This document shows positions 1 to 64,000 of a stretch of 64,000 bases of DNA, piece by piece; positions within the stretch are counted from its first letter, which is position 1; each line of letters begins with the position of its first letter. A model generated the notes under the pieces. The model saw only the letters and a list, made by a program, of their open reading frames with translations, was not told where the DNA came from and ran no database searches. Origin of the DNA: Stieleria neptunia (GTDB lineage Bacteria; Planctomycetota; Planctomycetia; Pirellulales; Pirellulaceae); contig NZ_CP037423.1 of assembly GCF_007754155.1 (NCBI RefSeq), forward strand, positions 8,676,938 through 8,740,937, read 5' to 3'. The position numbers and the translations under genes were made by a program.

Positions 1-1
1 A

Positions 2-265
2 GCCCTGAAGGCTCAAATTGATCTGGCGATGGAAACGCTCAACTACCGCGAACGAGAAATCTTGCGACTGCGATACGGCCTGGCCGACGGTTACACCTAC
101 ACGCTGGAAGAAGTCGGACGGATCTTTCAAGTCACCCGCGAACGCGTCCGCCAAATCGAAAGCAAGGCGGTTCGCAAGCTGCAACAACCCTATCGCGCCC
201 GATCGTTGGCCAGCTTCCTCGACGGAGCCGACCTGGCCCTGATCGAAGGCGGCGAACCGGTTTGA
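2..265 (+). CDS. rpoD: RNA polymerase primary sigma factor RpoD, C-terminal part (truncated by window edge)
   Basis: Only the last ~87 residues are present; the gene starts before the window. The visible part is sigma-70 region 4: an YREREILRLRYGL segment followed by TLEEVGRIFQVTRERVRQIE, the helix-turn-helix that contacts the -35 box. The RVRQIESKAVRKL stretch is typical of group 1/2 sigma-70 factors rather than ECF factors. The protein ends 27 residues after that, slightly longer than the E. coli RpoD tail. It could be a group 2 paralogue, because the regions that separate the two groups lie outside the window. Confidence 0.9.
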   Translation, partial: ALKAQIDLAMETLNYREREILRLRYGLADGYTYTLEEVGRIFQVTRERVRQIESKAVRKLQQPYRARSLASFLDGADLALIEGGEPV

Positions 266-316
266 GGCGTTCCCCCGGGCCGGCAACGCTGTGAAGCATT
301 AGCCGACCGAGCCTGT

Positions 317-679
317 CTACTTCCGGCGAAACGCCCTGGCCAACGCCGAAACCGTGATCAACCCTCCGACGATCGGAATCGCCGGAATGATCAACTTGGG
401 CTGGGCGGCGAGCACCACGAGCGCGATCACGCCGATCACCGGTGCGCTTGCCGGCAACCATTTGGCCGGTCGCTTCAATGAAGGCCAGGCCAACCACAAC
501 GCCCCCATCACCAACCCGATGCGTCCGCACGCCGCCGCCGTAAACTCCGCGGTGCTGCCGGACCCAAACCACCACGCCAACAGCGACGCGATCAACATCG
601 TGATCGCCAGCACCAGCGCCATCAGGCGGCGGTCACTCGGCGGCGACTTCGTTTCGGACGATCTTTCACGACGAGGCAT
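317..679 (-). CDS. Small integral membrane protein, unknown function
   Basis: About 120 residues starting at the MPRRERSSETK methionine. A short Arg/Lys-rich cytoplasmic head is followed by about four hydrophobic segments (roughly residues 20-37, 42-62, 75-90 and 92-112), ending in a basic FRRK tail. An upstream in-frame start would put ~39 unlikely residues inside the permease gene, so the shorter start is preferred. Its start codon lies 14 bp inside the 3' end of the permease gene, so the two genes are probably translated together. I recognise no family. It may be an accessory to the transporter or an unrelated planctomycete membrane protein. Confidence 0.65.
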   Translation of the reverse strand: MPRRERSSETKSPPSDRRLMALVLAITMLIASLLAWWFGSGSTAEFTAAACGRIGLVMGALWLAWPSLKRPAKWLPASAPVIGVIALVVLAAQPKLIIPAIPIVGGLITVSALARAFRRK

Positions 680-2363
680 CGGTGTCCAGTTTCGGTTCAG
701 GTTCTGATTCCAGCGGCGCCCGAGCAGCATCACCGGCGGGAAGCCAACGCCGCCACGCCAACAGCAGCGCGCCGACGACCGCGTAGCCCGCGGCAAACTC
801 GAACACCTTGGACCGACTTTCCGGCCCCAGCACGATCGTATCCCAGTGCTCCGGCCCCAGCGGCAAAAACAGCCGATTGCCTTCCAGTGGCGAATGCATC
901 AGGCCGAACAGCGTGAACACGCCACAGACCAAAAACACGATGCCCGCCGTCCGCAGATTGCGATCGATCGACGCGGCCAACCCCCACGCCCACAACAAGC
1001 TGGTCAAGATAAACCCGCTGCCCAACATCGAAATCGTGGCAAAGCTTTCTTGAAACACGGGACTCAGATCGGACACCGAGACGCCAGCGTCACGCAAGGC
1101 CTGGTCGCTCAAAATCTGTCCGCTGAAATTCAACACCAACGCGGCCAGCGCGGGCAAACACGCGATCGCCACCGCCGCGTAATGCCGCTTGGGCGTCGCC
1201 GAAAAACTTTGCGCGGTGATTTCTAAACCGATAAACACCAAGATCGGCAGCACGGCGGGCTTGGGGATGATGTCGTTGAGGAACGTGAAGTACCCGATCA
1301 GCCCCGCCGATCCGATCACCAGCGCGGTCCCCAGCGTGTATCCCGCGCGGCCCCCCATCGCTTTGTAGGCCGGGTGACCGATGTAAGGCGTCGTCTGAAT
1401 CACTCCGCCGGACAGCCCGGCCAGCAGCGTCGCGACCGCTTCCACACCGATCACCGTCGGGGTGTGATAGGCATCACCCGCCGCCGCGGCACTCTCGGTG
1501 CAATCGATTCCCCCGACGACCGTGGCGATCGCAAAGGGCAGGGCGATGGGAAGATACGGCACCGCATCGGGCCACGCGGAAATCCAGCTGCCGTTCCAAC
1601 ATTCCATCCACCGCGTCGGGAACCACTCGATCGTGCTCAAGCTGGGAAAGTGATAGCCGTCCACGCCCAACCCACACATCAGGTAGTAGATCAGCCCGGC
1701 GACCAACAGCGCCCCCAGGGTGCCGGGAACCCGTCCGGGCAGCGGCACCCGCGCGATCAACGTCGTCAACACGATGGCCAACGCGACGAGCCCCGGAAGC
1801 GGCCGAGCGAGAATCTCCGACAGCGGCAAAAAGCTGATCAACGCCAGCGCGATCGCCGCCAGGGATCCCAGCAATCCGGCGCGGGGCACCACGCGCCGCA
1901 CCCAATTGGACGCCGGCGCCATCACGAGTTTCAAGACACCACTCATGACGATGCACCAAATCCCGATGTGCCAAGTGCGGTAGGCGGCATCGATCTCCGA
2001 CAGCCCCAGCGAATCGACCCCTTGGCGAAACGAGGGCCCCAGGATCAACAGACAGACGCCGAACACGCTGGGCGTATCCAAACCCAGCGGCATCGCCGTC
2101 ACGTCGCTGGAATTTTTTTTCCGCGCCAACCGGAAGGCGAAATAGACGAAGGCCAAATCGCCGACCAGAACCCCCAGGGCGGTGCCGGGTACCAAGGCCG
2201 AAATCGCGAACTCGGTGGGGAACCCGAACCCGCTCAGCAGGATGACGACCAGAAACAAACCGGTCAGATTATCCAGCATCAACCCAAAGAATGCATTCAC
2301 ATCACCGGGCATCAACCACTGGTAGCGATGGGCGTGTTGACCCGTTTGATTCGATGCGTTCAA
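666..2363 (-). CDS. NCS2/AzgA-like permease (putative xanthine/uracil/purine transporter)
   Basis: About 565 residues with a dozen or more hydrophobic segments. A GGIDCTESAAAAGDAYHT stretch followed by a long Gly/Thr-rich segment (IQTTPYIGHPAYKAMGGRAG) resembles the substrate-site helices of the NCS2 (uracil/xanthine, AzgA) family. The N-terminal RYQWLMPGDVNAFFGLMLDN block looks conserved and sits across the only nearby ATG (2312), so a TTG at 2363 is used as the start. An ATG at 2501 is also open, but it adds sequence that does not look coding. The substrate cannot be read from the sequence and could be a purine, a pyrimidine or an organic anion. The downstream small membrane gene overlaps by 14 bp. 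Confidence 0.7.
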   Translation of the reverse strand: MNASNQTGQHAHRYQWLMPGDVNAFFGLMLDNLTGLFLVVILLSGFGFPTEFAISALVPGTALGVLVGDLAFVYFAFRLARKKNSSDVTAMPLGLDTPSVFGVCLLILGPSFRQGVDSLGLSEIDAAYRTWHIGIWCIVMSGVLKLVMAPASNWVRRVVPRAGLLGSLAAIALALISFLPLSEILARPLPGLVALAIVLTTLIARVPLPGRVPGTLGALLVAGLIYYLMCGLGVDGYHFPSLSTIEWFPTRWMECWNGSWISAWPDAVPYLPIALPFAIATVVGGIDCTESAAAAGDAYHTPTVIGVEAVATLLAGLSGGVIQTTPYIGHPAYKAMGGRAGYTLGTALVIGSAGLIGYFTFLNDIIPKPAVLPILVFIGLEITAQSFSATPKRHYAAVAIACLPALAALVLNFSGQILSDQALRDAGVSVSDLSPVFQESFATISMLGSGFILTSLLWAWGLAASIDRNLRTAGIVFLVCGVFTLFGLMHSPLEGNRLFLPLGPEHWDTIVLGPESRSKVFEFAAGYAVVGALLLAWRRWLPAGDAARAPLESEPEPKLDTDASS

Positions 2364-2633
2364 TGGAAATCCGTAAGAAAACGTTTTGCTGCGGTCTCCG
2401 CCTCGCTCCAGGCGTTTTATCGGTGAAATCAGCCTGCAACTAGCCGTTTCCACACGCTCGGCCGACAATTCACCCAAAAAGCGCTTTGACGAATGGGGCA
2501 ATTGGCGAGATAATCAGTCTCTAGGGTGCACGGGGATTCTCGGTGCACAGCGGCGGTTTTGACGCACCTTTGACGCGTGCTGTGGACCGCTTGTTTCCCT
2601 TAAACACTTATCCGCTCATCGGAACCTCGGCCC

Positions 2634-3278
2634 ATGTCTTCCACCACCGCTTCTGTCCAATCCGCTTCGGCCACCGAAAGCGATGAATTGAGCGACGAGG
2701 CATTGCTGGCCGCCTATCGAAACAGCGGGGATCGAACGCTGTTCAATCAGTTGATGGGTCGCTACCAGCGTGAAATCTACAGCTACCTGCGCCGCTACAT
2801 CGGCAGCACCGAGATGGCCGAAGACGCGTTTCAGGGCACCTTTTTGCAGGTCCATCTGAAGTGCCAACAGTTTGACAGCTCGCGGCGTTTCCGCCCCTGG
2901 TTGTACGCCATCGCGACCAATCAGGCGATCGACGTCCAACGCCGCAACAAGCGGCACCGGATGGTCAGTCTGGACCGCACGCCCAACGATACCGAACAAC
3001 GCAACGCCAGCTGGGCCGAAAAACTCGTCGGTGGAACCCCCGACCCCCTGGCCGCCGCGGCCTCGCAAGAAAACGGCGACTGGATGAAAGAATCGATTTC
3101 ATCCCTCGGCCAACCGATGCAGCAGGTGATTCAGCTGGTCTACTACCAAGGACTGAAGTACCGCGAGGCGGCGGAAATCCTGGGAATCCCCGTGGGAACC
3201 GTCAAAAGCCGCCTGCACGCCGCCGTCCAGCGATTGGGCGTGATGTGGGAAGATTCCCACGCCCCCTCGGACGACTGA
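2634..3278 (+). CDS. ECF-type RNA polymerase sigma factor
   Basis: 214 residues, the usual ECF length plus a ~20-residue polar N-terminal extension. Region 2 (about residues 24-100) carries the AEDAFQGTFLQVHL and FRPWLYAIATNQAIDVQRR elements used for -10 recognition and core binding. Region 4 (about 148-205) shows the HTH pattern YREAAEILGIPVGTVKSRLHAAVQRL. The two regions are joined by a linker rich in polar residues. Only 178 bp downstream and on the same strand lies a membrane protein with an anti-sigma-like N-terminus, so the pair probably forms one signalling unit. The regulon cannot be inferred. Confidence 0.92.
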   Translation: MSSTTASVQSASATESDELSDEALLAAYRNSGDRTLFNQLMGRYQREIYSYLRRYIGSTEMAEDAFQGTFLQVHLKCQQFDSSRRFRPWLYAIATNQAIDVQRRNKRHRMVSLDRTPNDTEQRNASWAEKLVGGTPDPLAAAASQENGDWMKESISSLGQPMQQVIQLVYYQGLKYREAAEILGIPVGTVKSRLHAAVQRLGVMWEDSHAPSDD

Positions 3279-3456
3279 TAGAATCAGCGAGCGTCGGCGC
3301 CACCGGGACGCGCTGCCCGCCCCCCCACGGTCCAGTCGCCACGATCCGCTCGACACGAACCGGTTGAGTCGACCGTGCGTAGGATTCAGCAACACTCGCC
3401 CATCGCTGCGACCGCAGCAGAGTCAGACTTTCATTCGCCCGCCGCAGTTCCTGCCG

Positions 3457-4536
3457 ATGCACGAAGATCTGCTTGGATACCTTCTCGGAGCTCTTGAGCC
3501 AGACGAAATGCAACGCATTTCCGACTGGCTACGCGACCATCCCGAGGGCCGGGAACAGCTCGCAGAAATCGAGCGGAGCCTGAAACCGCTGGAAGACAGC
3601 TTCGAAGCGGTGGAAGCGCCCAGCGATGATCTGTTGGCCCGAACCCTGGCCGCGATCCCCGACGGCATCCCGCCGATAGAAGACACGCCGGTGGAAGACA
3701 CGCCGGCCGATCCGCCGGTGACGCTGACCGATGTCGACCTGTCGGGCGAAGCCGGGGCGGGCGGCAACCGCTGGAACATCATGGATTCGATCGGCGGCCT
3801 GCTTTCGGTCGCCACGTTGCTGGCGTTGCTGTTGCCGACGATTGCCGCCGGCCGGTTCGAAGCCCGAAAAGTGGCCTGCGAAGACCGTCTGCGCCGCAAT
3901 TGGACCGCGCTGATGCAATACGTTTATCGCAGTGAGCACGGGCGACTGCCCGAGGTGGCCGAGTCGGGACGGGAAGCCTTTGCCGGGATGTTCGCCATCC
4001 GACTGGCCGACGCGGGATTGCTGGACGACGCCGATCAACGTTGGTGCCCCTCGGCCGACCTGCCGATGTTGAATGATCCGGTCGGTTCAGAGCCCTCGGA
4101 GACCTCCCCGTTGGTCTCGCTTTCGACGCTGCCATCGGTGGAATCCCTGCACAAAATTCCGTACAACGATCTGAAGCAAGTCCAACAACATGCCGGCGGC
4201 CATTACGCCTACACCCTGGGTGTGATCGGGGATCAAGGATTTTCATCGCCGCGTTTCGAGGCCCGCGCGTCGTTCGCGGTGATGGCCGATGCTCCACTGG
4301 AGCACGCGATGACGGCGGACCAGCCGGCGAAGATGCGATTCAGCCACAGCGGCCAGGGAATCAACGTGCTGTACGAAGACGGCAGCATTCGATTCATCCC
4401 CGCCGATTCGCTCGATTCGATGCCCGACCACCCCTTCTTCAACCACCGCGGGACCAGCGAAGCGGGCGTCAACATCGACGACGCCAGCCTGTCACCGAGT
4501 TGGCGGGCGCCGTTCTCGATTTCCTTGCAGCGCTAA
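3457..4536 (+). CDS. Anti-sigma-factor-like membrane protein with DUF1559-like pseudopilin C-terminus
   Basis: 359 residues from the MHEDLLGYLLGALEPDE methionine; an upstream in-frame ATG at 3364 adds non-conserved sequence. Residues 1-60 form the short helical, zinc-less domain seen in planctomycete anti-sigma proteins, followed by an acidic/proline linker. One transmembrane helix lies at about 108-131, directly followed by FEARKVACEDRLRRNWTAL, which resembles the pseudopilin/DUF1559 helix. Near the C-terminus H297 and DG at 308-309 form an H-x10-DG variant of the H-X9-DG motif typical of DUF1559 proteins. The likely role is to hold the upstream ECF factor at the membrane while the periplasmic domain senses an envelope signal. 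Its stop overlaps the convergent DUF11 gene by 4 bp. Confidence 0.72.
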   Translation: MHEDLLGYLLGALEPDEMQRISDWLRDHPEGREQLAEIERSLKPLEDSFEAVEAPSDDLLARTLAAIPDGIPPIEDTPVEDTPADPPVTLTDVDLSGEAGAGGNRWNIMDSIGGLLSVATLLALLLPTIAAGRFEARKVACEDRLRRNWTALMQYVYRSEHGRLPEVAESGREAFAGMFAIRLADAGLLDDADQRWCPSADLPMLNDPVGSEPSETSPLVSLSTLPSVESLHKIPYNDLKQVQQHAGGHYAYTLGVIGDQGFSSPRFEARASFAVMADAPLEHAMTADQPAKMRFSHSGQGINVLYEDGSIRFIPADSLDSMPDHPFFNHRGTSEAGVNIDDASLSPSWRAPFSISLQR

Positions 4537-7334
4537 CGGTCGGCGTACACCATGATGCTCTCTTCCTTCGTCACCGGCACGTTGGACTGGTCGCTGGTGA
4601 CGATCGCCTTGACCAGATGCCGCCCCTCGGCGACACCCCTGGCTTTGACCCGGTAGACCATTTCATCGTTGGCCTTCAACAAGGCTCGCGGCGAGAAGGC
4701 GATGATGCCTTGCCCCTGCGGCGTGAAGTCACCTTGTTCGACCAACTGCAACCCCTGGGGAAGCTGCAACGCAACCTTGACGTTGGTGTCGTCACGCGAA
4801 CCGGTGTTGCTGATTCGGATCTCGTAAATGGTGTCGCCACCGATTTCGATCGGGTCGGCGGTGTCGTTGATCGAGAACGTCAACTCGGCCAGCGAGGCCA
4901 CTTCGACCTGACTCTCCGTCATGGTTTTGATGCCCAAGTCCGCCGTCGCCACCGTTTGCAACACACGGTTGCCTTCTTCGACCGGCAACAGCGTCAACGG
5001 CACTTTCCCGGATTGTCCGACCGGCAACGCGTCCAAGGACCAGAACACGGCGTGTCGAGACGCGTCGTATTGCCCTTCGTAGTCGGTTTTCACGAACGTG
5101 AATCCGCGATCCAGCTGGACACTCATCTCAACATTTTGTGCTTCGGCCGTCCCCACGTTTGCAATTTCTACCGTGTACGTGGCCTGGCGTTCCAAGAATC
5201 GACGTGAGGGTCCGGTCAGGGTCGCCTTCAACTCCGGAGCGACGACCTCGACGGCAATCGAGTGTGTGGTCTCCAACCCATCATCGCCTTTGACGCGAAT
5301 CTGGTTTTGCACGACACCGGCTTGGACCGCCCGCATCCGCAAGACCTGTCGCCGGATTTCCCCCGGACCGAGCGTGCCGATCAAGTTGTCCAGCTGCGTT
5401 CCCTGGGGATGCTCCAGTCCGACCGGCACGTCTTCTTGCAGAATCACGCCGGTCGCTTCGCCGGTGCCTGGGTTGCTGACTTCCAGTTCGATCTCCAGCT
5501 GCTGACCGATCAGCACCTTTTCGGGTGCCCGTTGGACGACACGCAGTTCCGGTCGCGTGCTGATCGTTCGGACCGATGCAGCGGCTTGGAACGTGACGCG
5601 GGCGACACTGCCCAACTCACCTTCTTGCTCGGGCGTCAATTGCAACGTGATCGTGCGCTCTTGATTGGGTTCCAAATCACCCAGTTCCCAATACAACTGG
5701 GGTTGGTATTTCGGGTTCGGTCGCGGCGTCGCATCGGTCAGCGTCATGCCGTTGGGAACGCGGTCGTGGACTTGAACATTCAACGCCTTGGAACCGCCAA
5801 CGTTTTTGACGGTGATGACAAACGAAGCCGGCTTGCCCACCGTCACTTCCGCAGGCGCCCGCTTGTGAATCACAACCGACGGCGACTGCGGACCGTCCAA
5901 GTAGCGTTCACCGGGTGACGCCAAGGTTGGTCCGGCGGGCTGTTGACCTTCGGCAGCGGTTTGCTGGTAACCAACACCCTGATAAACCGAGTTGCCCGGC
6001 GTTTGCGCTGCGGCTGGATAAGCTTGCGCTGCGGCTGGATAAGCTTGCGCTGCCGCTGGATAAGCTTGCGCTGTGGCTGGATAGGCCGCTCCGGGATTTG
6101 TGCCGGACTGAGGCTGCATCCCTTGCGGCTGCATGTTACCGCCGCGGGGCATCGGGGCACCGAGTGATGGCGCGGGCAACTGGGGCGCCGCGGCCATCGG
6201 GTAGCTGTCGGGGGCAGCGAAACCGCCGGACGGCTGCATGTAGCCTTGTCCCGTCGTCGCGGCTGCGGGCTGGTGGGACGGCGACGGTGTCGAATCCGCG
6301 ACCTGTCCGTTGCCGACGATTTGAGGCTGCGAGGTGATGCCCAGGGTGGCCGGGGACATCGCCGGCGAAGACGCAGCCGGTGCGGGCTGCTCCGTTTCGT
6401 CTTGCATCGGAAACTGGGTGGCGCCGATCTCCAACGTCATCGCCGGTTCGCGATGGATCCGCATCGTCGACCCCGGGGCATCGGCAAATCGCGGTTGCGA
6501 CGGCCCGGCCGCATCCTCGACGACCGGCGTCAACATGGCCGACGGCATCCCAGCGTTCGGGTCGACCGTATCGGTCAATGAGGCTCCGCGATCGAATCCT
6601 CGGGGTGCGGCGGCCGCAGACAATCCGGCATTCGGATCGAGCGTTTGGGAATCGGCAAACGTGCCGCCGCGCAGATCGTTGGCGGGCAGATCGTTGGCGG
6701 GCGGTTGGCCGGCCAGTTCGTTGCCGGCCAAGTCGCCGCCGGCCAGACCATTGCCGACTTGGACGTCTTGCGAACCGTTGTCGCTGGGCGTCTCGGCGAA
6801 CGTGATCTCGGACATTTGCGGATGGTCGGGAAGCGATGCCGCGGGGGCATCGGCGACCGGCAATCCCATTGAAAACGAAGGCCCACCGGCGCCGGCTGGC
6901 GCGTCGATCGCGGCGTCCGCATCGGCATCCAACGGCGGCGCGTCGTCGAAACTCGGTAGCCGCATCTTCATCACCGAACGTCCGCCGACAGAGTTTTCGG
7001 GCTGCGGCGCGTTGCCGGAATCGGCCGGAAGTTCCGGCAACACCATCGAATCGCTCGACTCGGTGTGCTGGACCAGACGCACCGACGGCGACGCCGATGC
7101 TTCCGTGGAACCGGGCTCACCGACCGGTTTGAGCAATTCGACATCGTCGGGGTCGGCCGATTGCAACCCCGCCGCCGCGGCGATGGGTGAAACCGCCTTG
7201 CCGGGTGGAATTTGCTCTTCGGTCCAAGCCGATTCGGTGCTGGCTTCTTGGTCTTTTTGTGCTTGGGCGGCCATGATGGCTCCCAACAAAATCGTCACAG
7301 CACCTGCGGCGAGTCTTACGCCAAACGCTTTCAT
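4533..7334 (-). CDS. Secreted DUF11-repeat protein
   Basis: 933 residues from the MKAFGVRLAAGAVTILLGA methionine, which begins a good signal peptide cleaved near AQAQ. An upstream extension to 7541 is open but unlikely. Residues ~30-500 are low-complexity and rich in Ala, Pro, Gly, Asp and Gln, including four YPAxAQA repeats. Residues ~520-930 contain about four consecutive Ig-like DUF11 (conserved repeat) domains with the pattern VTVGKPASFVITVKNVG...A..V.V.D.VP.G. DUF11 proteins are normally extracellular or cell-wall structural proteins. The gene is single and convergent with the anti-sigma-like gene. A role in the planctomycete proteinaceous envelope is inferred only. Confidence 0.85.
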   Translation of the reverse strand: MKAFGVRLAAGAVTILLGAIMAAQAQKDQEASTESAWTEEQIPPGKAVSPIAAAAGLQSADPDDVELLKPVGEPGSTEASASPSVRLVQHTESSDSMVLPELPADSGNAPQPENSVGGRSVMKMRLPSFDDAPPLDADADAAIDAPAGAGGPSFSMGLPVADAPAASLPDHPQMSEITFAETPSDNGSQDVQVGNGLAGGDLAGNELAGQPPANDLPANDLRGGTFADSQTLDPNAGLSAAAAPRGFDRGASLTDTVDPNAGMPSAMLTPVVEDAAGPSQPRFADAPGSTMRIHREPAMTLEIGATQFPMQDETEQPAPAASSPAMSPATLGITSQPQIVGNGQVADSTPSPSHQPAAATTGQGYMQPSGGFAAPDSYPMAAAPQLPAPSLGAPMPRGGNMQPQGMQPQSGTNPGAAYPATAQAYPAAAQAYPAAAQAYPAAAQTPGNSVYQGVGYQQTAAEGQQPAGPTLASPGERYLDGPQSPSVVIHKRAPAEVTVGKPASFVITVKNVGGSKALNVQVHDRVPNGMTLTDATPRPNPKYQPQLYWELGDLEPNQERTITLQLTPEQEGELGSVARVTFQAAASVRTISTRPELRVVQRAPEKVLIGQQLEIELEVSNPGTGEATGVILQEDVPVGLEHPQGTQLDNLIGTLGPGEIRRQVLRMRAVQAGVVQNQIRVKGDDGLETTHSIAVEVVAPELKATLTGPSRRFLERQATYTVEIANVGTAEAQNVEMSVQLDRGFTFVKTDYEGQYDASRHAVFWSLDALPVGQSGKVPLTLLPVEEGNRVLQTVATADLGIKTMTESQVEVASLAELTFSINDTADPIEIGGDTIYEIRISNTGSRDDTNVKVALQLPQGLQLVEQGDFTPQGQGIIAFSPRALLKANDEMVYRVKARGVAEGRHLVKAIVTSDQSNVPVTKEESIMVYADR
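6003..6086 (-). repeat. 21-bp in-frame tandem repeat (YPAxAQA) in the DUF11 protein gene
   Basis: Four near-identical 21-bp units, each encoding seven residues of the form AYPAAAQ. Units differ by only one or two bases, so the expansion is recent. The number of units is expected to vary between strains. Confidence 0.85.
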
Positions 7335-7701
7335 GGGTCTCAATCCGTTGGTGAAAAAACCGACTGGTCCTCCAGTGGGAACTACGGCATAACAAATTCG
7401 CCCCCGACGTGAAAAGTCCGCTTCTGCGGAACGGCATGCGACGGGAGACTGCGGCGACAGACGCCGATGGAAGGCGAGGACAGCCTTCAGAACCGGATTC
7501 GATTGTGCCCACCGATAGCAACGCGTACCCACGGATGTCAATCAGCCGGGGAATCCGTGGGTACGCGCTGCTATCCGTGGGTTTGTTTCGTTGCCGTGAT
7601 CCACTACGTAGCGTCGTTCCCCAGAAACACGCCTGCAAAGAATGCCGTGGCTGTTATCATAGAGGTGACCTCCCACCTCACCGACGCCCGCCCCACCTTC
7701 G
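7335..7701. other. Intergenic region between divergent genes
   Basis: Lies between the starts of the DUF11 gene and the esterase gene, so it should hold both promoters. The short ORFs here are low-complexity and not credible. The only clear structure is a 75-bp palindromic element at 7508-7582. Confidence 0.6.
7508..7582. repeat. 75-bp palindromic element, copy 1 (CCCACGGAT family)
   Basis: Inverted arms CGTACCCACGGAT (7533-7546 area) and ATCCGTGGGTACG (7553-7566 area) are flanked by an outer imperfect pair CCCACCGATAG / CTATCCGTGGG. A second copy of exactly the same length is at 21025-21099. No ORF or transposase is attached, which fits a REP- or MITE-like element. Confidence 0.8.
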
Positions 7702-8640
7702 ATGCCTGCACCCACCCCTCCGCCGATTTTCGCCACCCGAAACGTCACCGCCGCCGTCTTCCTCGCCGGCTTGATCGCTGTCCACCCGGTCACGGAGTCG
7801 ACCGCTCAAGAGCCCGCCAAATACGAACACGGTCCCGACTCCCAACCCAACGACGCGGTTCCACACGGAACGGTCACCCAACACGTTTGGCTCGACAGCA
7901 AAGTTTTCCCGGGGACCAAACGCCGCTACAGCATCTACCTTCCGGCACAGTACGATCCCCAAACGCCCGCCGCACTGATGGTGTTTCAAGACGGGCATAC
8001 CTTCCAAGGCACCACGGGCGACTACCGAGTGCCCGTCGTTTTTGACAATTTGATTGCAAAAGGCGACATGCCCGTGACCCTCGCGGTGATGATCGACCCG
8101 GGCTACACCAGTGAACTGCCGGAGAAACGGGGTTGGCGACCGCGGCCGGAAAACCGCAGCGTCGAATACGACACCGTCAGCGGCGACTACGCGGAGTTTT
8201 TGCTCACGGAAATCCTGCCGGCCGTCGAACAGGACTATCGGATCACTTCCAATCCCGAACTGCGAGCGATCTGCGGCAACAGCTCCGGAGGCATTTGCGC
8301 CTTTGGTGTCGCCTGGCATCGGCCGGACCAGTTTCGCAAGGTGCTCAGCCACATCGGCAGTTTTGTCAACATCCGCGGCGGCCACCATTACGCTGCGATG
8401 ATTCGTAAAACGGAGACCAAGCCGCTGCGTGTGTTGCTCCAGGACGGTGCGAACGATTTGGACAACCAGCACGGCAACTGGCCGCTGGCGAACCAGCAGA
8501 TGGCCAAGTCCCTTGAATTCGCCGGTTACGATTACAAGTTTGTGTTTGGCACCGGAGCCCACAACGGTAACCATGGCGGCGCGATTTTCCCCGACTCGCT
8601 GCGTTGGTTGTGGCGGGGATGGAAGGAGTTGACGCCGTAA
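7702..8640 (+). CDS. Secreted esterase, IroE/Fes (enterochelin esterase-like) alpha/beta hydrolase
   Basis: 312 residues with a signal peptide (hydrophobic ~15-28, cleavage near STAQ at ~35). The oxyanion/core strand is AALMVFQDGHTF (~91-101). The nucleophile elbow is CGNSSGG with Ser194, followed by a late acid (DGANDLDNQ, ~257) and a His in GAHNGNHGG (~295). This order matches the esterase D / enterochelin esterase-like family, which hydrolyses esters of carbohydrates, siderophores or glutathione. No siderophore genes are nearby, so a sugar-ester substrate is more likely in a planctomycete. The TAA stop shares its last base with the ATG of the next gene (TAATG), so the two are translationally coupled. 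Confidence 0.85.
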   Translation: MPAPTPPPIFATRNVTAAVFLAGLIAVHPVTESTAQEPAKYEHGPDSQPNDAVPHGTVTQHVWLDSKVFPGTKRRYSIYLPAQYDPQTPAALMVFQDGHTFQGTTGDYRVPVVFDNLIAKGDMPVTLAVMIDPGYTSELPEKRGWRPRPENRSVEYDTVSGDYAEFLLTEILPAVEQDYRITSNPELRAICGNSSGGICAFGVAWHRPDQFRKVLSHIGSFVNIRGGHHYAAMIRKTETKPLRVLLQDGANDLDNQHGNWPLANQQMAKSLEFAGYDYKFVFGTGAHNGNHGGAIFPDSLRWLWRGWKELTP

Positions 8641-9911
8641 TGCTTCGCCCTTCGAACCCCAAGAGTCATTCGCCCCCACTCCCAGCCTCCGTCGCGGACT
8701 CGATCATTTCCAGATCTCCATCCCCCCCCACGGCGACCGATGGTGGCACCGCAGCCGATGCCTGTTTGGACGTTCCATTTGCGGTTCCCTTTGTGCATCG
8801 CTTGCGGACGACCGAGCAGATCGCGGGCACCGACTTCCCGACGTTGTTGGAGCTTTTGAAACAAGACAGCTTTGGCGACGCCAAGGTGCTGCTGGTTGCC
8901 GAACGCCCGGTCGCCGAATCGGCCGGCCACGTCACGAAACTCGCCGCTCGGTTGGCCGAATCCGCCGGCGTCAATCTGGTCAGCGAGGTGGTCTTGGTGG
9001 AAGGCGGCGAGGCGGTCAAAAATGATTCCGTCTGCGTCGAACAAATCCTCGCGACCATCAATGCCCATGACCTGGACCGCCGCAGCTACGTGATCGCGAT
9101 CGGCGGCGGCGCGATGCTGGACGCGGTCGGGTATGCCGCGGCGATCGCGCACCGCGGTATTCGCCTGATTCGTCTGCCGACGACAACGCTGGCCCAAGGC
9201 GACAGCGGTGTGGGAGTCAAGAACGCGATCAACTACTTCGGCAAGAAGAACTGGGTCGGCACGTTCAGCGTTCCATGGGCCGTCATCAACGATGCGTCGT
9301 TATTGGAATCGTTGCCCGACCGAGATTTTTTCAGCGGATTCAGTGAGTCGGTGAAGGTGTCGTTGCTGAAGAGCCGGACGGAGTTTGATTGGCTGTGTGA
9401 ACACGCCGATCGGATACGCGCACGCGACATGACCGTCGCTTCGGCGGCGATTGCGACGAGTTGCAAATTACACCTACGGCATATCACCGAAGGCGGTGAT
9501 CCGTTTGAAATGTTAGAAGCCCGGCCGCTGGATTTCGGGCACTGGTCGGCGCACAAACTGGAACCGATCACGGACTTTGAAATTCGCCACGGTGAAGCCG
9601 TCGCGATCGGAGTCGCGATCGACTGTTTCTACTCGCATCTCAAACTCGGCTTCCGCATCGAAGACGTGCATCGCGTGTGCGAGTGCTTGCACGCGCTCGG
9701 TTTGCCACTCTGGCACGAAGCGTTGTCGCCGCTGGATCGCTTGCTCGACGGGCTGGAAGAGTTCCGTCAACACCTCGGCGGTCGCTTGACGATCACGATG
9801 CTCGAGGGCGTCGGCCAGAGCATCGATGTGCATGAAATCGACACGGCGACGATGGCCAAAGCGATCGAGATGTTGAGAGCGGCTGGGGACCGCATCACAG
9901 CACGCGCCTAG
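8640..9911 (+). CDS. 3-dehydroquinate synthase-family enzyme, EboD-like
   Basis: 423 residues, using the ATG that overlaps the esterase stop codon. The protein has the DHQS/iron-alcohol-dehydrogenase fold: an NAD-binding segment AIGGGAMLDAVGYAAAIAHRG (~155-175), LPTTTLAQGDSGVGVKNAIN (~180-199), and metal-ligand regions DFGHWSAHKLE (~298-308) and RHGEAVAIGVAID (~316-328). The DFGHWSAHKLE variant and the long N-terminus resemble EboD, the DHQS homologue of the ebo cluster, more than canonical AroB. No EboA, B, C, E or F is present here. It could still serve as AroB. Its product is probably a cyclitol or dehydroquinate-like compound. Confidence 0.8.
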   Translation: MLRPSNPKSHSPPLPASVADSIISRSPSPPTATDGGTAADACLDVPFAVPFVHRLRTTEQIAGTDFPTLLELLKQDSFGDAKVLLVAERPVAESAGHVTKLAARLAESAGVNLVSEVVLVEGGEAVKNDSVCVEQILATINAHDLDRRSYVIAIGGGAMLDAVGYAAAIAHRGIRLIRLPTTTLAQGDSGVGVKNAINYFGKKNWVGTFSVPWAVINDASLLESLPDRDFFSGFSESVKVSLLKSRTEFDWLCEHADRIRARDMTVASAAIATSCKLHLRHITEGGDPFEMLEARPLDFGHWSAHKLEPITDFEIRHGEAVAIGVAIDCFYSHLKLGFRIEDVHRVCECLHALGLPLWHEALSPLDRLLDGLEEFRQHLGGRLTITMLEGVGQSIDVHEIDTATMAKAIEMLRAAGDRITARA

Positions 9912-10278
9912 CGGCAACGTCTTGCAACGCCTTGTCCCCAGGCTCTGTCTGGGGACACACGGTACGGGAGGCTCGGGACGTCGATTGGATTACTGCAGGA
10001 TTTGGCAACGGATTTAGACTCTCTCCCTCTGGGAGAGACGGCGTTTGCGCAGCAAGCAAACGCCAGAGAGGGCCGACGGCTTGCGAATGTGTTGACGACT
10101 TCCGCTACGATCAACTCCGCCACTTAGACAATTGCCCCCCCGGCCTTCCGGTCACCAGAATGCAAAGAGGCGGAGCCTCCGACACATTGCGTTCCCAGGC
10201 CGGAGCCTGGGAACGAGGGAAGAATTTGCTCCTCTCAAAATTTCGATTCGCATCCACTTCGTAACGGCCTGATCGGAC
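9912..10278. other. Intergenic region with several short palindromes, no gene
   Basis: Contains an imperfect hairpin around CTCTCCCTCTGGGAGAG (10018-10036) followed by a second one GCGTTTGC...GCAAACGC. It also has a GAGGCGGAGCCTC palindrome near 10167-10179 and a CGTTCCCAGGC...GCCTGGGAACG palindrome at 10190-10214. The last two also occur in the waaA upstream array. The 110-codon ORF across this stretch is an artefact of these repeats. Confidence 0.65.
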
Positions 10279-10839
10279 ATGCAGAAGGAGTTTTACCGGA
10301 TCGGCGTTTTGTTGCTGATCCTGTGGCTGGTGCGGATCGTCGATGCGACGATTCCCTATGCGTTGACGAACCTCGGGCTGCAACCACGTCAATGGAGTGG
10401 GCTGCCGGGGATCATCACCATGCCATTTCTGCATGGCAGCTTTGGCCATCTGTTTAGCAACACGATGTCATTGGGAATCCTGTTGGGCTTGCTGGTCGGC
10501 TCGCAGAAAGCCCCCTGGTTGCTCGCCGCGCTGACCTCCGTCGCCGGCGCGTCGCTGCTCTGGCTGGTCGGCCGAGATGCGAATCATGTCGGCGCCAGCG
10601 GTCTGGTGTTCGGGCTGATCGGATTGATGATCGTCAGCGGCTTCTTGAATCGCAGACTGGTCCCGGTGGGCGTCGCGATCGTGGTCGGCATCCTGTTCGG
10701 CGGCACGCTGCTGTCGGGGATCCTGCCGGGCGGCGGTGCGGAAGTTTCCTGGGATGGCCATCTCTGCGGTCTCATCGGCGGCGCCGCGGTCGCGTTTTTC
10801 ACCAGCGCCGAAGCCGGACGGTTCAGAATCAAAACCTGA
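10279..10839 (+). CDS. Rhomboid-family intramembrane serine protease
   Basis: 186 residues with six hydrophobic segments, a minimal six-helix rhomboid. The HGSFGHLFSN block (52-61) matches the rhomboid TM2 H-x-x-x-x-H-x-x-x-N pattern. The catalytic serine is in GASGLVFG (Ser107) and the catalytic histidine is in SWDGHLCG (His161). Rhomboids cleave single-pass membrane proteins within the bilayer. The substrate is unknown and the neighbours give no hint; the gene stands alone between repeat-rich gaps. Confidence 0.93.
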   Translation: MQKEFYRIGVLLLILWLVRIVDATIPYALTNLGLQPRQWSGLPGIITMPFLHGSFGHLFSNTMSLGILLGLLVGSQKAPWLLAALTSVAGASLLWLVGRDANHVGASGLVFGLIGLMIVSGFLNRRLVPVGVAIVVGILFGGTLLSGILPGGGAEVSWDGHLCGLIGGAAVAFFTSAEAGRFRIKT

Positions 10840-10850
10840 TCGGCCGGCAA

Positions 10851-10943
10851 GTGGGATAGGCTTCCAACCTGTCATTCCAGCATCGACGAGCCTGGAAGCC
10901 TATCCCACTCGCTGCTTTTGACGAGCCTGGAAGCCTATCCCAC
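10851..10943. repeat. GTGGGATAGGCTTCCA-family palindromic repeats (three arms)
   Basis: One arm GTGGGATAGGCTTCCAACCT starts at 10851, and two reverse-complement arms end at 10908 and 10943. The same sequence recurs at 24406-24462, 26891-26974 and 61178-61200, always outside coding sequence. The arms can form alternative hairpins in the transcript. Confidence 0.88.
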
Positions 10944-10980
10944 AAAAAAACGCCCGAACCAAATGGCTCGGGCGTTTTCG
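10944..10980 (-). terminator. Rho-independent terminator for groEL
   Basis: Read on the minus strand, a 10-bp stem (CGCCCGAGCC pairing with GGTTCGGGCG, one G-U pair) with an ATTT loop is followed by seven T residues. It lies 28-65 bp beyond the groEL stop codon. The plus-strand version also ends in TTTT, so it may act on rhomboid transcripts too. Confidence 0.85.
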
Positions 10981-11008
10981 TATTGTTGATTGATTCGGGG
11001 GTAGCGGA

Positions 11009-12631
<1,623 letters not shown>

Positions 12632-12689
12632 CTATTTAGGTGTGTTGTTAGAGGTTTTTGATCGGGTGGGATGCGAACGGAAATTGCTC

Positions 12690-12730
12690 GGCAGCGGCCT
12701 AGAGGCAGCGGCCTAGAGGCAGCGGCCTAG
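12690..12730. repeat. 14-bp tandem repeat at the groES 3' end
   Basis: Three copies of AGGCAGCGGCCTAG-type units. The first copy in the groES direction contains the groES TAG stop, so a stretch around the stop codon was duplicated into the groES-groEL spacer. Confidence 0.85.
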
Positions 12731-13044
12731 CCGATCACCGCCAGAACGTCGTCTTCACGCATCAGCAAATATTCTTCGCCATCGATCTCGACCGACTCGC
12801 CGGCGTAACTGCTGAACAGCACGTGGTCGCCTTCGGAAAGCTGGCTTTGTCCACGGGTGCCGTCATCGAGCAGCTTGCCCGTGCCGATTGCCACGACGGT
12901 GCCCCGGGCCGGTTTTTCTCGTGCCGAATCGGGAAGAACGATCCCGCCAGCGGTCGTTTCTTCGACTTCTTCACGCTGGACCACGATTCGCTCGCCGATC
13001 GGTTGCAGACGAACGGAAGCCTTTTTCTTGGTGGCAGTCGCCAT
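12727..13044 (-). CDS. groES: 10-kDa chaperonin GroES
   Basis: 105 residues. After a short basic lead (ATKKKASVRLQPIGERIVVQ) it has the GroES mobile loop EETTAGGIVLPDSAREKPARG and the C-terminal barrel strand DGEEYLLMREDDVLAVI. GroES caps the GroEL ring and closes the folding chamber. It is the first gene of a groES-groEL operon. The stop codon lies inside a 14-bp repeat that fills part of the spacer to groEL. Confidence 0.97.
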   Translation of the reverse strand: MATATKKKASVRLQPIGERIVVQREEVEETTAGGIVLPDSAREKPARGTVVAIGTGKLLDDGTRGQSQLSEGDHVLFSSYAGESVEIDGEEYLLMREDDVLAVIG

Positions 13045-13638
13045 AGTTGCGGATACCTTTTCTGTAGTGCGGGAAATTGAATGGAGAATGTCTTGTCGGC
13101 TGCCGCCAGCGGCAATTGGCCTGCTCAGTCGTAATCAGCCAGCCGTATTCAGCCAGTCGCGATCAACACGACGGCGGCCGAAACGACCACTTGGCAGTCC
13201 ACCGCGCGAAGTCGACTATACGGAGTCCACTGGCGAGCGACTGTCGTTTGGGGGCCTGACGGCCGCGCCAAGTTGACAGTTTTTCTGACTGGCACGCCGA
13301 GCAGCAAACGGTGTGCCAGATCCTGACCGCGGCCGGGACATCACACTCCTCCAACCGCACCAAGCCCCCAAAGAGCCTGAAAATGTCGTTGCAGAAAGTT
13401 TCCTGAAGGTCGCTGATCGCGGACGCGTATCTTGGTGCATTTCCGGTTTCTGCAACAGGGGCCAAATCATCTGCCCCGAGCGGAATCTTCCAGAGCTGGC
13501 CGGTTTTTCGCCAGCGACACCGCAGAATCGAGGGTCGCAACCATCAGCGGCACGGCGATTGGCCCGTCGACAGCCCGCGGCCCGGCGAATAATGCCATCC
13601 ACTTTGACGCCACGCGCGGTGCTTTCTCTTAGCAGTAG

Positions 13639-13773
13639 GGCGCGAGCGGGCTGTCGATTTTGTGAGCCGCGACGCGTAAGCGGCCGGGCACGGCGACGCT
13701 GCCCGAGGCCTGACGGCCAGCGGCTCACCATTGACTCAGCAGATCCCGACTCCATCGACAGCCGGCTCGCGCC
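13639..13773. repeat. 135-bp nested inverted repeat
   Basis: Outer arms GCGCGAGCGGGCTGTCGAT (13639-13658) and ATCGACAGCCGGCTCGCGC (13754-13773) enclose inner arms GTGAGCCGC (13662-13670) and GCGGCTCAC (13720-13728). A further copy of the outer arm, TCGACAGCCCGC, lies at 13567-13578. The structure could fold into a long hairpin. No ORF is inside. Confidence 0.8.
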
Positions 13774-13881
13774 GTTCCGCTAACACCGTGAGAGCCAAAG
13801 TAGATGGCATTTGGCCAACGCACGCGGGCCGGCCAGAAACGACAAATTGGCAGGCGTGTATTCCCACAAGTCGCAAGGCTT

Positions 13882-13913
13882 GAAGTCACCCTCCCTCTGG
13901 GAGGGTGACCTTC
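13882..13913. repeat. CACCCTCCC/GGGAGGGTG hairpin (CTCTGGGAG family)
   Basis: Inverted repeat GAAGTCACCCTCCC-TCT-GGGAGGGTGACCTTC. Related hairpins occur near 10018, 55982-56137 and 60174-60205. Confidence 0.75.
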
Positions 13914-14135
13914 AAAACTCCCAATCTCATTCGACAAGGTCGCCCACGGATGAACGAACGGATGAACAAACCAACGAAGATTGCTTTGCCGCTAAACTCC
14001 CCGCGGTCCATTCCATCGACAAGTTGCAGCTCGGCCGTGCCAATTGGCCCGGCGGTTGCATCAAGGTTTTGTCTGGCCAGTTCCCCTGCCAAAACTGCTT
14101 TTCAGCGTTCCAAATAAGCCAATACGGGTTCTTAG

Positions 14136-14834
14136 ATGCTCCTTTTTGATCCGATCTACCTGCTTTTCATCGCCCCCCCGCTGCTGCTAGGGCTGTTCGC
14201 CCAGTGGCGGGTCAAAAGCACGTTCGCGTCCATGTCCCAGGTCCAAGCACGGATGAGCGGCGCCCAAGCGGCGCGACAAATGCTCGATTCGGCAGGCCTG
14301 CACCAGGTCGGGGTCGAACAAGTCCCCGGCCACCTGAGCGACCACTACGACCCCCGCGCCAAGGTGCTGCGGTTGAGTCCCGAAGTTTACGGCGGGCGAT
14401 CGATGGCCGCGCTCGGGGTTGCCTGTCACGAGGCGGGCCACGCGTTTCAAGACGCCAAGGGCTACGCACCGCTGATCATTCGCAACATGGCCGTCCCGGC
14501 GGCGAATTTCGGCAGCAACATCGGGGTCACCCTGGCCACCATCGGGCTGTTTCTCAGTTACCAAATCCCTTCGGTGGGCAACCTGTTGCTGCTGGCGGGA
14601 ATCGTCTTGTTCGCCGGCGTGGTGTTCTTTCAAGTCGTCAACCTGCCGGTGGAGTTTGACGCCAGCGCCCGGGCGCGACGCCACTTGGTGTCCGCCAATT
14701 TGATCGCGGCCAACGAGGAACACTTCGTCGCCAAGGTGCTCAACGCCGCGGCGTTGACCTACGTGGCCGGAACGCTGCAAGCGATCATGACGCTCGCCTA
14801 CTTCATTTTCCGTTTGATGGGTGACCGACGCTAG
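14136..14834 (+). CDS. Membrane-bound zinc metallopeptidase, YugP/peptidase membrane zinc family
   Basis: 232 residues. TM1 is at ~3-22, the zinc site is HEAGH at 98-102 in the context GVACHEAGHAFQDA, two or three further TM helices lie at ~118-165, and a last one at ~212-228. The third ligand is probably the Glu in NLPVEFDASARARR (~174). This is the layout of YugP-like neutral zinc metallopeptidases, whose substrates are unknown but presumably envelope proteins. The DUF58 gene begins 15 bp downstream on the same strand, so the two are probably co-transcribed. Confidence 0.92.
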   Translation: MLLFDPIYLLFIAPPLLLGLFAQWRVKSTFASMSQVQARMSGAQAARQMLDSAGLHQVGVEQVPGHLSDHYDPRAKVLRLSPEVYGGRSMAALGVACHEAGHAFQDAKGYAPLIIRNMAVPAANFGSNIGVTLATIGLFLSYQIPSVGNLLLLAGIVLFAGVVFFQVVNLPVEFDASARARRHLVSANLIAANEEHFVAKVLNAAALTYVAGTLQAIMTLAYFIFRLMGDRR

Positions 14835-14849
14835 GCGTTTGCCGGTACG

Positions 14850-16292
14850 ATGGGGCGCATGAACGATGCGCTCCGTCAAATCACCGAAGGCCAATTCCAA
14901 ACCTACAGCAAGCTGCCGTGGCTGATGTTGGTGGTGTTCGCCGTGCCGCTGGCCGTGGGGGCGTGGCGTTTCCGCACCTATCCGACAAAGCTGTGGATCG
15001 CCGTCCTGACGATCACCCTGGCCGGAAGCGTCTTCACGGTCTTTTCCCCCGACAGTTTCATCTGGGTCGCGGCGCTCGACTGGCTACTCTTGATCGTGGC
15101 GACGGTCGATTTTCTGTCGATCTACTTGTCGACCAATCACGGGATCCACGCCAGTCGCGAAATCGCCCGCTCCTGCTCGCTGGGTGTTCCGGTTGAAAGC
15201 CATCTGACGGTCGAAAACCTTTCCGGCATCACCCTGGTCGGCCACGCGCGGGACGACCTGCCGGACGATTTCGAATCCTCCCCCGACCAGCACCGATTGC
15301 GATTGCCGCCCCGTGGACGCGTCAGCTTTCGCCGCAAATTGACGCCCGGCCGCCGCGGGGCGTTCCGACTCGAGCACGTTTCGCTCCGCTTCCTCAGCCC
15401 GCTTCGGCTGTGGCATCGCTACATCCAGATTCCGCTGGAAAGCGAGCTGAACGTTTACCCGGACATGAAACAGTTGAGCGACTATGCGTTGCTCGCCCGC
15501 ACGAATCGATTGAGCCTGATCGGCGTCCGCCGCACCCGACGGATCGGCCAAGACAGCGATTTTGAACGTCTGCGCGACTACAGCCGAGACGACAATTTTC
15601 GCCACATCGATTGGCGCAGCACCGCCCGCCGAAACAAGCTGACCGTTCGGCAATTCCAAAGCGACCAAAGCCAACGGGTGATCTTCCTGCTCGACTGCGG
15701 CCGCATGATGACCAACACCCGCGACGGCTACACGTTGCTCGATCACGCCATGAATTCCGCGCTGATGATGGCCTACGTCGCGCTGCACCAGGGCGACGCG
15801 GTGGGAATGCTGTGCTTTTCCGATTCCGTGCATGCCTACATCCCGCCCCACGGAGGAAAGAGCCAAATGAATCGCCTGATTCATGCCTGCTTTGACCAGT
15901 TCCCCCGGATGGTCGAATCACGATACGACCAGGCGTTTCTGTACCTCCGCAACCATTGCAAACGCCGATCGCTGGTCGTCCTGGCGACCAACATCATCGA
16001 TGAAGTCAACGCGGCGGCCGTCACGGACTACCTGGGCAACATCAACGGCCAGCACCTGCCGATGGGAGTGATCCTGAGGGACCGCACCCTGTTCGAGGCG
16101 GCCGACCACCCCGAGGGCGACGAATCGAACCTGTATCGCGCCGCCGCGGCCGCCGACATCCTCGTCTGGCGCGACCAAGTCCTCAAAGACCTGGAGCACC
16201 GCGGCGTGCTGATGGTCGACACGTTTCCGGACGAATTGACCGCGCCGCTGGTCAACCAATACCTGGAGATCAAGGCCAAGCATTTGCTCTAG
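14850..16292 (+). CDS. DUF58 domain-containing membrane protein
   Basis: 480 residues; a second ATG at 14859 is equally possible. Two N-terminal TM helices (about 25-42 and 48-85) precede an extracellular-type beta region. The DUF58 core SDFERLRDYSRDDNFRHIDW (~232-251) is followed by STARRNKLTVRQF. The C-terminal part is a von Willebrand A-like domain with VIFLLDCGRMM (~272-282), where the usual D-x-S-x-S MIDAS is degenerate (DCGRMM). DUF58 proteins usually pair with MoxR AAA ATPases, but none is adjacent here. The neighbour is a membrane metallopeptidase. Confidence 0.9.
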   Translation: MGRMNDALRQITEGQFQTYSKLPWLMLVVFAVPLAVGAWRFRTYPTKLWIAVLTITLAGSVFTVFSPDSFIWVAALDWLLLIVATVDFLSIYLSTNHGIHASREIARSCSLGVPVESHLTVENLSGITLVGHARDDLPDDFESSPDQHRLRLPPRGRVSFRRKLTPGRRGAFRLEHVSLRFLSPLRLWHRYIQIPLESELNVYPDMKQLSDYALLARTNRLSLIGVRRTRRIGQDSDFERLRDYSRDDNFRHIDWRSTARRNKLTVRQFQSDQSQRVIFLLDCGRMMTNTRDGYTLLDHAMNSALMMAYVALHQGDAVGMLCFSDSVHAYIPPHGGKSQMNRLIHACFDQFPRMVESRYDQAFLYLRNHCKRRSLVVLATNIIDEVNAAAVTDYLGNINGQHLPMGVILRDRTLFEAADHPEGDESNLYRAAAAADILVWRDQVLKDLEHRGVLMVDTFPDELTAPLVNQYLEIKAKHLL

Positions 16293-16381
16293 CCTTCTTG
16301 GATAACGTGGCTATCGAAATCGCATGACTCTGGTAATCTGGTGGGTTCGCAAAAACCATTCACCCGACCGCAGATTGATCC

Positions 16382-17563
16382 ATGCCCCGTCGCTCGTATA
16401 AGAATTCACCCGGCAAAAAGCCTTCCGCCGCCAAGCGGACGGGGGGCAAGCCGAAACGTGGGGCACGCAAGCCGAAGGCCAAAACCTCCGAAAGCGAGCC
16501 GAAATCGCAGTCGGCGGCACCCAAGAAACGCCCCGCCAGCAAAGACACGGCCGGCAAACGCACCACCAAACGCACGGCCGGCAAACGCACCAGGCGAGCC
16601 CCCGCCGCCGCGACGACCAGCACGCGGGATCAACCGCAACGGCTGCAACGACTGCTGGCGGCCGCGGGATTCGGAAGCCGACGCCAATGCGAATCGCTGA
16701 TCGAAGAAGGACGCGTCGAAGTCGATGGCGAGATCGCCGCGGAACTGGGGACCGTGGTCGACCCCAAGAGCAGTAAGGTGCTCGTCGACGGCGTGCCGCT
16801 GAGACAACAGAAACTCGTTTATTACGCCGTCAACAAACCGACCGGCTTTTTGAGCACCAACGCCGACCCGCGCGGACGCCAACGCGTCATCGATCTGGTC
16901 CCCAACAGCGAACGCGTTTTCCCCGTCGGACGACTGGATCAGAGCAGCCAGGGGCTGATGCTGTTGACCAACGACGGTGATTTGGCCCAGCAATTGTCGC
17001 ACCCCAAATACGGCGTCCGAAAAGTCTATCGCGTCACCGTGGCCGGCAAGATCGATGGCGAAACGATGCGGAGCATGCGCAAGGGCATCTATATTTCGGA
17101 CGGATTCGTTCGCGTCGAAGGGGCCAAGATCGTCAAGTCGCGGGCCCGCGCGACCGAAATGGAGATCACGCTCCGCGAAGGCAAGAATCGCGAGATCCGC
17201 CGAATCCTGGCGCGGCTGGGGCACAAGGTCCAGACCTTGCGCCGGATTGCGATCGGACCGCTGCGAATCGGCGACATGCCGGTCGGTGCCCACCGCGTGC
17301 TGTCGCGCGATGAAGTCAGCCGGCTGAGAAAAGCGATCGAACATAGCCGCGACGAAGTCGCCGACGAAACGCCGCGACGCCGACCGGCTGGCAAGGGGAC
17401 CAAGAAACGGTCCGCAAAAAAGAAATCGGCCGGGAAACGACGTTACGCCGAAAGCCGCAACGACGTCACCGCGCGGCGGACGAGCCGAAAACCGGCGACG
17501 ACGAAGTTTTCATTCAAACCGAAGAAGTCCGACGGCGGCGGCTCGATCATCGGCGGCGATTGA
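16382..17563 (+). CDS. rluB: 23S rRNA pseudouridine synthase, RluB/RsuA family, with basic extensions
   Basis: 393 residues, about 100-150 longer than typical RluB. Residues 1-80 are Lys/Arg/Pro/Ala-rich and disordered. An S4 RNA-binding domain (QRLQRLLAAAGFGSRRQCE, ~84-130) is followed by the catalytic domain with VGRLDQSSQGLMLLTND, where Asp186 is the expected nucleophile, and the signature EGKNREIRRILARLGHKV (~265-282). The C-terminus (~325-393) is again Lys/Arg-rich. It isomerises a uridine in 23S rRNA; the exact position cannot be read. Basic tails are a common planctomycete feature and probably aid RNA binding. RsuA or RluE-type specificity is not excluded. Confidence 0.88.
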   Translation: MPRRSYKNSPGKKPSAAKRTGGKPKRGARKPKAKTSESEPKSQSAAPKKRPASKDTAGKRTTKRTAGKRTRRAPAAATTSTRDQPQRLQRLLAAAGFGSRRQCESLIEEGRVEVDGEIAAELGTVVDPKSSKVLVDGVPLRQQKLVYYAVNKPTGFLSTNADPRGRQRVIDLVPNSERVFPVGRLDQSSQGLMLLTNDGDLAQQLSHPKYGVRKVYRVTVAGKIDGETMRSMRKGIYISDGFVRVEGAKIVKSRARATEMEITLREGKNREIRRILARLGHKVQTLRRIAIGPLRIGDMPVGAHRVLSRDEVSRLRKAIEHSRDEVADETPRRRPAGKGTKKRSAKKKSAGKRRYAESRNDVTARRTSRKPATTKFSFKPKKSDGGGSIIGGD

Positions 17564-17568
17564 ACCGA

Positions 17569-17595
17569 CGTTCCAAGGCAGAGCCTTGGAACGAG
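17569..17595. repeat. CGTTCCAAGGC palindrome between convergent genes
   Basis: Near-perfect inverted repeat CGTTCCAAGGCAGAGCCTTG(GAACG) between the ends of rluB and the aldolase gene. It is the same element as in the waaA upstream array and at 61202-61228. Its position suits a bidirectional terminator, but there is no T-run. Confidence 0.75.
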
Positions 17596-17612
17596 TTACC
17601 AGCAGGCTTGCG

Positions 17613-18623
17613 TTACAGCGTCGCCCGGAGCTTGGCTCCGTTGCCGGCTTGTCCGAACGACGTCATGCGTGCGACGCAAACGTCTTTCATCGCCGTGCGG
17701 GCGGGCTTCAGATAAGCACGCGGGTCGAACGCCGAGGGGTCTTCGGCGAACACCTTGCGGATCGCGCCGGTGATCGCCATGCGGCAATCGGTATCGACGT
17801 TGATCTTGCGAACGCCGCTCTTGATCCCGCGTTGGATTTCTTCGACCGGCACGCCGTAGGTTTGCTTCATTTGGCCGCCGTACTGGTTGATGATGTCCTG
17901 CAGTTCTTGCGGAACACTGCTGCTGCCGTGCATCACCAGGTGGGTGTTGGGCAGCTTGGCGTGGATTTCTTCGATCCGCGTCATCGCCAACACTTCGCCG
18001 GTCGGTTTCTTGGTGAACTTGTACGCACCGTGGCTGGTCCCGATGGCGACGGCCAGTGCGTCGACGCCGGTTTCTTCGACAAATCGCTGGGCTTCGTCGG
18101 GATCGGTCAGCAATTGGTCGTGGGTCAATTCGCCGACCGCACCGTGGCCGTCTTCCTGCTCCCCTTCGCCGCTTTCGAGCGATCCCAGGCAGCCGAGTTC
18201 ACCTTCGACGGAGACATTTTTGGCGTGAGCCATTTCAACGACGGCCTTGGTGACCTTGGCGTTGTATTCGTAGTCGGCGGGCGTTTTTCCGTCTTCTTCC
18301 AGCGAACCGTCCATCATCACGCTGGTGAAGCCGTTTTCGATCGCCGATTTACAGGTCTCGGGGCTGTTGCCATGGTCTTGGTGCATGACGATCGGAATGT
18401 GCGGGTACAATTCGGTCGCCGCGATCATCAGATGTCGCAGGTAAGCGTCCTGCGAATAGGCCCGTGCACCGCGTGATGCCTGGATAATCACCGGCGAATC
18501 GGTTTCTTCGGCGGCTTCCATGATCGCCTGGATCTGTTCCATATTGTTGACGTTGAATGCCGCAACGCCGTAATCGTTTTCTGCGGCGTGGTCGAGCACA
18601 ACGCGAAGTGGAACCAATGCCAT
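17613..18623 (-). CDS. fba: Fructose-bisphosphate aldolase, class II
   Basis: 336 residues. It carries the class II zinc-aldolase motifs: HQDHG at 81-85 (catalytic Asp83, zinc ligand His84), [12 protein letters not shown] (~140-151), GTSHGAYKF (~195), HGSSSVP and the phosphate-binding [10 protein letters not shown] (~275-284). The length and the [18 protein letters not shown] insertions fit the type B, Calvin-cycle-like (CbbA) subfamily. It interconverts fructose-1,6-bisphosphate with DHAP and glyceraldehyde-3-phosphate. It stands alone, diverging from the H4MPT genes. Confidence 0.96.
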
Positions 18624-18715
18624 GATCAGCTACCTTGGGGTAAAATGAGAGTCGGAGGTCAGTCTTTTGCCGGGAATTATCGCTGCGTGACCCCTGACCG
18701 CAAGGGCGGGGGATC

Positions 18716-19294
18716 ATGATTCTGCTGTTGGACAATCAGGACTCCTTTGTTCACAACTTGGCGCGCTATTTTCGCCTTACCGGGGCGGAGACGCGGGTGA
18801 TCCGGAGCAACCAGATCACCGCCCGTCAGGCCATTGACCTGGCCCCCCAGGCGATCGTACTGTCCCCGGGCCCCCACGGACCGGCCGATGCGGGTTGCTG
18901 TGTCGACCTGATCCGCCAGGCTCCCGAGCACCTGCCGATCCTGGGCGTGTGTCTGGGACACCAAGCGATCGGGGCTGCATTCGGTGGACAAATCATCCGC
19001 AGCGAGCCCCGCCATGGCCTGGCCAGCCCGATCACCCACGATGGAGTCGACCTGTTTCGCAACTGCCCCAGCCCGATGAACGTGGCGCGTTATCATTCCC
19101 TGGTCGTCTCGCCACAGCGCCTGCCCAGCTGCTTGCGGGTGACCGCCACCAGCACCGACGACGCCTGCGTGATGGGACTGCGCCACCGCTCGCGCCCGGT
19201 CTTTGGAGTCCAGTTTCATCCCGAATCCATTCTGTCGGACAGCGGCCAAACCATCGTCCAAAACTTCGCCTCCCTGACCCAAAACGCAACGTGA
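18716..19294 (+). CDS. Glutamine amidotransferase, PabA/TrpG type (probable aminodeoxychorismate synthase component II)
   Basis: 192 residues of class I glutamine amidotransferase. LLLDNQDSFVHNLARYF at the N-terminus, nucleophile Cys79 in GVCLGHQAIG, and His168/Glu170 in GVQFHPES form the catalytic triad. It supplies ammonia from glutamine to chorismate for either anthranilate or 4-amino-4-deoxychorismate. Sequence alone does not separate TrpG from PabA. The next two genes overlap it and end in RFAP synthase, whose substrate is 4-aminobenzoate, so a PabA role for H4MPT synthesis is the better inference. The stop overlaps the next start (GTGA). Confidence 0.88.
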   Translation: MILLLDNQDSFVHNLARYFRLTGAETRVIRSNQITARQAIDLAPQAIVLSPGPHGPADAGCCVDLIRQAPEHLPILGVCLGHQAIGAAFGGQIIRSEPRHGLASPITHDGVDLFRNCPSPMNVARYHSLVVSPQRLPSCLRVTATSTDDACVMGLRHRSRPVFGVQFHPESILSDSGQTIVQNFASLTQNAT

Positions 19295-19908
19295 TCCTGG
19301 AATCAATCGTGACGACGATCGGCGCAGACGGCCGCGTCAATCTTGCGCCGATGGGGCCGGTGGTGTCCAATCCCGATGCGATGACGTCCAGCGGATCCGC
19401 CGATCCGGGCTTCATCCTGCGACCGTTCGAGGGCTCGCGCACGTTCGCCAATTTAGGTGCGACGCGACGCGCGACGATTCACGTGACCGATAACGCGGCC
19501 CTCTTCGCCCGCGCCGCGGTCAGCCAGCTCGACGATCAATCCGCATCGCTGCGGCGCTCGGATTGCGGAGGATGGGCGATCCTGAACCACTGCCATCGTT
19601 GGTTTGCCGTCGAAGTGACCTCTGTGGCCGAAACGCCGCCGCGCTACGAGATGCCCTGCCGCGTGGTCGACTCCGGGATCATCGCGCCGTTCTTCGGTTT
19701 CAATCGAGCCAAGCATGCCGTGATCGAAGCAGCCATCCTGGCAACTCGGACTCATCTGATCCCGGCCGCGGACGTCCGGTCACAATTGGATGCATTGAAA
19801 CCCTTGGTCGACAAGACCGCCGGCAGCGCCGAACGGGACGCGTTTGAGACGTTGGTTGCGGTGATCACCCGGCGGATCGAGCCACACGCCCCGACCGGAA
19901 TCCGATGA
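19291..19908 (+). CDS. DUF447 family protein (split-barrel flavin-reductase-like)
   Basis: 205 residues, using a GTG start that overlaps the previous stop; the open frame extends upstream but only as shadow of pabA. The N-terminus ILESIVTTIGADGRVNLAPMGPVV is typical of DUF447, a family whose fold resembles FMN-binding split barrels and which is known from archaea and H4MPT-containing bacteria. LRPFEGSRTFANL and FFGFNRAKHAVIEAAILATR are other conserved-looking blocks. The start and stop both overlap neighbours (GTGA, ATGA), so it is tightly coupled to PabA and RFAP synthase. Inference: a step in H4MPT biosynthesis, possibly a reduction; no activity can be proved here. Confidence 0.85.
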   Translation: MILESIVTTIGADGRVNLAPMGPVVSNPDAMTSSGSADPGFILRPFEGSRTFANLGATRRATIHVTDNAALFARAAVSQLDDQSASLRRSDCGGWAILNHCHRWFAVEVTSVAETPPRYEMPCRVVDSGIIAPFFGFNRAKHAVIEAAILATRTHLIPAADVRSQLDALKPLVDKTAGSAERDAFETLVAVITRRIEPHAPTGIR

Positions 19909-20867
19909 TGCGTGCGGCGAAACGGATTCGAATCGAAACCGGCGCGCGGTTGCACTTCGGGTTGCTCGACACATCGCCGCCATTCGGTGGTCTCGGCGTG
20001 ATGATCGACCGGCCGGCAACCATCGTCGAACTCTCCGCGGCCGATCAATGGACCGTGGCGAGTGCGTTTCAAAAACGCGCCTGCCCGATCGCTAAACGCT
20101 TGTGTCAAGCAATCGGCCAGACGTCGTTGCCCGCCGTGGCGATCGACGTCGTCAGCGCCGCTCCTCCGCACCGCGGGTTCGGCAGCGGCACACAACTCTC
20201 ACTCGCCATCGCCGAAGGGTTGCGGCAGTTCACCGGGCAGGATATTTCCGATGAAACGCTCGCCGCCGAAATCGCCGATCGGGGCAAACGTTCGGCGGTC
20301 GGCGTCCATGGTTTTTTCAACGGCGGCATGATCTTCGAAACCGGCGATGAAGATCGCCAAACGCTAAACCCGATTCGACAACGACTCGAATTGCCCGACC
20401 GATGGCGTTTGTTGACGCTCAGCCCCGCGACGATTGCCGAAACGGTATCGGGTCAACACGAATCCGATCACTTTGCCAGACTGCAATCCAAGCCTCACCG
20501 ATCGGCCGTAAACCGCATTGGCGACGAGCTACAGCGGCACATCGTCGATGAGATCCTGCCGGCCGCCCGGGCCGGTCACTTCACCGACTTCGCCCATGCG
20601 ATCGAAACGTACAACCACACCAGCGGCACGCTGTTCGCCGAAGCCCAAGGCGGCCCCTACAACGGCCGCTGGGTCACCGAGCTGATCGCGTCGCTTCGAA
20701 ACGCCGGCGCGATCGGCGTGGGGCAAAGCAGTTGGGGTCCGGGAGTGTTCGCCTGGTGCGAAGACGAATCAGCCGCGAACGCTTTGGCCGAACAGTTTGC
20801 CAGCCCGTCGATCGACATTCAAATCGCTCGCATCAAACACACCGGGCGAACGGTGACCGAGCGGTAG
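19905..20867 (+). CDS. Beta-ribofuranosylaminobenzene 5'-phosphate synthase (RFAP synthase)
   Basis: 320 residues with a GHMP-kinase fold. RIETGARLHFGLLDTSP at the N-terminus and the glycine-rich loop PPHRGFGSGTQLSLAIAEGL (~86-105) are characteristic, as are GKRSAVGVHGFFNGG (~126-140) and the late IGVGQSSWGPGVFAW. RFAP synthase condenses 4-aminobenzoate with PRPP and releases CO2 and pyrophosphate, the first committed step to tetrahydromethanopterin. In planctomycetes H4MPT serves C1 oxidation and formaldehyde detoxification. It is the third gene of the operon and overlaps DUF447 by ATGA. The other H4MPT pathway genes are not in this window. Confidence 0.93.
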   Translation: MMRAAKRIRIETGARLHFGLLDTSPPFGGLGVMIDRPATIVELSAADQWTVASAFQKRACPIAKRLCQAIGQTSLPAVAIDVVSAAPPHRGFGSGTQLSLAIAEGLRQFTGQDISDETLAAEIADRGKRSAVGVHGFFNGGMIFETGDEDRQTLNPIRQRLELPDRWRLLTLSPATIAETVSGQHESDHFARLQSKPHRSAVNRIGDELQRHIVDEILPAARAGHFTDFAHAIETYNHTSGTLFAEAQGGPYNGRWVTELIASLRNAGAIGVGQSSWGPGVFAWCEDESAANALAEQFASPSIDIQIARIKHTGRTVTER

Positions 20868-21024
20868 CTCATGCAGTGCATGACGGTCAATCGGTACTCC
20901 TCCGCCGAACGATCAATGTCATCCGCCGCTGATCCGTCTGATTGGATCGCGGACTCAAGCGGGTGGGTTGCGGTGCGACGCTGGAAGCGCCAGCCCAAGC
21001 CCTCCAGTGCCCCATTAAAATGAC

Positions 21025-21099
21025 CCCACGGATGGCAGAGCGTACCCACGGATGAAAAGCAGCCAGGGATCCGTGGGTACGCCTTGCCATCCGTGGGTG
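21025..21099. repeat. 75-bp palindromic element, copy 2 (CCCACGGAT family)
   Basis: Arms GCGTACCCACGGATG and ATCCGTGGGTACGC with outer arms CCCACGGATGGCA / TGCCATCCGTGGG. Same length and layout as 7508-7582. It sits in the 296-bp gap between the convergent RFAP synthase and hydrolase genes, which holds no gene. Confidence 0.82.
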
Positions 21100-21163
21100 T
21101 TCTCCGTTGCGGTGATACCGGAGATCGTTTGTTCGATCAGACAATCGGCATGCACAGCATGCC

Positions 21164-23290
21164 CTACTCCACCGTCAGATTGTCCGCCGCTCCGGCAGCT
21201 GCGTAAACCTTTTGCACCAATCCCATCGCCCCTTCGGCCTCGCCCTGGATCGACAACGCGTTGGGCGCACGCAGCGACAATAGCCCCGGCAAATCAAAGT
21301 ATTTCGCCGCCCCCGGGACAAAGTGCTCGTCGCTGTAATCGGTCACACTGCTCAAGCGAAAGCCTCCACTGTTGAGACGAAACTCGTCGACCACATCGCC
21401 GGCGACCACCGCGGCAGCAGCGCTGCTGATGCAACTGGAGGAATCCGCGACCAACGTCAACGGTCCATCGGGCGTCGAGTGATCGAGGTACGCCAACACG
21501 CACAACAGTTGCTCAAACCGCTTGACGGCGAGCGGCCGGTTGTAGCCGAACGTCAGCCCGGAATAACTTCGCTTGTCGTCGATCAAGGGCTGCTGGTGCT
21601 CACTTTCCATCGCATCCCTTGCTGCCCCGATCGCAGGAGCAAGGTAGGCGACCACAGTTTTTGCGCCGTCGCCCTGGGCGGCAACCGACTTCACGATCGC
21701 ATCCCGCTGTGCCGCGTCACGGCCCACCGTCTTTGGCACAACGACGTGCCCCACCGCGCCGGTGTTGTCTCCCGCGACGACATCGAATTCCACGACCGTT
21801 TTCCAGTCGCGATGCTCCAGGCGATAACGGACAACGCGGTCGCCGGCTGCCCCTTCGTTCCGCTTTGTGACGACCAAGTCTTGCGCCACGGGCATCGACC
21901 GATCAAAGATCACGCGCCAGGCCCCGCCGACGACTCGGCGATACTCGGCCAACTGCTTGGCTGCTGCGTCGATGCCTGCCGTCGGATCGGGAATCAAGGC
22001 GTTTAACTTTCGATCACTCTGCTGTTTCCACCACGCCAGCACCTTGCGTTCGTGCGGGATTCCCACCTCGGTCGGCGCCGGATGATCGTCGTCCCAGACC
22101 TTCATGTCCGCTTCGGATAACGGCTCGAAATCGCCTTCCACCAGCGGCACGTCGCCGGACAGCCCCAGATGCTTGGCCATCCACGGGTACATCATCGCAC
22201 GGGTCACGTAGTTGTAATTGTGCGGGAACCGGAGCACGTCGCCACACATCACGTTTCCGTCGGCTCCCAACATGGCGTACAGTTTTTGCAGCTCGGGATA
22301 GCCGTCACGGAGCATGGCTTTCGTCCAGTCGTTGGCCGCCGTCATGCCTTGCGGCTTCGGCGCAAACAACGCGGCCAGCTCGACATTGCCGGTCCCGATC
22401 CGCAGGTAGTTGCAGTTTTCGCAATAGCAACCGCCCTGCATCGACGTCGACACCATGCCGTTGGGAAACCCGACTTTGATTCGCGGATCGATCGCCCCCA
22501 ACAGAATCGTTTGCGTGCCACCACCGCTGCCGCCGGTCACACCCAATCGATCGGGATCCACGTCGGGCAACTCGGCCAGAAAATCCAACGCGCGGATGGC
22601 ATTCCAAGTCTGCAGGCCCATCACCGATTGCAAATTCAAATCGGCGTCGATGCTGTATAGACAGGGCTGCTCGCGATCGGACTCTTCGGGTCTGGCCTGG
22701 GCATGACGGTGCGCGGTTTCGAATTCGATCTGCATAGAATCGGCGTAACCGAGCATGTCAAAGATCAACGTGACGCAGCCCATCCGCGCCAGGTGCGCGC
22801 AACGAGCCAGCTTGGGATAACGACCTGAATTCTCAAACACCTCGCCGCCGGATTGGATCTGTTTGGCCAGCTCGCCGTCGCTCAGCCGCATCGTTCGGCC
22901 CCCGTGTCCGTGCGGCGAAAGCACGGCCGGACGTTTGCCATCGACCAGCCCGAACGAATTGTCCGCCGCAGGACGGAACAGCATCCCGGTGACGAAGTGC
23001 CCCGGCAGCGATTGAAAGTACACCTTTTCCACCGTGAACCCGTCACGCCGGATCTTGCCGTGTAGCACCGGCTGCAACGGCGTGCGGTCCGGCATCGGCC
23101 AAAGCCCCGTGGCGACCAAGACGCGACGACGCAGCGCATCGGCGCGGTCGTTCCAGCGGTCGACGGAATCCGGCACCGTGAACGGAAAGTGGTCGTTGAG
23201 TGTTTTTAATTTTCCCGCCTGGGCCTGAGACGTCGTCCCGGCGGAAAGGAACGAAACGATGACGAAAGTCCAAGCGATAAAACGCGGCAT
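21164..23290 (-). CDS. Secreted alpha/beta hydrolase, acetylxylan-esterase/CE-like
   Basis: 708 residues with a clear signal peptide (FIAWTFVIVSFLSAGTTSQAQA, cleaved near 24). The catalytic elbow is VTGGSGGGTQ (~247-256) in an alpha/beta-hydrolase domain with PAVLSPHGHGGR as oxyanion region (~122-133). A dienelactone-hydrolase/AXE1-type layout is seen to ~residue 420, followed by a ~280-residue C-terminal domain without recognised motifs. Planctomycetes carry many such hydrolases for polysaccharide esters. Substrate is unknown and no sulfatase or glycosidase is adjacent. A cysteine-rich GGCYCENCNYL patch (~287-297) is unusual for a secreted hydrolase. Confidence 0.85.
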   Translation of the reverse strand: MPRFIAWTFVIVSFLSAGTTSQAQAGKLKTLNDHFPFTVPDSVDRWNDRADALRRRVLVATGLWPMPDRTPLQPVLHGKIRRDGFTVEKVYFQSLPGHFVTGMLFRPAADNSFGLVDGKRPAVLSPHGHGGRTMRLSDGELAKQIQSGGEVFENSGRYPKLARCAHLARMGCVTLIFDMLGYADSMQIEFETAHRHAQARPEESDREQPCLYSIDADLNLQSVMGLQTWNAIRALDFLAELPDVDPDRLGVTGGSGGGTQTILLGAIDPRIKVGFPNGMVSTSMQGGCYCENCNYLRIGTGNVELAALFAPKPQGMTAANDWTKAMLRDGYPELQKLYAMLGADGNVMCGDVLRFPHNYNYVTRAMMYPWMAKHLGLSGDVPLVEGDFEPLSEADMKVWDDDHPAPTEVGIPHERKVLAWWKQQSDRKLNALIPDPTAGIDAAAKQLAEYRRVVGGAWRVIFDRSMPVAQDLVVTKRNEGAAGDRVVRYRLEHRDWKTVVEFDVVAGDNTGAVGHVVVPKTVGRDAAQRDAIVKSVAAQGDGAKTVVAYLAPAIGAARDAMESEHQQPLIDDKRSYSGLTFGYNRPLAVKRFEQLLCVLAYLDHSTPDGPLTLVADSSSCISSAAAAVVAGDVVDEFRLNSGGFRLSSVTDYSDEHFVPGAAKYFDLPGLLSLRAPNALSIQGEAEGAMGLVQKVYAAAGAADNLTVE

Positions 23291-23534
23291 GGCGGTGGGA
23301 CTCGGAATGTGCGTGGCTGGAGAGGGGGGAACGCGGTGCTATAGATTAGCAAACCCGCCGGCGGCCTTGGCGAGACGGGGATGGCAGAATGATGGGATGG
23401 CAGAACGATGGGGTGGCCGCATGATTCCGGCGACTCGTTTCCTTCACGCACGACACATTGGCCAAAAGTGACAGATCTCCTAGGCTAGGGGCGAGACAAT
23501 CGAATCCTGTCACCGTCCCCCTGGACCTTCGACC

Positions 23535-24401
23535 ATGTCCGCACTGCATGCCGATTATTACGCCGACCAGTTGGTCCAGCACGAAACGGTGCTGGAGCAG
23601 AACGAGTGCATTGCCGAAGCGACGTATCGGCTGCGTGTCTCGGCTCCGGCGCTCGCGTCGATCGCCGTACCCGGCCAATTCGTGATGATCCGCTTGGCGG
23701 GTGTCGATGCACCGCTGATCGGTCGCGCGTTGGCGATCTGGGACGTGCTGCCGGGCGAGGACGGCAAACCGAAATACATCGATCTGATCTACCTGAAAAA
23801 AGGCAGCTTCACGACGGCCTGTGCCGAAAGCCCACTGGGAACCAAAGTCAGCTTGTGGGGGCCGCTGGGCAACGGTTTCTCCGCACGACCGTGTGACCGC
23901 TTGATCATGGCCGTCGGCGGGATCGGGCAAACACCGATGTTGCTGCTCGGGCGCGAAGCGATCGGCAGCCAATCGTTTGGTCGGCCAAACGGCTGGGCGA
24001 ATCAGGTGGAACTGATCTACGGGGCGCGGCGCGAATCATTACTCGCCGGCGTCCCGGATTTTCGTCAGGCCGGATTCGACGTCCAGCTGTGCACCGATGA
24101 CGGATCCACCGGCCGCCAAGCACTGGTGCCGGATGTCTTGGCCGCTCGGCTCGATGAACTCGATGACGCCTCCGCCGTCCGCGTCGTCACGTGCGGACCG
24201 GAGATCATGATGGAGAAGGTCGCCGATGCTTGTCGCAAGCGTGGCGTCGACTGTCAGGTCTCGATGGAAACTCCGATGGCGTGCGGCATCGGCATCTGCT
24301 TTTCCTGCGTCGCCAAAGTCAAACAAGACGACGGCGAGTGGGATTACAAACGCACCTGCGTCGAAGGCCCGATCTTTGACGCCGACAAGATTGTTTGGTG
24401 A
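23535..24401 (+). CDS. pyrK: Dihydroorotate dehydrogenase electron-transfer subunit PyrK
   Basis: 288 residues of the ferredoxin-NADP-reductase-like family. The FAD region includes PGQFVMIRL (~46-54) and IGRALAIWD (~63-71), the NAD-binding loop is VGGIGQTPMLLL (~128-139), and the 2Fe-2S ligands are Cys250, Cys255, Cys258 and Cys275. PyrK passes electrons from PyrD (class 1B dihydroorotate dehydrogenase) to NAD+. pyrD is not adjacent in this window. A strong palindrome directly after the stop probably ends the transcript. Confidence 0.93.
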   Translation: MSALHADYYADQLVQHETVLEQNECIAEATYRLRVSAPALASIAVPGQFVMIRLAGVDAPLIGRALAIWDVLPGEDGKPKYIDLIYLKKGSFTTACAESPLGTKVSLWGPLGNGFSARPCDRLIMAVGGIGQTPMLLLGREAIGSQSFGRPNGWANQVELIYGARRESLLAGVPDFRQAGFDVQLCTDDGSTGRQALVPDVLAARLDELDDASAVRVVTCGPEIMMEKVADACRKRGVDCQVSMETPMACGIGICFSCVAKVKQDDGEWDYKRTCVEGPIFDADKIVW

Positions 24402-24405
24402 CGTA

Positions 24406-24467
24406 GTGGGATAGGCTTCCAGCCTGTCGTTTTCGCCATGACAGGCTGGAAGCCTATCCCACTTTTT
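24406..24467. terminator. Perfect 23-bp inverted repeat followed by T-run (GTGGGATAGG family)
   Basis: Perfect arms at 24406-24428 and 24440-24462 with an 11-base loop, then TTTTT. It lies 4 bp after pyrK and 3 bp before the end of the convergent zinc-ribbon gene, a good position for a terminator. It is also the cleanest copy of the dispersed repeat. Confidence 0.78.
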
Positions 24468-24469
24468 GA

Positions 24470-25378
24470 TTACCCCATCAACAGTACCGCCGCGCCGAGC
24501 CCTCCGGCGACCAGGAATCCGGTCGCGTCGATCACCGCGATCCGCCAAATCGGTTCGCCTTCGGTTTGGTAATACGCGCGAACGCTTTCGCCGTGCAGCC
24601 ACGCCCAAATGCCGGCGCCGATCAGTATCCCTCCCACACCCTTGATGATGCTGAATTCCACGTCATCTGCCATCGCCTCTTGCGCCACTTCGAAAATGCG
24701 AAACGCCAGCGCCCAGCCATAGCTGAGCAAGACGACGTACCAGCAGACTCTGCCGCGAAAGAAGCAGCAGATGCTGGTCGCCAACGACAAGAGGGCCATC
24801 AGCCCGAGCATCCCGGCAATGAGGTAATAGACGAACCCGACCACGTCGGCCATGGCATCGTCCATGTCCTCCAACATCTCGGCATCGACAAAGCCGAGAA
24901 ACAACAGCATCAAACCGCCGTAGAAGATCGCCGAGAGTCCGTTGATGATGCCGATAAAGATCAAGAAAGGTGGCCGCATCGCCTCCCCTTTCATCACCAA
25001 CGCTTCCCCGCGCCGATCGCTGCCCGAAATCGCCTCGTTGAGCATTTTCGCTGCGCTGGCACCGGGCGCCTTGACCGCCACCTTGGCTCCCGGAATCTGA
25101 ACCGCTTTGATCGGCGCCAAATCGGTTTCGGTCAACTCGTCAAACAACCCGGCTGCCGCCGCGGGAGAGGGCGCGGCGAGCGGTCGAGACTGGGCGGGTG
25201 CCCGCCTGGCAGCAGACGCCCCCGGACTGGCTTGCGCTGGTGGCTTCGCCTGTGCCGGCGCCGCAGCAGGCCCCCCGGGTGCCCGAAGCTGTTTCCCACA
25301 CTTGCATTTGACCACCTTGCCGGCCGCCGTGTCGGGGATTTGAAGCAGAGACGCGCAGCCGGGGCACTTGATCTTCAT
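24470..25378 (-). CDS. Zinc-ribbon membrane protein, unknown function
   Basis: 302 residues from the MKIKCPGCASLLQIP methionine. An N-terminal zinc ribbon has cysteines 5, 8, 25 and 27 (CPGC...CKCG). It is followed by a ~70-residue Ala/Pro/Gln linker and about six hydrophobic segments (from ~145 to the end). Many planctomycete proteins share this zinc-ribbon plus linker plus membrane-domain layout, with no known function. It is convergent with pyrK and monocistronic. Confidence 0.8.
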   Translation of the reverse strand: MKIKCPGCASLLQIPDTAAGKVVKCKCGKQLRAPGGPAAAPAQAKPPAQASPGASAARRAPAQSRPLAAPSPAAAAGLFDELTETDLAPIKAVQIPGAKVAVKAPGASAAKMLNEAISGSDRRGEALVMKGEAMRPPFLIFIGIINGLSAIFYGGLMLLFLGFVDAEMLEDMDDAMADVVGFVYYLIAGMLGLMALLSLATSICCFFRGRVCWYVVLLSYGWALAFRIFEVAQEAMADDVEFSIIKGVGGILIGAGIWAWLHGESVRAYYQTEGEPIWRIAVIDATGFLVAGGLGAAVLLMG

Positions 25379-25484
25379 GGATGACGAAACGTTCTTGGCA
25401 GGGGAAACGGTGGCGATCAGCGGTGCCCATCTTAGCAACTCCGCGCCATTTGTCTGTCACAATTTGCCGCTCGGCCGCAGAGAA

Positions 25485-25580
25485 GTGGCGTAAGCTTCCA
25501 GCTTGCGACTCGCGGCGGATCGTGCTGGTAAGCTTCCAGTTTGCCAGTGCCCTCAGTCGCAAGCGGGAAGCTTACGCCAC
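25485..25580. repeat. GTGGCGTAAGCTTCC inverted repeat
   Basis: Arms GTGGCGTAAGCTTCCAGCTT (from 25485) and its imperfect complement ending at 25580 enclose another GTAAGCTTCCAG half-site. It resembles the GTGGGATAGGCTTCC family in its core and may be a diverged member. Confidence 0.75.
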
Positions 25581-25597
25581 GGGGTGCTCGCCGAGCC

Positions 25598-26866
25598 CTA
25601 CCGGAACAATCCGGGCAGCCCTTCCCCGACACTCTGCGCCTTGTGGCTGAGCGCCGCGTTCATCAACTCGATCGCGATCCGCGACTCCAACGTCACTCCG
25701 GCTCGCACACCGACGCAGGGGTCATGGCGCCCTTTTTCGAGCTGGAAATCGATCTCGCTGAGGTCTTTGGTGACCGACTGTTGTGGTTTGTTGATCGTCG
25801 AAGTGGGTTTGAATCCGACGCGAAACACCAGCGGCATGCCGGTGGTCATCCCGCCGATCAGGCCGCCGTGGGTGTTGGAAACGTACCCGCCGCTGCGGAT
25901 CGGATCGTTGTTCTCGCTGCCGACCCGCTCGATCACCGCCGCCCCCGCGCCGACCTCGCAGGACTGGACCGCGTTGAGCCCGCCGAGTGCACCCATGATC
26001 CGCACCTTTAAACTCTGATACAGCGGGTCTCCCAGCAGCGGCGGCACATTGAGCGCCACCACCTCGACCCCGGCCCCGAGCGAGTCGCCGGACTTGCGCG
26101 TCTCCTTGATCAGTTCCGCGGCTTCGGAGGCAAAACCGCTGTCGATCGAAGGGATGACCGAAGCGTCGATGTCGCGCTGCATCGCCGCGATCGTGTCGGC
26201 ATCGATCGTGACCGAATCCTGCTCGGCCAACAGTGCCTGGCACCGATCGGCCAACGAAACGTTCGCCCGCAGCGGTCCGACTTGATCGATCGAGGACAGC
26301 AAGACGGTACCGAAGGTTTGTTGCAAAAACAATCGCGCGAGACTGCCGCCGACGACATCGCTGATCGTGACACGGTAACTGCTGCGACCGCCGCCGCGGA
26401 CATCGACGAACCCACGCGACTTGTGATACTTCACCAGATCCGTGTGGCCCGGGCGGACCTGACCCTTGGGGCCGATGAATTGCGTGTAATCGCCCGACTT
26501 CTTGCTGGTCGACAGGACCATCGCCGCGATCGGTTCGCCGGTGGTGTAGCCCGCCTCATAGCCTTGGGATTCAAACCGCGCCCCCTCGACCTCGACGCTG
26601 AGTTTTGATTCACCGCGGCCGGCGTCTCCCAGCAGCGCCTCGTGATCGGTCTGGTACAGGCCGGAGAGAAAGACGACCTTGTCTTTTTCGTTGCGGGGCG
26701 TGCCATACTTGTTGCCCCCGGGTCGGCGCCGATCCAAAAACGCTTGGACCTGCTCGCGACGGATCATCAGCCCGGCCGGACAACCGAACACGATGGTCGT
26801 CACCGCCGGGCCGTGGGATTCACCCGCGCCCGCGACACCAAAGTAAGGTCCACCAAGAATTTCCAT
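25598..26866 (-). CDS. aroC: Chorismate synthase
   Basis: 422 residues, longer than E. coli AroC (361). Starts at MEILGGPYFGVAGAGESHGP, where GESHGP is the first signature. The others are FVDVRGGGRSSYRVTI (around residue 153) and the C-terminal KGRHDPCVGVRAG. FMN-dependent removal of phosphate from EPSP gives chorismate, the substrate for the PabA-like enzyme encoded 6 kb away. About 40 extra residues lie in the first half, including DHEALLGDAGRGESKLSVEVEGARF. Monocistronic, flanked by palindromic repeats on both sides. Confidence 0.95.
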   Translation of the reverse strand: MEILGGPYFGVAGAGESHGPAVTTIVFGCPAGLMIRREQVQAFLDRRRPGGNKYGTPRNEKDKVVFLSGLYQTDHEALLGDAGRGESKLSVEVEGARFESQGYEAGYTTGEPIAAMVLSTSKKSGDYTQFIGPKGQVRPGHTDLVKYHKSRGFVDVRGGGRSSYRVTISDVVGGSLARLFLQQTFGTVLLSSIDQVGPLRANVSLADRCQALLAEQDSVTIDADTIAAMQRDIDASVIPSIDSGFASEAAELIKETRKSGDSLGAGVEVVALNVPPLLGDPLYQSLKVRIMGALGGLNAVQSCEVGAGAAVIERVGSENNDPIRSGGYVSNTHGGLIGGMTTGMPLVFRVGFKPTSTINKPQQSVTKDLSEIDFQLEKGRHDPCVGVRAGVTLESRIAIELMNAALSHKAQSVGEGLPGLFR

Positions 26867-26890
26867 GATTGTTCCTATCGGGAGCATCAA

Positions 26891-26974
26891 GTGGGATAGG
26901 CTTCCAGCCTGTCAAGAGCATCAAGTGGGATAGGCTTCCAGCCTGTCGATTGACCGCCTGGAAGCCTATCCCAC
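26891..26974. repeat. GTGGGATAGG-family repeat, two direct and one inverted arm
   Basis: Direct copies start at 26891 and 26925, each preceded by GAGCATCAA, so a 34-bp unit was duplicated in tandem. An inverted arm ends at 26974. It lies between the aroC start and the rpiB stop. Confidence 0.87.
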
Positions 26975-26984
26975 AACCATTCCT

Positions 26985-27494
26985 CTAGAGCCCCAACGCG
27001 TCGCGCCCCTGGGCTTCGATTTCCATGACTTTGTCCAAACGGCGCTGGTGCCGCTCGCCCGGCGTGTAGCGGGCCCCCAGAAACGCGCGGACAATTTCCA
27101 GGGCCAACTCGCTGCCGATGATCCGGCCGCCGATGCACAACACGTTCATGTCATCGTGTTCGACCCCCTGGTGGGCCGAATAGGTATCGTGACAGATCGC
27201 CGCCCGAATCCCGGGAATTTTGTTCGCCGCGACACTCACGCCCACCCCGCTGCCACAGACCACGATGCCACGGTCCGCGTTGCCCAAAATGATCTCGCGT
27301 GAAACCGCGATCGCAAAATCGGGGTAGTCGCACCGCGCCGTGCTGTCGGTGCCACAGTCGATGACGTTGCCGACCAATGTCGCGTATGAAACGGCAGCAA
27401 GCTGTTCAGCAACCACCTGTTTGAGCGGGTAACCGGCGTGGTCGCCGCCGATGGCGACGCGTAACCGGTCGTCGGATGGGTTCTGATCGATCAT
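26985..27494 (-). CDS. rpiB: Ribose-5-phosphate isomerase B
   Basis: 169 residues of the RpiB/LacAB family. VAIGGDHAGYPLK (13-25) is the substrate-binding N-terminus, Cys80 in GIVVCGSGVGVS is the catalytic residue, and NKIPGIRAAICHDTYSAHQGVEHDDMNVLCIGGRIIG continues the signature. It interconverts ribose-5-phosphate and ribulose-5-phosphate. The gene is alone, about 10 bp from a palindromic repeat. Confidence 0.95.
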   Translation of the reverse strand: MIDQNPSDDRLRVAIGGDHAGYPLKQVVAEQLAAVSYATLVGNVIDCGTDSTARCDYPDFAIAVSREIILGNADRGIVVCGSGVGVSVAANKIPGIRAAICHDTYSAHQGVEHDDMNVLCIGGRIIGSELALEIVRAFLGARYTPGERHQRRLDKVMEIEAQGRDALGL

Positions 27495-27846
27495 GAATCA
27501 ATGGGCGGGAGGAACAAAAGGCTAGTCAGGGCGGACAGTTTAGCTGGCAAGTTGAAAATTCGTTAGCCGCGAAAACACGTCGCCGGCCATTTGTCCGCGG
27601 TGCCGCAACGATCACCGTTGACCTGATCCACCAAAAAACCTAACCTAAGCCCCCCAAAGCATTTAGCTTCTCCTTTCCGATCCGAGCGGTGGTCAGAACG
27701 GGGCGTAAAACCGGACTTTCGTCGGATTGGCCCCAAATTGGCTGCTCTAGACGCGGGGGCCGTCGCGCTGCCAATCTGACTCTCTTGCGGGCGAATCTGT
27801 ATGCTCGCGGCGAAACATACATAGAAACTTACTAAGCGATTCAGCG
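27495..27846. other. Intergenic region between divergent rpiB and secA
   Basis: 352 bp expected to hold promoters for both genes. Short ORFs here are not credible. No palindromic repeat or RNA motif was seen. Confidence 0.5.
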
Positions 27847-31563
<3,717 letters not shown>

Positions 31564-31586
31564 CCAGTCGAATTCCCCGCCGATCT

Positions 31587-32388
31587 CGTTCCAGGGCTCC
31601 GCCTTGGAACGCAATGCCCCCGAGGCTCCGCCTCGTCCAACATTCAACCGGAAGGCGGAGCCTTCCAATCAGCCCGTCCCCAGGCAGAGCCTGGGAACGA
31701 GAAACGAGAAACAGACCGGAGGGCTTGCGCCCTGCCGCTAAAACCTCGTAAAACACAGCCAAACTCGTTCCAAGGCTCCGCCTTGGAACGCAATGCCCCC
31801 GAGGCTCCGCCTCACCCAGCAGCCAACCGGAAGGCGGAGCCTTCCAATCAGCCCGTCCCCAGGCAGAGCCTGGGAACGAGAAAGCACGACCCGAGAACGG
31901 AATCTCCAATGCAGCCAAACTCGTTCCAAGGCTCCGCCTTGGAACGCAATGCCCCCGAGGCTCCGCCTCACCCAGCAGCCAACCGGAAGGCGGAGCCTTC
32001 CAATCAGCCCGTCCCCAGGCAGAGCCTGGGAACGAGGAAGCACGACCCGAGAACGGAATCTCCAATGCAGCCAAACTCGTTCCAAGGCTCCGCCTTGGAA
32101 CGCAATGCCCCCGAGGCTCCGCCTCACCCAGCAGCCAACCGGAAGGCGGAGCCTTCCAATCAGCCCGTCCCCAGGCAGAGCCTGGGAACGAGAAAGCACG
32201 ACCCGAGAACGGAATCTCCAATGCAGCCAAACTCGTTCCAAGGCTCCGCCTTGGAACGCAATGCCCCCGAGGCTCCGCCTCACCCAGCAGCCAACCGGAA
32301 GGCGGAGCCTTCCAATCAGCCCGTCCCCAGGCAGAGCCTGGGAACGAGGAAGCACGACCCGAGAACGGAATCTCCAATGTTCGCCAAT
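31587..32388. repeat. Tandem 156-bp repeat array upstream of waaA
   Basis: Four near-identical 156-bp units (31765, 31921, 32077, 32233 as unit starts), preceded by a diverged partial unit at ~31587-31700. Each unit holds four palindromes: CGTTCCAAGGCTCCGCCTTG(GAACG), GAGGCTCCGCCTC, GGAAGGCGGAGCCTTCC and CCCAGGCAGAGCCTGGG. The 3' end GAACGGAATCTCCAATG is the translation start region of waaA. Units differ at one base (GAGAAAGC or GAGGAAGC) in the order A, G, A, G. Period 156 = 52 codons and is stop-free in several frames, giving false ORFs on both strands. Confidence 0.95.
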
Positions 32389-33705
32389 GCCGTCTACTTG
32401 ATCGCGCTCACGGCACTCTCGCCGTGGATTCTGTATCGCCGGGTGCGGCACGGACGCTACCGCCGCGGGTGGCGACAGAAACTACTGGGCCTGTCGCCTG
32501 CCGAGGCGCGTCGTCTGCGCGGTGAAACCCCAACGGCGGATTGCCTTTGGCTGCACGCGGTCAGCGTCGGCGAAGTCAACTTGCTCGGCGGGCTGGTCAA
32601 GCGTTTGCAGACACAGTTCCCCCAGACGTCGATCGTGATCAGTTCCAGCACCGACACCGGATACGACCTGGCCGTCCAGCGCTTCGGAGCCGACCGCGTG
32701 TTCTTCTGCCCACTCGACTTTTCCTGGGCGGTCAAGCGCACCCTGGCCACTCTCCAGCCGAAGCTGTTGGTGCTCGCCGAACTTGAACTCTGGCCGAACC
32801 TGATCCAAACCGCCCGACAGCGAAACACCGACGTGATCGTCATCAATGGACGGTTGAGCCAACGCAGCGCCGCCGGCTATCAACGATTCGGCTGGCTGAC
32901 GCGTTCGATCTTCACATCACTGAGCAGCGTTCAATGCCAAGACGAATCTTCGGCAGACCGCTTTGTCGCCTGCGGAACACCCCGGTCACGCATCGCCGTC
33001 AGCGGTTCGCTGAAATTTGACGATGCCCCGCAAACGCGTGAATGCGTCGAAGTCCAATCGCGCGCCCGCTGGGCAGGCGTCGATCCCTGGCACATGGTCT
33101 GGGTCGTCGGCAGCACGCAAGAAGGCGAAGAAAAAATAGCGTTGGACGTCTACCGACGACTCCGCGGGCGCCACCCCGAACTGCGGCTGATCCTGGTGCC
33201 ACGCCACCCCGAACGGTTTGACCGCGTGGCGCAATTGATTGATGCCGAAGGGCTGCTCGCGCACCGTCGCTCGCGGGACGGCTCATTGGAAGATTTGAAA
33301 TGGACCGCCGATCGAGTCCTGCTGATCGACACCATCGGTGAACTGCGGCACTGGTGGGGCGTCGGCCAGATCGCCACCGTCGGCGGCACCTTCGGCGACC
33401 GCGGTGGACAAAACATGCTTGAACCGGCCGGCTACGGCAATGCCATCGCCTTTGGCCCCGACACCCGAAACTTTACCGACATCGCCGAGCGACTGCTCGA
33501 CGCCGGTGGCGCGGTGCGGGCGGCCAACGCGACCGAATTGGAAGCGTTCCTGGAGCGTTGCCTGACCGACATCCCGGCCGCCGATGCGCTCGGACGCTCC
33601 GCCAAGCAGGTCGTCGAGCAACACCGCGGCGCGAGCGAACGCACGGTCGACGCCATCGGCCAGTTCCTCGCCCCCGACGATCAGTCACAACGACGCGCGG
33701 CATAA
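32377..33705 (+). CDS. waaA: 3-deoxy-D-manno-octulosonic acid (KDO) transferase, GT30
   Basis: 442 residues from MFANAVYLIALTALSPWILYRR, a membrane anchor typical of WaaA N-termini. The GT-B domains include LWLHAVSVGEVNLLGGLV (~50-67), VLAELELWPNLI (~127-138) and GQIATVGGTFGDRGGQNMLEPAGYG (~330-354). WaaA adds KDO to lipid A precursor on the inner face of the cytoplasmic membrane, consistent with a Gram-negative-type outer membrane in planctomycetes. The frame stays open 594 bp upstream through the repeat array, so N-terminally extended products are possible in principle; the conserved N-terminus argues that 32377 is the main start. Confidence 0.93.
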   Translation: MFANAVYLIALTALSPWILYRRVRHGRYRRGWRQKLLGLSPAEARRLRGETPTADCLWLHAVSVGEVNLLGGLVKRLQTQFPQTSIVISSSTDTGYDLAVQRFGADRVFFCPLDFSWAVKRTLATLQPKLLVLAELELWPNLIQTARQRNTDVIVINGRLSQRSAAGYQRFGWLTRSIFTSLSSVQCQDESSADRFVACGTPRSRIAVSGSLKFDDAPQTRECVEVQSRARWAGVDPWHMVWVVGSTQEGEEKIALDVYRRLRGRHPELRLILVPRHPERFDRVAQLIDAEGLLAHRRSRDGSLEDLKWTADRVLLIDTIGELRHWWGVGQIATVGGTFGDRGGQNMLEPAGYGNAIAFGPDTRNFTDIAERLLDAGGAVRAANATELEAFLERCLTDIPAADALGRSAKQVVEQHRGASERTVDAIGQFLAPDDQSQRRAA

Positions 33706-33810
33706 ACCGCTGGTGTGCAGACACGAGATCCCCTCCCGCTCAGGAATGTTGCGAAACGCGAGGAATCCTCATAAGGTCGTCGATGAAGTGTGATGCGGTC
33801 AGCGGACCGT

Positions 33811-33909
33811 TGTACGACGTCCTTTCTAGGTCGTCGTCGGGAGTCCAACGGACGACGGCCCGGAAGGGCCATCGTACTCGAAAAACCGGTCGTCCTAAGC
33901 TTGACGGTC
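33811..33909. repeat. Dispersed ~97-bp repeat, copy 1 (TGTACGACGTCC family)
   Basis: Begins TGTACGACGTCCTTTC and contains GACGGCCCGGAAGGGCCATCG (with a GGCCC...GGGCC hairpin), ending CGTCCTAAGCTTGACGG. A second copy lies at 59385-59481 in the same orientation. No ORF inside is credible. Confidence 0.88.
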
Positions 33910-33938
33910 TTTAGCCCAATGTCATCCTCTCGCACGCC

Positions 33939-34700
33939 CTACCGTGCGGCCAATTGGATCTGCGATTGACCGGGCGTTACGTCAGTCCGTGCTTCATCGA
34001 TCAGACTTCGCAGGAACGCCTTCGCTTCCAAGTAGTCGCTCTTTTCGTAGTAGGCGACGTTGGCCTTCAACTCCTTTTCGATCCGCTCGATCCAATCTCG
34101 CATCGGCAGAAAATGATCGGGATTGATGCGTCCGACGCGGCTGCGTTGATCAAACACCAGATCAATCGGGCCGCGAGCCTTGTCGTAGTAGCTCGACCGC
34201 AGCAAGATCGGCCACGCGACCTGCCCGGTCATCGGATCGACGGGGCGACGACGTGACACGCTGGACACCAACTGCACCTCGGCCTGTTTTTGCTGGCGAA
34301 CCTGTTCGCCACGGGCATGCAGGTGACCGAAACGACTTTGTTTGTTGATCTGTTTTCGTTCCAAGCGGGTCGCCAGAAATTCGACACTGTTTTGCATCTC
34401 CAACCGATCGGCGTGCAGGTGCTGCGTGCGAGCACTCGCGTTCAAGACGTTGGCCGTCGCCGCGGCCCTGAGCAACTCGGCACGCCCAAACGCGGGGTCG
34501 TAACCATAGCCGCGGTGAGCGTATCCATAATGGACCGGACGAACGTAGTGGACGCGGTGGTGGTGCGAGACGTATCCGTTGTGGCCGTGGCCTGAATCAC
34601 ACCCGCTGGAGTTCGATTGAGCCGCCGCCGGATCCACTGCCGCCAAGATCGAAAGCAACACAACCGAACAGAACGCGACGTTTGCAAAAGCAACCTTCAT
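33939..34700 (-). CDS. Secreted His/Tyr-rich protein, unknown function
   Basis: 253 residues from MKVAFANVAFCSVVLLS, a signal peptide cleaved near AAAQS (~28). A His/Tyr/Gly-rich stretch follows (GHGHNGYVSHHHRVHYVRPVHYGYAHRGYGYD, residues ~37-68), and then helical, charged sequence with a probable coiled coil at ~75-140. The last 80 residues are soluble and basic/acidic mixed. Proteins with this His/Tyr-rich head recur in planctomycetes without known function. Metal binding by the histidines is possible but untested. It is the gene downstream of the giant protein operon, on the same strand with a 155-bp gap. Confidence 0.75.
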   Translation of the reverse strand: MKVAFANVAFCSVVLLSILAAVDPAAAQSNSSGCDSGHGHNGYVSHHHRVHYVRPVHYGYAHRGYGYDPAFGRAELLRAAATANVLNASARTQHLHADRLEMQNSVEFLATRLERKQINKQSRFGHLHARGEQVRQQKQAEVQLVSSVSRRRPVDPMTGQVAWPILLRSSYYDKARGPIDLVFDQRSRVGRINPDHFLPMRDWIERIEKELKANVAYYEKSDYLEAKAFLRSLIDEARTDVTPGQSQIQLAAR

Positions 34701-34855
34701 CGAACAAATCCCCGTGAAATGACTGGTTTGACGTGCCCACACCCAGCCAAGCGGGACAAACGGGGCGGTGTTACAGAAAAACGCATCAGAGGCCTTTTCC
34801 GCGACCGCGGGTATGATTTTCGATGGTTCGCCCGGTTAATTGCTGCAGTTCTTCG

Positions 34856-37800
34856 TTACAGCCCCGTTGATGTCGATTTGGACTTCAGTCGATTGATCAG
34901 CGGGACGGTCACCGCGATGATCATCAATGTCACGGCCACGGGGATCGGGATCAGGAACAGCCCCAGGACACCGATCACGAACAACCAGACCGCCGGCTCT
35001 TGAATCCAACCTTGGAACCGACCGCGGAACGGCCACATCAAAATGATGGCCAAACCGAACGTCAACAGCGTGATGCCGTTGACCAAGAGATCTTCCAGCG
35101 ACTCGCGTTGCGTGAACGTCTGCGTCAACGGTGGCCCTTGCTCGATCGAATCCAAGCGTCGGATGGCGACCACGTCGAAATCGGAAAATCGATGCTGTGC
35201 GAACAGCGTCTGCGGCAATTCTGGATTGGATTGCAAGAAGCGGCCGGCCAATTGCAGCAACTGGCGGTCATAGGCATCCCATCGCTTTTGGGCGTCGCGA
35301 TGGAGACTCGATCCGTCCGCCACGGGCGAGGACGCCTCCGCCGGATCCGACTCCGGTTTCGAACCGGTCGACGCTGCGGATTCCGCGGCGATCGGCGTCG
35401 TGCTGTCGGTGGTCGCGCTGTCGCCCGTTGGCGTGGATGACTCGACCATTCGAAACACGTGGCCGCTGCGTCTGGCGATCCCTTGGTAACGGGCGATCCA
35501 TGGCAACAGCCAACGTTTGATTTCTTCGTCGCTTCGTTCGGCCAGCATGTCACGCGAGCGATCGATGGCCGTGACCACGCTTCCCGCCAACGCAACGGCA
35601 CGCATCGAACCTTGCCGCTCGAAATCATTCGAGGAGCTTTCACCGAAGTCGACTTGCTGTTCAAGTTTCAGTTGTCGATTTTGATCGGCCAGCGGAGCCT
35701 GGTAGAACGTGACCCAAATGTCACGCGTCGGCACGCCCACCAAGTCACTCAGATAATGGGTGATGGCGCGTTCGGCCACGGGGACTTCGACCAGGACCTC
35801 CAACGATTGCGGAAGCCGGCTGTAGGCGAGCGGCACACGCACCTTGGTCGGATGCTGGGGTGTTGCGTCGTCGGAACCGTCACCGGCGTCGGCGTCGGGC
35901 GGCACATCACTCAAGTCAACTTCGCGTCCGGCAGACCAGATTCCGATACAGGTTGCCCCGATCGGCAACACGACCGAGACTTCATTACGGGTTTCCGGCA
36001 GCACGTCGAATCGCTGCAAGACCAACGCGTGATCGCCATCGAGAAACACCCTGGCGTCACAGCACAGAGCGAGCGGATTGATCGTCGCCTGTAACAGCGG
36101 TTCCAACTCGATCGACCAGTTGGTTTCGATCGGGGTGTAAAAGGAATAGCGTTCGGGCGATTCCACCTCGTTCTTGAATGCATCCATCCAGCCCTCGGTG
36201 GCCTTGACCGCACGCACCGATTGGGCACGCCACTGGATGGCCTGGGTCGTCAACTGGCCCGGCACCGCGATGCGGTGGTTGCGTAGTCTGGCCCCCAGCA
36301 CCGTCACCGCTGGCACACTGACTCGAACCTGATCTCGGTTCTTCAGGCTGCCGGTGATCTGCACGCGTCGCACTTTTTCGTCGCCACGCGTCGATTGAAC
36401 GGCTTCGTCGGGCATCGCGACGCGGATCACCGTGACCACATCGTCGCTGGATTCGCGTTTCGCCCAGACCCGCGCGTCGGTCACGTCCAGGTCGGCGGAC
36501 CAACGTGTCGGGATCGTTAAATCGACGTAATCGGGTCGCTTGCCGCCGGGCAGTTCCAACAGCGTGTCGCAAAACCACTGGCCATCGGAGTATCGCATCC
36601 GGGTGATTTGATCACAGGTAAACATCGAACCGGCGGCGCGACGGCTGACCACGATCTGGTCGTCGGCCGACGGTGTGCTGCCGGAGCGGGAATCCACCAC
36701 CGGAATCCGCCCGGCCAACAGATCGTCCTTGGTCAACGCGGCCGGCGTCCACGTGCCGGTGGGGCCGCCGTCGGACGCCGCGTTCTCCGCGGGCCGGTCC
36801 CGCGTGTTTTGCGGCTGCGTGTTTGGGGGTTGGGTCAGCGTCACGTCGAGCGAGCGTTCGCGCGTGATACGATACGTCTGGTGGGTCTGACCGTCCGACG
36901 AGATGGCGAATCGGGGCAGCGATGTCCGCCCCCGAATCGGGACCAAACTTTCGGCCAACACTTCGATCTTGGTGGCCCCATTGATTCGGTTGTCGCCGAT
37001 CGCCAATTCCGTTCGAGTCCCCGTCGACGTTTTGACCGTCAGCGGCGTGATCGACGTGACGGCTTCGCCGTTGACAAAACAATTGACCAATCGGAAACGC
37101 GGGGGAATCGAGATTCGGAGGCGTTGCAGACTCGGCCGCAGGTCGACCAGATCCGCCTTCAACCTGAGTTCCATCTTGGTCTCGGCGACGTGCAAACGGT
37201 GATCCAGTTTGACCGTCGGGGTGGGATATTTGTCTTGCAACAGAACGAATGACGGGAACGCCTCTTTGATGACAAAGGCGCGTTGAATCTTTCCCGGATA
37301 GCCTCGCCAAGCGGCCAGAAACTCGTCTTCGGTCACCGGTTGCGACCCTTTTGCCAATTCGGAAACGCGAATCGAGCCAGCCGATTCGATGGCAAACAAC
37401 GTCGGCGAGGAACGCTGCGACGCCGATGCAAAGACCTCCGGGATCGGCATCGTTTCACTGTCTTCGGTTGACGTCGGGTCGTTGAGCACCGACGGCAGCC
37501 GCCACAACAACCGGATCGGTGTGCCGATGCTGGATTGTTTTTCGAATCGATAGATTCCATTGCCGAGTGTCGCATTGACGCTCGAGGGGCGGTCGGGGCT
37601 GTCGACGTCGGATTCGGCCATCGCCCAACCGACCGACGTCAGACTCGGTGGCGGCCCGCCGAGAATCGTCAATTGCACCGTGTCGCCTTCCCGGAGTGAT
37701 TCCTCCGGATTGATTTCACACTCGACGATCGTCGATTCGATTCCGGCCGAAATCCGATAGGCCCGGCTGAGGGTTTGCGCGGCGGGCTGTCCGGGTCGTT

Positions 37801-40800
37801 TCACCGGCCGACAGCGAATCGACAACTCGCGAATCGGCCCCAAGTCGGCTTCGTATCGCCCCAATTCGGGACGGAACAACGACCGCCCCAGGGGCTCGCC
37901 GAGCGAATCGACCTGAATCTCACGCGGCGCTTCGACGATCAACGTTGCCGAATGAATCGCCGGAATCGCCAATCGGATGACCGTGGTCGCCATCCCCTGT
38001 AACACGTCACCGTCGGCGGTGTCGCTGAACGGGTCTGGACCGCCAAGCGAATCTCCGCTGTCGCGGTCGACCGGCAGCGGTCGGTCCAGGCCATCCCCTC
38101 GCCCAGCGACGTTCTCCGAGTCACCGCCGAGCATTAACACAGACGGCAGGTACGTCAAACGCAGCAGACTCTGGCGGCTCGACGGGATGGTCGCGGTCAC
38201 CATCCCTCGTTCATCGACGGTGAATCGGATGATTTGTGTTTCGCCATCCCCCACCCATTCGATCCGACGCAACGAATCGGCGCGGACGGGCAATCGCACG
38301 CGTGTCGACTCCCGCACCAATTGGATTTGATAGTCGGCCTGGACTTCTGCGGTGATCGAACCGGCCGCATCGCGTGGGGGCGTCAAGACGACACGGTACT
38401 CGGCCGATTGAAACTGGGCATCGACCGGGCGATCGGGATCAACGACCGAACGAATGGATTCGTAATCCGCTCGCGACATGTAGACCTTGTCCCCGGCGGG
38501 CGCATAGTCCGCTCCGATCGGCACCAGCAACTCGATCGGATCGTTCCGCCGGGTCTCGCCGTCACCGCTGCTGTCGATCTCGCGACGCGGTTCCTCGCCA
38601 GAGGAATCCTGCGCCGTCGCGACACCGGGCGCTGCGGCAAGCGTCCCGATCGCCAGCATCAAAATGGAACGGGTCGCCGAGACCGAAAAGTCTGCCGATC
38701 GGTCGCGGGCGCTTCGCTGTGACCGCGTGTCGTCCGACCGTAGCGCCCCATCGGTCCCGTTCGTCTTCTTCGCGTCCCGCTGGCGTCGATCGGTCATCAC
38801 CACTTGCAACAAAGCCGCGGCGGCGAGCGGCACCGCAACCCAACCCACAATGGCCTGTTGGGCGGGCCACCAGATGATCGATCCACTGATCGCCGTCACC
38901 ACCAGCACAAACAGCGTGTGAACGCCCATCGGAAACCACCGTGCGATCGACCAGCCCAAACAGAACAGGACCGTCGCGGTCAGCCACCCCAGCCCGATGG
39001 CCGCGTCTCGCGAAACCAAGATCAACTCCGCTCCCTCCGCCCCCTCCGCTGACTCGCCCGATTCGCCCGATTCGCCCGATTCGCCCGATTCGCCCGATTC
39101 GCCGGCGTACCAGTCCAGCAGGTGCGAAGCCGAGACGCGGTGCACGAGCAGCGTTCCCGCACCGGCTTGATAGGAAGCTTGATTTCGAATCACGTTGCCT
39201 TCCACCTCGACACGAGGAATGGGGCAGCGACGAAACCAACCGCTCGAGGAGTGACGTCGACGCATCAAGACGGAGATTTGATCACTTTGTTTTTGCGGGT
39301 TGATCCAAATCTCGCCGACGCCGACACGATCGGGAACGTAGCCCGTGTTGTTTCGGGAAACCGAAACGATTTCCAACTCATCGTCGAACGAAACACGAAT
39401 CGGTTTGCGAGTCGAAACGTCGGCGACCAAATGAAACAGATCTTCATTGCGACTGTTGGCGACGACGTCAAACCGCTGGTCCCAAATCAACGTCGCCGCG
39501 GCGTCGCGACGCGCCCGACGCAACTGGATCTCGGGCCGCAGCAGCGGTTCGTATCGCAAATGTTGCGGTTGGTCCCCAAATGGCTGCAACGAATCGGTCG
39601 GTTCCGCCCCCGGCACCAATTGAACGCCCGGCGGGATTTCGGTGACCTCCCAACTGGCATCGATCGTGACCTCCGCGGTCTGACCGCGCGTCCGCCGCAC
39701 GCTGGGCAGAGAAAGCGTCAACTGGTCTGCGACGGGGAAGTACCGTCGTCCGACCAATTCGTATTGCCGCAGGTCACGGCCTTCGAGTGTGATCAGGTAG
39801 GTTCCCAGCGGATCCAGCGGCATCCGTTCGACGCTGGAACTCGGCAGACTGACGGTCGCCGACTGATCGGTGCGTCGAAGCGACCAATCGAATTCTTCTT
39901 GTCGGGCGTTTCCGGTCAGCACCGACAGTTCCGAAATCGGCTGCGTCGTCTCGGCGCGGACCACGATCGTTTCGGCAACGTCGTTGCCCTCGGTTTCAAT
40001 CACGTGACGCAGCGCCACGCCGAAGGAATCATCGACCGGTTCCAAGGTGACCGCGGGGATCTCGCCGGTGGGGCTGCGGATCAACAGCGTTTCCGATGTC
40101 GGTTGAAAAAAGGCGATCGATTCTTCGTCCAGGGTGGAGGACTCGAAGCGTCCCGGAAGCATCACCGAATTGCCATCCCATCGCCGTAGCGGTGGAGGTT
40201 GAATCGAGATCAGATGAGAACCGACGTGCTGCTCGGGACGCACGATCCACGTCGAATTCATCGCCAACTGGTTGCGATTCCTCGGCAAATTTTTTCGCGC
40301 AATCACCTCGATTTCGAACGTCGCCTGCGCCGACTCGCTGGGTGTCGGCCAGAGGACCCATTGGTTGGCACTGACGGGCACCGTGATGCGCCGCCCCGAA
40401 CCGACGACGGTGACCGAGTCGACGTTCCAGTCCGGGTTGACGTTCATGCGAAAGGGTGACTGATGGTTTTGCATCAACCGGCATCGAATCCGGCTGTTGG
40501 ATCGAACTTCCGGGGCCGGGGTCTGTTGGACACGCAAACGCGTCCAGATCGCGTCGATGAATCGTTCTTCCTTTTCAATCAACCGGAGCCGCGACCAGGT
40601 CGCATCGGATTGAGCATTTCTCGGTGGCGGACCGTCGGCGATCAGCAAGGTTTCTCCGGCACGCGTCGGTGTCTGAATCGATTGCCGCCACGTCGGCGGC
40701 AAGTCCCATTGTGCGACTTCCAATGGGTCCATCACCGCCACGATGGTTTGGGTCGACGCTTCGGTCCACAACACGTTCGGCTCGACCGGCGTCACCGACG

Positions 40801-42529
40801 GCAACTCGCAGATGCCATCGCCGAGCTCCCAAGTCGACGTCCCCTCGATCGTCAACGTCAACACACCCGACACCAGTTCGGGGCGCAGCGTTCCGCCGGC
40901 CGGATTGGCGGTCGACGGATCGATGACTCCGGCGACGTTGCCGGGCAGATCGACATCAATCAGCGATTGCCCGTCTTCACGACGCAAGACTTGATACGGT
41001 GCCTCGATCGAGTTGACTCGAATGGCCGTGACGGTCCCCAGCGGAGCACGCAGACGCAGACGGTTGCGTTGGCGGGGGAACTGGAGCGTCATCCGGTGAA
41101 TCCACGAAACGCCCGACAAGTCCACCTCGTACTGTTTGGATTCTCGGCGGATGAACAACGGTTGGTTCGTGTCGTCGAGAGACCGTCGCCGGGCAAAGAT
41201 CTCCAGCCGATTCAGCCCCCCGGCTTCCAACACATACCAACGGATGTCGCCGGTACGGGTCTGGACATCCGCGTCCGGAGGCGGGCCGGGGCGTTCGACC
41301 AGCACACCCTGGCTGGATTCCAAGACGATGTCGCTGGGCGTTGAAATGACCAATCGCGTCTGTGCGGTCCGCGGCAAGCGCAATTCAAAGCGTTTCGCCG
41401 CGCCCAACGATTGACTCCGCAACGTCCACCCGAATCGTATTTCAGATTGAGTCCAACCGTCGGATAGGAGGTCCGCCGACGAGCGGCTGTCCGCTGCCCC
41501 CGCGGCCCCGTCTGCCTCTCGCTCTGGCTCCCGAATCTCTGGCTGCTGAGATGCGGCGGGATCGTCGGCGACGACCGACTTGGGGATCACCGCAATCAAT
41601 TCGCCCGCCGCATCAATTTCTAACCGCGGCACATTCACCGTCGACGCCGACAGCGGCGATCGCAGCCCGCCGGCGGAGTCCGTGATCGCCAAATTGACCT
41701 GTCCCAGCGTCCGCCGAATGATCGGGCGACGCTTGTGCTCGAGCACCAACTTGCTGCCCTCGCTGATGAACAGATCTTCGTCCAGCCGAATGTCATAAAA
41801 CCCGCTGACCAAGCGGGCCTGATCCGAATCCGCGAATCGCTCGGCCCCGGTGCCGATGGCGTCACGCAGTTCATTGATCGAGACCGCGCGAAAATCGGAC
41901 GGCACCAAATCGACGATCTGCGAAAGGAACACTCCGATCGGGCGCAGCGGCCGACCGTCACGGTCGCGAAGCGGCAGCGGTAACGTCAAGCGGTCGCGCG
42001 ATGCCGCTGCAACATCCTCGTGACCCCCATCGGTCCACTCAGAGCCAGAATCCTCCTCCTCCTTCCCTCCCGTCTCCTTCTCCCCCGTCTCCTTCTCCCC
42101 CGTCTCCTTCCCTCCCGTCTCCTTCCCTCCCGTCTCCTTCCCTCCCGTCTCCTTCTCCCCTATCTCCTTGTCTCCCGTCTCCTTGTCTCCCGTCTCCTTG
42201 TCTCCCGTCTCCTTGTCTCCCGTCTCCTTGTCTCCCGTCTCCTTGTCTCCCGCCTCCTTCTCTCCCGTCTCCTTCTCTCCCGTCTCCTTCTCTCCCGCCT
42301 CCTTCTCTCCCACCACCGCGGGCGGTGGTGTCTCGCCGGGTTCTTGTTGACCGAACCCGGTCCCGGGCCACAGCATCAGACAACCGATCACGACCGGCAC
42401 GCACATCAACCCGGATCGGATGTCGAAGAAACGACCGGCAGCGCCGCGGCGAAGCTTCGACGTGCCCGACGATGACGCCCCGGCGTGCCCGGTCTGGCAC
42501 GCCTTGTTGTCGCTCACCGGGCGGTTCAT
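34856..42529 (-). CDS. Giant membrane-anchored envelope protein (2557 aa), unknown function
   Basis: Residues ~40-62 form a signal/anchor (MCVPVVIGCLMLWPGTGFGQ), followed by ~17 five-residue repeats (GEKET/GDKET/GGKET, residues ~73-158). A long beta-rich region runs to ~1150. Serine/glutamate-glycine repeats (GESGES) lie at ~1143-1160, two or three TM helices at ~1165-1245, and a second signal-like segment LMLAIGTLAAAPGVATAQ at ~1293-1311. A further ~1170-residue beta-rich region ends in two or three TM helices at ~2480-2545. I recognise no domain. The internal signal-like segment and a second half of ~1240 residues suggest a fusion of two ancestral proteins. Its ATG overlaps the upstream stop (ATGA). 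Confidence 0.82.
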   Translation of the reverse strand: MNRPVSDNKACQTGHAGASSSGTSKLRRGAAGRFFDIRSGLMCVPVVIGCLMLWPGTGFGQQEPGETPPPAVVGEKEAGEKETGEKETGEKEAGDKETGDKETGDKETGDKETGDKETGDKEIGEKETGGKETGGKETGGKETGEKETGEKETGGKEEEDSGSEWTDGGHEDVAAASRDRLTLPLPLRDRDGRPLRPIGVFLSQIVDLVPSDFRAVSINELRDAIGTGAERFADSDQARLVSGFYDIRLDEDLFISEGSKLVLEHKRRPIIRRTLGQVNLAITDSAGGLRSPLSASTVNVPRLEIDAAGELIAVIPKSVVADDPAASQQPEIREPEREADGAAGAADSRSSADLLSDGWTQSEIRFGWTLRSQSLGAAKRFELRLPRTAQTRLVISTPSDIVLESSQGVLVERPGPPPDADVQTRTGDIRWYVLEAGGLNRLEIFARRRSLDDTNQPLFIRRESKQYEVDLSGVSWIHRMTLQFPRQRNRLRLRAPLGTVTAIRVNSIEAPYQVLRREDGQSLIDVDLPGNVAGVIDPSTANPAGGTLRPELVSGVLTLTIEGTSTWELGDGICELPSVTPVEPNVLWTEASTQTIVAVMDPLEVAQWDLPPTWRQSIQTPTRAGETLLIADGPPPRNAQSDATWSRLRLIEKEERFIDAIWTRLRVQQTPAPEVRSNSRIRCRLMQNHQSPFRMNVNPDWNVDSVTVVGSGRRITVPVSANQWVLWPTPSESAQATFEIEVIARKNLPRNRNQLAMNSTWIVRPEQHVGSHLISIQPPPLRRWDGNSVMLPGRFESSTLDEESIAFFQPTSETLLIRSPTGEIPAVTLEPVDDSFGVALRHVIETEGNDVAETIVVRAETTQPISELSVLTGNARQEEFDWSLRRTDQSATVSLPSSSVERMPLDPLGTYLITLEGRDLRQYELVGRRYFPVADQLTLSLPSVRRTRGQTAEVTIDASWEVTEIPPGVQLVPGAEPTDSLQPFGDQPQHLRYEPLLRPEIQLRRARRDAAATLIWDQRFDVVANSRNEDLFHLVADVSTRKPIRVSFDDELEIVSVSRNNTGYVPDRVGVGEIWINPQKQSDQISVLMRRRHSSSGWFRRCPIPRVEVEGNVIRNQASYQAGAGTLLVHRVSASHLLDWYAGESGESGESGESGESGESAEGAEGAELILVSRDAAIGLGWLTATVLFCLGWSIARWFPMGVHTLFVLVVTAISGSIIWWPAQQAIVGWVAVPLAAAALLQVVMTDRRQRDAKKTNGTDGALRSDDTRSQRSARDRSADFSVSATRSILMLAIGTLAAAPGVATAQDSSGEEPRREIDSSGDGETRRNDPIELLVPIGADYAPAGDKVYMSRADYESIRSVVDPDRPVDAQFQSAEYRVVLTPPRDAAGSITAEVQADYQIQLVRESTRVRLPVRADSLRRIEWVGDGETQIIRFTVDERGMVTATIPSSRQSLLRLTYLPSVLMLGGDSENVAGRGDGLDRPLPVDRDSGDSLGGPDPFSDTADGDVLQGMATTVIRLAIPAIHSATLIVEAPREIQVDSLGEPLGRSLFRPELGRYEADLGPIRELSIRCRPVKRPGQPAAQTLSRAYRISAGIESTIVECEINPEESLREGDTVQLTILGGPPPSLTSVGWAMAESDVDSPDRPSSVNATLGNGIYRFEKQSSIGTPIRLLWRLPSVLNDPTSTEDSETMPIPEVFASASQRSSPTLFAIESAGSIRVSELAKGSQPVTEDEFLAAWRGYPGKIQRAFVIKEAFPSFVLLQDKYPTPTVKLDHRLHVAETKMELRLKADLVDLRPSLQRLRISIPPRFRLVNCFVNGEAVTSITPLTVKTSTGTRTELAIGDNRINGATKIEVLAESLVPIRGRTSLPRFAISSDGQTHQTYRITRERSLDVTLTQPPNTQPQNTRDRPAENAASDGGPTGTWTPAALTKDDLLAGRIPVVDSRSGSTPSADDQIVVSRRAAGSMFTCDQITRMRYSDGQWFCDTLLELPGGKRPDYVDLTIPTRWSADLDVTDARVWAKRESSDDVVTVIRVAMPDEAVQSTRGDEKVRRVQITGSLKNRDQVRVSVPAVTVLGARLRNHRIAVPGQLTTQAIQWRAQSVRAVKATEGWMDAFKNEVESPERYSFYTPIETNWSIELEPLLQATINPLALCCDARVFLDGDHALVLQRFDVLPETRNEVSVVLPIGATCIGIWSAGREVDLSDVPPDADAGDGSDDATPQHPTKVRVPLAYSRLPQSLEVLVEVPVAERAITHYLSDLVGVPTRDIWVTFYQAPLADQNRQLKLEQQVDFGESSSNDFERQGSMRAVALAGSVVTAIDRSRDMLAERSDEEIKRWLLPWIARYQGIARRSGHVFRMVESSTPTGDSATTDSTTPIAAESAASTGSKPESDPAEASSPVADGSSLHRDAQKRWDAYDRQLLQLAGRFLQSNPELPQTLFAQHRFSDFDVVAIRRLDSIEQGPPLTQTFTQRESLEDLLVNGITLLTFGLAIILMWPFRGRFQGWIQEPAVWLFVIGVLGLFLIPIPVAVTLMIIAVTVPLINRLKSKSTSTGL
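39051..39103 (-). repeat. 9-bp in-frame tandem repeat (GES) in the giant protein gene
   Basis: Five to six copies of a 9-bp unit GATTCGCCC encoding Gly-Glu-Ser on the minus strand. It lies just before the internal TM helices and probably forms a flexible linker of variable length. Confidence 0.85.
42053..42312 (-). repeat. 15-bp in-frame tandem repeat (GxKET) in the giant protein gene
   Basis: About 17 imperfect 15-bp units (CCCGTCTCCTTCTCT-like on the plus strand) encode G-E/D/G-K-E-T/A. Variants cluster in blocks (GEKET, GDKET, GGKET), a sign of stepwise duplication. The segment is strongly charged and probably disordered. Confidence 0.9.
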
Positions 42530-45500
42530 GAAGCCACCTCGTTGGGTGATTTGGAGACGTCCTCCGGCCCGATCGAATGCGTCACGGCGACGCTGCTGGG
42601 CGGACGGTAATCGGGCGGCTGACGACGGCTTTGTGTCGATGCGTCGAGCCGCGCTTCACGCGTGCTGGTCAACACGCGAGAGGGTGTCGGCAAGACCAGG
42701 TTACGAATCGCCAGCATCACGATCACCAACACCAACGATAACATCGAGACTTGTCCCACCAGAATCGCGGCATCGGGAGCCGCGGCCAACAGGCCCGCAA
42801 AACCGACAATCGCGACGACCGACGACAACGGATTGCGTGTCGCGGGGATGTACGTCAACACCGCGGCCACAAACACGATCACGCCGGCAACGATCATCCA
42901 CAGGATGGTGCGGGTGCCGACCAACGCCCGGAACGAGCGGTCATCCATCGACGAAAATAAATAGCGATTGCCGGTCGGCATCGGACTCAGCTCGATCAGA
43001 TCGGACTGCGATGCGGCGATCCGATTGATCAGCGTGGTCTCGGTCATCAGCGGGCTGCGAATCAATCGCCAGCGGTCAAATCCCCACTGCATCTCACGTC
43101 CGACCGAAGGCGTCGTCCAAACCAGATGACAATCCGATGGGACGGTCAGCTGCCAAAACAGCTGCCCGGCCCCGGGACCGACATGCGCCAGGGGGACGAT
43201 CGTTTGAAACAGACCGCCGCTGGTTCGGTCGACCCATAAACGAACATCGATCAGGTGCTTCTGCCTGTCGGAGGGGACACGCACGACCAATCGTTCGCCC
43301 ACCATTTTGAAGGCCGCGCGTTCACCGTCGAGCGTGACGTAGGGCTCGGTTTGATCGGGATACCGAAGCTCCAACGCGAATTCACCGGTCCCTTCCAGAC
43401 TGGCGATCAATTGATCGTGCTGCGAGATCTCGCTGATCACCGTCCGCACCACAATTTTGCCCGTCAGCAGTTCGCTGTCGGCGGGTGCCCGTGGCGAAAT
43501 CCGCAACGGAACCGTTTTGGTCGGCAGCGTGCGAAAGACCAACTGATCGGTCAGTGATTTCTCGGCGGGCGTGATGTCGTGCGATTCACCTCCCAACAAC
43601 TCCAACTCGACCTTGCCCCGCAACGTGATGTCCTGGACCAGCGGATACGGCAATCCGATTTCGACCAGGGTTTCGGGGGTCTCGGACTGGAAGGTCACCG
43701 TTTCCGAGTGAATGAAGCGGACTTCCATCTTGCCGTCGGCAAGCGCATCGGAAACCAGATCGTATTGCGTCGTCTGCGACAGCAGCGTCGCCTCGTCATG
43801 CTCCGCGTCATCCCGGTTGCTCTCGACCGAGTCCGATGCATCCGTTTTGACCGGTTGCAACTTGGCCGCACGGTCATTCACTTCGACGGACCATTGATTT
43901 TGCGTCGAGTCCGATGCCGCCGCAACATCTTCGCCGGTCGGCCCGTCCGACGACGCCTCCGGCAATCCCGCTCCGGCAATCAATTGGTTCGGTTCCGGGA
44001 TCGCGATCCGCAGCCGTCCTTCCAAGTCGACGGGCGTTTCGATCAACCACGTGACGGTCGTCACCAATTGATCGCCGATCAATTTGACGTTGGCTTTGTT
44101 TTCCAGACTGATGCGGGGCGGACGCACGACCATTTCCCCGACGATGCGGGCGGCCGATTCGGGAGGCATCACGGCGAACACTCGGATCGCGTCGGCATCC
44201 CGCGGATCGTCCGCCGAGGCGCGCTCCCCGTTGCCGCCCCGTTCCAACCCGCTGCCGGTCGCCGAATCCGCCGTTCGCTCCAGATTGACCGAGCGTTCCA
44301 GGTCAACGACGAACGAACGCCGCCCCTTCCCCGAGAGCCGCACGATGGCTTCTTGAATCGTGATCGGATCGCGACGGTCCCCCGAACCGACGATCCGCGG
44401 CACCGGCAATTCGATGCGCTGATCCGCCTGCGCCGTCGACGCCTCCTGGATCGGACGCCGCGCCTTGATCATCACCGGGATGCTCTCCTCCATCCCCGTG
44501 TAACTGACTTCGATTTCGATCAAGTCATCCGATTCGTACCAGGGAAGCGGAGCTCCGGTGCGAGCATTTTCAATGCGAGGCGCCTGCCAATCCGCCAAAT
44601 CGACGCTCAACAGTTGAGAACGATTGCCGTTTCCGACGGAACGAATTTCCATCGCCAGATTCGCATAGTTGTCTTGCAACTCGATGTCACACTCGCTGGA
44701 AACCCGGAACTCGCGTTTGGTCGCGTCCAACCAGATCGGCAACGTGAAGGCACCACGGATGAATTGAAAGGAATAACTCCGCTGGTCGACCGCTGCTTCC
44801 TCCTCAACGGCCGACGTCGTGTTTTTGACATACGATCGTTGATGCCACCGCAACCGATAATCCGCGCCCGTGGTGATGTTGATCGTGCCCTGGTTGCGGA
44901 GCGCCTCCTCGACGACGGGCACCTGCAAGGGCAACGGTTTCTTGACCGTCGGCGAATCGCTCGGAAGCTCCAATCGAAACTCCAACACGATGCTCTGCCG
45001 ACGTTCGAACTTGGGAATCGTGACCAGAAACAACTCGTCGTCGGCGGCGTCAGGTTTGGAGAGTTCGACTTGCTGACCGAATTGACCACTGGTGATCAAT
45101 TTCGGTTCGTCTCGCAACGATGCCCCCGGGGGAAGCCGCAGTTTAAAACTGGAAATCGGACCGCGCGAATCACGCACCGTCATCTTCACGTTCTGCAGCA
45201 ACTGGTCCTGCGGAGAATTCCATTGCATCGCAATCCCGCTGGTGGCTTCCAACAGCGGTACCGAAACGGGACGATCCATCGTGCCCCACTGAAGCGTGAA
45301 ACGGCCTCCGCTGCTGATCACTTTGAACTGACTGCGTCCTGTGTTGTCGGTCGACGTTTCAATGACTTCATCGTCTCGATTGGGAATCACGCCGACGACG
45401 TCCCGTGAATCACTGATCAAATTGATTTCCGTCGCAGCGGGTGGCAATCGAAAATCCAAGGCGTGCAGCACATCGGTCTCGACGCGAGCCGACATCTGCA

Positions 45501-46080
45501 TGCGAAATCCGACGACGGTGTCCTGGGCGACCGAGGCGAGCAATTCATAATCCCCGGAATCCTGGTCGACCGACACGGCCAGCTTGTTGCCATTCTCCGC
45601 ACCGGAAAAGAACTCGACCGGCCCCAGCCGATGGAAGTTTTCCATCGCCAAGGGAATTTCGATCGTCTCCTCCCCCGTCGCGTCGACCACCACACGCACC
45701 TCCACCGACAACTCCGCCCGATTGCCATCGACACGCCCGTCAATCTTGACCGTGTCGTAGACGTAGCGGCGGGTCTGGTTCTTGCCGCCCCGCTCCAGCT
45801 CCAGATACCGCTCGTAATTCATCCCCGGGGCGTAGATCGCATTCTCGGAGACATCCAAAAACATCATCCCCTTGATCGGCAGCTTTCCCGACTCGGCCGG
45901 TGTCGCTGAGGGGCGGAGGATTTCCGCAGGCGGATACGTCCCCGGTGGCTGGCCTTGGCTCGGTCCACCGATCACCAGCCACAACAACACTCCGGCGGAC
46001 CCCAACACCGACGCAGCGATCGATCCGGCGGACATCAATGCCGCCGAAAAGATATTCGTTACCGAATCGGTGCGATTCAT
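42526..46080 (-). CDS. Large membrane-anchored envelope protein (1184 aa), unknown function
   Basis: Start at MNRTDSVTNIFSAALMS. A signal/anchor occupies ~8-36, a proline/serine linker follows, and then the block VSENAIYAPGMNYERYLELERGGKNQTRRYVYD (~75-110). The rest to ~1040 is beta-rich and acidic/polar without recognised motifs. Three TM segments (~1053-1130) precede a short cytoplasmic-like tail. Overall length and plan (signal, NYERYLELERGG-like block, beta-rich body, C-terminal TM cluster) resemble the second half of the following giant protein, where ADYESIRSVVD takes the corresponding place. Paralogy is an inference from layout, not from an alignment. It is the first gene of the pair, and its stop overlaps the next start by ATGA. 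Confidence 0.82.
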   Translation of the reverse strand: MNRTDSVTNIFSAALMSAGSIAASVLGSAGVLLWLVIGGPSQGQPPGTYPPAEILRPSATPAESGKLPIKGMMFLDVSENAIYAPGMNYERYLELERGGKNQTRRYVYDTVKIDGRVDGNRAELSVEVRVVVDATGEETIEIPLAMENFHRLGPVEFFSGAENGNKLAVSVDQDSGDYELLASVAQDTVVGFRMQMSARVETDVLHALDFRLPPAATEINLISDSRDVVGVIPNRDDEVIETSTDNTGRSQFKVISSGGRFTLQWGTMDRPVSVPLLEATSGIAMQWNSPQDQLLQNVKMTVRDSRGPISSFKLRLPPGASLRDEPKLITSGQFGQQVELSKPDAADDELFLVTIPKFERRQSIVLEFRLELPSDSPTVKKPLPLQVPVVEEALRNQGTINITTGADYRLRWHQRSYVKNTTSAVEEEAAVDQRSYSFQFIRGAFTLPIWLDATKREFRVSSECDIELQDNYANLAMEIRSVGNGNRSQLLSVDLADWQAPRIENARTGAPLPWYESDDLIEIEVSYTGMEESIPVMIKARRPIQEASTAQADQRIELPVPRIVGSGDRRDPITIQEAIVRLSGKGRRSFVVDLERSVNLERTADSATGSGLERGGNGERASADDPRDADAIRVFAVMPPESAARIVGEMVVRPPRISLENKANVKLIGDQLVTTVTWLIETPVDLEGRLRIAIPEPNQLIAGAGLPEASSDGPTGEDVAAASDSTQNQWSVEVNDRAAKLQPVKTDASDSVESNRDDAEHDEATLLSQTTQYDLVSDALADGKMEVRFIHSETVTFQSETPETLVEIGLPYPLVQDITLRGKVELELLGGESHDITPAEKSLTDQLVFRTLPTKTVPLRISPRAPADSELLTGKIVVRTVISEISQHDQLIASLEGTGEFALELRYPDQTEPYVTLDGERAAFKMVGERLVVRVPSDRQKHLIDVRLWVDRTSGGLFQTIVPLAHVGPGAGQLFWQLTVPSDCHLVWTTPSVGREMQWGFDRWRLIRSPLMTETTLINRIAASQSDLIELSPMPTGNRYLFSSMDDRSFRALVGTRTILWMIVAGVIVFVAAVLTYIPATRNPLSSVVAIVGFAGLLAAAPDAAILVGQVSMLSLVLVIVMLAIRNLVLPTPSRVLTSTREARLDASTQSRRQPPDYRPPSSVAVTHSIGPEDVSKSPNEVAS

Positions 46081-46530
46081 AAACCAGGTGGACTCGATAC
46101 GGTCTGCGGCAACGCGGCGAGCCGACCGGGACTCGCGCGCAAGCAGCACGTGGCGGATTGAGAAAGGAGAAGGAAGCGGACCATGCTTCCGTCAATGGCG
46201 GACCATCCGTTCAGGAAACAGCCCCTTTAGTTTACGCAAACCACGCAACCGGAAACAGCAAAAGCGCGCCCTTCCGGCCCGGATTTCGTCGGTCTGCCCT
46301 CGGCCCGGGACTTCAAGTCGTCTAACCAGCCAATTCTGCAACATCGTCACATCCGTCCCTGATCCCCCACCATTGGACGGACACGTCAGAAAGTGCGAGC
46401 CGCCCCGCCGCGTCGCGGGAAAAACGCATCTCGGGAAAAACGCGTCGCGGTTCGCGACGGGACTCGTCAAGGCTTTCGCGGAGGCTTCAGCCCGAAAGAG
46501 GAATCTGGATGAGAGAACGCCGACAAAGCA
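46081..46530. other. Intergenic region upstream of the giant-protein operon
   Basis: 450 bp that should contain the operon promoter. ORFs here are not credible. The only structure noted is a short duplicated GGGAAAAACGC motif near 46420-46444. Confidence 0.5.
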
Positions 46531-47226
46531 CTAACTCAGCGGCAACGGGCTACCCGTTAACGCGTCGATCGCCGCGCCGATCCACTTCGCCTCGATCACC
46601 CGGCCGGAACGATTGACGATCAGCCACGGTCGGGCCCGCCGGATCACGCCCTTTTCCAGAAAGTCGCCGAACAATGTCACACGCTGCGCCCGGTCGGGGT
46701 CGATCGGTCCCGACCCTCCCACATCCTGGGGACCGAGAAGGACCGCCGCGGCGGAATCGCCATCGTCCGCGTGATGCACGCGGCATCCCGAGGCGGCAAC
46801 GCGCTCGACGCGGGCCCCCTCTCGCGCGGGCAAAACCAGATCGAGTGAGGGGTGGGCATCCAACAGCGTCGTCTGGATCGAAACCAGCAATTCAAAGCAA
46901 GCGTGGTTCCGGTCAACGGCAAACCCATCCCACTCAACCGGCCGGACGACCAACCGAAACCCGAACTGACGGTCGTCGGATTGGGGAAAGGACAGATGCA
47001 ACTCGTCGCCACGGACGAATTGTTCGTCCAAACGCGGCAACGTTTGATTCCCCGGCTGATCGCTCGCCTGATCGCTCGCCTGATCACGCTGGGCAACCAG
47101 GCGGATGGCCTGGTCCCCGACGTGCAGCGCGACTCCATCGCGGCCTCCACGGGCTTCGATTCGCCAAACCGAATCTTCGACCTGCCAGGCCGCGATGCCG
47201 ATTCGATTGGGGGCCGTCAACCACAT
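46531..47226 (-). CDS. Hypothetical protein in operon with peroxiredoxin
   Basis: 231 residues from MWLTAPNRIGIAAWQVEDSVWRIEARG. No signal peptide or TM helix. It is rich in short beta-like segments and has a DQASDQASDQ duplication (12-bp repeat near 47058-47085). The C-terminal half includes DLVLPAREGARVERV and RPWLIVNRSGRVIEAKWIGAAIDAL. No family recognised. It starts 5 bp after the peroxiredoxin stop on the same strand, so it is probably co-expressed and may be linked to redox defence. Confidence 0.7.
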   Translation of the reverse strand: MWLTAPNRIGIAAWQVEDSVWRIEARGGRDGVALHVGDQAIRLVAQRDQASDQASDQPGNQTLPRLDEQFVRGDELHLSFPQSDDRQFGFRLVVRPVEWDGFAVDRNHACFELLVSIQTTLLDAHPSLDLVLPAREGARVERVAASGCRVHHADDGDSAAAVLLGPQDVGGSGPIDPDRAQRVTLFGDFLEKGVIRRARPWLIVNRSGRVIEAKWIGAAIDALTGSPLPLS

Positions 47227-47231
47227 TCCGT

Positions 47232-47825
47232 TCAGCTCGCGTATTCGGCGCCGAAGAATTCTTTGCTGTCGTCGACGTTCGGCTTGATCGTGCGGGCACC
47301 TTCTTGCCAGTTGGCCGGGCACACTTCGCCATTTTCTTCAAAGAATTGAAGTGCCTTGACCATTCGCAGGGCTTCGTCGACGCTTCGGCCCAACGGCAGG
47401 TCATTGACCACTTGATGGCGCACGACGCCTTCCTTGTCGATCAGGAACAAACCGCGCAAGGCGACGCCGCCGTCGAGCAAGACGTCGTAGTCACGCGAAA
47501 TTTGTTTGTTCATGTCCGCCACCAAGGGATAGGCGGTCTTGCCGATGCCGCCGGCGTTGCGCGGCGTGTTGGTCCAGGCCAAGTGGCTGAAGTGGCTGTC
47601 GACCGAAACACCCAGAATCTGCACGCCCAGCTCGGCGAATTCCGACTCACGATCGGAAAACGCGATGATCTCGGTCGGGCAGACGAAGGTGAAATCCAGC
47701 GGCCAGAAGAACAGCAGGACGTACTTGCCCTTGTAATCGCTCAAGGAAATTTCTTTGAACTGGCCGTCGGGCAGAACGGCTTGTGCTTTGAAGTCAGGGG
47801 CCTGTTGGGTAACCAATACGCTCAT
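47232..47825 (-). CDS. 2-Cys peroxiredoxin, AhpC/Prx1 family
   Basis: 197 residues. [11 protein letters not shown] gives the peroxidatic Cys49 (P-x-x-x-T-x-x-C), and GEVCPANW gives the resolving Cys169 of a typical 2-Cys enzyme. [14 protein letters not shown] and [22 protein letters not shown] are conserved as in AhpC. It reduces hydrogen and alkyl peroxides using a thioredoxin- or AhpF-like donor; no ahpF is adjacent. The ORF is open upstream to 47990 but the family N-terminus [12 protein letters not shown] fixes the start. Confidence 0.95.
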
Positions 47826-47999
47826 GGGACCGGTCAAAACTCGCAGTCGAGGAAGGTTCGAGGTGAACGGCGACTCCAGACGAATCGCCCTAGCCGGGCG
47901 GAACGTCGCCGCTCCGCCGTTACCCCACACTATCCAGCAGGTGCAAGTTTCGGACAAGCGGGCGTAGAAAAAACGCCCACCGGCATCCATCCATCCGCA

Positions 48000-48815
48000 T
48001 CACTCTGCCGGCGGACGCCGCGGCCGTTCTCCGCCAGGCGCGTCGCCACCGCGATCCCCGCCGGGTCGCCCACCGCCGCCGCGACGCATGTTGCCCATCC
48101 GCGCCTGCATCGCCTTTTCGATCTCCTCACGCGACAGTTTGCCGTCTTCGTTGGTGTCCGCGCGGTCCAGCATCGCGGCCATCCGTTCGGGCAATTCGTC
48201 GGCAGCCAGCAAGCCGTCGCCGTCCTTGTCCTGGGTCATCAACCGATCCAGCATGGCTTTGGGATCGCCGAACCCGGCTCCGCGACCACCGGGACCTCCC
48301 GCCCCATCGCCGGGGCCGGGACCACGTCCGGCGTCACCCTCACGGGGCCCGCGCCCGCCGGGACCGTCCGGTCCGCGGTCACCAAAGCCACGTCCGCCCG
48401 GTCCGCCGCGCGAGGGCGCCATTTCTGCCGAATCCAGCTTGCCGTCGTTGTTTTTGTCCAGCGTTTTCAGCGCCACACTGGCGTTGGCAATCTCAGTTGC
48501 GGAAAGGACGCCGTCTTTGTCGGCATCCAATGCGGCCATCACCGGCAGCCGCATCAGCATCTGCGCTCCAGAGCCGCCCGGTCCTCCGGGGCCACCGAAT
48601 CCGCCACGTGGGCCAGTCTGGTCGCCCTGTCCACCGCGTCGGCCGCGGGGACCCCCTCGCTCGCCGGGCTGTCCCCCCTCGCGAGCCTCGGGACGGCCGC
48701 GTCGCCGGCCCTCCTCGGACTCCTGTGCCATGGAATGGGAAGCGGAAATCGCGACGGCGAGCCCCGCGACACCACAAAGGGTCAGCCGCAAGGCGGTCTT
48801 GGTTCGAATCTTCAT
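48000..48815 (-). CDS. Secreted EF-hand calcium-binding protein
   Basis: 271 residues from MKIRTKTALRLTLCGVAGLAVAIS, with a signal peptide cleaved near SMAQ (~30). Gly/Arg/Pro-rich low-complexity stretches alternate with four EF-hand loops: DADKDGVLSATE, DKNNDGKLDSAE, DKDGDGLLAADE and DTNEDGKLSREE. Each has the D-x-D/N-x-D-G pattern for Ca2+. This arrangement is common in planctomycete periplasmic or secreted proteins. Function is unknown, possibly a calcium-dependent surface protein. It stands alone. Confidence 0.88.
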   Translation of the reverse strand: MKIRTKTALRLTLCGVAGLAVAISASHSMAQESEEGRRRGRPEAREGGQPGERGGPRGRRGGQGDQTGPRGGFGGPGGPGGSGAQMLMRLPVMAALDADKDGVLSATEIANASVALKTLDKNNDGKLDSAEMAPSRGGPGGRGFGDRGPDGPGGRGPREGDAGRGPGPGDGAGGPGGRGAGFGDPKAMLDRLMTQDKDGDGLLAADELPERMAAMLDRADTNEDGKLSREEIEKAMQARMGNMRRGGGGRPGGDRGGDAPGGERPRRPPAE

Positions 48816-49020
48816 TGGATGGTTTCCCGGCGTGATGAGCAAACGTTTAGCGGCCAACAACCTCGATTGCCGCCTGTTTCGCAGGACTCGAAAGATACTT
48901 CCCCCACACACCCATCAAAGCGACGAAGTTGGCGGTAGAATCGAGACTGCGAAGGCCGACAAGTGTTTGTCGGCCCAGTGATTGAACGCCGTGCGATCGC
49001 CAGGGTTTCGCCGGCTCAGC

Positions 49021-49172
49021 CGAATTAAGCAGGGCCAGCCGAATTAAGCAGGGCCAGCCGAATTAAGCAGGGCCAGCCGAATTAAGCAGGGCCAGCCGAA
49101 TTAAGCAGGGCCAGCCGAATTAAGCAGGGCCAGCCGAATTAAGCAGGGCAAGTCGAATTAAGCAGGGCCAGT
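49021..49172. repeat. 19-bp tandem repeat (VNTR), eight copies
   Basis: Eight uninterrupted copies of GAATTAAGCAGGGCCAGCC (one base offset); the last two carry an A or T change. The array ends 42 bp before the CPXCG start codon, so it occupies the promoter/leader of that gene, and it fills most of the 399-bp gap after the EF-hand gene (48816-49214), which has no other gene. No spacers, so not a CRISPR. Confidence 0.93.
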
Positions 49173-49214
49173 CGATTTCATTCGCCGAACCACTCAACAC
49201 TTCCGGGCAAACCG

Positions 49215-49442
49215 ATGAGTGAACCAGACCGTGATCCGCCGCCAGAATTGTTCGACAATGACGGCAGCTACATTTGTGACAGTTGCGGCGAAGAGATCGT
49301 GATCCCGTTGGACCCGGTCGCCGGACACTCCCAAACCTTTGTCGAAGATTGCCCGGTTTGCTGCAATCCGAGCGTGATCCATGTCGATTGGGAGGGCGCC
49401 GAAGCACGCGTCTGGGCGGAATCGGAACAAGATCGATTCTGA
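49215..49442 (+). CDS. CPXCG-motif cysteine-rich small protein
   Basis: 75 residues with an acidic/proline N-terminus, ICDSCGEEIVIPLDP and EDCPVCCNPSVIHVDWEG. The four central cysteines (CDSC, CPVC) should bind one zinc or metal ion in a ribbon fold. Small CPXCG proteins are widespread and uncharacterised. The next gene starts 58 bp downstream on the same strand. Upstream lies the 19-bp VNTR, which may alter expression. Confidence 0.85.
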   Translation: MSEPDRDPPPELFDNDGSYICDSCGEEIVIPLDPVAGHSQTFVEDCPVCCNPSVIHVDWEGAEARVWAESEQDRF

Positions 49443-49500
49443 TCTCGCCCCCCCCCCCCGCACCTTTCCCTTTGTCCTACACCCTGCGAGAACACCCTTC

Positions 49501-50826
49501 ATGCGACTTCCACCCTGGGCCATCGAAGCCATCCGTAACGGCGTTGCCGATGTGGCCCGCAAAGCGAGCGACACCGAAACGATCACGCGGGTCAAGGCAC
49601 AGGCCGCCGAATTGCTCCGCGACCTGCCCGAAAATGCCTCACGCGGCATCGACGCACTCGTCAAAACCGCCAGCGAGACCGCCCGCGGCGCGATCGACCA
49701 GGGCCGCGAATCGATGCTCCGCTGGACCGAGCGTCAAACCGATCTGGCGGTCCGCTGTCTCAATGCCGGCGGCGTGCTGCTCTCCCGCCACGGCAGCGGA
49801 ATCTCGCTCTCCGATCATGTCTTGCAACTCGGTTGCGAGGTGCTCCGCGGAGACTGCGTGGACAACGACCTGGAACAACAACTGGATCGTTCGCTGACAC
49901 GCTTGCTCGATGTCGACGGTCACGCCGTCGCCGTGGCCACCAGCCTCGACGCGGCGATCGCATCGCTAAGCGTCTTGGCCAAAGAGCGAAAACTGGTGAT
50001 GCACCGCAGCCAGGCGATTCGTCTGCCCTCGGGCACTCCGCTGCCCGATGCCTTCGCCGGTCTGACGCTGACCGAATGCGGCGGCGTCCAAACGTTGGAA
50101 CCGAGTGACTTTGACGGCATCGACCACGCCTGCGTGATCCTGGCCGACGATGGGATGCACCCCGTCACGCCGATTCCGATCAATGGCCGCGACGTGATCA
50201 GCGTCGCCGTCCTTCCCGTCGCCACGATTCACCAAAGCCATGAATCGATCCCCAGCGCCGAGTCGCTGCTGCGATCGGGAATCGATTTGGTCGTGCTGCC
50301 CGGCGGCCCGCTGACCGGTGGCACAACCGCGGGCATCATCGCCGGAAAAAAATCGCTGATCGAATCCATTCAACAGGACAGTCGCTGGAACACGCACGCC
50401 GCGGCCGCCGGAATCGTCGCCATGACGGTCGCCGCCATGACCGCGCCGTCCCCCAACCCGTTGTCGGTCTTGATCGATACCGGTGAAGACAACTTGCGCA
50501 GTCGCGCCGAACGGATGGCGACCCGGCTGACCGCCGACGAATCGATCGCCAGCTGTCAGATCACCGACCGGCCGGCCCGGCTTGTCGCGGACGCCCGCTG
50601 GCAGTTCCCCTCACGGCAACTCAATTTGCGGCACCAAACGCTCTCGGCCGAACACTGGGCGAATCAACTGATCAAACAAAACCCCGCCGTGCTGACCACG
50701 ATCGACGGCGACAACCTGGTCGTCGACTTCCGCTGGCTGCCCGCCGGCGAAGACGCCACCCTGGCCGACGCACTGGGTTCCAGTGAAACAACCGAGACGG
50801 CTGCCGCCGGCACCGATGATCACTAA
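49501..50826 (+). CDS. SelA-like PLP-fold protein lacking the catalytic lysine (pseudoenzyme candidate)
   Basis: 441 residues. The NAGGVLLSRHGSG (~88-100), LAKERKLVMHRSQAIRLPSG (~160-179) and TAGIIAGKKSLIESIQ (~274-289) segments line up with L-seryl-tRNA(Sec) selenium transferase (SelA) motifs NATGVVLHTNLGR, the allergen-like sensor strand, and AGIIVGKK. In SelA the PLP lysine is in SGDKLLGGPQAG; here the matching stretch is PGGPLTGGTTAG, with Pro270 in the lysine position. The HTN tRNA/PLP region is also changed to SRH. The protein therefore probably cannot form the PLP aldimine. No selB, selC or selD is in the window. Start 49501 chosen; the frame is open to 49381. Confidence 0.78.
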   Translation: MRLPPWAIEAIRNGVADVARKASDTETITRVKAQAAELLRDLPENASRGIDALVKTASETARGAIDQGRESMLRWTERQTDLAVRCLNAGGVLLSRHGSGISLSDHVLQLGCEVLRGDCVDNDLEQQLDRSLTRLLDVDGHAVAVATSLDAAIASLSVLAKERKLVMHRSQAIRLPSGTPLPDAFAGLTLTECGGVQTLEPSDFDGIDHACVILADDGMHPVTPIPINGRDVISVAVLPVATIHQSHESIPSAESLLRSGIDLVVLPGGPLTGGTTAGIIAGKKSLIESIQQDSRWNTHAAAAGIVAMTVAAMTAPSPNPLSVLIDTGEDNLRSRAERMATRLTADESIASCQITDRPARLVADARWQFPSRQLNLRHQTLSAEHWANQLIKQNPAVLTTIDGDNLVVDFRWLPAGEDATLADALGSSETTETAAAGTDDH

Positions 50827-50865
50827 CCGATGGCGCGTCGGTTGCATCGGCCGACAGCCTGCGAA

Positions 50866-51771
50866 TCAGTGATCTCCACTCCGTGGCCGCCCCCTCCAGA
50901 ACTTGCCGATCTCCCAAGCGTACTCGCTCGGGATGAAACGTTCGAATCCGGCGCCCGGATAGTTCGTCAGCTCGCCGATGTATAGCTGCCGGCCGATCAC
51001 GTAGAAGTCGACGCGCAGGAACTCGAACGGCTCGGCCAGGGTCTCGGCCAGCTCGATCATGCGTGGCAAACACGCAGGACACAGATCTGGTTCGTGCTTC
51101 TGCAGCGTCCAACGCGCCGGCAGCGGGTTCCATTGTGGGTCGTACACGTTGCGAGTGTGCTGATCGAAGCGGCCGCGATCCACCTGCAGGAAACGCACCT
51201 TGCCGCCGATGACATAGGCCTTGTAGTCGGGCGGCGGTCCGCCGCCGTCATCGCTCAATAACGTCTCTGCCATCAACCGACGTGGCACACCACGATAGCA
51301 CCATTCGCGATTGACGTGGCTGTAGCAGCGTCTCAGCCAGCAGCGCATCCGGTCCCGCACCTCGTCCTCGTCAAGCTCGTCCTCGGCCCGTACGATCAGC
51401 ACCTGGCCACTGGCAGCGGTGGGCTTGAGCACCAGCGGACGCGGCAGGGCCGACAGCGGCACGTCTTCGGGCCGGTTCCACACGCCCAGCAACGGCACCA
51501 GCACATCGGCACCGACGCGTTGGGCAATGTAATGGCGCGACTCAATCTTGTCGGCCGGAATGCGCAGCATCGGATCGCGACAGCGCAGCATGTATTCGTG
51601 GATGTGCTCGTTGAAGCTGCGGGGGTGCCGATAATCGGGCCAGGTGCCGAAGTAGGCGCGATAGCCCAGACGCAGGTAGACGCTGTCGGGGAACGGCCAC
51701 AGCAGGACGCGGCCGATGCTGACCGACAGCTTGTGTAAGTCGTATTCCCGCCAACAGCGCACCAGCGCCAT
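50866..51771 (-). CDS. TupA-like ATP-grasp protein
   Basis: 301 residues from MALVRCWREYDLHKLS; an in-frame start at 51960 is open but unlikely. PRSFNEHIHEYMLRCRDPMLRIPADKIESRHYIAQRVG (~46-83) and LPRPLVLKPTAASGQVLIV (~105-123) match the TupA-like ATP-grasp family (used in polyglutamate/teichuronopeptide and exopolysaccharide loci). FEFLRVDFYVIGRQLYIGELTNYPGAGF near the C-terminus holds the Mg-ATP site (Asp, Glu, Asn). It should ligate an acid to an amine or hydroxyl in surface polymer synthesis. It is convergent with the SelA-like gene and has no polysaccharide neighbours. Confidence 0.8.
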   Translation of the reverse strand: MALVRCWREYDLHKLSVSIGRVLLWPFPDSVYLRLGYRAYFGTWPDYRHPRSFNEHIHEYMLRCRDPMLRIPADKIESRHYIAQRVGADVLVPLLGVWNRPEDVPLSALPRPLVLKPTAASGQVLIVRAEDELDEDEVRDRMRCWLRRCYSHVNREWCYRGVPRRLMAETLLSDDGGGPPPDYKAYVIGGKVRFLQVDRGRFDQHTRNVYDPQWNPLPARWTLQKHEPDLCPACLPRMIELAETLAEPFEFLRVDFYVIGRQLYIGELTNYPGAGFERFIPSEYAWEIGKFWRGRPRSGDH

Positions 51772-52097
51772 GACGGAACTTCGCAGGCCCCGCCGCCAGC
51801 GTTTGGGCGGTTCGCATGGAGGATTAGACAGAGCTTCGATGCTGACGGTTGCCTTCGTTCGGCTTACAAGAGAGCCCGTACTGCAGCGGGGGGTTTGGCG
51901 GTGACATGAGGAACCGATCGCAACGTTGATCACTCGCAATCGATCGAGGGAGCCCCTCACTCCGTTCAGAATACGTCAAAGAACCAAGACGCTCAAGACA
52001 AGCCGGGAAGCCCCCCGGGTTGCCAAGGACCGTCGGAAACGAATTTAACTCCGCCAGTAATTGTTCCGGCGATCACGAAGACAGCAGACGCTTCGAA
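51772..52097. other. Intergenic region between two minus-strand genes
   Basis: 326 bp. It may contain the promoter of the ATP-grasp gene and the end of the FG-GAP transcript. A short hairpin CCGGGAAGCCCCCCGGG sits near 52001-52018. No gene seen. Confidence 0.45.
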
Positions 52098-55000
52098 TCA
52101 GAGCGTCTTCAAAAAGTTCAGCCCGAAGTATCCATAATCCTGGCCGTCGACGTCTCCATCGCCATCATGGTCAAAACCTGAATGCAATGGGGCATCGCCG
52201 GCTTGCTTGAGGAATGATCGGCCGAAACGGCCGTAGTCTTGTCCATCGACGTCCCGGTCGCCGTCACTATCACCGAAGAAGCGAAAGAACCGGTCCGCTG
52301 CATCATCGCCGAATGAAACGTCGCCCGCCATCGGCAGGTCGGTCGAGACGGCAGTGATTTGCGCACCGTCCACATTCAATTGGTAACTCCCATCCCGGAG
52401 AGAATGCAGCCCATTGGATCGCGTCTGGACGAAGGCCCCGGGCAGGAACGTGATTGTTGCGACGGTGCCCCCGTTTTCCAATCGAGATGAAACGGTTAGC
52501 CCGTCAACCTCCACCTCGCGATCACGGTCGATGATCGAAAACGCCGTCGACCTCGCGTCAACCTCGCGGTCGAACACGACTTCGATTTCGGTAACGGAGC
52601 TACGTTGCAATTCGCCCTGATTGACTTCAAACCCCAGCACCGTCGGCGCGGCCGGCAGGACACTGACGACATAGTCTTCGATCTCGCCGTCGGGCGCAAG
52701 TCCAGTTGGACTCAAGCCCCCTGCCGTACTGAGTCGAACTCGGGCATAGGTGACGCCCGCAACCGCACTAGCGGGCAATGAATAATTCAACGTTTGCAAT
52801 CCTTCGACGACGACCTGACTGTCGAGAATTTTTTCGTCGATCCCCCACTGACCATCACCGTCGAAATCGATCCAAGCATCCACGTGGGCGGAAGCCCCCC
52901 GATTCTGCAATTCGATGTTGACGCCGGCAATCCCCGTCCCCAGATCGATCTTGCCGAACAGGACTCCGTCCTCGTCACCGTCGGAGTCCGCATTCACACT
53001 TGGAACACCATCGTGTTCGCCATCTCGGCTTTGACCGAGTTGAGGCCCCACCGCTCGATGGACGGGCATCCCGTCAGAAAATGTCGTCGGGTAAGGCGCC
53101 GGCGCGTCGCCAAAGTCCAGCCCGCCAGTTGGCAGGTTTTCCCACCACGTCACGGTATTCTGCGCGGACAGTGCCACGACGGCATCCAAGTCACCGTCCT
53201 GATCCAGGTCGCCGACGGCAAGTCCCGAAGCGTCATCAAAGGAACGAACGCTTGGATCCGCCGTGAAGTTGCCTTGCCCGTCGTTTTGATACCAGGAGAC
53301 TCGGTCATTGCCACGGTCAGCCACAATGACATCACTGTCGCCGTCTCCGTCAAAGTCGGCCGCGAAGGCGCGTGTCGAATTGGTGAACGAGTCGATCGGG
53401 CGACGGACGAATTGCTGCGTCCCGTCATTGATGTACCAGACGACCACGGTGCCGCCTTCACTGACCGCCAGAATGTCTTGATCCCCATCACGATCAACAT
53501 CAGACGTCGTGATGGAGACGTTTCCTCCGCTGCCGGTCGCAATCACCCGCCGCAAAAAGTTTTGCTGTCCATCGTTCTCGTACCACAGCAGCGCGTCGGT
53601 CGAGACGGTGGTTCCTGCGATGAAATCGATGTCCCCATCGGAGTCGAGATCGGATGGATAAACGTCAACGAGAGTCGAGTGACCGACACCTGGAACACGG
53701 TGTTCGGTGAAGCCTTCGTTTCCGTCGTTTTCGAACCAGGAAAACTCCTCGTCCGCCATGTGGGCAACCAACACGTCGGTGTCGCCGTCCGTATCGATAT
53801 CCGCAGTCGAAACGCGTTGCGGAGCGAGCAATCCCGCACCCACCACGTGCGACTCGAATCCCCCCTGCGATCCGCTTTCAAACCAATGCACCGAACCGGC
53901 CGGGTCGATCGCCAGGACGTCGGCATCGCCGTCGCCATCGAGATCGGACACGGATGCATCGATCACATGGGCCACCTCGCTATCGATGATCCGCATGACG
54001 TATTTTCCTTCGCCCTGACTCTCGTACCAAGCGACGGTGCTGTCGCCTGGAGACGCACTCACCACATCCAGTCGCCCGTCGCCGTTGATGTCACCGACCT
54101 CCACATCGGCAACCCTGTTGGGAGGGGTGTGTAAAGGATGCTTGGTGAATGACTGGGCACCATCATTTTCATACCAAACAACCACGTCGTGGACGTTGAA
54201 TGCAGCGACGGCGTCGATGTCACCGTCACCATCGATATCACCCGGGGTGACGTGCATGGCGCCATAACGAGATCCCGGAATGACATGTTCGGAAAACGAT
54301 TCACTACCATCGTTCTCATACCAGGCGATCAGGTTGACCTGGTTCAAGTGGATTGCTGCTAACACATCAGCATCGCCATCGAGATCAAAGTCGACGACCG
54401 TCACGTGACGCACAATCGCTGGTGTCTGGAAGATCTCGCGGGGGGCAAACGATCCGTCGCCATTGTTTATGTAGAGTTGAATGGCCCCGTCATTGAATCC
54501 CGCAACCACGTCCCCAAGCCCATCGCCGTCGACGTCATCGATTGCAACCGCCGTTGCGATGTTTCCACTGAATGTGGCGACGAGGTGCTCCGTAAAGTCA
54601 CCTTGCCCGTCGTTCTCAAACCACTTGATCTCGTTAAACCCAGAGCCGGCGACATCGATATCACCATCTCCGTCGATGTCGGAAATCGCGACACTCCTGA
54701 TTGAATCCACGCTGCCAATCGTACTGCGTTGAAAATTGGCTTGTCCGTCGTTCGTATGCAGGGTAATCGAGTTTGTCCAACCATGAATCACGTCGATATC
54801 ACGATCGCCATCAATGTCGACTGCTGCAACGTCGAACAGACCGATCCCAAGGCCCATGACAACGCGTTTTTCAAAGCCCTGGCTTCCATCGTTGCGGTAC
54901 CAATTGACTCCCAGAGCAGACCAAGGGGACGTTTGCGAATAAGTGGCGACGAGGACGTCAAGATTCCCATCCTGATCAATGTCGGCGATTGCAACGTCGT

Positions 55001-55790
55001 CAACCTTTCCGGCGTTGTACGCGACAATCCTTTCCACAAACGTTTGGTTCCCTGTGTTTTCGAACCAAATGACCCTGCCCTTGTCCCTGTAAGCAGTCAC
55101 GATGTCCGTGTCGCCATCGCCATCAAGATCTCCCATCGCGGTGGCCCGAGTTTGCCCGTTTCCTTCGTCGATTGCATGCGTCGTTGATAGGCCCGTGCTT
55201 GGGAACGGGGCAAGGATCTCAATCGGATAGTCTTCGACTTCACCATCACTTGCCTCCGACCGAAGACTCGCGTCGCCGTCAGAACTGAGACGGAATCGTG
55301 CGTAACTCGTGCCGGCGCTCGCGAACGCCGGAACGTCGAACTCAAGCAGGTTGTCACCTTCCACCAATGCCCTGGAATCGAAGACGTGTTCGCCCGGCCC
55401 CGACCAACTTCCGTCACGATCAAAATCAATCCATGCGTCCAGACGCCCCGCGCCTCCCTGGACGTTGACTCGCACCGTTGCATCAACCATCCCGACTTGT
55501 ACACGTCCGAACGAGACTCCATCATCCGTCGAATGTCCCAAAGCATTTGGCGTGTGTTGGCAAACCGAATCTTCACCGCGTGTCGCACCCAGCTTGACAC
55601 CTGTCGCGATGTGCCTTGCGCCATCCTCGGAAAGCGCCGTCGGATAGGGTGCCGGTGCATCACCACAGTCGATGGCCACACCGGTGGTCAGCGCAAGGCG
55701 AAGCTCAAGCAACTCCAGCCCCAGCCGCCGCCCGTCCACCCGACGCCGATGGGCCTTGCAAGCACTCTGTTTTCGGGTCGCTTTTCGCAT
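52098..55790 (-). CDS. FG-GAP/VCBS repeat surface protein with GEVED domains and dockerin-like C-terminus
   Basis: 1230 residues from MRKATRKQSACKAHRRRVDG. The N-terminus has the planctomycete leader with LGLELLELRLAL instead of a normal signal peptide. A GEVED domain (DCGDAPAPYPT ... ASDGEVEDYPIEIL, ~40-190) is followed by at least 15 FG-GAP/VCBS repeats (pattern D-x-D-G-D-x-D-[IV]), which build beta-propellers and bind calcium. A second GEVED domain (DFGDAPAPYPT ... APDGEIEDYVVSVL, ~920-1070) precedes a Big-like domain and a C-terminal pair of dockerin-like loops (DSDGDRDVDGQDYGRFG, DHDGDGDVDGQDYGYFG). Surface or secreted attachment is inferred. It is monocistronic. Confidence 0.9.
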   Translation of the reverse strand: MRKATRKQSACKAHRRRVDGRRLGLELLELRLALTTGVAIDCGDAPAPYPTALSEDGARHIATGVKLGATRGEDSVCQHTPNALGHSTDDGVSFGRVQVGMVDATVRVNVQGGAGRLDAWIDFDRDGSWSGPGEHVFDSRALVEGDNLLEFDVPAFASAGTSYARFRLSSDGDASLRSEASDGEVEDYPIEILAPFPSTGLSTTHAIDEGNGQTRATAMGDLDGDGDTDIVTAYRDKGRVIWFENTGNQTFVERIVAYNAGKVDDVAIADIDQDGNLDVLVATYSQTSPWSALGVNWYRNDGSQGFEKRVVMGLGIGLFDVAAVDIDGDRDIDVIHGWTNSITLHTNDGQANFQRSTIGSVDSIRSVAISDIDGDGDIDVAGSGFNEIKWFENDGQGDFTEHLVATFSGNIATAVAIDDVDGDGLGDVVAGFNDGAIQLYINNGDGSFAPREIFQTPAIVRHVTVVDFDLDGDADVLAAIHLNQVNLIAWYENDGSESFSEHVIPGSRYGAMHVTPGDIDGDGDIDAVAAFNVHDVVVWYENDGAQSFTKHPLHTPPNRVADVEVGDINGDGRLDVVSASPGDSTVAWYESQGEGKYVMRIIDSEVAHVIDASVSDLDGDGDADVLAIDPAGSVHWFESGSQGGFESHVVGAGLLAPQRVSTADIDTDGDTDVLVAHMADEEFSWFENDGNEGFTEHRVPGVGHSTLVDVYPSDLDSDGDIDFIAGTTVSTDALLWYENDGQQNFLRRVIATGSGGNVSITTSDVDRDGDQDILAVSEGGTVVVWYINDGTQQFVRRPIDSFTNSTRAFAADFDGDGDSDVIVADRGNDRVSWYQNDGQGNFTADPSVRSFDDASGLAVGDLDQDGDLDAVVALSAQNTVTWWENLPTGGLDFGDAPAPYPTTFSDGMPVHRAVGPQLGQSRDGEHDGVPSVNADSDGDEDGVLFGKIDLGTGIAGVNIELQNRGASAHVDAWIDFDGDGQWGIDEKILDSQVVVEGLQTLNYSLPASAVAGVTYARVRLSTAGGLSPTGLAPDGEIEDYVVSVLPAAPTVLGFEVNQGELQRSSVTEIEVVFDREVDARSTAFSIIDRDREVEVDGLTVSSRLENGGTVATITFLPGAFVQTRSNGLHSLRDGSYQLNVDGAQITAVSTDLPMAGDVSFGDDAADRFFRFFGDSDGDRDVDGQDYGRFGRSFLKQAGDAPLHSGFDHDGDGDVDGQDYGYFGLNFLKTL

Positions 55791-55981
55791 GCTGTTGATT
55801 CGATCCTGAATATTGGCTGCATTGCAGCACGAGCCGGACGCCACTGCGATGACACAAGCCCGACCAGTGTACATCTGACGGGTACCGCTCGCAAATTAAG
55901 TCACTTCGTTGCGTGCGCGACCGCGGCCCTAAGCTGGAGGTCGTCCAGTTTTTGAGTGGTTGATTTCAAAGGGCTGTCGTC

Positions 55982-56137
55982 ACTCTCCCTCTGGGAGAGT
56001 CGAGCGTAGCGAGGAGAGGGTTCTCTTTGCTGCTTGGGATGCGACTCGGCCAGGTGAAGTAAAACGCGCGATTCATCGTTCGACCTCCCCTCGCTTCGCT
56101 CGACCCTCCTGCCAGGAGGGTGACTTTAAAAACCGCG
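55982..56137. repeat. CTCTGGGAG/GGAGGGTGA-family hairpins
   Basis: ACTCTCCCTCTGGGAGAGT starts at 55982, and a matching set CCCTCGCTTCGCTCGACCC ... CCAGGAGGGTGAC lies at 56090-56133. The two halves flank ~80 bp and have GAGCGTAGCGAGGAGAGGG / CCTCCCCTCGCTTCGCTCG complementarity, so the whole could form one long hairpin. Confidence 0.75.
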
Positions 56138-56201
56138 CCACCTCCTTTGGCGGTTGTACGTCGCCACCAATCCCCGAAACGTTTGCGCCGGCGGCGGTAA
56201 C

Positions 56202-56294
56202 GTCGAATCGCAACAGCGGTTGATCCTTCGGCGGATCGGCGAACATCAGGTCGACCAGAATCCCACTGATCAGGATGACGCCGCCTGATGCCAA
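56202..56294 (-). pseudogene. Relic of the 57818-58408 membrane protein gene
   Basis: The minus-strand translation VILISGIL...LMFADPPKDQPLLRFD matches ALISGVV...LVFANPPEDQPLMRFD of the intact gene at 57818-58408, with the same order and a gap of a few codons. DNA on both sides also looks similar for ~85 bp. Neither end of the intact gene is preserved, so this is a degraded duplicate. Confidence 0.6.
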
Positions 56295-56376
56295 ACGATC
56301 GCCACGACCAAATTGTTTGCGCGTACAATTGCCGGCACCAACTTGAGCGTTCTTCAATTCAGGAACTCGTTTCGCC

Positions 56377-57261
56377 ATGAACAATTCGCATCTCAACCGG
56401 TTTCTGCTGGTCACGATGTTCGGTTTCATTTCAGCGGTCGCCGTCTGCCAGGAAGTCGATCCACGGTCCGCAGAAGAATCGGCCACGCGGGTGCGTCGCG
56501 AGTATCTGCAGCAGCTTGCGCATCAGTACTCGCTCGCATCGTCATCGCAGGAAGAAACGTTCACACTCACCGAAGACGCGTTGCTGTTCTACAGCAATCC
56601 GACCAAAGCGCTTGGCAGCACGCATGGCGCGTCGTTCCTTTGGCTCGATGGCAAACGACCAGTTGCCGCCTGTTCGTTTTCGATCCGCCGCCCCAACGAT
56701 AGCGTCGGGCTGGAATTCTCTTCGTTCGTCGACGCGGCGTTGGAATGTCGCCGCGATGGAGAGTTGATTTGGAACCCACGGACCTGGAATAGTGAGCCGG
56801 CGAAGATCTCCGGGGCACCCGAGCCTGCGGCTCAGGCAACACGTCGTCTGGTGCAAATGCGCGCCGTGGCGCGACAATTCCGTTCGACGTGTTATGACCG
56901 ACGAAGTGGCGAACCGACAGAGTTGCGATTGCTTCCACAACCGCTTTACCGCTACGAGGACGTCAACAGCGGCGTCGTCGACGGAGCGGTCTTCGCGTAC
57001 GTGATCAGCAACGACCCCGAACTGCTACTACGGCTGGAAGCAATCGAATCGAACGGCACACGCGTCTGGCAAGGATCGTTCGCCAGGATGACCTCTCGCC
57101 AGCTCGCGGTGACGACCGAGAAGACCGCAATCTGGGAGGTCGCCAATTATTACGATGGCGTCCGATCGAGCAACCGCCCGTATCTCGAAGCGGGAGCCGA
57201 GGGGAGAGAAGGACTCGAGGAATTCCAACGGAGCCAATCGCAATCCGCTGATATTCGATAA
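56377..57261 (+). CDS. Secreted protein of unknown function
   Basis: 294 residues with a signal peptide (MNNSHLNRFLLVTMFGFISAVAVCQE, cleaved near VCQ, ~24-26). The mature part has an alternating hydrophobic pattern without TM helices, with no recognised family. The segments HGASFLWLDGKRPVAACSFSIRRPND (~87-112) and VVDGAVFAYVISNDPELLLRLEAI (~197-220) look like beta-sandwich strands. Start codon chosen by the signal peptide. The membrane gene 57276 follows 14 bp later on the same strand, so they are probably one operon. Confidence 0.75.
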   Translation: MNNSHLNRFLLVTMFGFISAVAVCQEVDPRSAEESATRVRREYLQQLAHQYSLASSSQEETFTLTEDALLFYSNPTKALGSTHGASFLWLDGKRPVAACSFSIRRPNDSVGLEFSSFVDAALECRRDGELIWNPRTWNSEPAKISGAPEPAAQATRRLVQMRAVARQFRSTCYDRRSGEPTELRLLPQPLYRYEDVNSGVVDGAVFAYVISNDPELLLRLEAIESNGTRVWQGSFARMTSRQLAVTTEKTAIWEVANYYDGVRSSNRPYLEAGAEGREGLEEFQRSQSQSADIR

Positions 57262-57275
57262 GCATCCGGGCGTGG

Positions 57276-57689
57276 ATGACCACTGACATGATTCGTTCTA
57301 TTTGGGAAATCGCTGCGATCGTTTGCCTTCGCTTTCCGGTTCCGATTCGTGCTTGGGCGATCGCCGTCGCGTTGACCAACTTAGCCTCGCTGCTGTTCCT
57401 AGGAACACTCGAGGGCAGGGTGGTTTTGCTTGCGTTGATCATCGCGATTTCGATCATGGCAATGATCCACCAGCGACTCGGTTTCGTGCGGCTACTTGGA
57501 GCGGGGCACGTGACCTGGTTGGTGATGCTACCGTGGTTGCTGATGCGTTTGCCGTCCGCGGCCTCAAACCCTGCGTTTCATGGCTGGCTCGTCGCGCTAC
57601 TCGTCTTGAACTCGATCTGTTTGATGGTGGATACCGCCGATGTGATCAGGTTTTTTCGTGGTGAAAGGGATCCGCATTACCGTCTGTGA
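57276..57689 (+). CDS. Small four-helix membrane protein, unknown function
   Basis: 137 residues with four hydrophobic segments (~23-42, 47-64, 75-93, 104-121) and a basic, charged C-terminus (FFRGERDPHYRL). No motif recognised. It starts 14 bp after the upstream secreted-protein gene and is probably co-transcribed with it. A later start at residue 5 (MIRSIWEIAAIV) is possible. Confidence 0.68.
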   Translation: MTTDMIRSIWEIAAIVCLRFPVPIRAWAIAVALTNLASLLFLGTLEGRVVLLALIIAISIMAMIHQRLGFVRLLGAGHVTWLVMLPWLLMRLPSAASNPAFHGWLVALLVLNSICLMVDTADVIRFFRGERDPHYRL

Positions 57690-57817
57690 ACGGAGAAAAA
57701 AGTTTCAGAACTCCAATCCGTGGCGCTGGGCGTCTGCATGATCGATCTCTAGACATGCTCGCCGGGATAACAACCGTGCGATGGGACCGATCCGGTCACT
57801 TCACTGGCGAGCACCGG

Positions 57818-58408
57818 TCACCGTTTCGCATCTTCCATCGACGCCTTGATCTTGCCCGACGTCGGGATTTGCAAGGCGATCCCGAGCACCGCCAGCACGA
57901 TCGGGACCAGATGGGCCAGGTTGTTGTCGATGAACATGAAGATCGCATTGATGATCGCCGGGCCCTCCACCAACGCCTGGCCGATCAGCGTGTACGTTGC
58001 CACCGCCCCGACAAAAGCTCGCCCCGAGGGCGGCAACGGCGAACCACCCTCCAGCGGCCGCGGCAACTCATCAGCGGACGCCTTGAGCCGCGTCTCCGCT
58101 TGATTTTTCATGATCCCTCGCAACACAATCGCGGCCCCGGCGGAGGCGACGAACACCCCATAACCGATGATCAAGAACAGCATCGCGTCACCGTCAAATC
58201 GCATCAGTGGCTGATCTTCGGGAGGATTGGCAAACACCAGATAAGTCAGAATCACCGTGATCATGACGACGCCGCTGATCAGCGCCAGTGAGATGATCGT
58301 ACCGGTTCGCGCCGCCGCATCGATCGTGCCCGCCGATCGCCCTTGCGGAAACAATCCCCCTGGTGTGGCCGAACTTGACGCGTAAGGATTCTGTGCTGGA
58401 TCATTCAT
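57818..58408 (-). CDS. Four-helix membrane protein, unknown function
   Basis: 196 residues from MNDPAQNPYASSSATP; the frame is open to 58876 but the extension is antisense to the deacetylase gene. A proline/serine N-terminus of ~38 residues precedes four hydrophobic segments (about 40-58, 74-95, 126-146, 158-180). The YLVFANPPEDQPLMRFDG block lies between helices 1 and 2. It is similar in layout to other planctomycete proteins that start with DxxNPYAS, function unknown. A relic of a second copy lies at 56202-56294. It is divergent from the deacetylase gene with a 42-bp gap. Confidence 0.75.
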   Translation of the reverse strand: MNDPAQNPYASSSATPGGLFPQGRSAGTIDAAARTGTIISLALISGVVMITVILTYLVFANPPEDQPLMRFDGDAMLFLIIGYGVFVASAGAAIVLRGIMKNQAETRLKASADELPRPLEGGSPLPPSGRAFVGAVATYTLIGQALVEGPAIINAIFMFIDNNLAHLVPIVLAVLGIALQIPTSGKIKASMEDAKR

Positions 58409-58450
58409 GTCGTGTCCGTTCGCCCTTTTCTTGTTCTCTGATAGATCAAC

Positions 58451-59371
58451 GTGCGTCTGTACTATACCGATCATTTCGAATTGCCGTTGCCGCCGACGCA
58501 CCGGTTTCCGATGGACAAGTACCGGCGTCTGCGCCGTCACGTCGCGACCAGCGATGCCCACCGCAACGATGTGTTGCTGGTGCCACCGGCTGCCTCGGAT
58601 GATCAGTTGCGGCTCTGCCACGACACTGACTACATCGTCCGGGTGGCCACCGGCACGTTGTCGTCCCAGGAAGTCCGGCGTATCGGATTCCCCTGGTCGC
58701 CCAAAATGGTCCAGCGGTCGCGGCGCAGCACCGGTGCGACCATCGCGGCCTCCCGCAGCGCCTTGCACGACGGTATTGCCGCCAATCTGGCCGGCGGCAC
58801 GCACCACGCGTTTGCCGATGCCGGTGAAGGATACTGTGTGTTTAACGACGCCGCAGTCGCAATACGAACGCTGCAATCAGAATCCTTGATCCGACGCGCC
58901 TGCGTGATCGACTTGGACGTGCACCAGGGCAACGGCACCGCGTCGATCCTCACGAGCGACTCTTCTGCGATCACGATGTCGATGCACGGGGCGAAGAATT
59001 TCCCGCTGCGAAAGGTCCCCAGCGATCTGGACATCCCGCTGGAAGACGGCACCGATGACGACACGTACCTCGAGAAACTCTCGCGGTCTCTCGACACGCT
59101 CGATCGGTGGCGCGTGGACGGTGAATTCGACCTGGTGATCTACCTGGCTGGGGCGGACCCGTACGTCGGCGACCGCCTGGGGCGGATGTGCCTGTCCAAA
59201 CCCGGCCTCGCCGAGCGCGACCGCGCCGTCCTGCAGTGGTGCATCGACCGCTCGATCCCCGTCGCGGTTGCGATGAGCGGCGGCTACGCAGCCGACATCG
59301 ACGAGATCGTCGCCATCCACGCCGCAACCCTGCAAATCGCCAGCGGCCTGGCGGCGGGGCTGAGGCCGTGA
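58451..59371 (+). CDS. Histone deacetylase superfamily hydrolase
   Basis: 306 residues, the normal length for bacterial class II/IV-like members. Zinc ligands are Asp156 and His158 in VIDLDVHQGNG and Asp236 in LAGADPYVGD. The catalytic His pair is His118-His119 in GGTHHAF, and AMSGGYA (~274-280) is the C-terminal active-site loop. It should remove acetyl or acyl groups from a polyamine, lysine side chain or small molecule. No acetoin or polyamine genes lie nearby. The gene is monocistronic with a repeat element just after the stop. Confidence 0.93.
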   Translation: MRLYYTDHFELPLPPTHRFPMDKYRRLRRHVATSDAHRNDVLLVPPAASDDQLRLCHDTDYIVRVATGTLSSQEVRRIGFPWSPKMVQRSRRSTGATIAASRSALHDGIAANLAGGTHHAFADAGEGYCVFNDAAVAIRTLQSESLIRRACVIDLDVHQGNGTASILTSDSSAITMSMHGAKNFPLRKVPSDLDIPLEDGTDDDTYLEKLSRSLDTLDRWRVDGEFDLVIYLAGADPYVGDRLGRMCLSKPGLAERDRAVLQWCIDRSIPVAVAMSGGYAADIDEIVAIHAATLQIASGLAAGLRP

Positions 59372-59384
59372 AAGGGTACCGTTT

Positions 59385-59481
59385 TGTACGACGTCCTTTC
59401 GAGGTCGTCGCGCAGAGCCCCACGGGCGACGGCCCGGAAGGGCCATCGTACTCGGAAAACCGGTCGTCCTAAGCTGGACGG
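59385..59481. repeat. Dispersed ~97-bp repeat, copy 2 (TGTACGACGTCC family)
   Basis: Matches 33811-33909 at both ends (TGTACGACGTCCTTTC... to CGTCCTAAGC) and through the GACGGCCCGGAAGGGCCATCG centre. It lies in the 321-bp gap between the deacetylase and the Tyr-rich gene, which otherwise shows no gene. Confidence 0.88.
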
Positions 59482-59692
59482 CGGCTGAAGCCTGCACACC
59501 AACACGCATGCCCGTGCCATTTGCCCCTGGCCCCCGGTATGCCCCAAACCCGCTTTCCAAAAATCTTTGAAACACCCGCCCGACTCTTCCGCTTGGTTCT
59601 TCAGTCAAGGACAACGAATGCGGCGAGTGACTCGACGGACTGCCGCCTTCTGAATTCAAAATCTCTGTCGAATCGCGTGAAGGTATCCAACC

Positions 59693-60115
59693 ATGTTGAA
59701 ACGAATCCTGTTTGCTGTTGCTCCGCTGGTGATGATCTTTGGCTCCGTCAGTGCCGATGATGACTTGCTGCAATCGCTCGCCGCCCTGGACACGAATCTG
59801 ATCGCGGCCGCCGAGGCATCGTCCGACAGCGTGGCGGACGATCAAGACGACTTCGGACAAGCCGACGTCGACGCGTTGCTGGGCGATGACGACAAAGACG
59901 AAGACACCATTGCCGCCTGCTTCCGACGCGTCGGATACGGCTACGGCTACTCGCCCAGCTATCGCAGTTACGGGTACAGCTATGGTTACAGCCGCGGCTA
60001 CAGCTACTACCGACCGTCCTACAGCTATCACTGCTACCGACCGGTCACCTACACGTATTACCGGCCCGTGACCTACCACGTCCCGGTCTACACCAGCTAC
60101 TGGGCTTGCTACTAG
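59693..60115 (+). CDS. Small Tyr-rich secreted protein
   Basis: 140 residues with a signal peptide (MLKRILFAVAPLVMIFGSVSAD, cleaved at ~21). An acidic middle (~30-72, many Asp) is followed by a basic Tyr/Gly/Ser-rich tail (GYGYGYSPSYRSYGYSYGYSR, ~77-97) and repeated RPVTYxYYRPVTYHVPVY motifs. The layout resembles cross-linkable or adhesive wall/matrix proteins. No known domain. Four cysteines may form disulfides in the export compartment. A strong terminator follows at 60249-60293. Confidence 0.78.
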   Translation: MLKRILFAVAPLVMIFGSVSADDDLLQSLAALDTNLIAAAEASSDSVADDQDDFGQADVDALLGDDDKDEDTIAACFRRVGYGYGYSPSYRSYGYSYGYSRGYSYYRPSYSYHCYRPVTYTYYRPVTYHVPVYTSYWACY

Positions 60116-60248
60116 GACGCTAGCGTCTGCCAGCACATGCATCCGCAAGCACTGGCATCGAGACAAGACGCAAGGTCACCCTCCCCTCGCTTCAGGGAGG
60201 GTGACGAAAGAGTTTCCCAGACCAGTGCTCTGCATGCATGATCTTCCG

Positions 60249-60293
60249 CAGGCCCGGCGAGTGCACTGAATCACTCACCGGGCCTGTTTTTTT
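60249..60293 (+). terminator. Rho-independent terminator
   Basis: CAGGCCCGG(C)GAGTG / CACTC(A)CCGGGCCTG stem with an 8-base loop, followed by TTTTTTT. A CTCTGGGAG-related hairpin (60174-60205) precedes it. It ends the Tyr-rich gene transcript. Confidence 0.88.
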
Positions 60294-60326
60294 GACAGCA
60301 CCCCAAACTCTCACGAGACAAATCTC

Positions 60327-61136
60327 ATGAAACGTCATCTCCGACTGTGCCGGTGGATGTTCGCGGTGATCGCGGGCACCCTGATCGGCAATTCCTTGGC
60401 CGTCGCGAACGCCGACGAGCTTGCGCTGCGACGACTGCTTCACGGCCCCGATCGATGTGACCATGTCATCGGACTGTTGCTTCGTCACGGCGTCAACAAC
60501 GACTCCAATCCCGCCGCGGCGATGAACGCGTTTCATCCCCACGGTCCGGTCGCGATCCCGGCTGCGGAACTGGGCGATCTACAGCTCGTTTCCATCACCC
60601 GCCATGCCGACGCGACAGCCGGATGTGGCCCCTCGTTCGACGTCGTGATCAAAAACTGCAGCACGCGTGATGTCTGCGGCGCGCACGTCACGCTGGTCGG
60701 GCTGCTGGGACGTATCCGTCCGACCAGCCCCAACGTGACCAGCAAACTCGATTCGATAGCGGCCGGCCAAGCGATCCAAGTCACGCTGACCCTGCCGATC
60801 GAATCGCTGGCGCTGGGCAACCTGAACGGGCAAGCGATCGCCATGAACCAAGTGTTGGTGGTCATCGACAGCTTCGATCAATTCATGGAATCCGACGAAG
60901 CGAACAACTTGCGTTTGTACGACGCCGCAGAAATTCCGCTGGCGGCAACCGCGGTCGCAGAGACGGCGGTGGCCGCAGCACCTGCCGCGACGGAAGCAAC
61001 ACCCCAGGACCAGGCATCCAGCGTCAATCCGCCTGCCGCCGAACCGTCTTCGCCGAGTGACTCCGGCGCGGGATTGTCCTCGCCCGATCTCCGCTCGGCG
61101 ATCGATCAGTTCACCGGCGGAAACACCGCCGGGTAA
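60327..61136 (+). CDS. Secreted CARDB-like protein
   Basis: 269 residues with a signal peptide (RWMFAVIAGTLIGNSLAVANAD, cleaved near 30). The middle (~85-195) resembles a CARDB/Ig-like domain: FDVVIKNCSTRDVCGAHVTLVGLLG, then VTLTLPIESL, VLVVIDSFDQFMESDEANNLR, where the ESDEANN turn is typical. The last ~65 residues are Ala/Pro/Ser-rich. Probably a surface or envelope protein. Alone, 34 bp after the terminator of the previous gene. Confidence 0.75.
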   Translation: MKRHLRLCRWMFAVIAGTLIGNSLAVANADELALRRLLHGPDRCDHVIGLLLRHGVNNDSNPAAAMNAFHPHGPVAIPAAELGDLQLVSITRHADATAGCGPSFDVVIKNCSTRDVCGAHVTLVGLLGRIRPTSPNVTSKLDSIAAGQAIQVTLTLPIESLALGNLNGQAIAMNQVLVVIDSFDQFMESDEANNLRLYDAAEIPLAATAVAETAVAAAPAATEATPQDQASSVNPPAAEPSSPSDSGAGLSSPDLRSAIDQFTGGNTAG

Positions 61137-61177
61137 GGACCGTTGCGTAAGGACCGTTGGGAGGAGAGGTGCGTCAT

Positions 61178-61228
61178 GACAGGCTGGAAGCCTATCCCAC
61201 TCGTTCCAAGGCGGAGCCTTGGAACGAG
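61178..61228. repeat. Composite repeat: GTGGGATAGG family arm plus CGTTCCAAGGC palindrome
   Basis: GACAGGCTGGAAGCCTATCC(CAC) at 61178-61200 directly joins CGTTCCAAGGCGGAGCCTTG(GAACG) at 61202-61228. The two families thus meet here. It separates the convergent ends of the CARDB-like and kinase genes. Confidence 0.87.
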
Positions 61229-61286
61229 TTGAGACTCAGGGTCGCCTCTCGTCGCGCGATGGATCGCAACGCGGCGAGAGGTTCTT

Positions 61287-63650
61287 TCATAGCGACAAAA
61301 TCGAATCCTGCTTACTCGAGAGCACCGGCGCCAACACGGAGCACTGACGAAGGATGTATCGATAGGCGGAAAACGCCGCGAACAACCCCAGGCCCGTCGC
61401 CGCAATCGCGATCAACATCACGTGCTTGGCCGCCTCGTTGCTGACCAACAACAACGTCGCCCCCAACAATGGCACCATACAGGCCAACAACAAGTAACGC
61501 TCACAGCGACGAACCAACGTGGCAACGTGTTGGTCAAAGTTCGGATCTTTCAATTTCGAGCGGACCATCCGCGGATACAGTACGGAGACGGCATAGATGC
61601 TCAAGCCGAAAAACGGATAGATCGCCGCGACGCCGCCGCAGATGACATGCGACAAAAAGAAGTGCCCGACTTCGCGACGGGAAAACTCGGGGTGCATGAA
61701 CGACAGGACGCTGGGATACAGCACCGCCGCCAAGCACCACAGCAGACCGCCGATCACGGCGGCACGATGAGCGAGTTCCAGCGCCGACGAAAGGTCTTCT
61801 TCGGTCGCTTCGTTGCCTGCGGAGGTCGATTCCAGCCCTTTGACCACGCGACTGGTGTAGTAGATCGCCAGCAACACGGCCAGCGGATAGGCAACCGAGT
61901 TGATGCACAACACCAGCGTCAAGAACGTGGTTTCTAATCCCTCCACCTCTTCGAACAACGTGTCCAACGTGTCTTTATTGTTGTAGAAGAAACCGTACAC
62001 CCCCGCGATCGCGTTGGGCACCAGGATCGTGGTCGCGGCGACCCACCACGGCGATTGCCGACTGAGCCAGCCTTGCCAGCTTTCCGGTTCCGGATCAAAC
62101 AGCTGTGCCGCATCGGGATGCAGGGCCAAGATCAAACGCGCTTCCAGTTCCGCGCCCGATCCGATCCGGTCGTTGGGATCGAACGCCAACGTTTGGCGAA
62201 GGATTTTTTCCAACAATCTCGCCAGCGCATCTTCGCTTTGCGCCGACGGGGCGCTGAGCGACGAACGGGCGTCAAGCTGTTGCTCGACCGCGTCGGTCCA
62301 GGACTTCGGTCGCCCTTCGGATTCGAACGGCCGTCTGCCTTGCCACAGTTCCCACAACAAGATCGCCAACGAATACAAGTCGGCTTTCGGCCCCACCTCT
62401 TCGACCGCGGAGAACGTGGTCGCGGAGATCGCGCGGAGGTGCTCGGGCGCCATGTAGCCGATCGAACCGCCGAAACTGCTGGCCGCTCCGGCGCGACCGG
62501 CGCTGCCGGAAAAGCTGACGTTGAAATCGGCCAGTTTGGGAACGCCCTCGGCCGACAACAACACGTTGGCCGGTTTGACGTCACGGTGCATCACGCCGCG
62601 TCGATGGGCGCTTTCGAGCGCGCGAGACAATTGAATTCCGACCCAGGCCACCGCCATCGGCCAAGACATCGTCCGCAACGCTTCACGCAGCGCCGACCGT
62701 TCCGGGACCGCCTGAGCCGTCTTCAACAACGATCGGTCGACGGCGTGCAAGATCATCTCGCCGGATCGATCCCAGGGCCGCGTGTGACGCACCCGCTCAA
62801 CCACGTCGGCCAATGTTCCGCCGGGATGAAACTGCATGTACAACAGGTGCGACGGCGGATCGTCGAGCATGCGTTGATCGTAGACACGCACGATGTTCAG
62901 ATGATCAAACTGCGCCAAGGCTTGGGGTTCGTCGCCGGTGCCCTTGGAGACCTTCAACGCGACCAGACGGCTCATCGACAACTGACGGGCCAGGTACACG
63001 TTGGCGAACGCGCCGCTGCCGAGCGTCTGGATGATCACAAAGTCATCGATTTGTTGCCCGATTTGAAACTCCGGCGGTCGCTTGCGATAGTTGACCGCGG
63101 CGGTCGCTTCGGGTTTGGCGCTCAACTGTCCGCCCAACAGTTCGGCGATCATCGAGTCGTGCTGTGGAAACCGTCTGGCATAGTCAGCCGGATCGAGCAC
63201 TTCGCCGGCTTCCTTGCGCAACTGGATCTCTTCCATCAACAAATCCAGCGGCACATCCGCCGCGGTCATCACGTCGGAAAAGTGCGTCAGGTAATCTTCG
63301 ACGCGCGGAATCACGCCCAGCTGCGATCCCGTGACCGTGGCTTCGGAGACGCTGGCCATGTCCAATTTGATCAATTCGACCAACAGGAATCGTCGGGTGG
63401 TCAGATCGACCTCCGGCAGAAACCGCATCAATTCCTGCGGCGAACTCAACGGGGCGGCTTGCAGGTAGTGCTCCAATGCCTGCTCCAACAACTCATCCAT
63501 CTGGTCCAGATCGATCACCGCCTGGCCATCGGACGCCTGGCCATCGGACGCCTGGCTCGGGACATTGGTGGTCGCGTCGGGATCGACCGACGCGTCCGAA
63601 TCGGCGGCCTGCCCGGATGCGTCGTCGGTAATGGGTGCCCTGTCGGTCAT
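61287..63650 (-). CDS. Ser/Thr protein kinase (Hanks type) with polytopic C-terminus
   Basis: 787 residues. An acidic N-terminus with a SDGQASDGQA duplication leads to a helical ~170-residue domain. The kinase domain (~200-485) has LGSGAFANVYLARQ (glycine loop, ~205), the lysine in VALKVSKG, HRDVKPANVLL with catalytic Asp (~354) and DFNVSF in place of the DFG motif, that is DFN. A C-terminal region of about six TM helices (~540-770) follows. Such membrane kinases are abundant in planctomycetes. It is divergent from the ECF sigma gene by 163 bp, which suggests one signalling pair. The DFG to DFN change is conservative and may not abolish activity. Confidence 0.92.
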   Translation of the reverse strand: MTDRAPITDDASGQAADSDASVDPDATTNVPSQASDGQASDGQAVIDLDQMDELLEQALEHYLQAAPLSSPQELMRFLPEVDLTTRRFLLVELIKLDMASVSEATVTGSQLGVIPRVEDYLTHFSDVMTAADVPLDLLMEEIQLRKEAGEVLDPADYARRFPQHDSMIAELLGGQLSAKPEATAAVNYRKRPPEFQIGQQIDDFVIIQTLGSGAFANVYLARQLSMSRLVALKVSKGTGDEPQALAQFDHLNIVRVYDQRMLDDPPSHLLYMQFHPGGTLADVVERVRHTRPWDRSGEMILHAVDRSLLKTAQAVPERSALREALRTMSWPMAVAWVGIQLSRALESAHRRGVMHRDVKPANVLLSAEGVPKLADFNVSFSGSAGRAGAASSFGGSIGYMAPEHLRAISATTFSAVEEVGPKADLYSLAILLWELWQGRRPFESEGRPKSWTDAVEQQLDARSSLSAPSAQSEDALARLLEKILRQTLAFDPNDRIGSGAELEARLILALHPDAAQLFDPEPESWQGWLSRQSPWWVAATTILVPNAIAGVYGFFYNNKDTLDTLFEEVEGLETTFLTLVLCINSVAYPLAVLLAIYYTSRVVKGLESTSAGNEATEEDLSSALELAHRAAVIGGLLWCLAAVLYPSVLSFMHPEFSRREVGHFFLSHVICGGVAAIYPFFGLSIYAVSVLYPRMVRSKLKDPNFDQHVATLVRRCERYLLLACMVPLLGATLLLVSNEAAKHVMLIAIAATGLGLFAAFSAYRYILRQCSVLAPVLSSKQDSILSL

Positions 63651-63813
63651 GGAACGGGATAGACGAGCAGGAGAGCGTTTGCCGAGTGCGAACCGCCGGT
63701 CGGATGATCTCCGTTATACTCGGTGCTGACGATTCACGCACCCGTTGCGGATCGGCCCGACGGTTGCGGAACTGCTCCGAGCCTTGCCATCTATTCCATC
63801 AAGACGATTCGAA

Positions 63814-64000
63814 ATGCCCGATGAATCCCCTGCCGATTCGGCGTTGATCGAGCGGATCAAACAAAAAGACGCGACGGCGTTGGCGGACTACATCCGTCTG
63901 CACCAAGCCCAGCTGTCCGGTTTCGTGCGATCGATCACCGGCGAACACCTGCTGGCTGTGGTCGAAGTCGATGACTTGGTCCAAGAGGTCTCGGCGGCGG
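63814..64000 (+). CDS. ECF-type sigma factor, N-terminal part (truncated by window edge)
   Basis: First 62 residues only. MPDESPADSALIERIKQKDATALADYIRLHQAQLSGFVRSITGEHLLAVVEVDDLVQEVSAA reads as region 2 of a sigma-70/ECF factor, with LVEVDDLVQEVSA as the region 2.1-2.2 core-binding helix. Its divergent position next to a membrane Ser/Thr kinase suggests a link. The remainder is outside the window. Confidence 0.8.
   Translation, partial: MPDESPADSALIERIKQKDATALADYIRLHQAQLSGFVRSITGEHLLAVVEVDDLVQEVSAA

Follow-up and report, generated by a model that had tools for sequence, protein, structure and literature searches.

Bacterial variable-number tandem repeats at gene starts place tandem units in contact with the start of translation. 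Among bacterial satellites, repeat lengths in multiples of three are described as predominant (PMC6749651), and clusters of REP elements are described as occurring in tandem together with flanking DNA of variable length (PMC3733652). NMR work defined the RsmE site as a hairpin whose loop is an ANGGAN hexaloop; selected CsrA ligands mostly carry GGA in a six-base loop on a stem of four or fewer pairs, and the reported bridging range of CsrA is 10 to 63 nt (PMC7652899). Loss of CsrA is reported to alter lipopolysaccharide profiles in other bacteria, and Kdo2-lipid A is given as the minimal structure that Escherichia coli needs under standard conditions (PMC4651636).

Here, we analyzed a 64,000-nucleotide stretch of the Stieleria neptunia genome (the window), in which a tandem array precedes waaA. 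On balance, we consider it probable that tandem amplification of a REP-like element captured the waaA start, that the array is close to neutral, that the hairpin copied with it is a candidate site for a CsrA-family protein, and that most translation begins at the last ATG.

A 156-bp array between secA and waaA

Tandem Repeats Finder reported positions 31756 to 32379 of the window as a tandem repeat with a period of 156, 4.0 copies, and a 99% match. The array occupies the gap between secA and waaA, the start codon of which lies at 32377. The features of this gap are as follows.

27847..31563, + strand: secA, the upstream gene, with Pfam SecA domains; the secA end is found beside waaA in relatives
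31579..31704, + strand: older diverged single module, its first palindrome about 22 nt behind the secA stop; Rhodopirellula sp. SM50 has a module at the equivalent place
31756..31911, + strand: unit 1 (A at 31881), last codon ATG 31909
31912..32067, + strand: unit 2 (G at 32037), last codon ATG 32065
32068..32223, + strand: unit 3 (A at 32193), last codon ATG 32221
32224..32379, + strand: unit 4 (G at 32349), last codon the native waaA ATG 32377
31764..31880, + strand: 117-bp module of unit 1, with four small palindromes, recurring at +156, +312, and +468

A preliminary description of this DNA had claimed four near-identical 156-bp units within 31587 to 32388, each with four palindromes and the waaA start region at its end. 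The units, their palindromes, and their end (GAACGGAATCTCCAATG) were all seen; the interval holds for the array, while its remainder mixes in the older, diverged module. That fifth module is 93 to 94% identical to the array units over 126 nt. Each 156-bp unit consists of a 117-bp four-palindrome module and a 39-bp linker, which by reading comprises 31 bases ending in the waaA ATG plus 8 bases of the left flank. The four palindromes are also predicted to pair with one another into one long hairpin (−63.1 kcal/mol on the + strand and −80.1 kcal/mol on the − strand), so that the module folds end to end, which amounts to terminal inverted repeats as in a MITE. The first palindrome has 13 matches in the window at ≤3 mismatches, whereas 100 shuffles gave 0.00 on average; its recurrence is therefore not due to chance. 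In an Rfam search over 31000 to 33000, the hits were all to microRNA families and fell far short of the gathering scores; we took them as chance matches to hairpins.

Pairwise comparison of the units revealed a single variable position, A at 31881, G at 32037, A at 32193, and G at 32349, with unit 1 identical to unit 3 and unit 2 to unit 4. Since this position is the third base of an AGA/AGG arginine codon in the waaA frame, the difference is synonymous in that frame. The alternation had been read as a sign of growth first by 156 and then by 312 bp; the base pattern is as described, and it fits a 156-bp duplication, a substitution, and a 312-bp duplication, a two-step growth that we judge likely. 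By reading, no microhomology was evident at the first duplication junction.

A single genome of S. neptunia was compared, which leaves some room for the view that the array is an artefact of assembly. Such an artefact is very unlikely, given that the genome is closed (PMC7378531) and consists of a single 10,975,817-base contig, that the variable base alternates, and that regularly spaced matches recur widely elsewhere in the S. neptunia genome and also in that of another species (G001).

Two further repeats were noted in the window. At 42059 to 42311, a 15-bp repeat of 16.9 copies lies within a reverse-strand open reading frame (ORF) of 2557 aa and encodes a run of KETG-type pentapeptides. At 49017 to 49175, there is a 19-bp tandem repeat (8.4 copies, 97% match).

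The module is dispersed and lies behind genes

In a search of the S. neptunia genome, the whole unit gave 148 match lines and the module gave 133. These figures include both strands and exceed the number of sites, because the module is nearly palindromic and many places match on both strands. Within the genus, 10 of the 14 genomes contain the module, that of S. neptunia among them. Twenty regions picked for clustered or strong matches, together with a piece of the window, were scanned with Tandem Repeats Finder, and two dimer readings of the same arrays and all rows with a period of <100 were dropped. This left 18 array rows, the waaA array among them, with periods between 124 and 243 bp; an array is present in 15 of the 20 regions. 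Linkers, as read from the consensus units, vary from array to array, except at one locus (L063), where an insertion has divided a single array into two rows. Periods divisible by 3 were found in 6 of the 18 rows, as chance would give; thus, the predominance of multiples of three described for satellites (PMC6749651) was not seen for arrays of this module.

The insertion that splits the L063 array (L063:3056-4754) is about 1.7 kb long, lies inside palindromes of the array, and has the ends GGGCTGCGCAAAA. The same ends border arrays at L055, L058, and L066 (five array edges). A 427-aa ORF within the insertion had no match in Pfam or NCBIfam. The element resembles an insertion sequence with the palindrome as its target.

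Placement of the module relative to genes was determined with gene calls from a home-made codon-score caller. Among 49 module clusters from 36 regions and the window, 24 were convergent, 19 were tandem, 3 were inside an ORF, 3 were unclassified, and none was divergent (0 of 43 classified), the waaA array being entered as convergent with waaA uncalled, so that its true class is tandem. In an 864-kb sample, made up of 800 kb chosen independently of the module plus the window, 11 palindrome clusters comprised 6 tandem, 5 convergent, and 0 divergent placements; gaps of ≥30 nt in the same sample were tandem in 231, convergent in 70, and divergent in 75 cases (75/376). The lack of divergent clusters indicates that the module sits behind genes, like REP elements.

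The genome has eight matches to PF01797 (RAYT, Y1_Tnp). None of these eight loci carried the palindrome within about 1.5 kb on each side, as searched with three exact patterns, and RAYT as the mover of the module is thus unsupported. Judged by eye, a GTAG/CGTC tag is absent from the foot of the first palindrome; the arm of the fourth palindrome reads CGTC in the waaA array and CGTT in other copies, perhaps as a chance variant. Because none of the RAYT loci carries the palindrome and the tag was assessed by eye only, we did not file the module as a tagged REP. Some RAYT genes (L075, L078, and L079) are flanked by other hairpins (CCTGGGGCAACGCCCCAGG; TGCACCGGCGTAGC...), which are possibly true REP families.

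The secA-waaA gap in relatives

WaaA of S. neptunia shares 93% identity with that of Rhodopirellula sp. SM50, 93% with that of Stieleria sedimenti, and 91% with that of strain TBK1r, and secA lies beside waaA in most of the relatives' loci examined. The 156-bp array was absent from all relatives' waaA leaders examined in full; at three loci (L026, L028, and L037), 60 nt of the leader was covered. The SM50 gap has one module and one extra palindrome, that of S. sedimenti has one such palindrome among other repeats, that of TBK1r has a remnant, and that of JC639 has one palindrome. In another species (G001, locus L013), the same gap holds a different, independent array of ~60-bp palindrome units. 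Repeats have thus landed or grown more than once in the secA-waaA gap, and the 156-bp array is known from S. neptunia alone.

A conserved hairpin at the waaA start

Each unit copies a short leader hairpin, the predicted stem pair probabilities of which are given below.

31893..31906, + strand: leader hairpin copy 1, GAGA-ACGGAA-TCTC, an ANGGAN hexaloop over the Shine-Dalgarno sequence; stem pair probability 0.87-0.98
32049..32062, + strand: leader hairpin copy 2; stem pair probability 0.85-0.95
32205..32218, + strand: leader hairpin copy 3; stem pair probability 0.87-0.98
32361..32374, + strand: native waaA leader hairpin, predicted to be weak; stem pair probability 0.04 or 0.34

The native hairpin competes with another fold, and its two values come from contexts that are one base apart in length. 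The five closest relatives retain GAGAACGGAATCTC immediately before the waaA start; the leaders of other relatives carry GAGAATGGATTCTC, GGAAAGGATTCC, GGGAAAGGATTCCC, or CACGAACGGATTCGTG in that place.

We aligned 37 distinct leaders, which are related rather than independent, on a GGA at Shine-Dalgarno distance. This GGA occurs in 32 of the 37 leaders, in 28 distinct blocks, and its invariance there is by construction, because the blocks were anchored on it. All 28 distinct blocks also have an A two bases before the GGA, which played no part in the anchoring; the base adjoining the GGA varies. In the stem columns (3-6/13-16), 88.4% of cells are paired, compared to 61.0% after shuffling; stem covariation is 0.685 versus 0.192, and both sides are altered in a compensatory manner in 27 of 112 cells versus 6.9 in shuffles. 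A fixed tetraloop with contiguous pairing was also tried and gave at least 4 pairs in 11 of 32 leaders against a mean of 4.7 and a maximum of 10 in 1000 arm swaps; the hexaloop fits better. Under a strict rule (an ANGGAN hexaloop with at least 4 Watson-Crick pairs at −50 to −1), the hairpin was found in 22 of the 37 distinct waaA leaders, S. neptunia included, six of the 22 sharing GAGAACGGAATCTC, compared to 7 of 3817 control segments from the same loci; the other 15 leaders failed the rule. The mean stem probability exceeded 0.5 in 13 of the 22, and the predicted stability was −2.9 to −7.8 kcal/mol in seven examples folded.

As a background, we took an 800-kb S. neptunia sample with 373 called genes, of which 122 have a GGA at Shine-Dalgarno distance. 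Of these 122 starts, 34 have the A two bases ahead of the GGA, and 2 have a 4-bp stem. Thus, the hairpin is a feature of waaA and not the usual start signal of the genome, and a CsrA-type hairpin as a general start feature of S. neptunia is ruled out. A related pattern followed by ATG had 4 matches in the S. neptunia genome and 0 in a reversed control. The 11-Mb genome contains exactly four matches to GAGAANGGANTCTC, which are the four units; nine other picked genomes of the genus contain 15, of which 7 are at waaA, and the reversed control gave 2 in total across the ten genomes.

The pattern GGGAANGGANTCCC was searched in 15 other picked genomes, two of which belong to one genus, so that several matches are orthologous, and gave 25 matches versus 1 for the control. 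In 21 of the 25, the start codon of an ORF of ≥60 aa follows after 0 to 5 nt, a proportion for which no chance level was computed; 8 of these ORFs are waaA, and among the rest are a FliN-like gene and two orthologous ParA-like genes. Outside the order, where start positions are uncertain, the hairpin was found in 3 of 29 loci, all from one family (3 of its 5) in the same class, and in none of the remaining 24 loci, one of which (L160) had no readable leader. Conservation across the phylum was therefore rejected.

The hairpin as a candidate CsrA site

At known CsrA/RsmA sites over the Shine-Dalgarno sequence, such as those of glgC, cstA, and hag, a short stem likewise holds GGA in its loop where the Shine-Dalgarno sequence lies, and the ANGGAN hexaloop is shared as well (PMC7652899). 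The waaA leader hairpin resembles this architecture and, judged by sequence comparison, is a candidate CsrA/RsmA site. CsrA (PF02599) was found in 40 of 40 genomes searched, with 8 matches in the S. neptunia genome. In the titles and abstract openings examined from the literature on CsrA together with either planctomycetes or waaA, we found no report of CsrA control of waaA.

A GGA in a leader is also a plain Shine-Dalgarno sequence. It is quite possible that the hairpin is an ordinary structured ribosome-binding site, or the site of another RNA-binding protein, as would be suggested by the 32 of 37 leaders in which GGA has the spacing of a Shine-Dalgarno sequence and by the small predicted stabilities of the seven folded examples. 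Nonetheless, the A two bases before the GGA is found in 28 of 28 blocks but in 34 of 122 background starts, the stems covary, and a hairpin of like form precedes the fliN-like and ParA-like starts. We prefer to regard the hairpin as a putative CsrA-family site.

Other Planctomycetia carry ANGGAN-form hairpins 0 to 3 nt before FliN-like, ParA-like, and apparent membrane-protein or lipoprotein genes (L209, L211, L213, L217, and L221), and these starts may form a possible CsrA regulon. CsrA matches number 3 to 14 per genome (G000 to G039), which indicates several paralogues.

Reading frame and site of translation initiation

The array opens into waaA as follows.

31783..32376, + strand: stop-free stretch in the waaA frame, 198 codons, from TTG 31783
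32377..33705, + strand: waaA (Kdo transferase), 442 aa; PF04413, E value 3.2e-56

WaaA is a sequence relative of the solved structures 2xci and 4bfc; its matches to the NCBIfam PRK05749 models are below the curated cut-offs. Read from TTG 31783, the waaA frame meets no stop before the one at 33705 (640 aa, i.e., +198 codons), and the copied ATGs at 31909, 32065, and 32221 could add 156, 104, and 52 residues to WaaA. The preliminary statement that these start codons lie in one open frame with waaA, with no stop between, is hence correct. The further suggestion, that extended WaaA forms of up to +198 residues arise, keeps its open frame and loses it as evidence: five of the six frames of the array are open and 6 of 18 array periods are multiples of three, and therefore neither frame nor openness argues for coding or for an extended WaaA. 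The position of the array in frame with waaA may be due to chance or may at most have let the variant survive. As a protein domain, the 198-residue extension received one Pfam match, which is below the cut-off.

Predicted folding bears on the choice among the four ATGs. The segment from −4 to +37 of each copied ATG forms a hairpin of −15.5 kcal/mol, the first hairpin of the module, compared to −4.2 kcal/mol at the native ATG. Opening the region from −18 to +15 would cost 12 to 13 kcal/mol at the copied ATGs versus 9.6 kcal/mol at the native one. The shorter region from −18 to +3 counts against a start at the last ATG, with 5.2 to 5.3 kcal/mol at the copied ATGs versus 7.5 kcal/mol at the native ATG. 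Taken together, the models suggest that most translation would start from the last ATG.

The array might instead have been retained for what it does, either by yielding an N-terminally extended WaaA or by letting copy number tune waaA translation. The four ATGs share one open frame and an identical Shine-Dalgarno region, the sole variable base is synonymous, and the region from −18 to +3 is predicted to be cheaper to open at the copied ATGs, all of which favors this view. On the other hand, the open frames and the unremarkable share of periods divisible by 3 are uninformative, a strong hairpin lies directly behind each copied ATG, and the array is missing from the relatives' leaders examined, so that the case for extended forms is further weakened. 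Moreover, the extension is hydrophilic (7 K+R and 5 D+E per unit) and would precede what appears from the sequence to be an N-terminal membrane anchor. Retention for either purpose is unlikely. Tuning by copy number nonetheless gains an unexpected basis, as each unit copies a conserved, putatively CsrA-type hairpin.

A possible multi-site leader

A further reading takes the array as a multi-site CsrA target, with up to four ANGGAN sites that folded modules would bring within bridging distance of their neighbors, so that waaA would be strongly controlled by CsrA or the leader would soak up CsrA. The only four GAGAANGGANTCTC matches in the genome are all in the array, and the three upstream hairpins are predicted to form (0.85 to 0.98). 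By coordinate arithmetic, the hairpins are spaced 142 nt apart, of which 117 nt is module; a folded module would leave 25 nt, which is within the 10- to 63-nt bridging range (PMC7652899). Against this, the minimum-free-energy fold of the whole leader pairs modules of neighboring units together instead of folding each singly, and an array as young and singular as this one could not reveal selection. We regard this reading as doubtful. We are scarcely less reserved about the broader proposal that, across Pirellulales and some other Planctomycetia, waaA translation is a conserved object of control by CsrA-family proteins, and that in S. neptunia the growth of a REP-like array raised the number of control sites to four, so that a repeat of selfish appearance became a multi-site CsrA leader with its sites brought within bridging distance by folded modules; this is rather improbable.

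Origin of the array and comparison with known systems

Under the preferred reading, in which a near-neutral array captured the start of waaA, the point of departure would be a module of the dispersed, REP-like, hairpin-forming type found behind gene ends, which lay between secA and waaA. The module would then have been duplicated in tandem together with its right-hand neighbor, the waaA translation-initiation region; one substitution would have followed the 156-bp duplication, after which the 312-bp dimer would have been duplicated. The palindromes may have been the points at which slippage or unequal recombination let the array grow. In ordinary relatives, the ribosome would face competition from CsrA at waaA, and in S. 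neptunia, CsrA proteins may bind the leader at up to four places. If so, a locally duplicating repeat can capture and multiply the start signal of a lipid A assembly gene, and the copied signal suggests a regulator of a lipid A step in Planctomycetota that can be put to the test.

The proposed site differs from known CsrA/RsmA sites in its target, waaA, in its phylum, Planctomycetota, and in its four tandem copies in the S. neptunia leader, its assignment resting on comparison only. Relative to variable-number tandem repeats at gene starts, the S. neptunia unit is large (156 bp) and is built of a dispersed element. With REP elements and BIME clusters, the module shares short palindromes, many copies, extragenic location, and a composite structure with inverted partners. 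Its 27-nt palindrome is within the 20 to 40 nt of REP palindromes and is present in high copy number; its clusters are extragenic and near gene 3′ ends, with 0 of 43 and 0 of 11 divergent; and the 18 array rows, with their differing linkers, correspond to the tandem elements with flanking DNA of BIME and REP clusters. Tandem REP-like clusters are known; in the literature examined, we met none that had captured a start codon. What sets the S. neptunia array apart from REP and BIME clusters is that its flanking segment includes a start codon.
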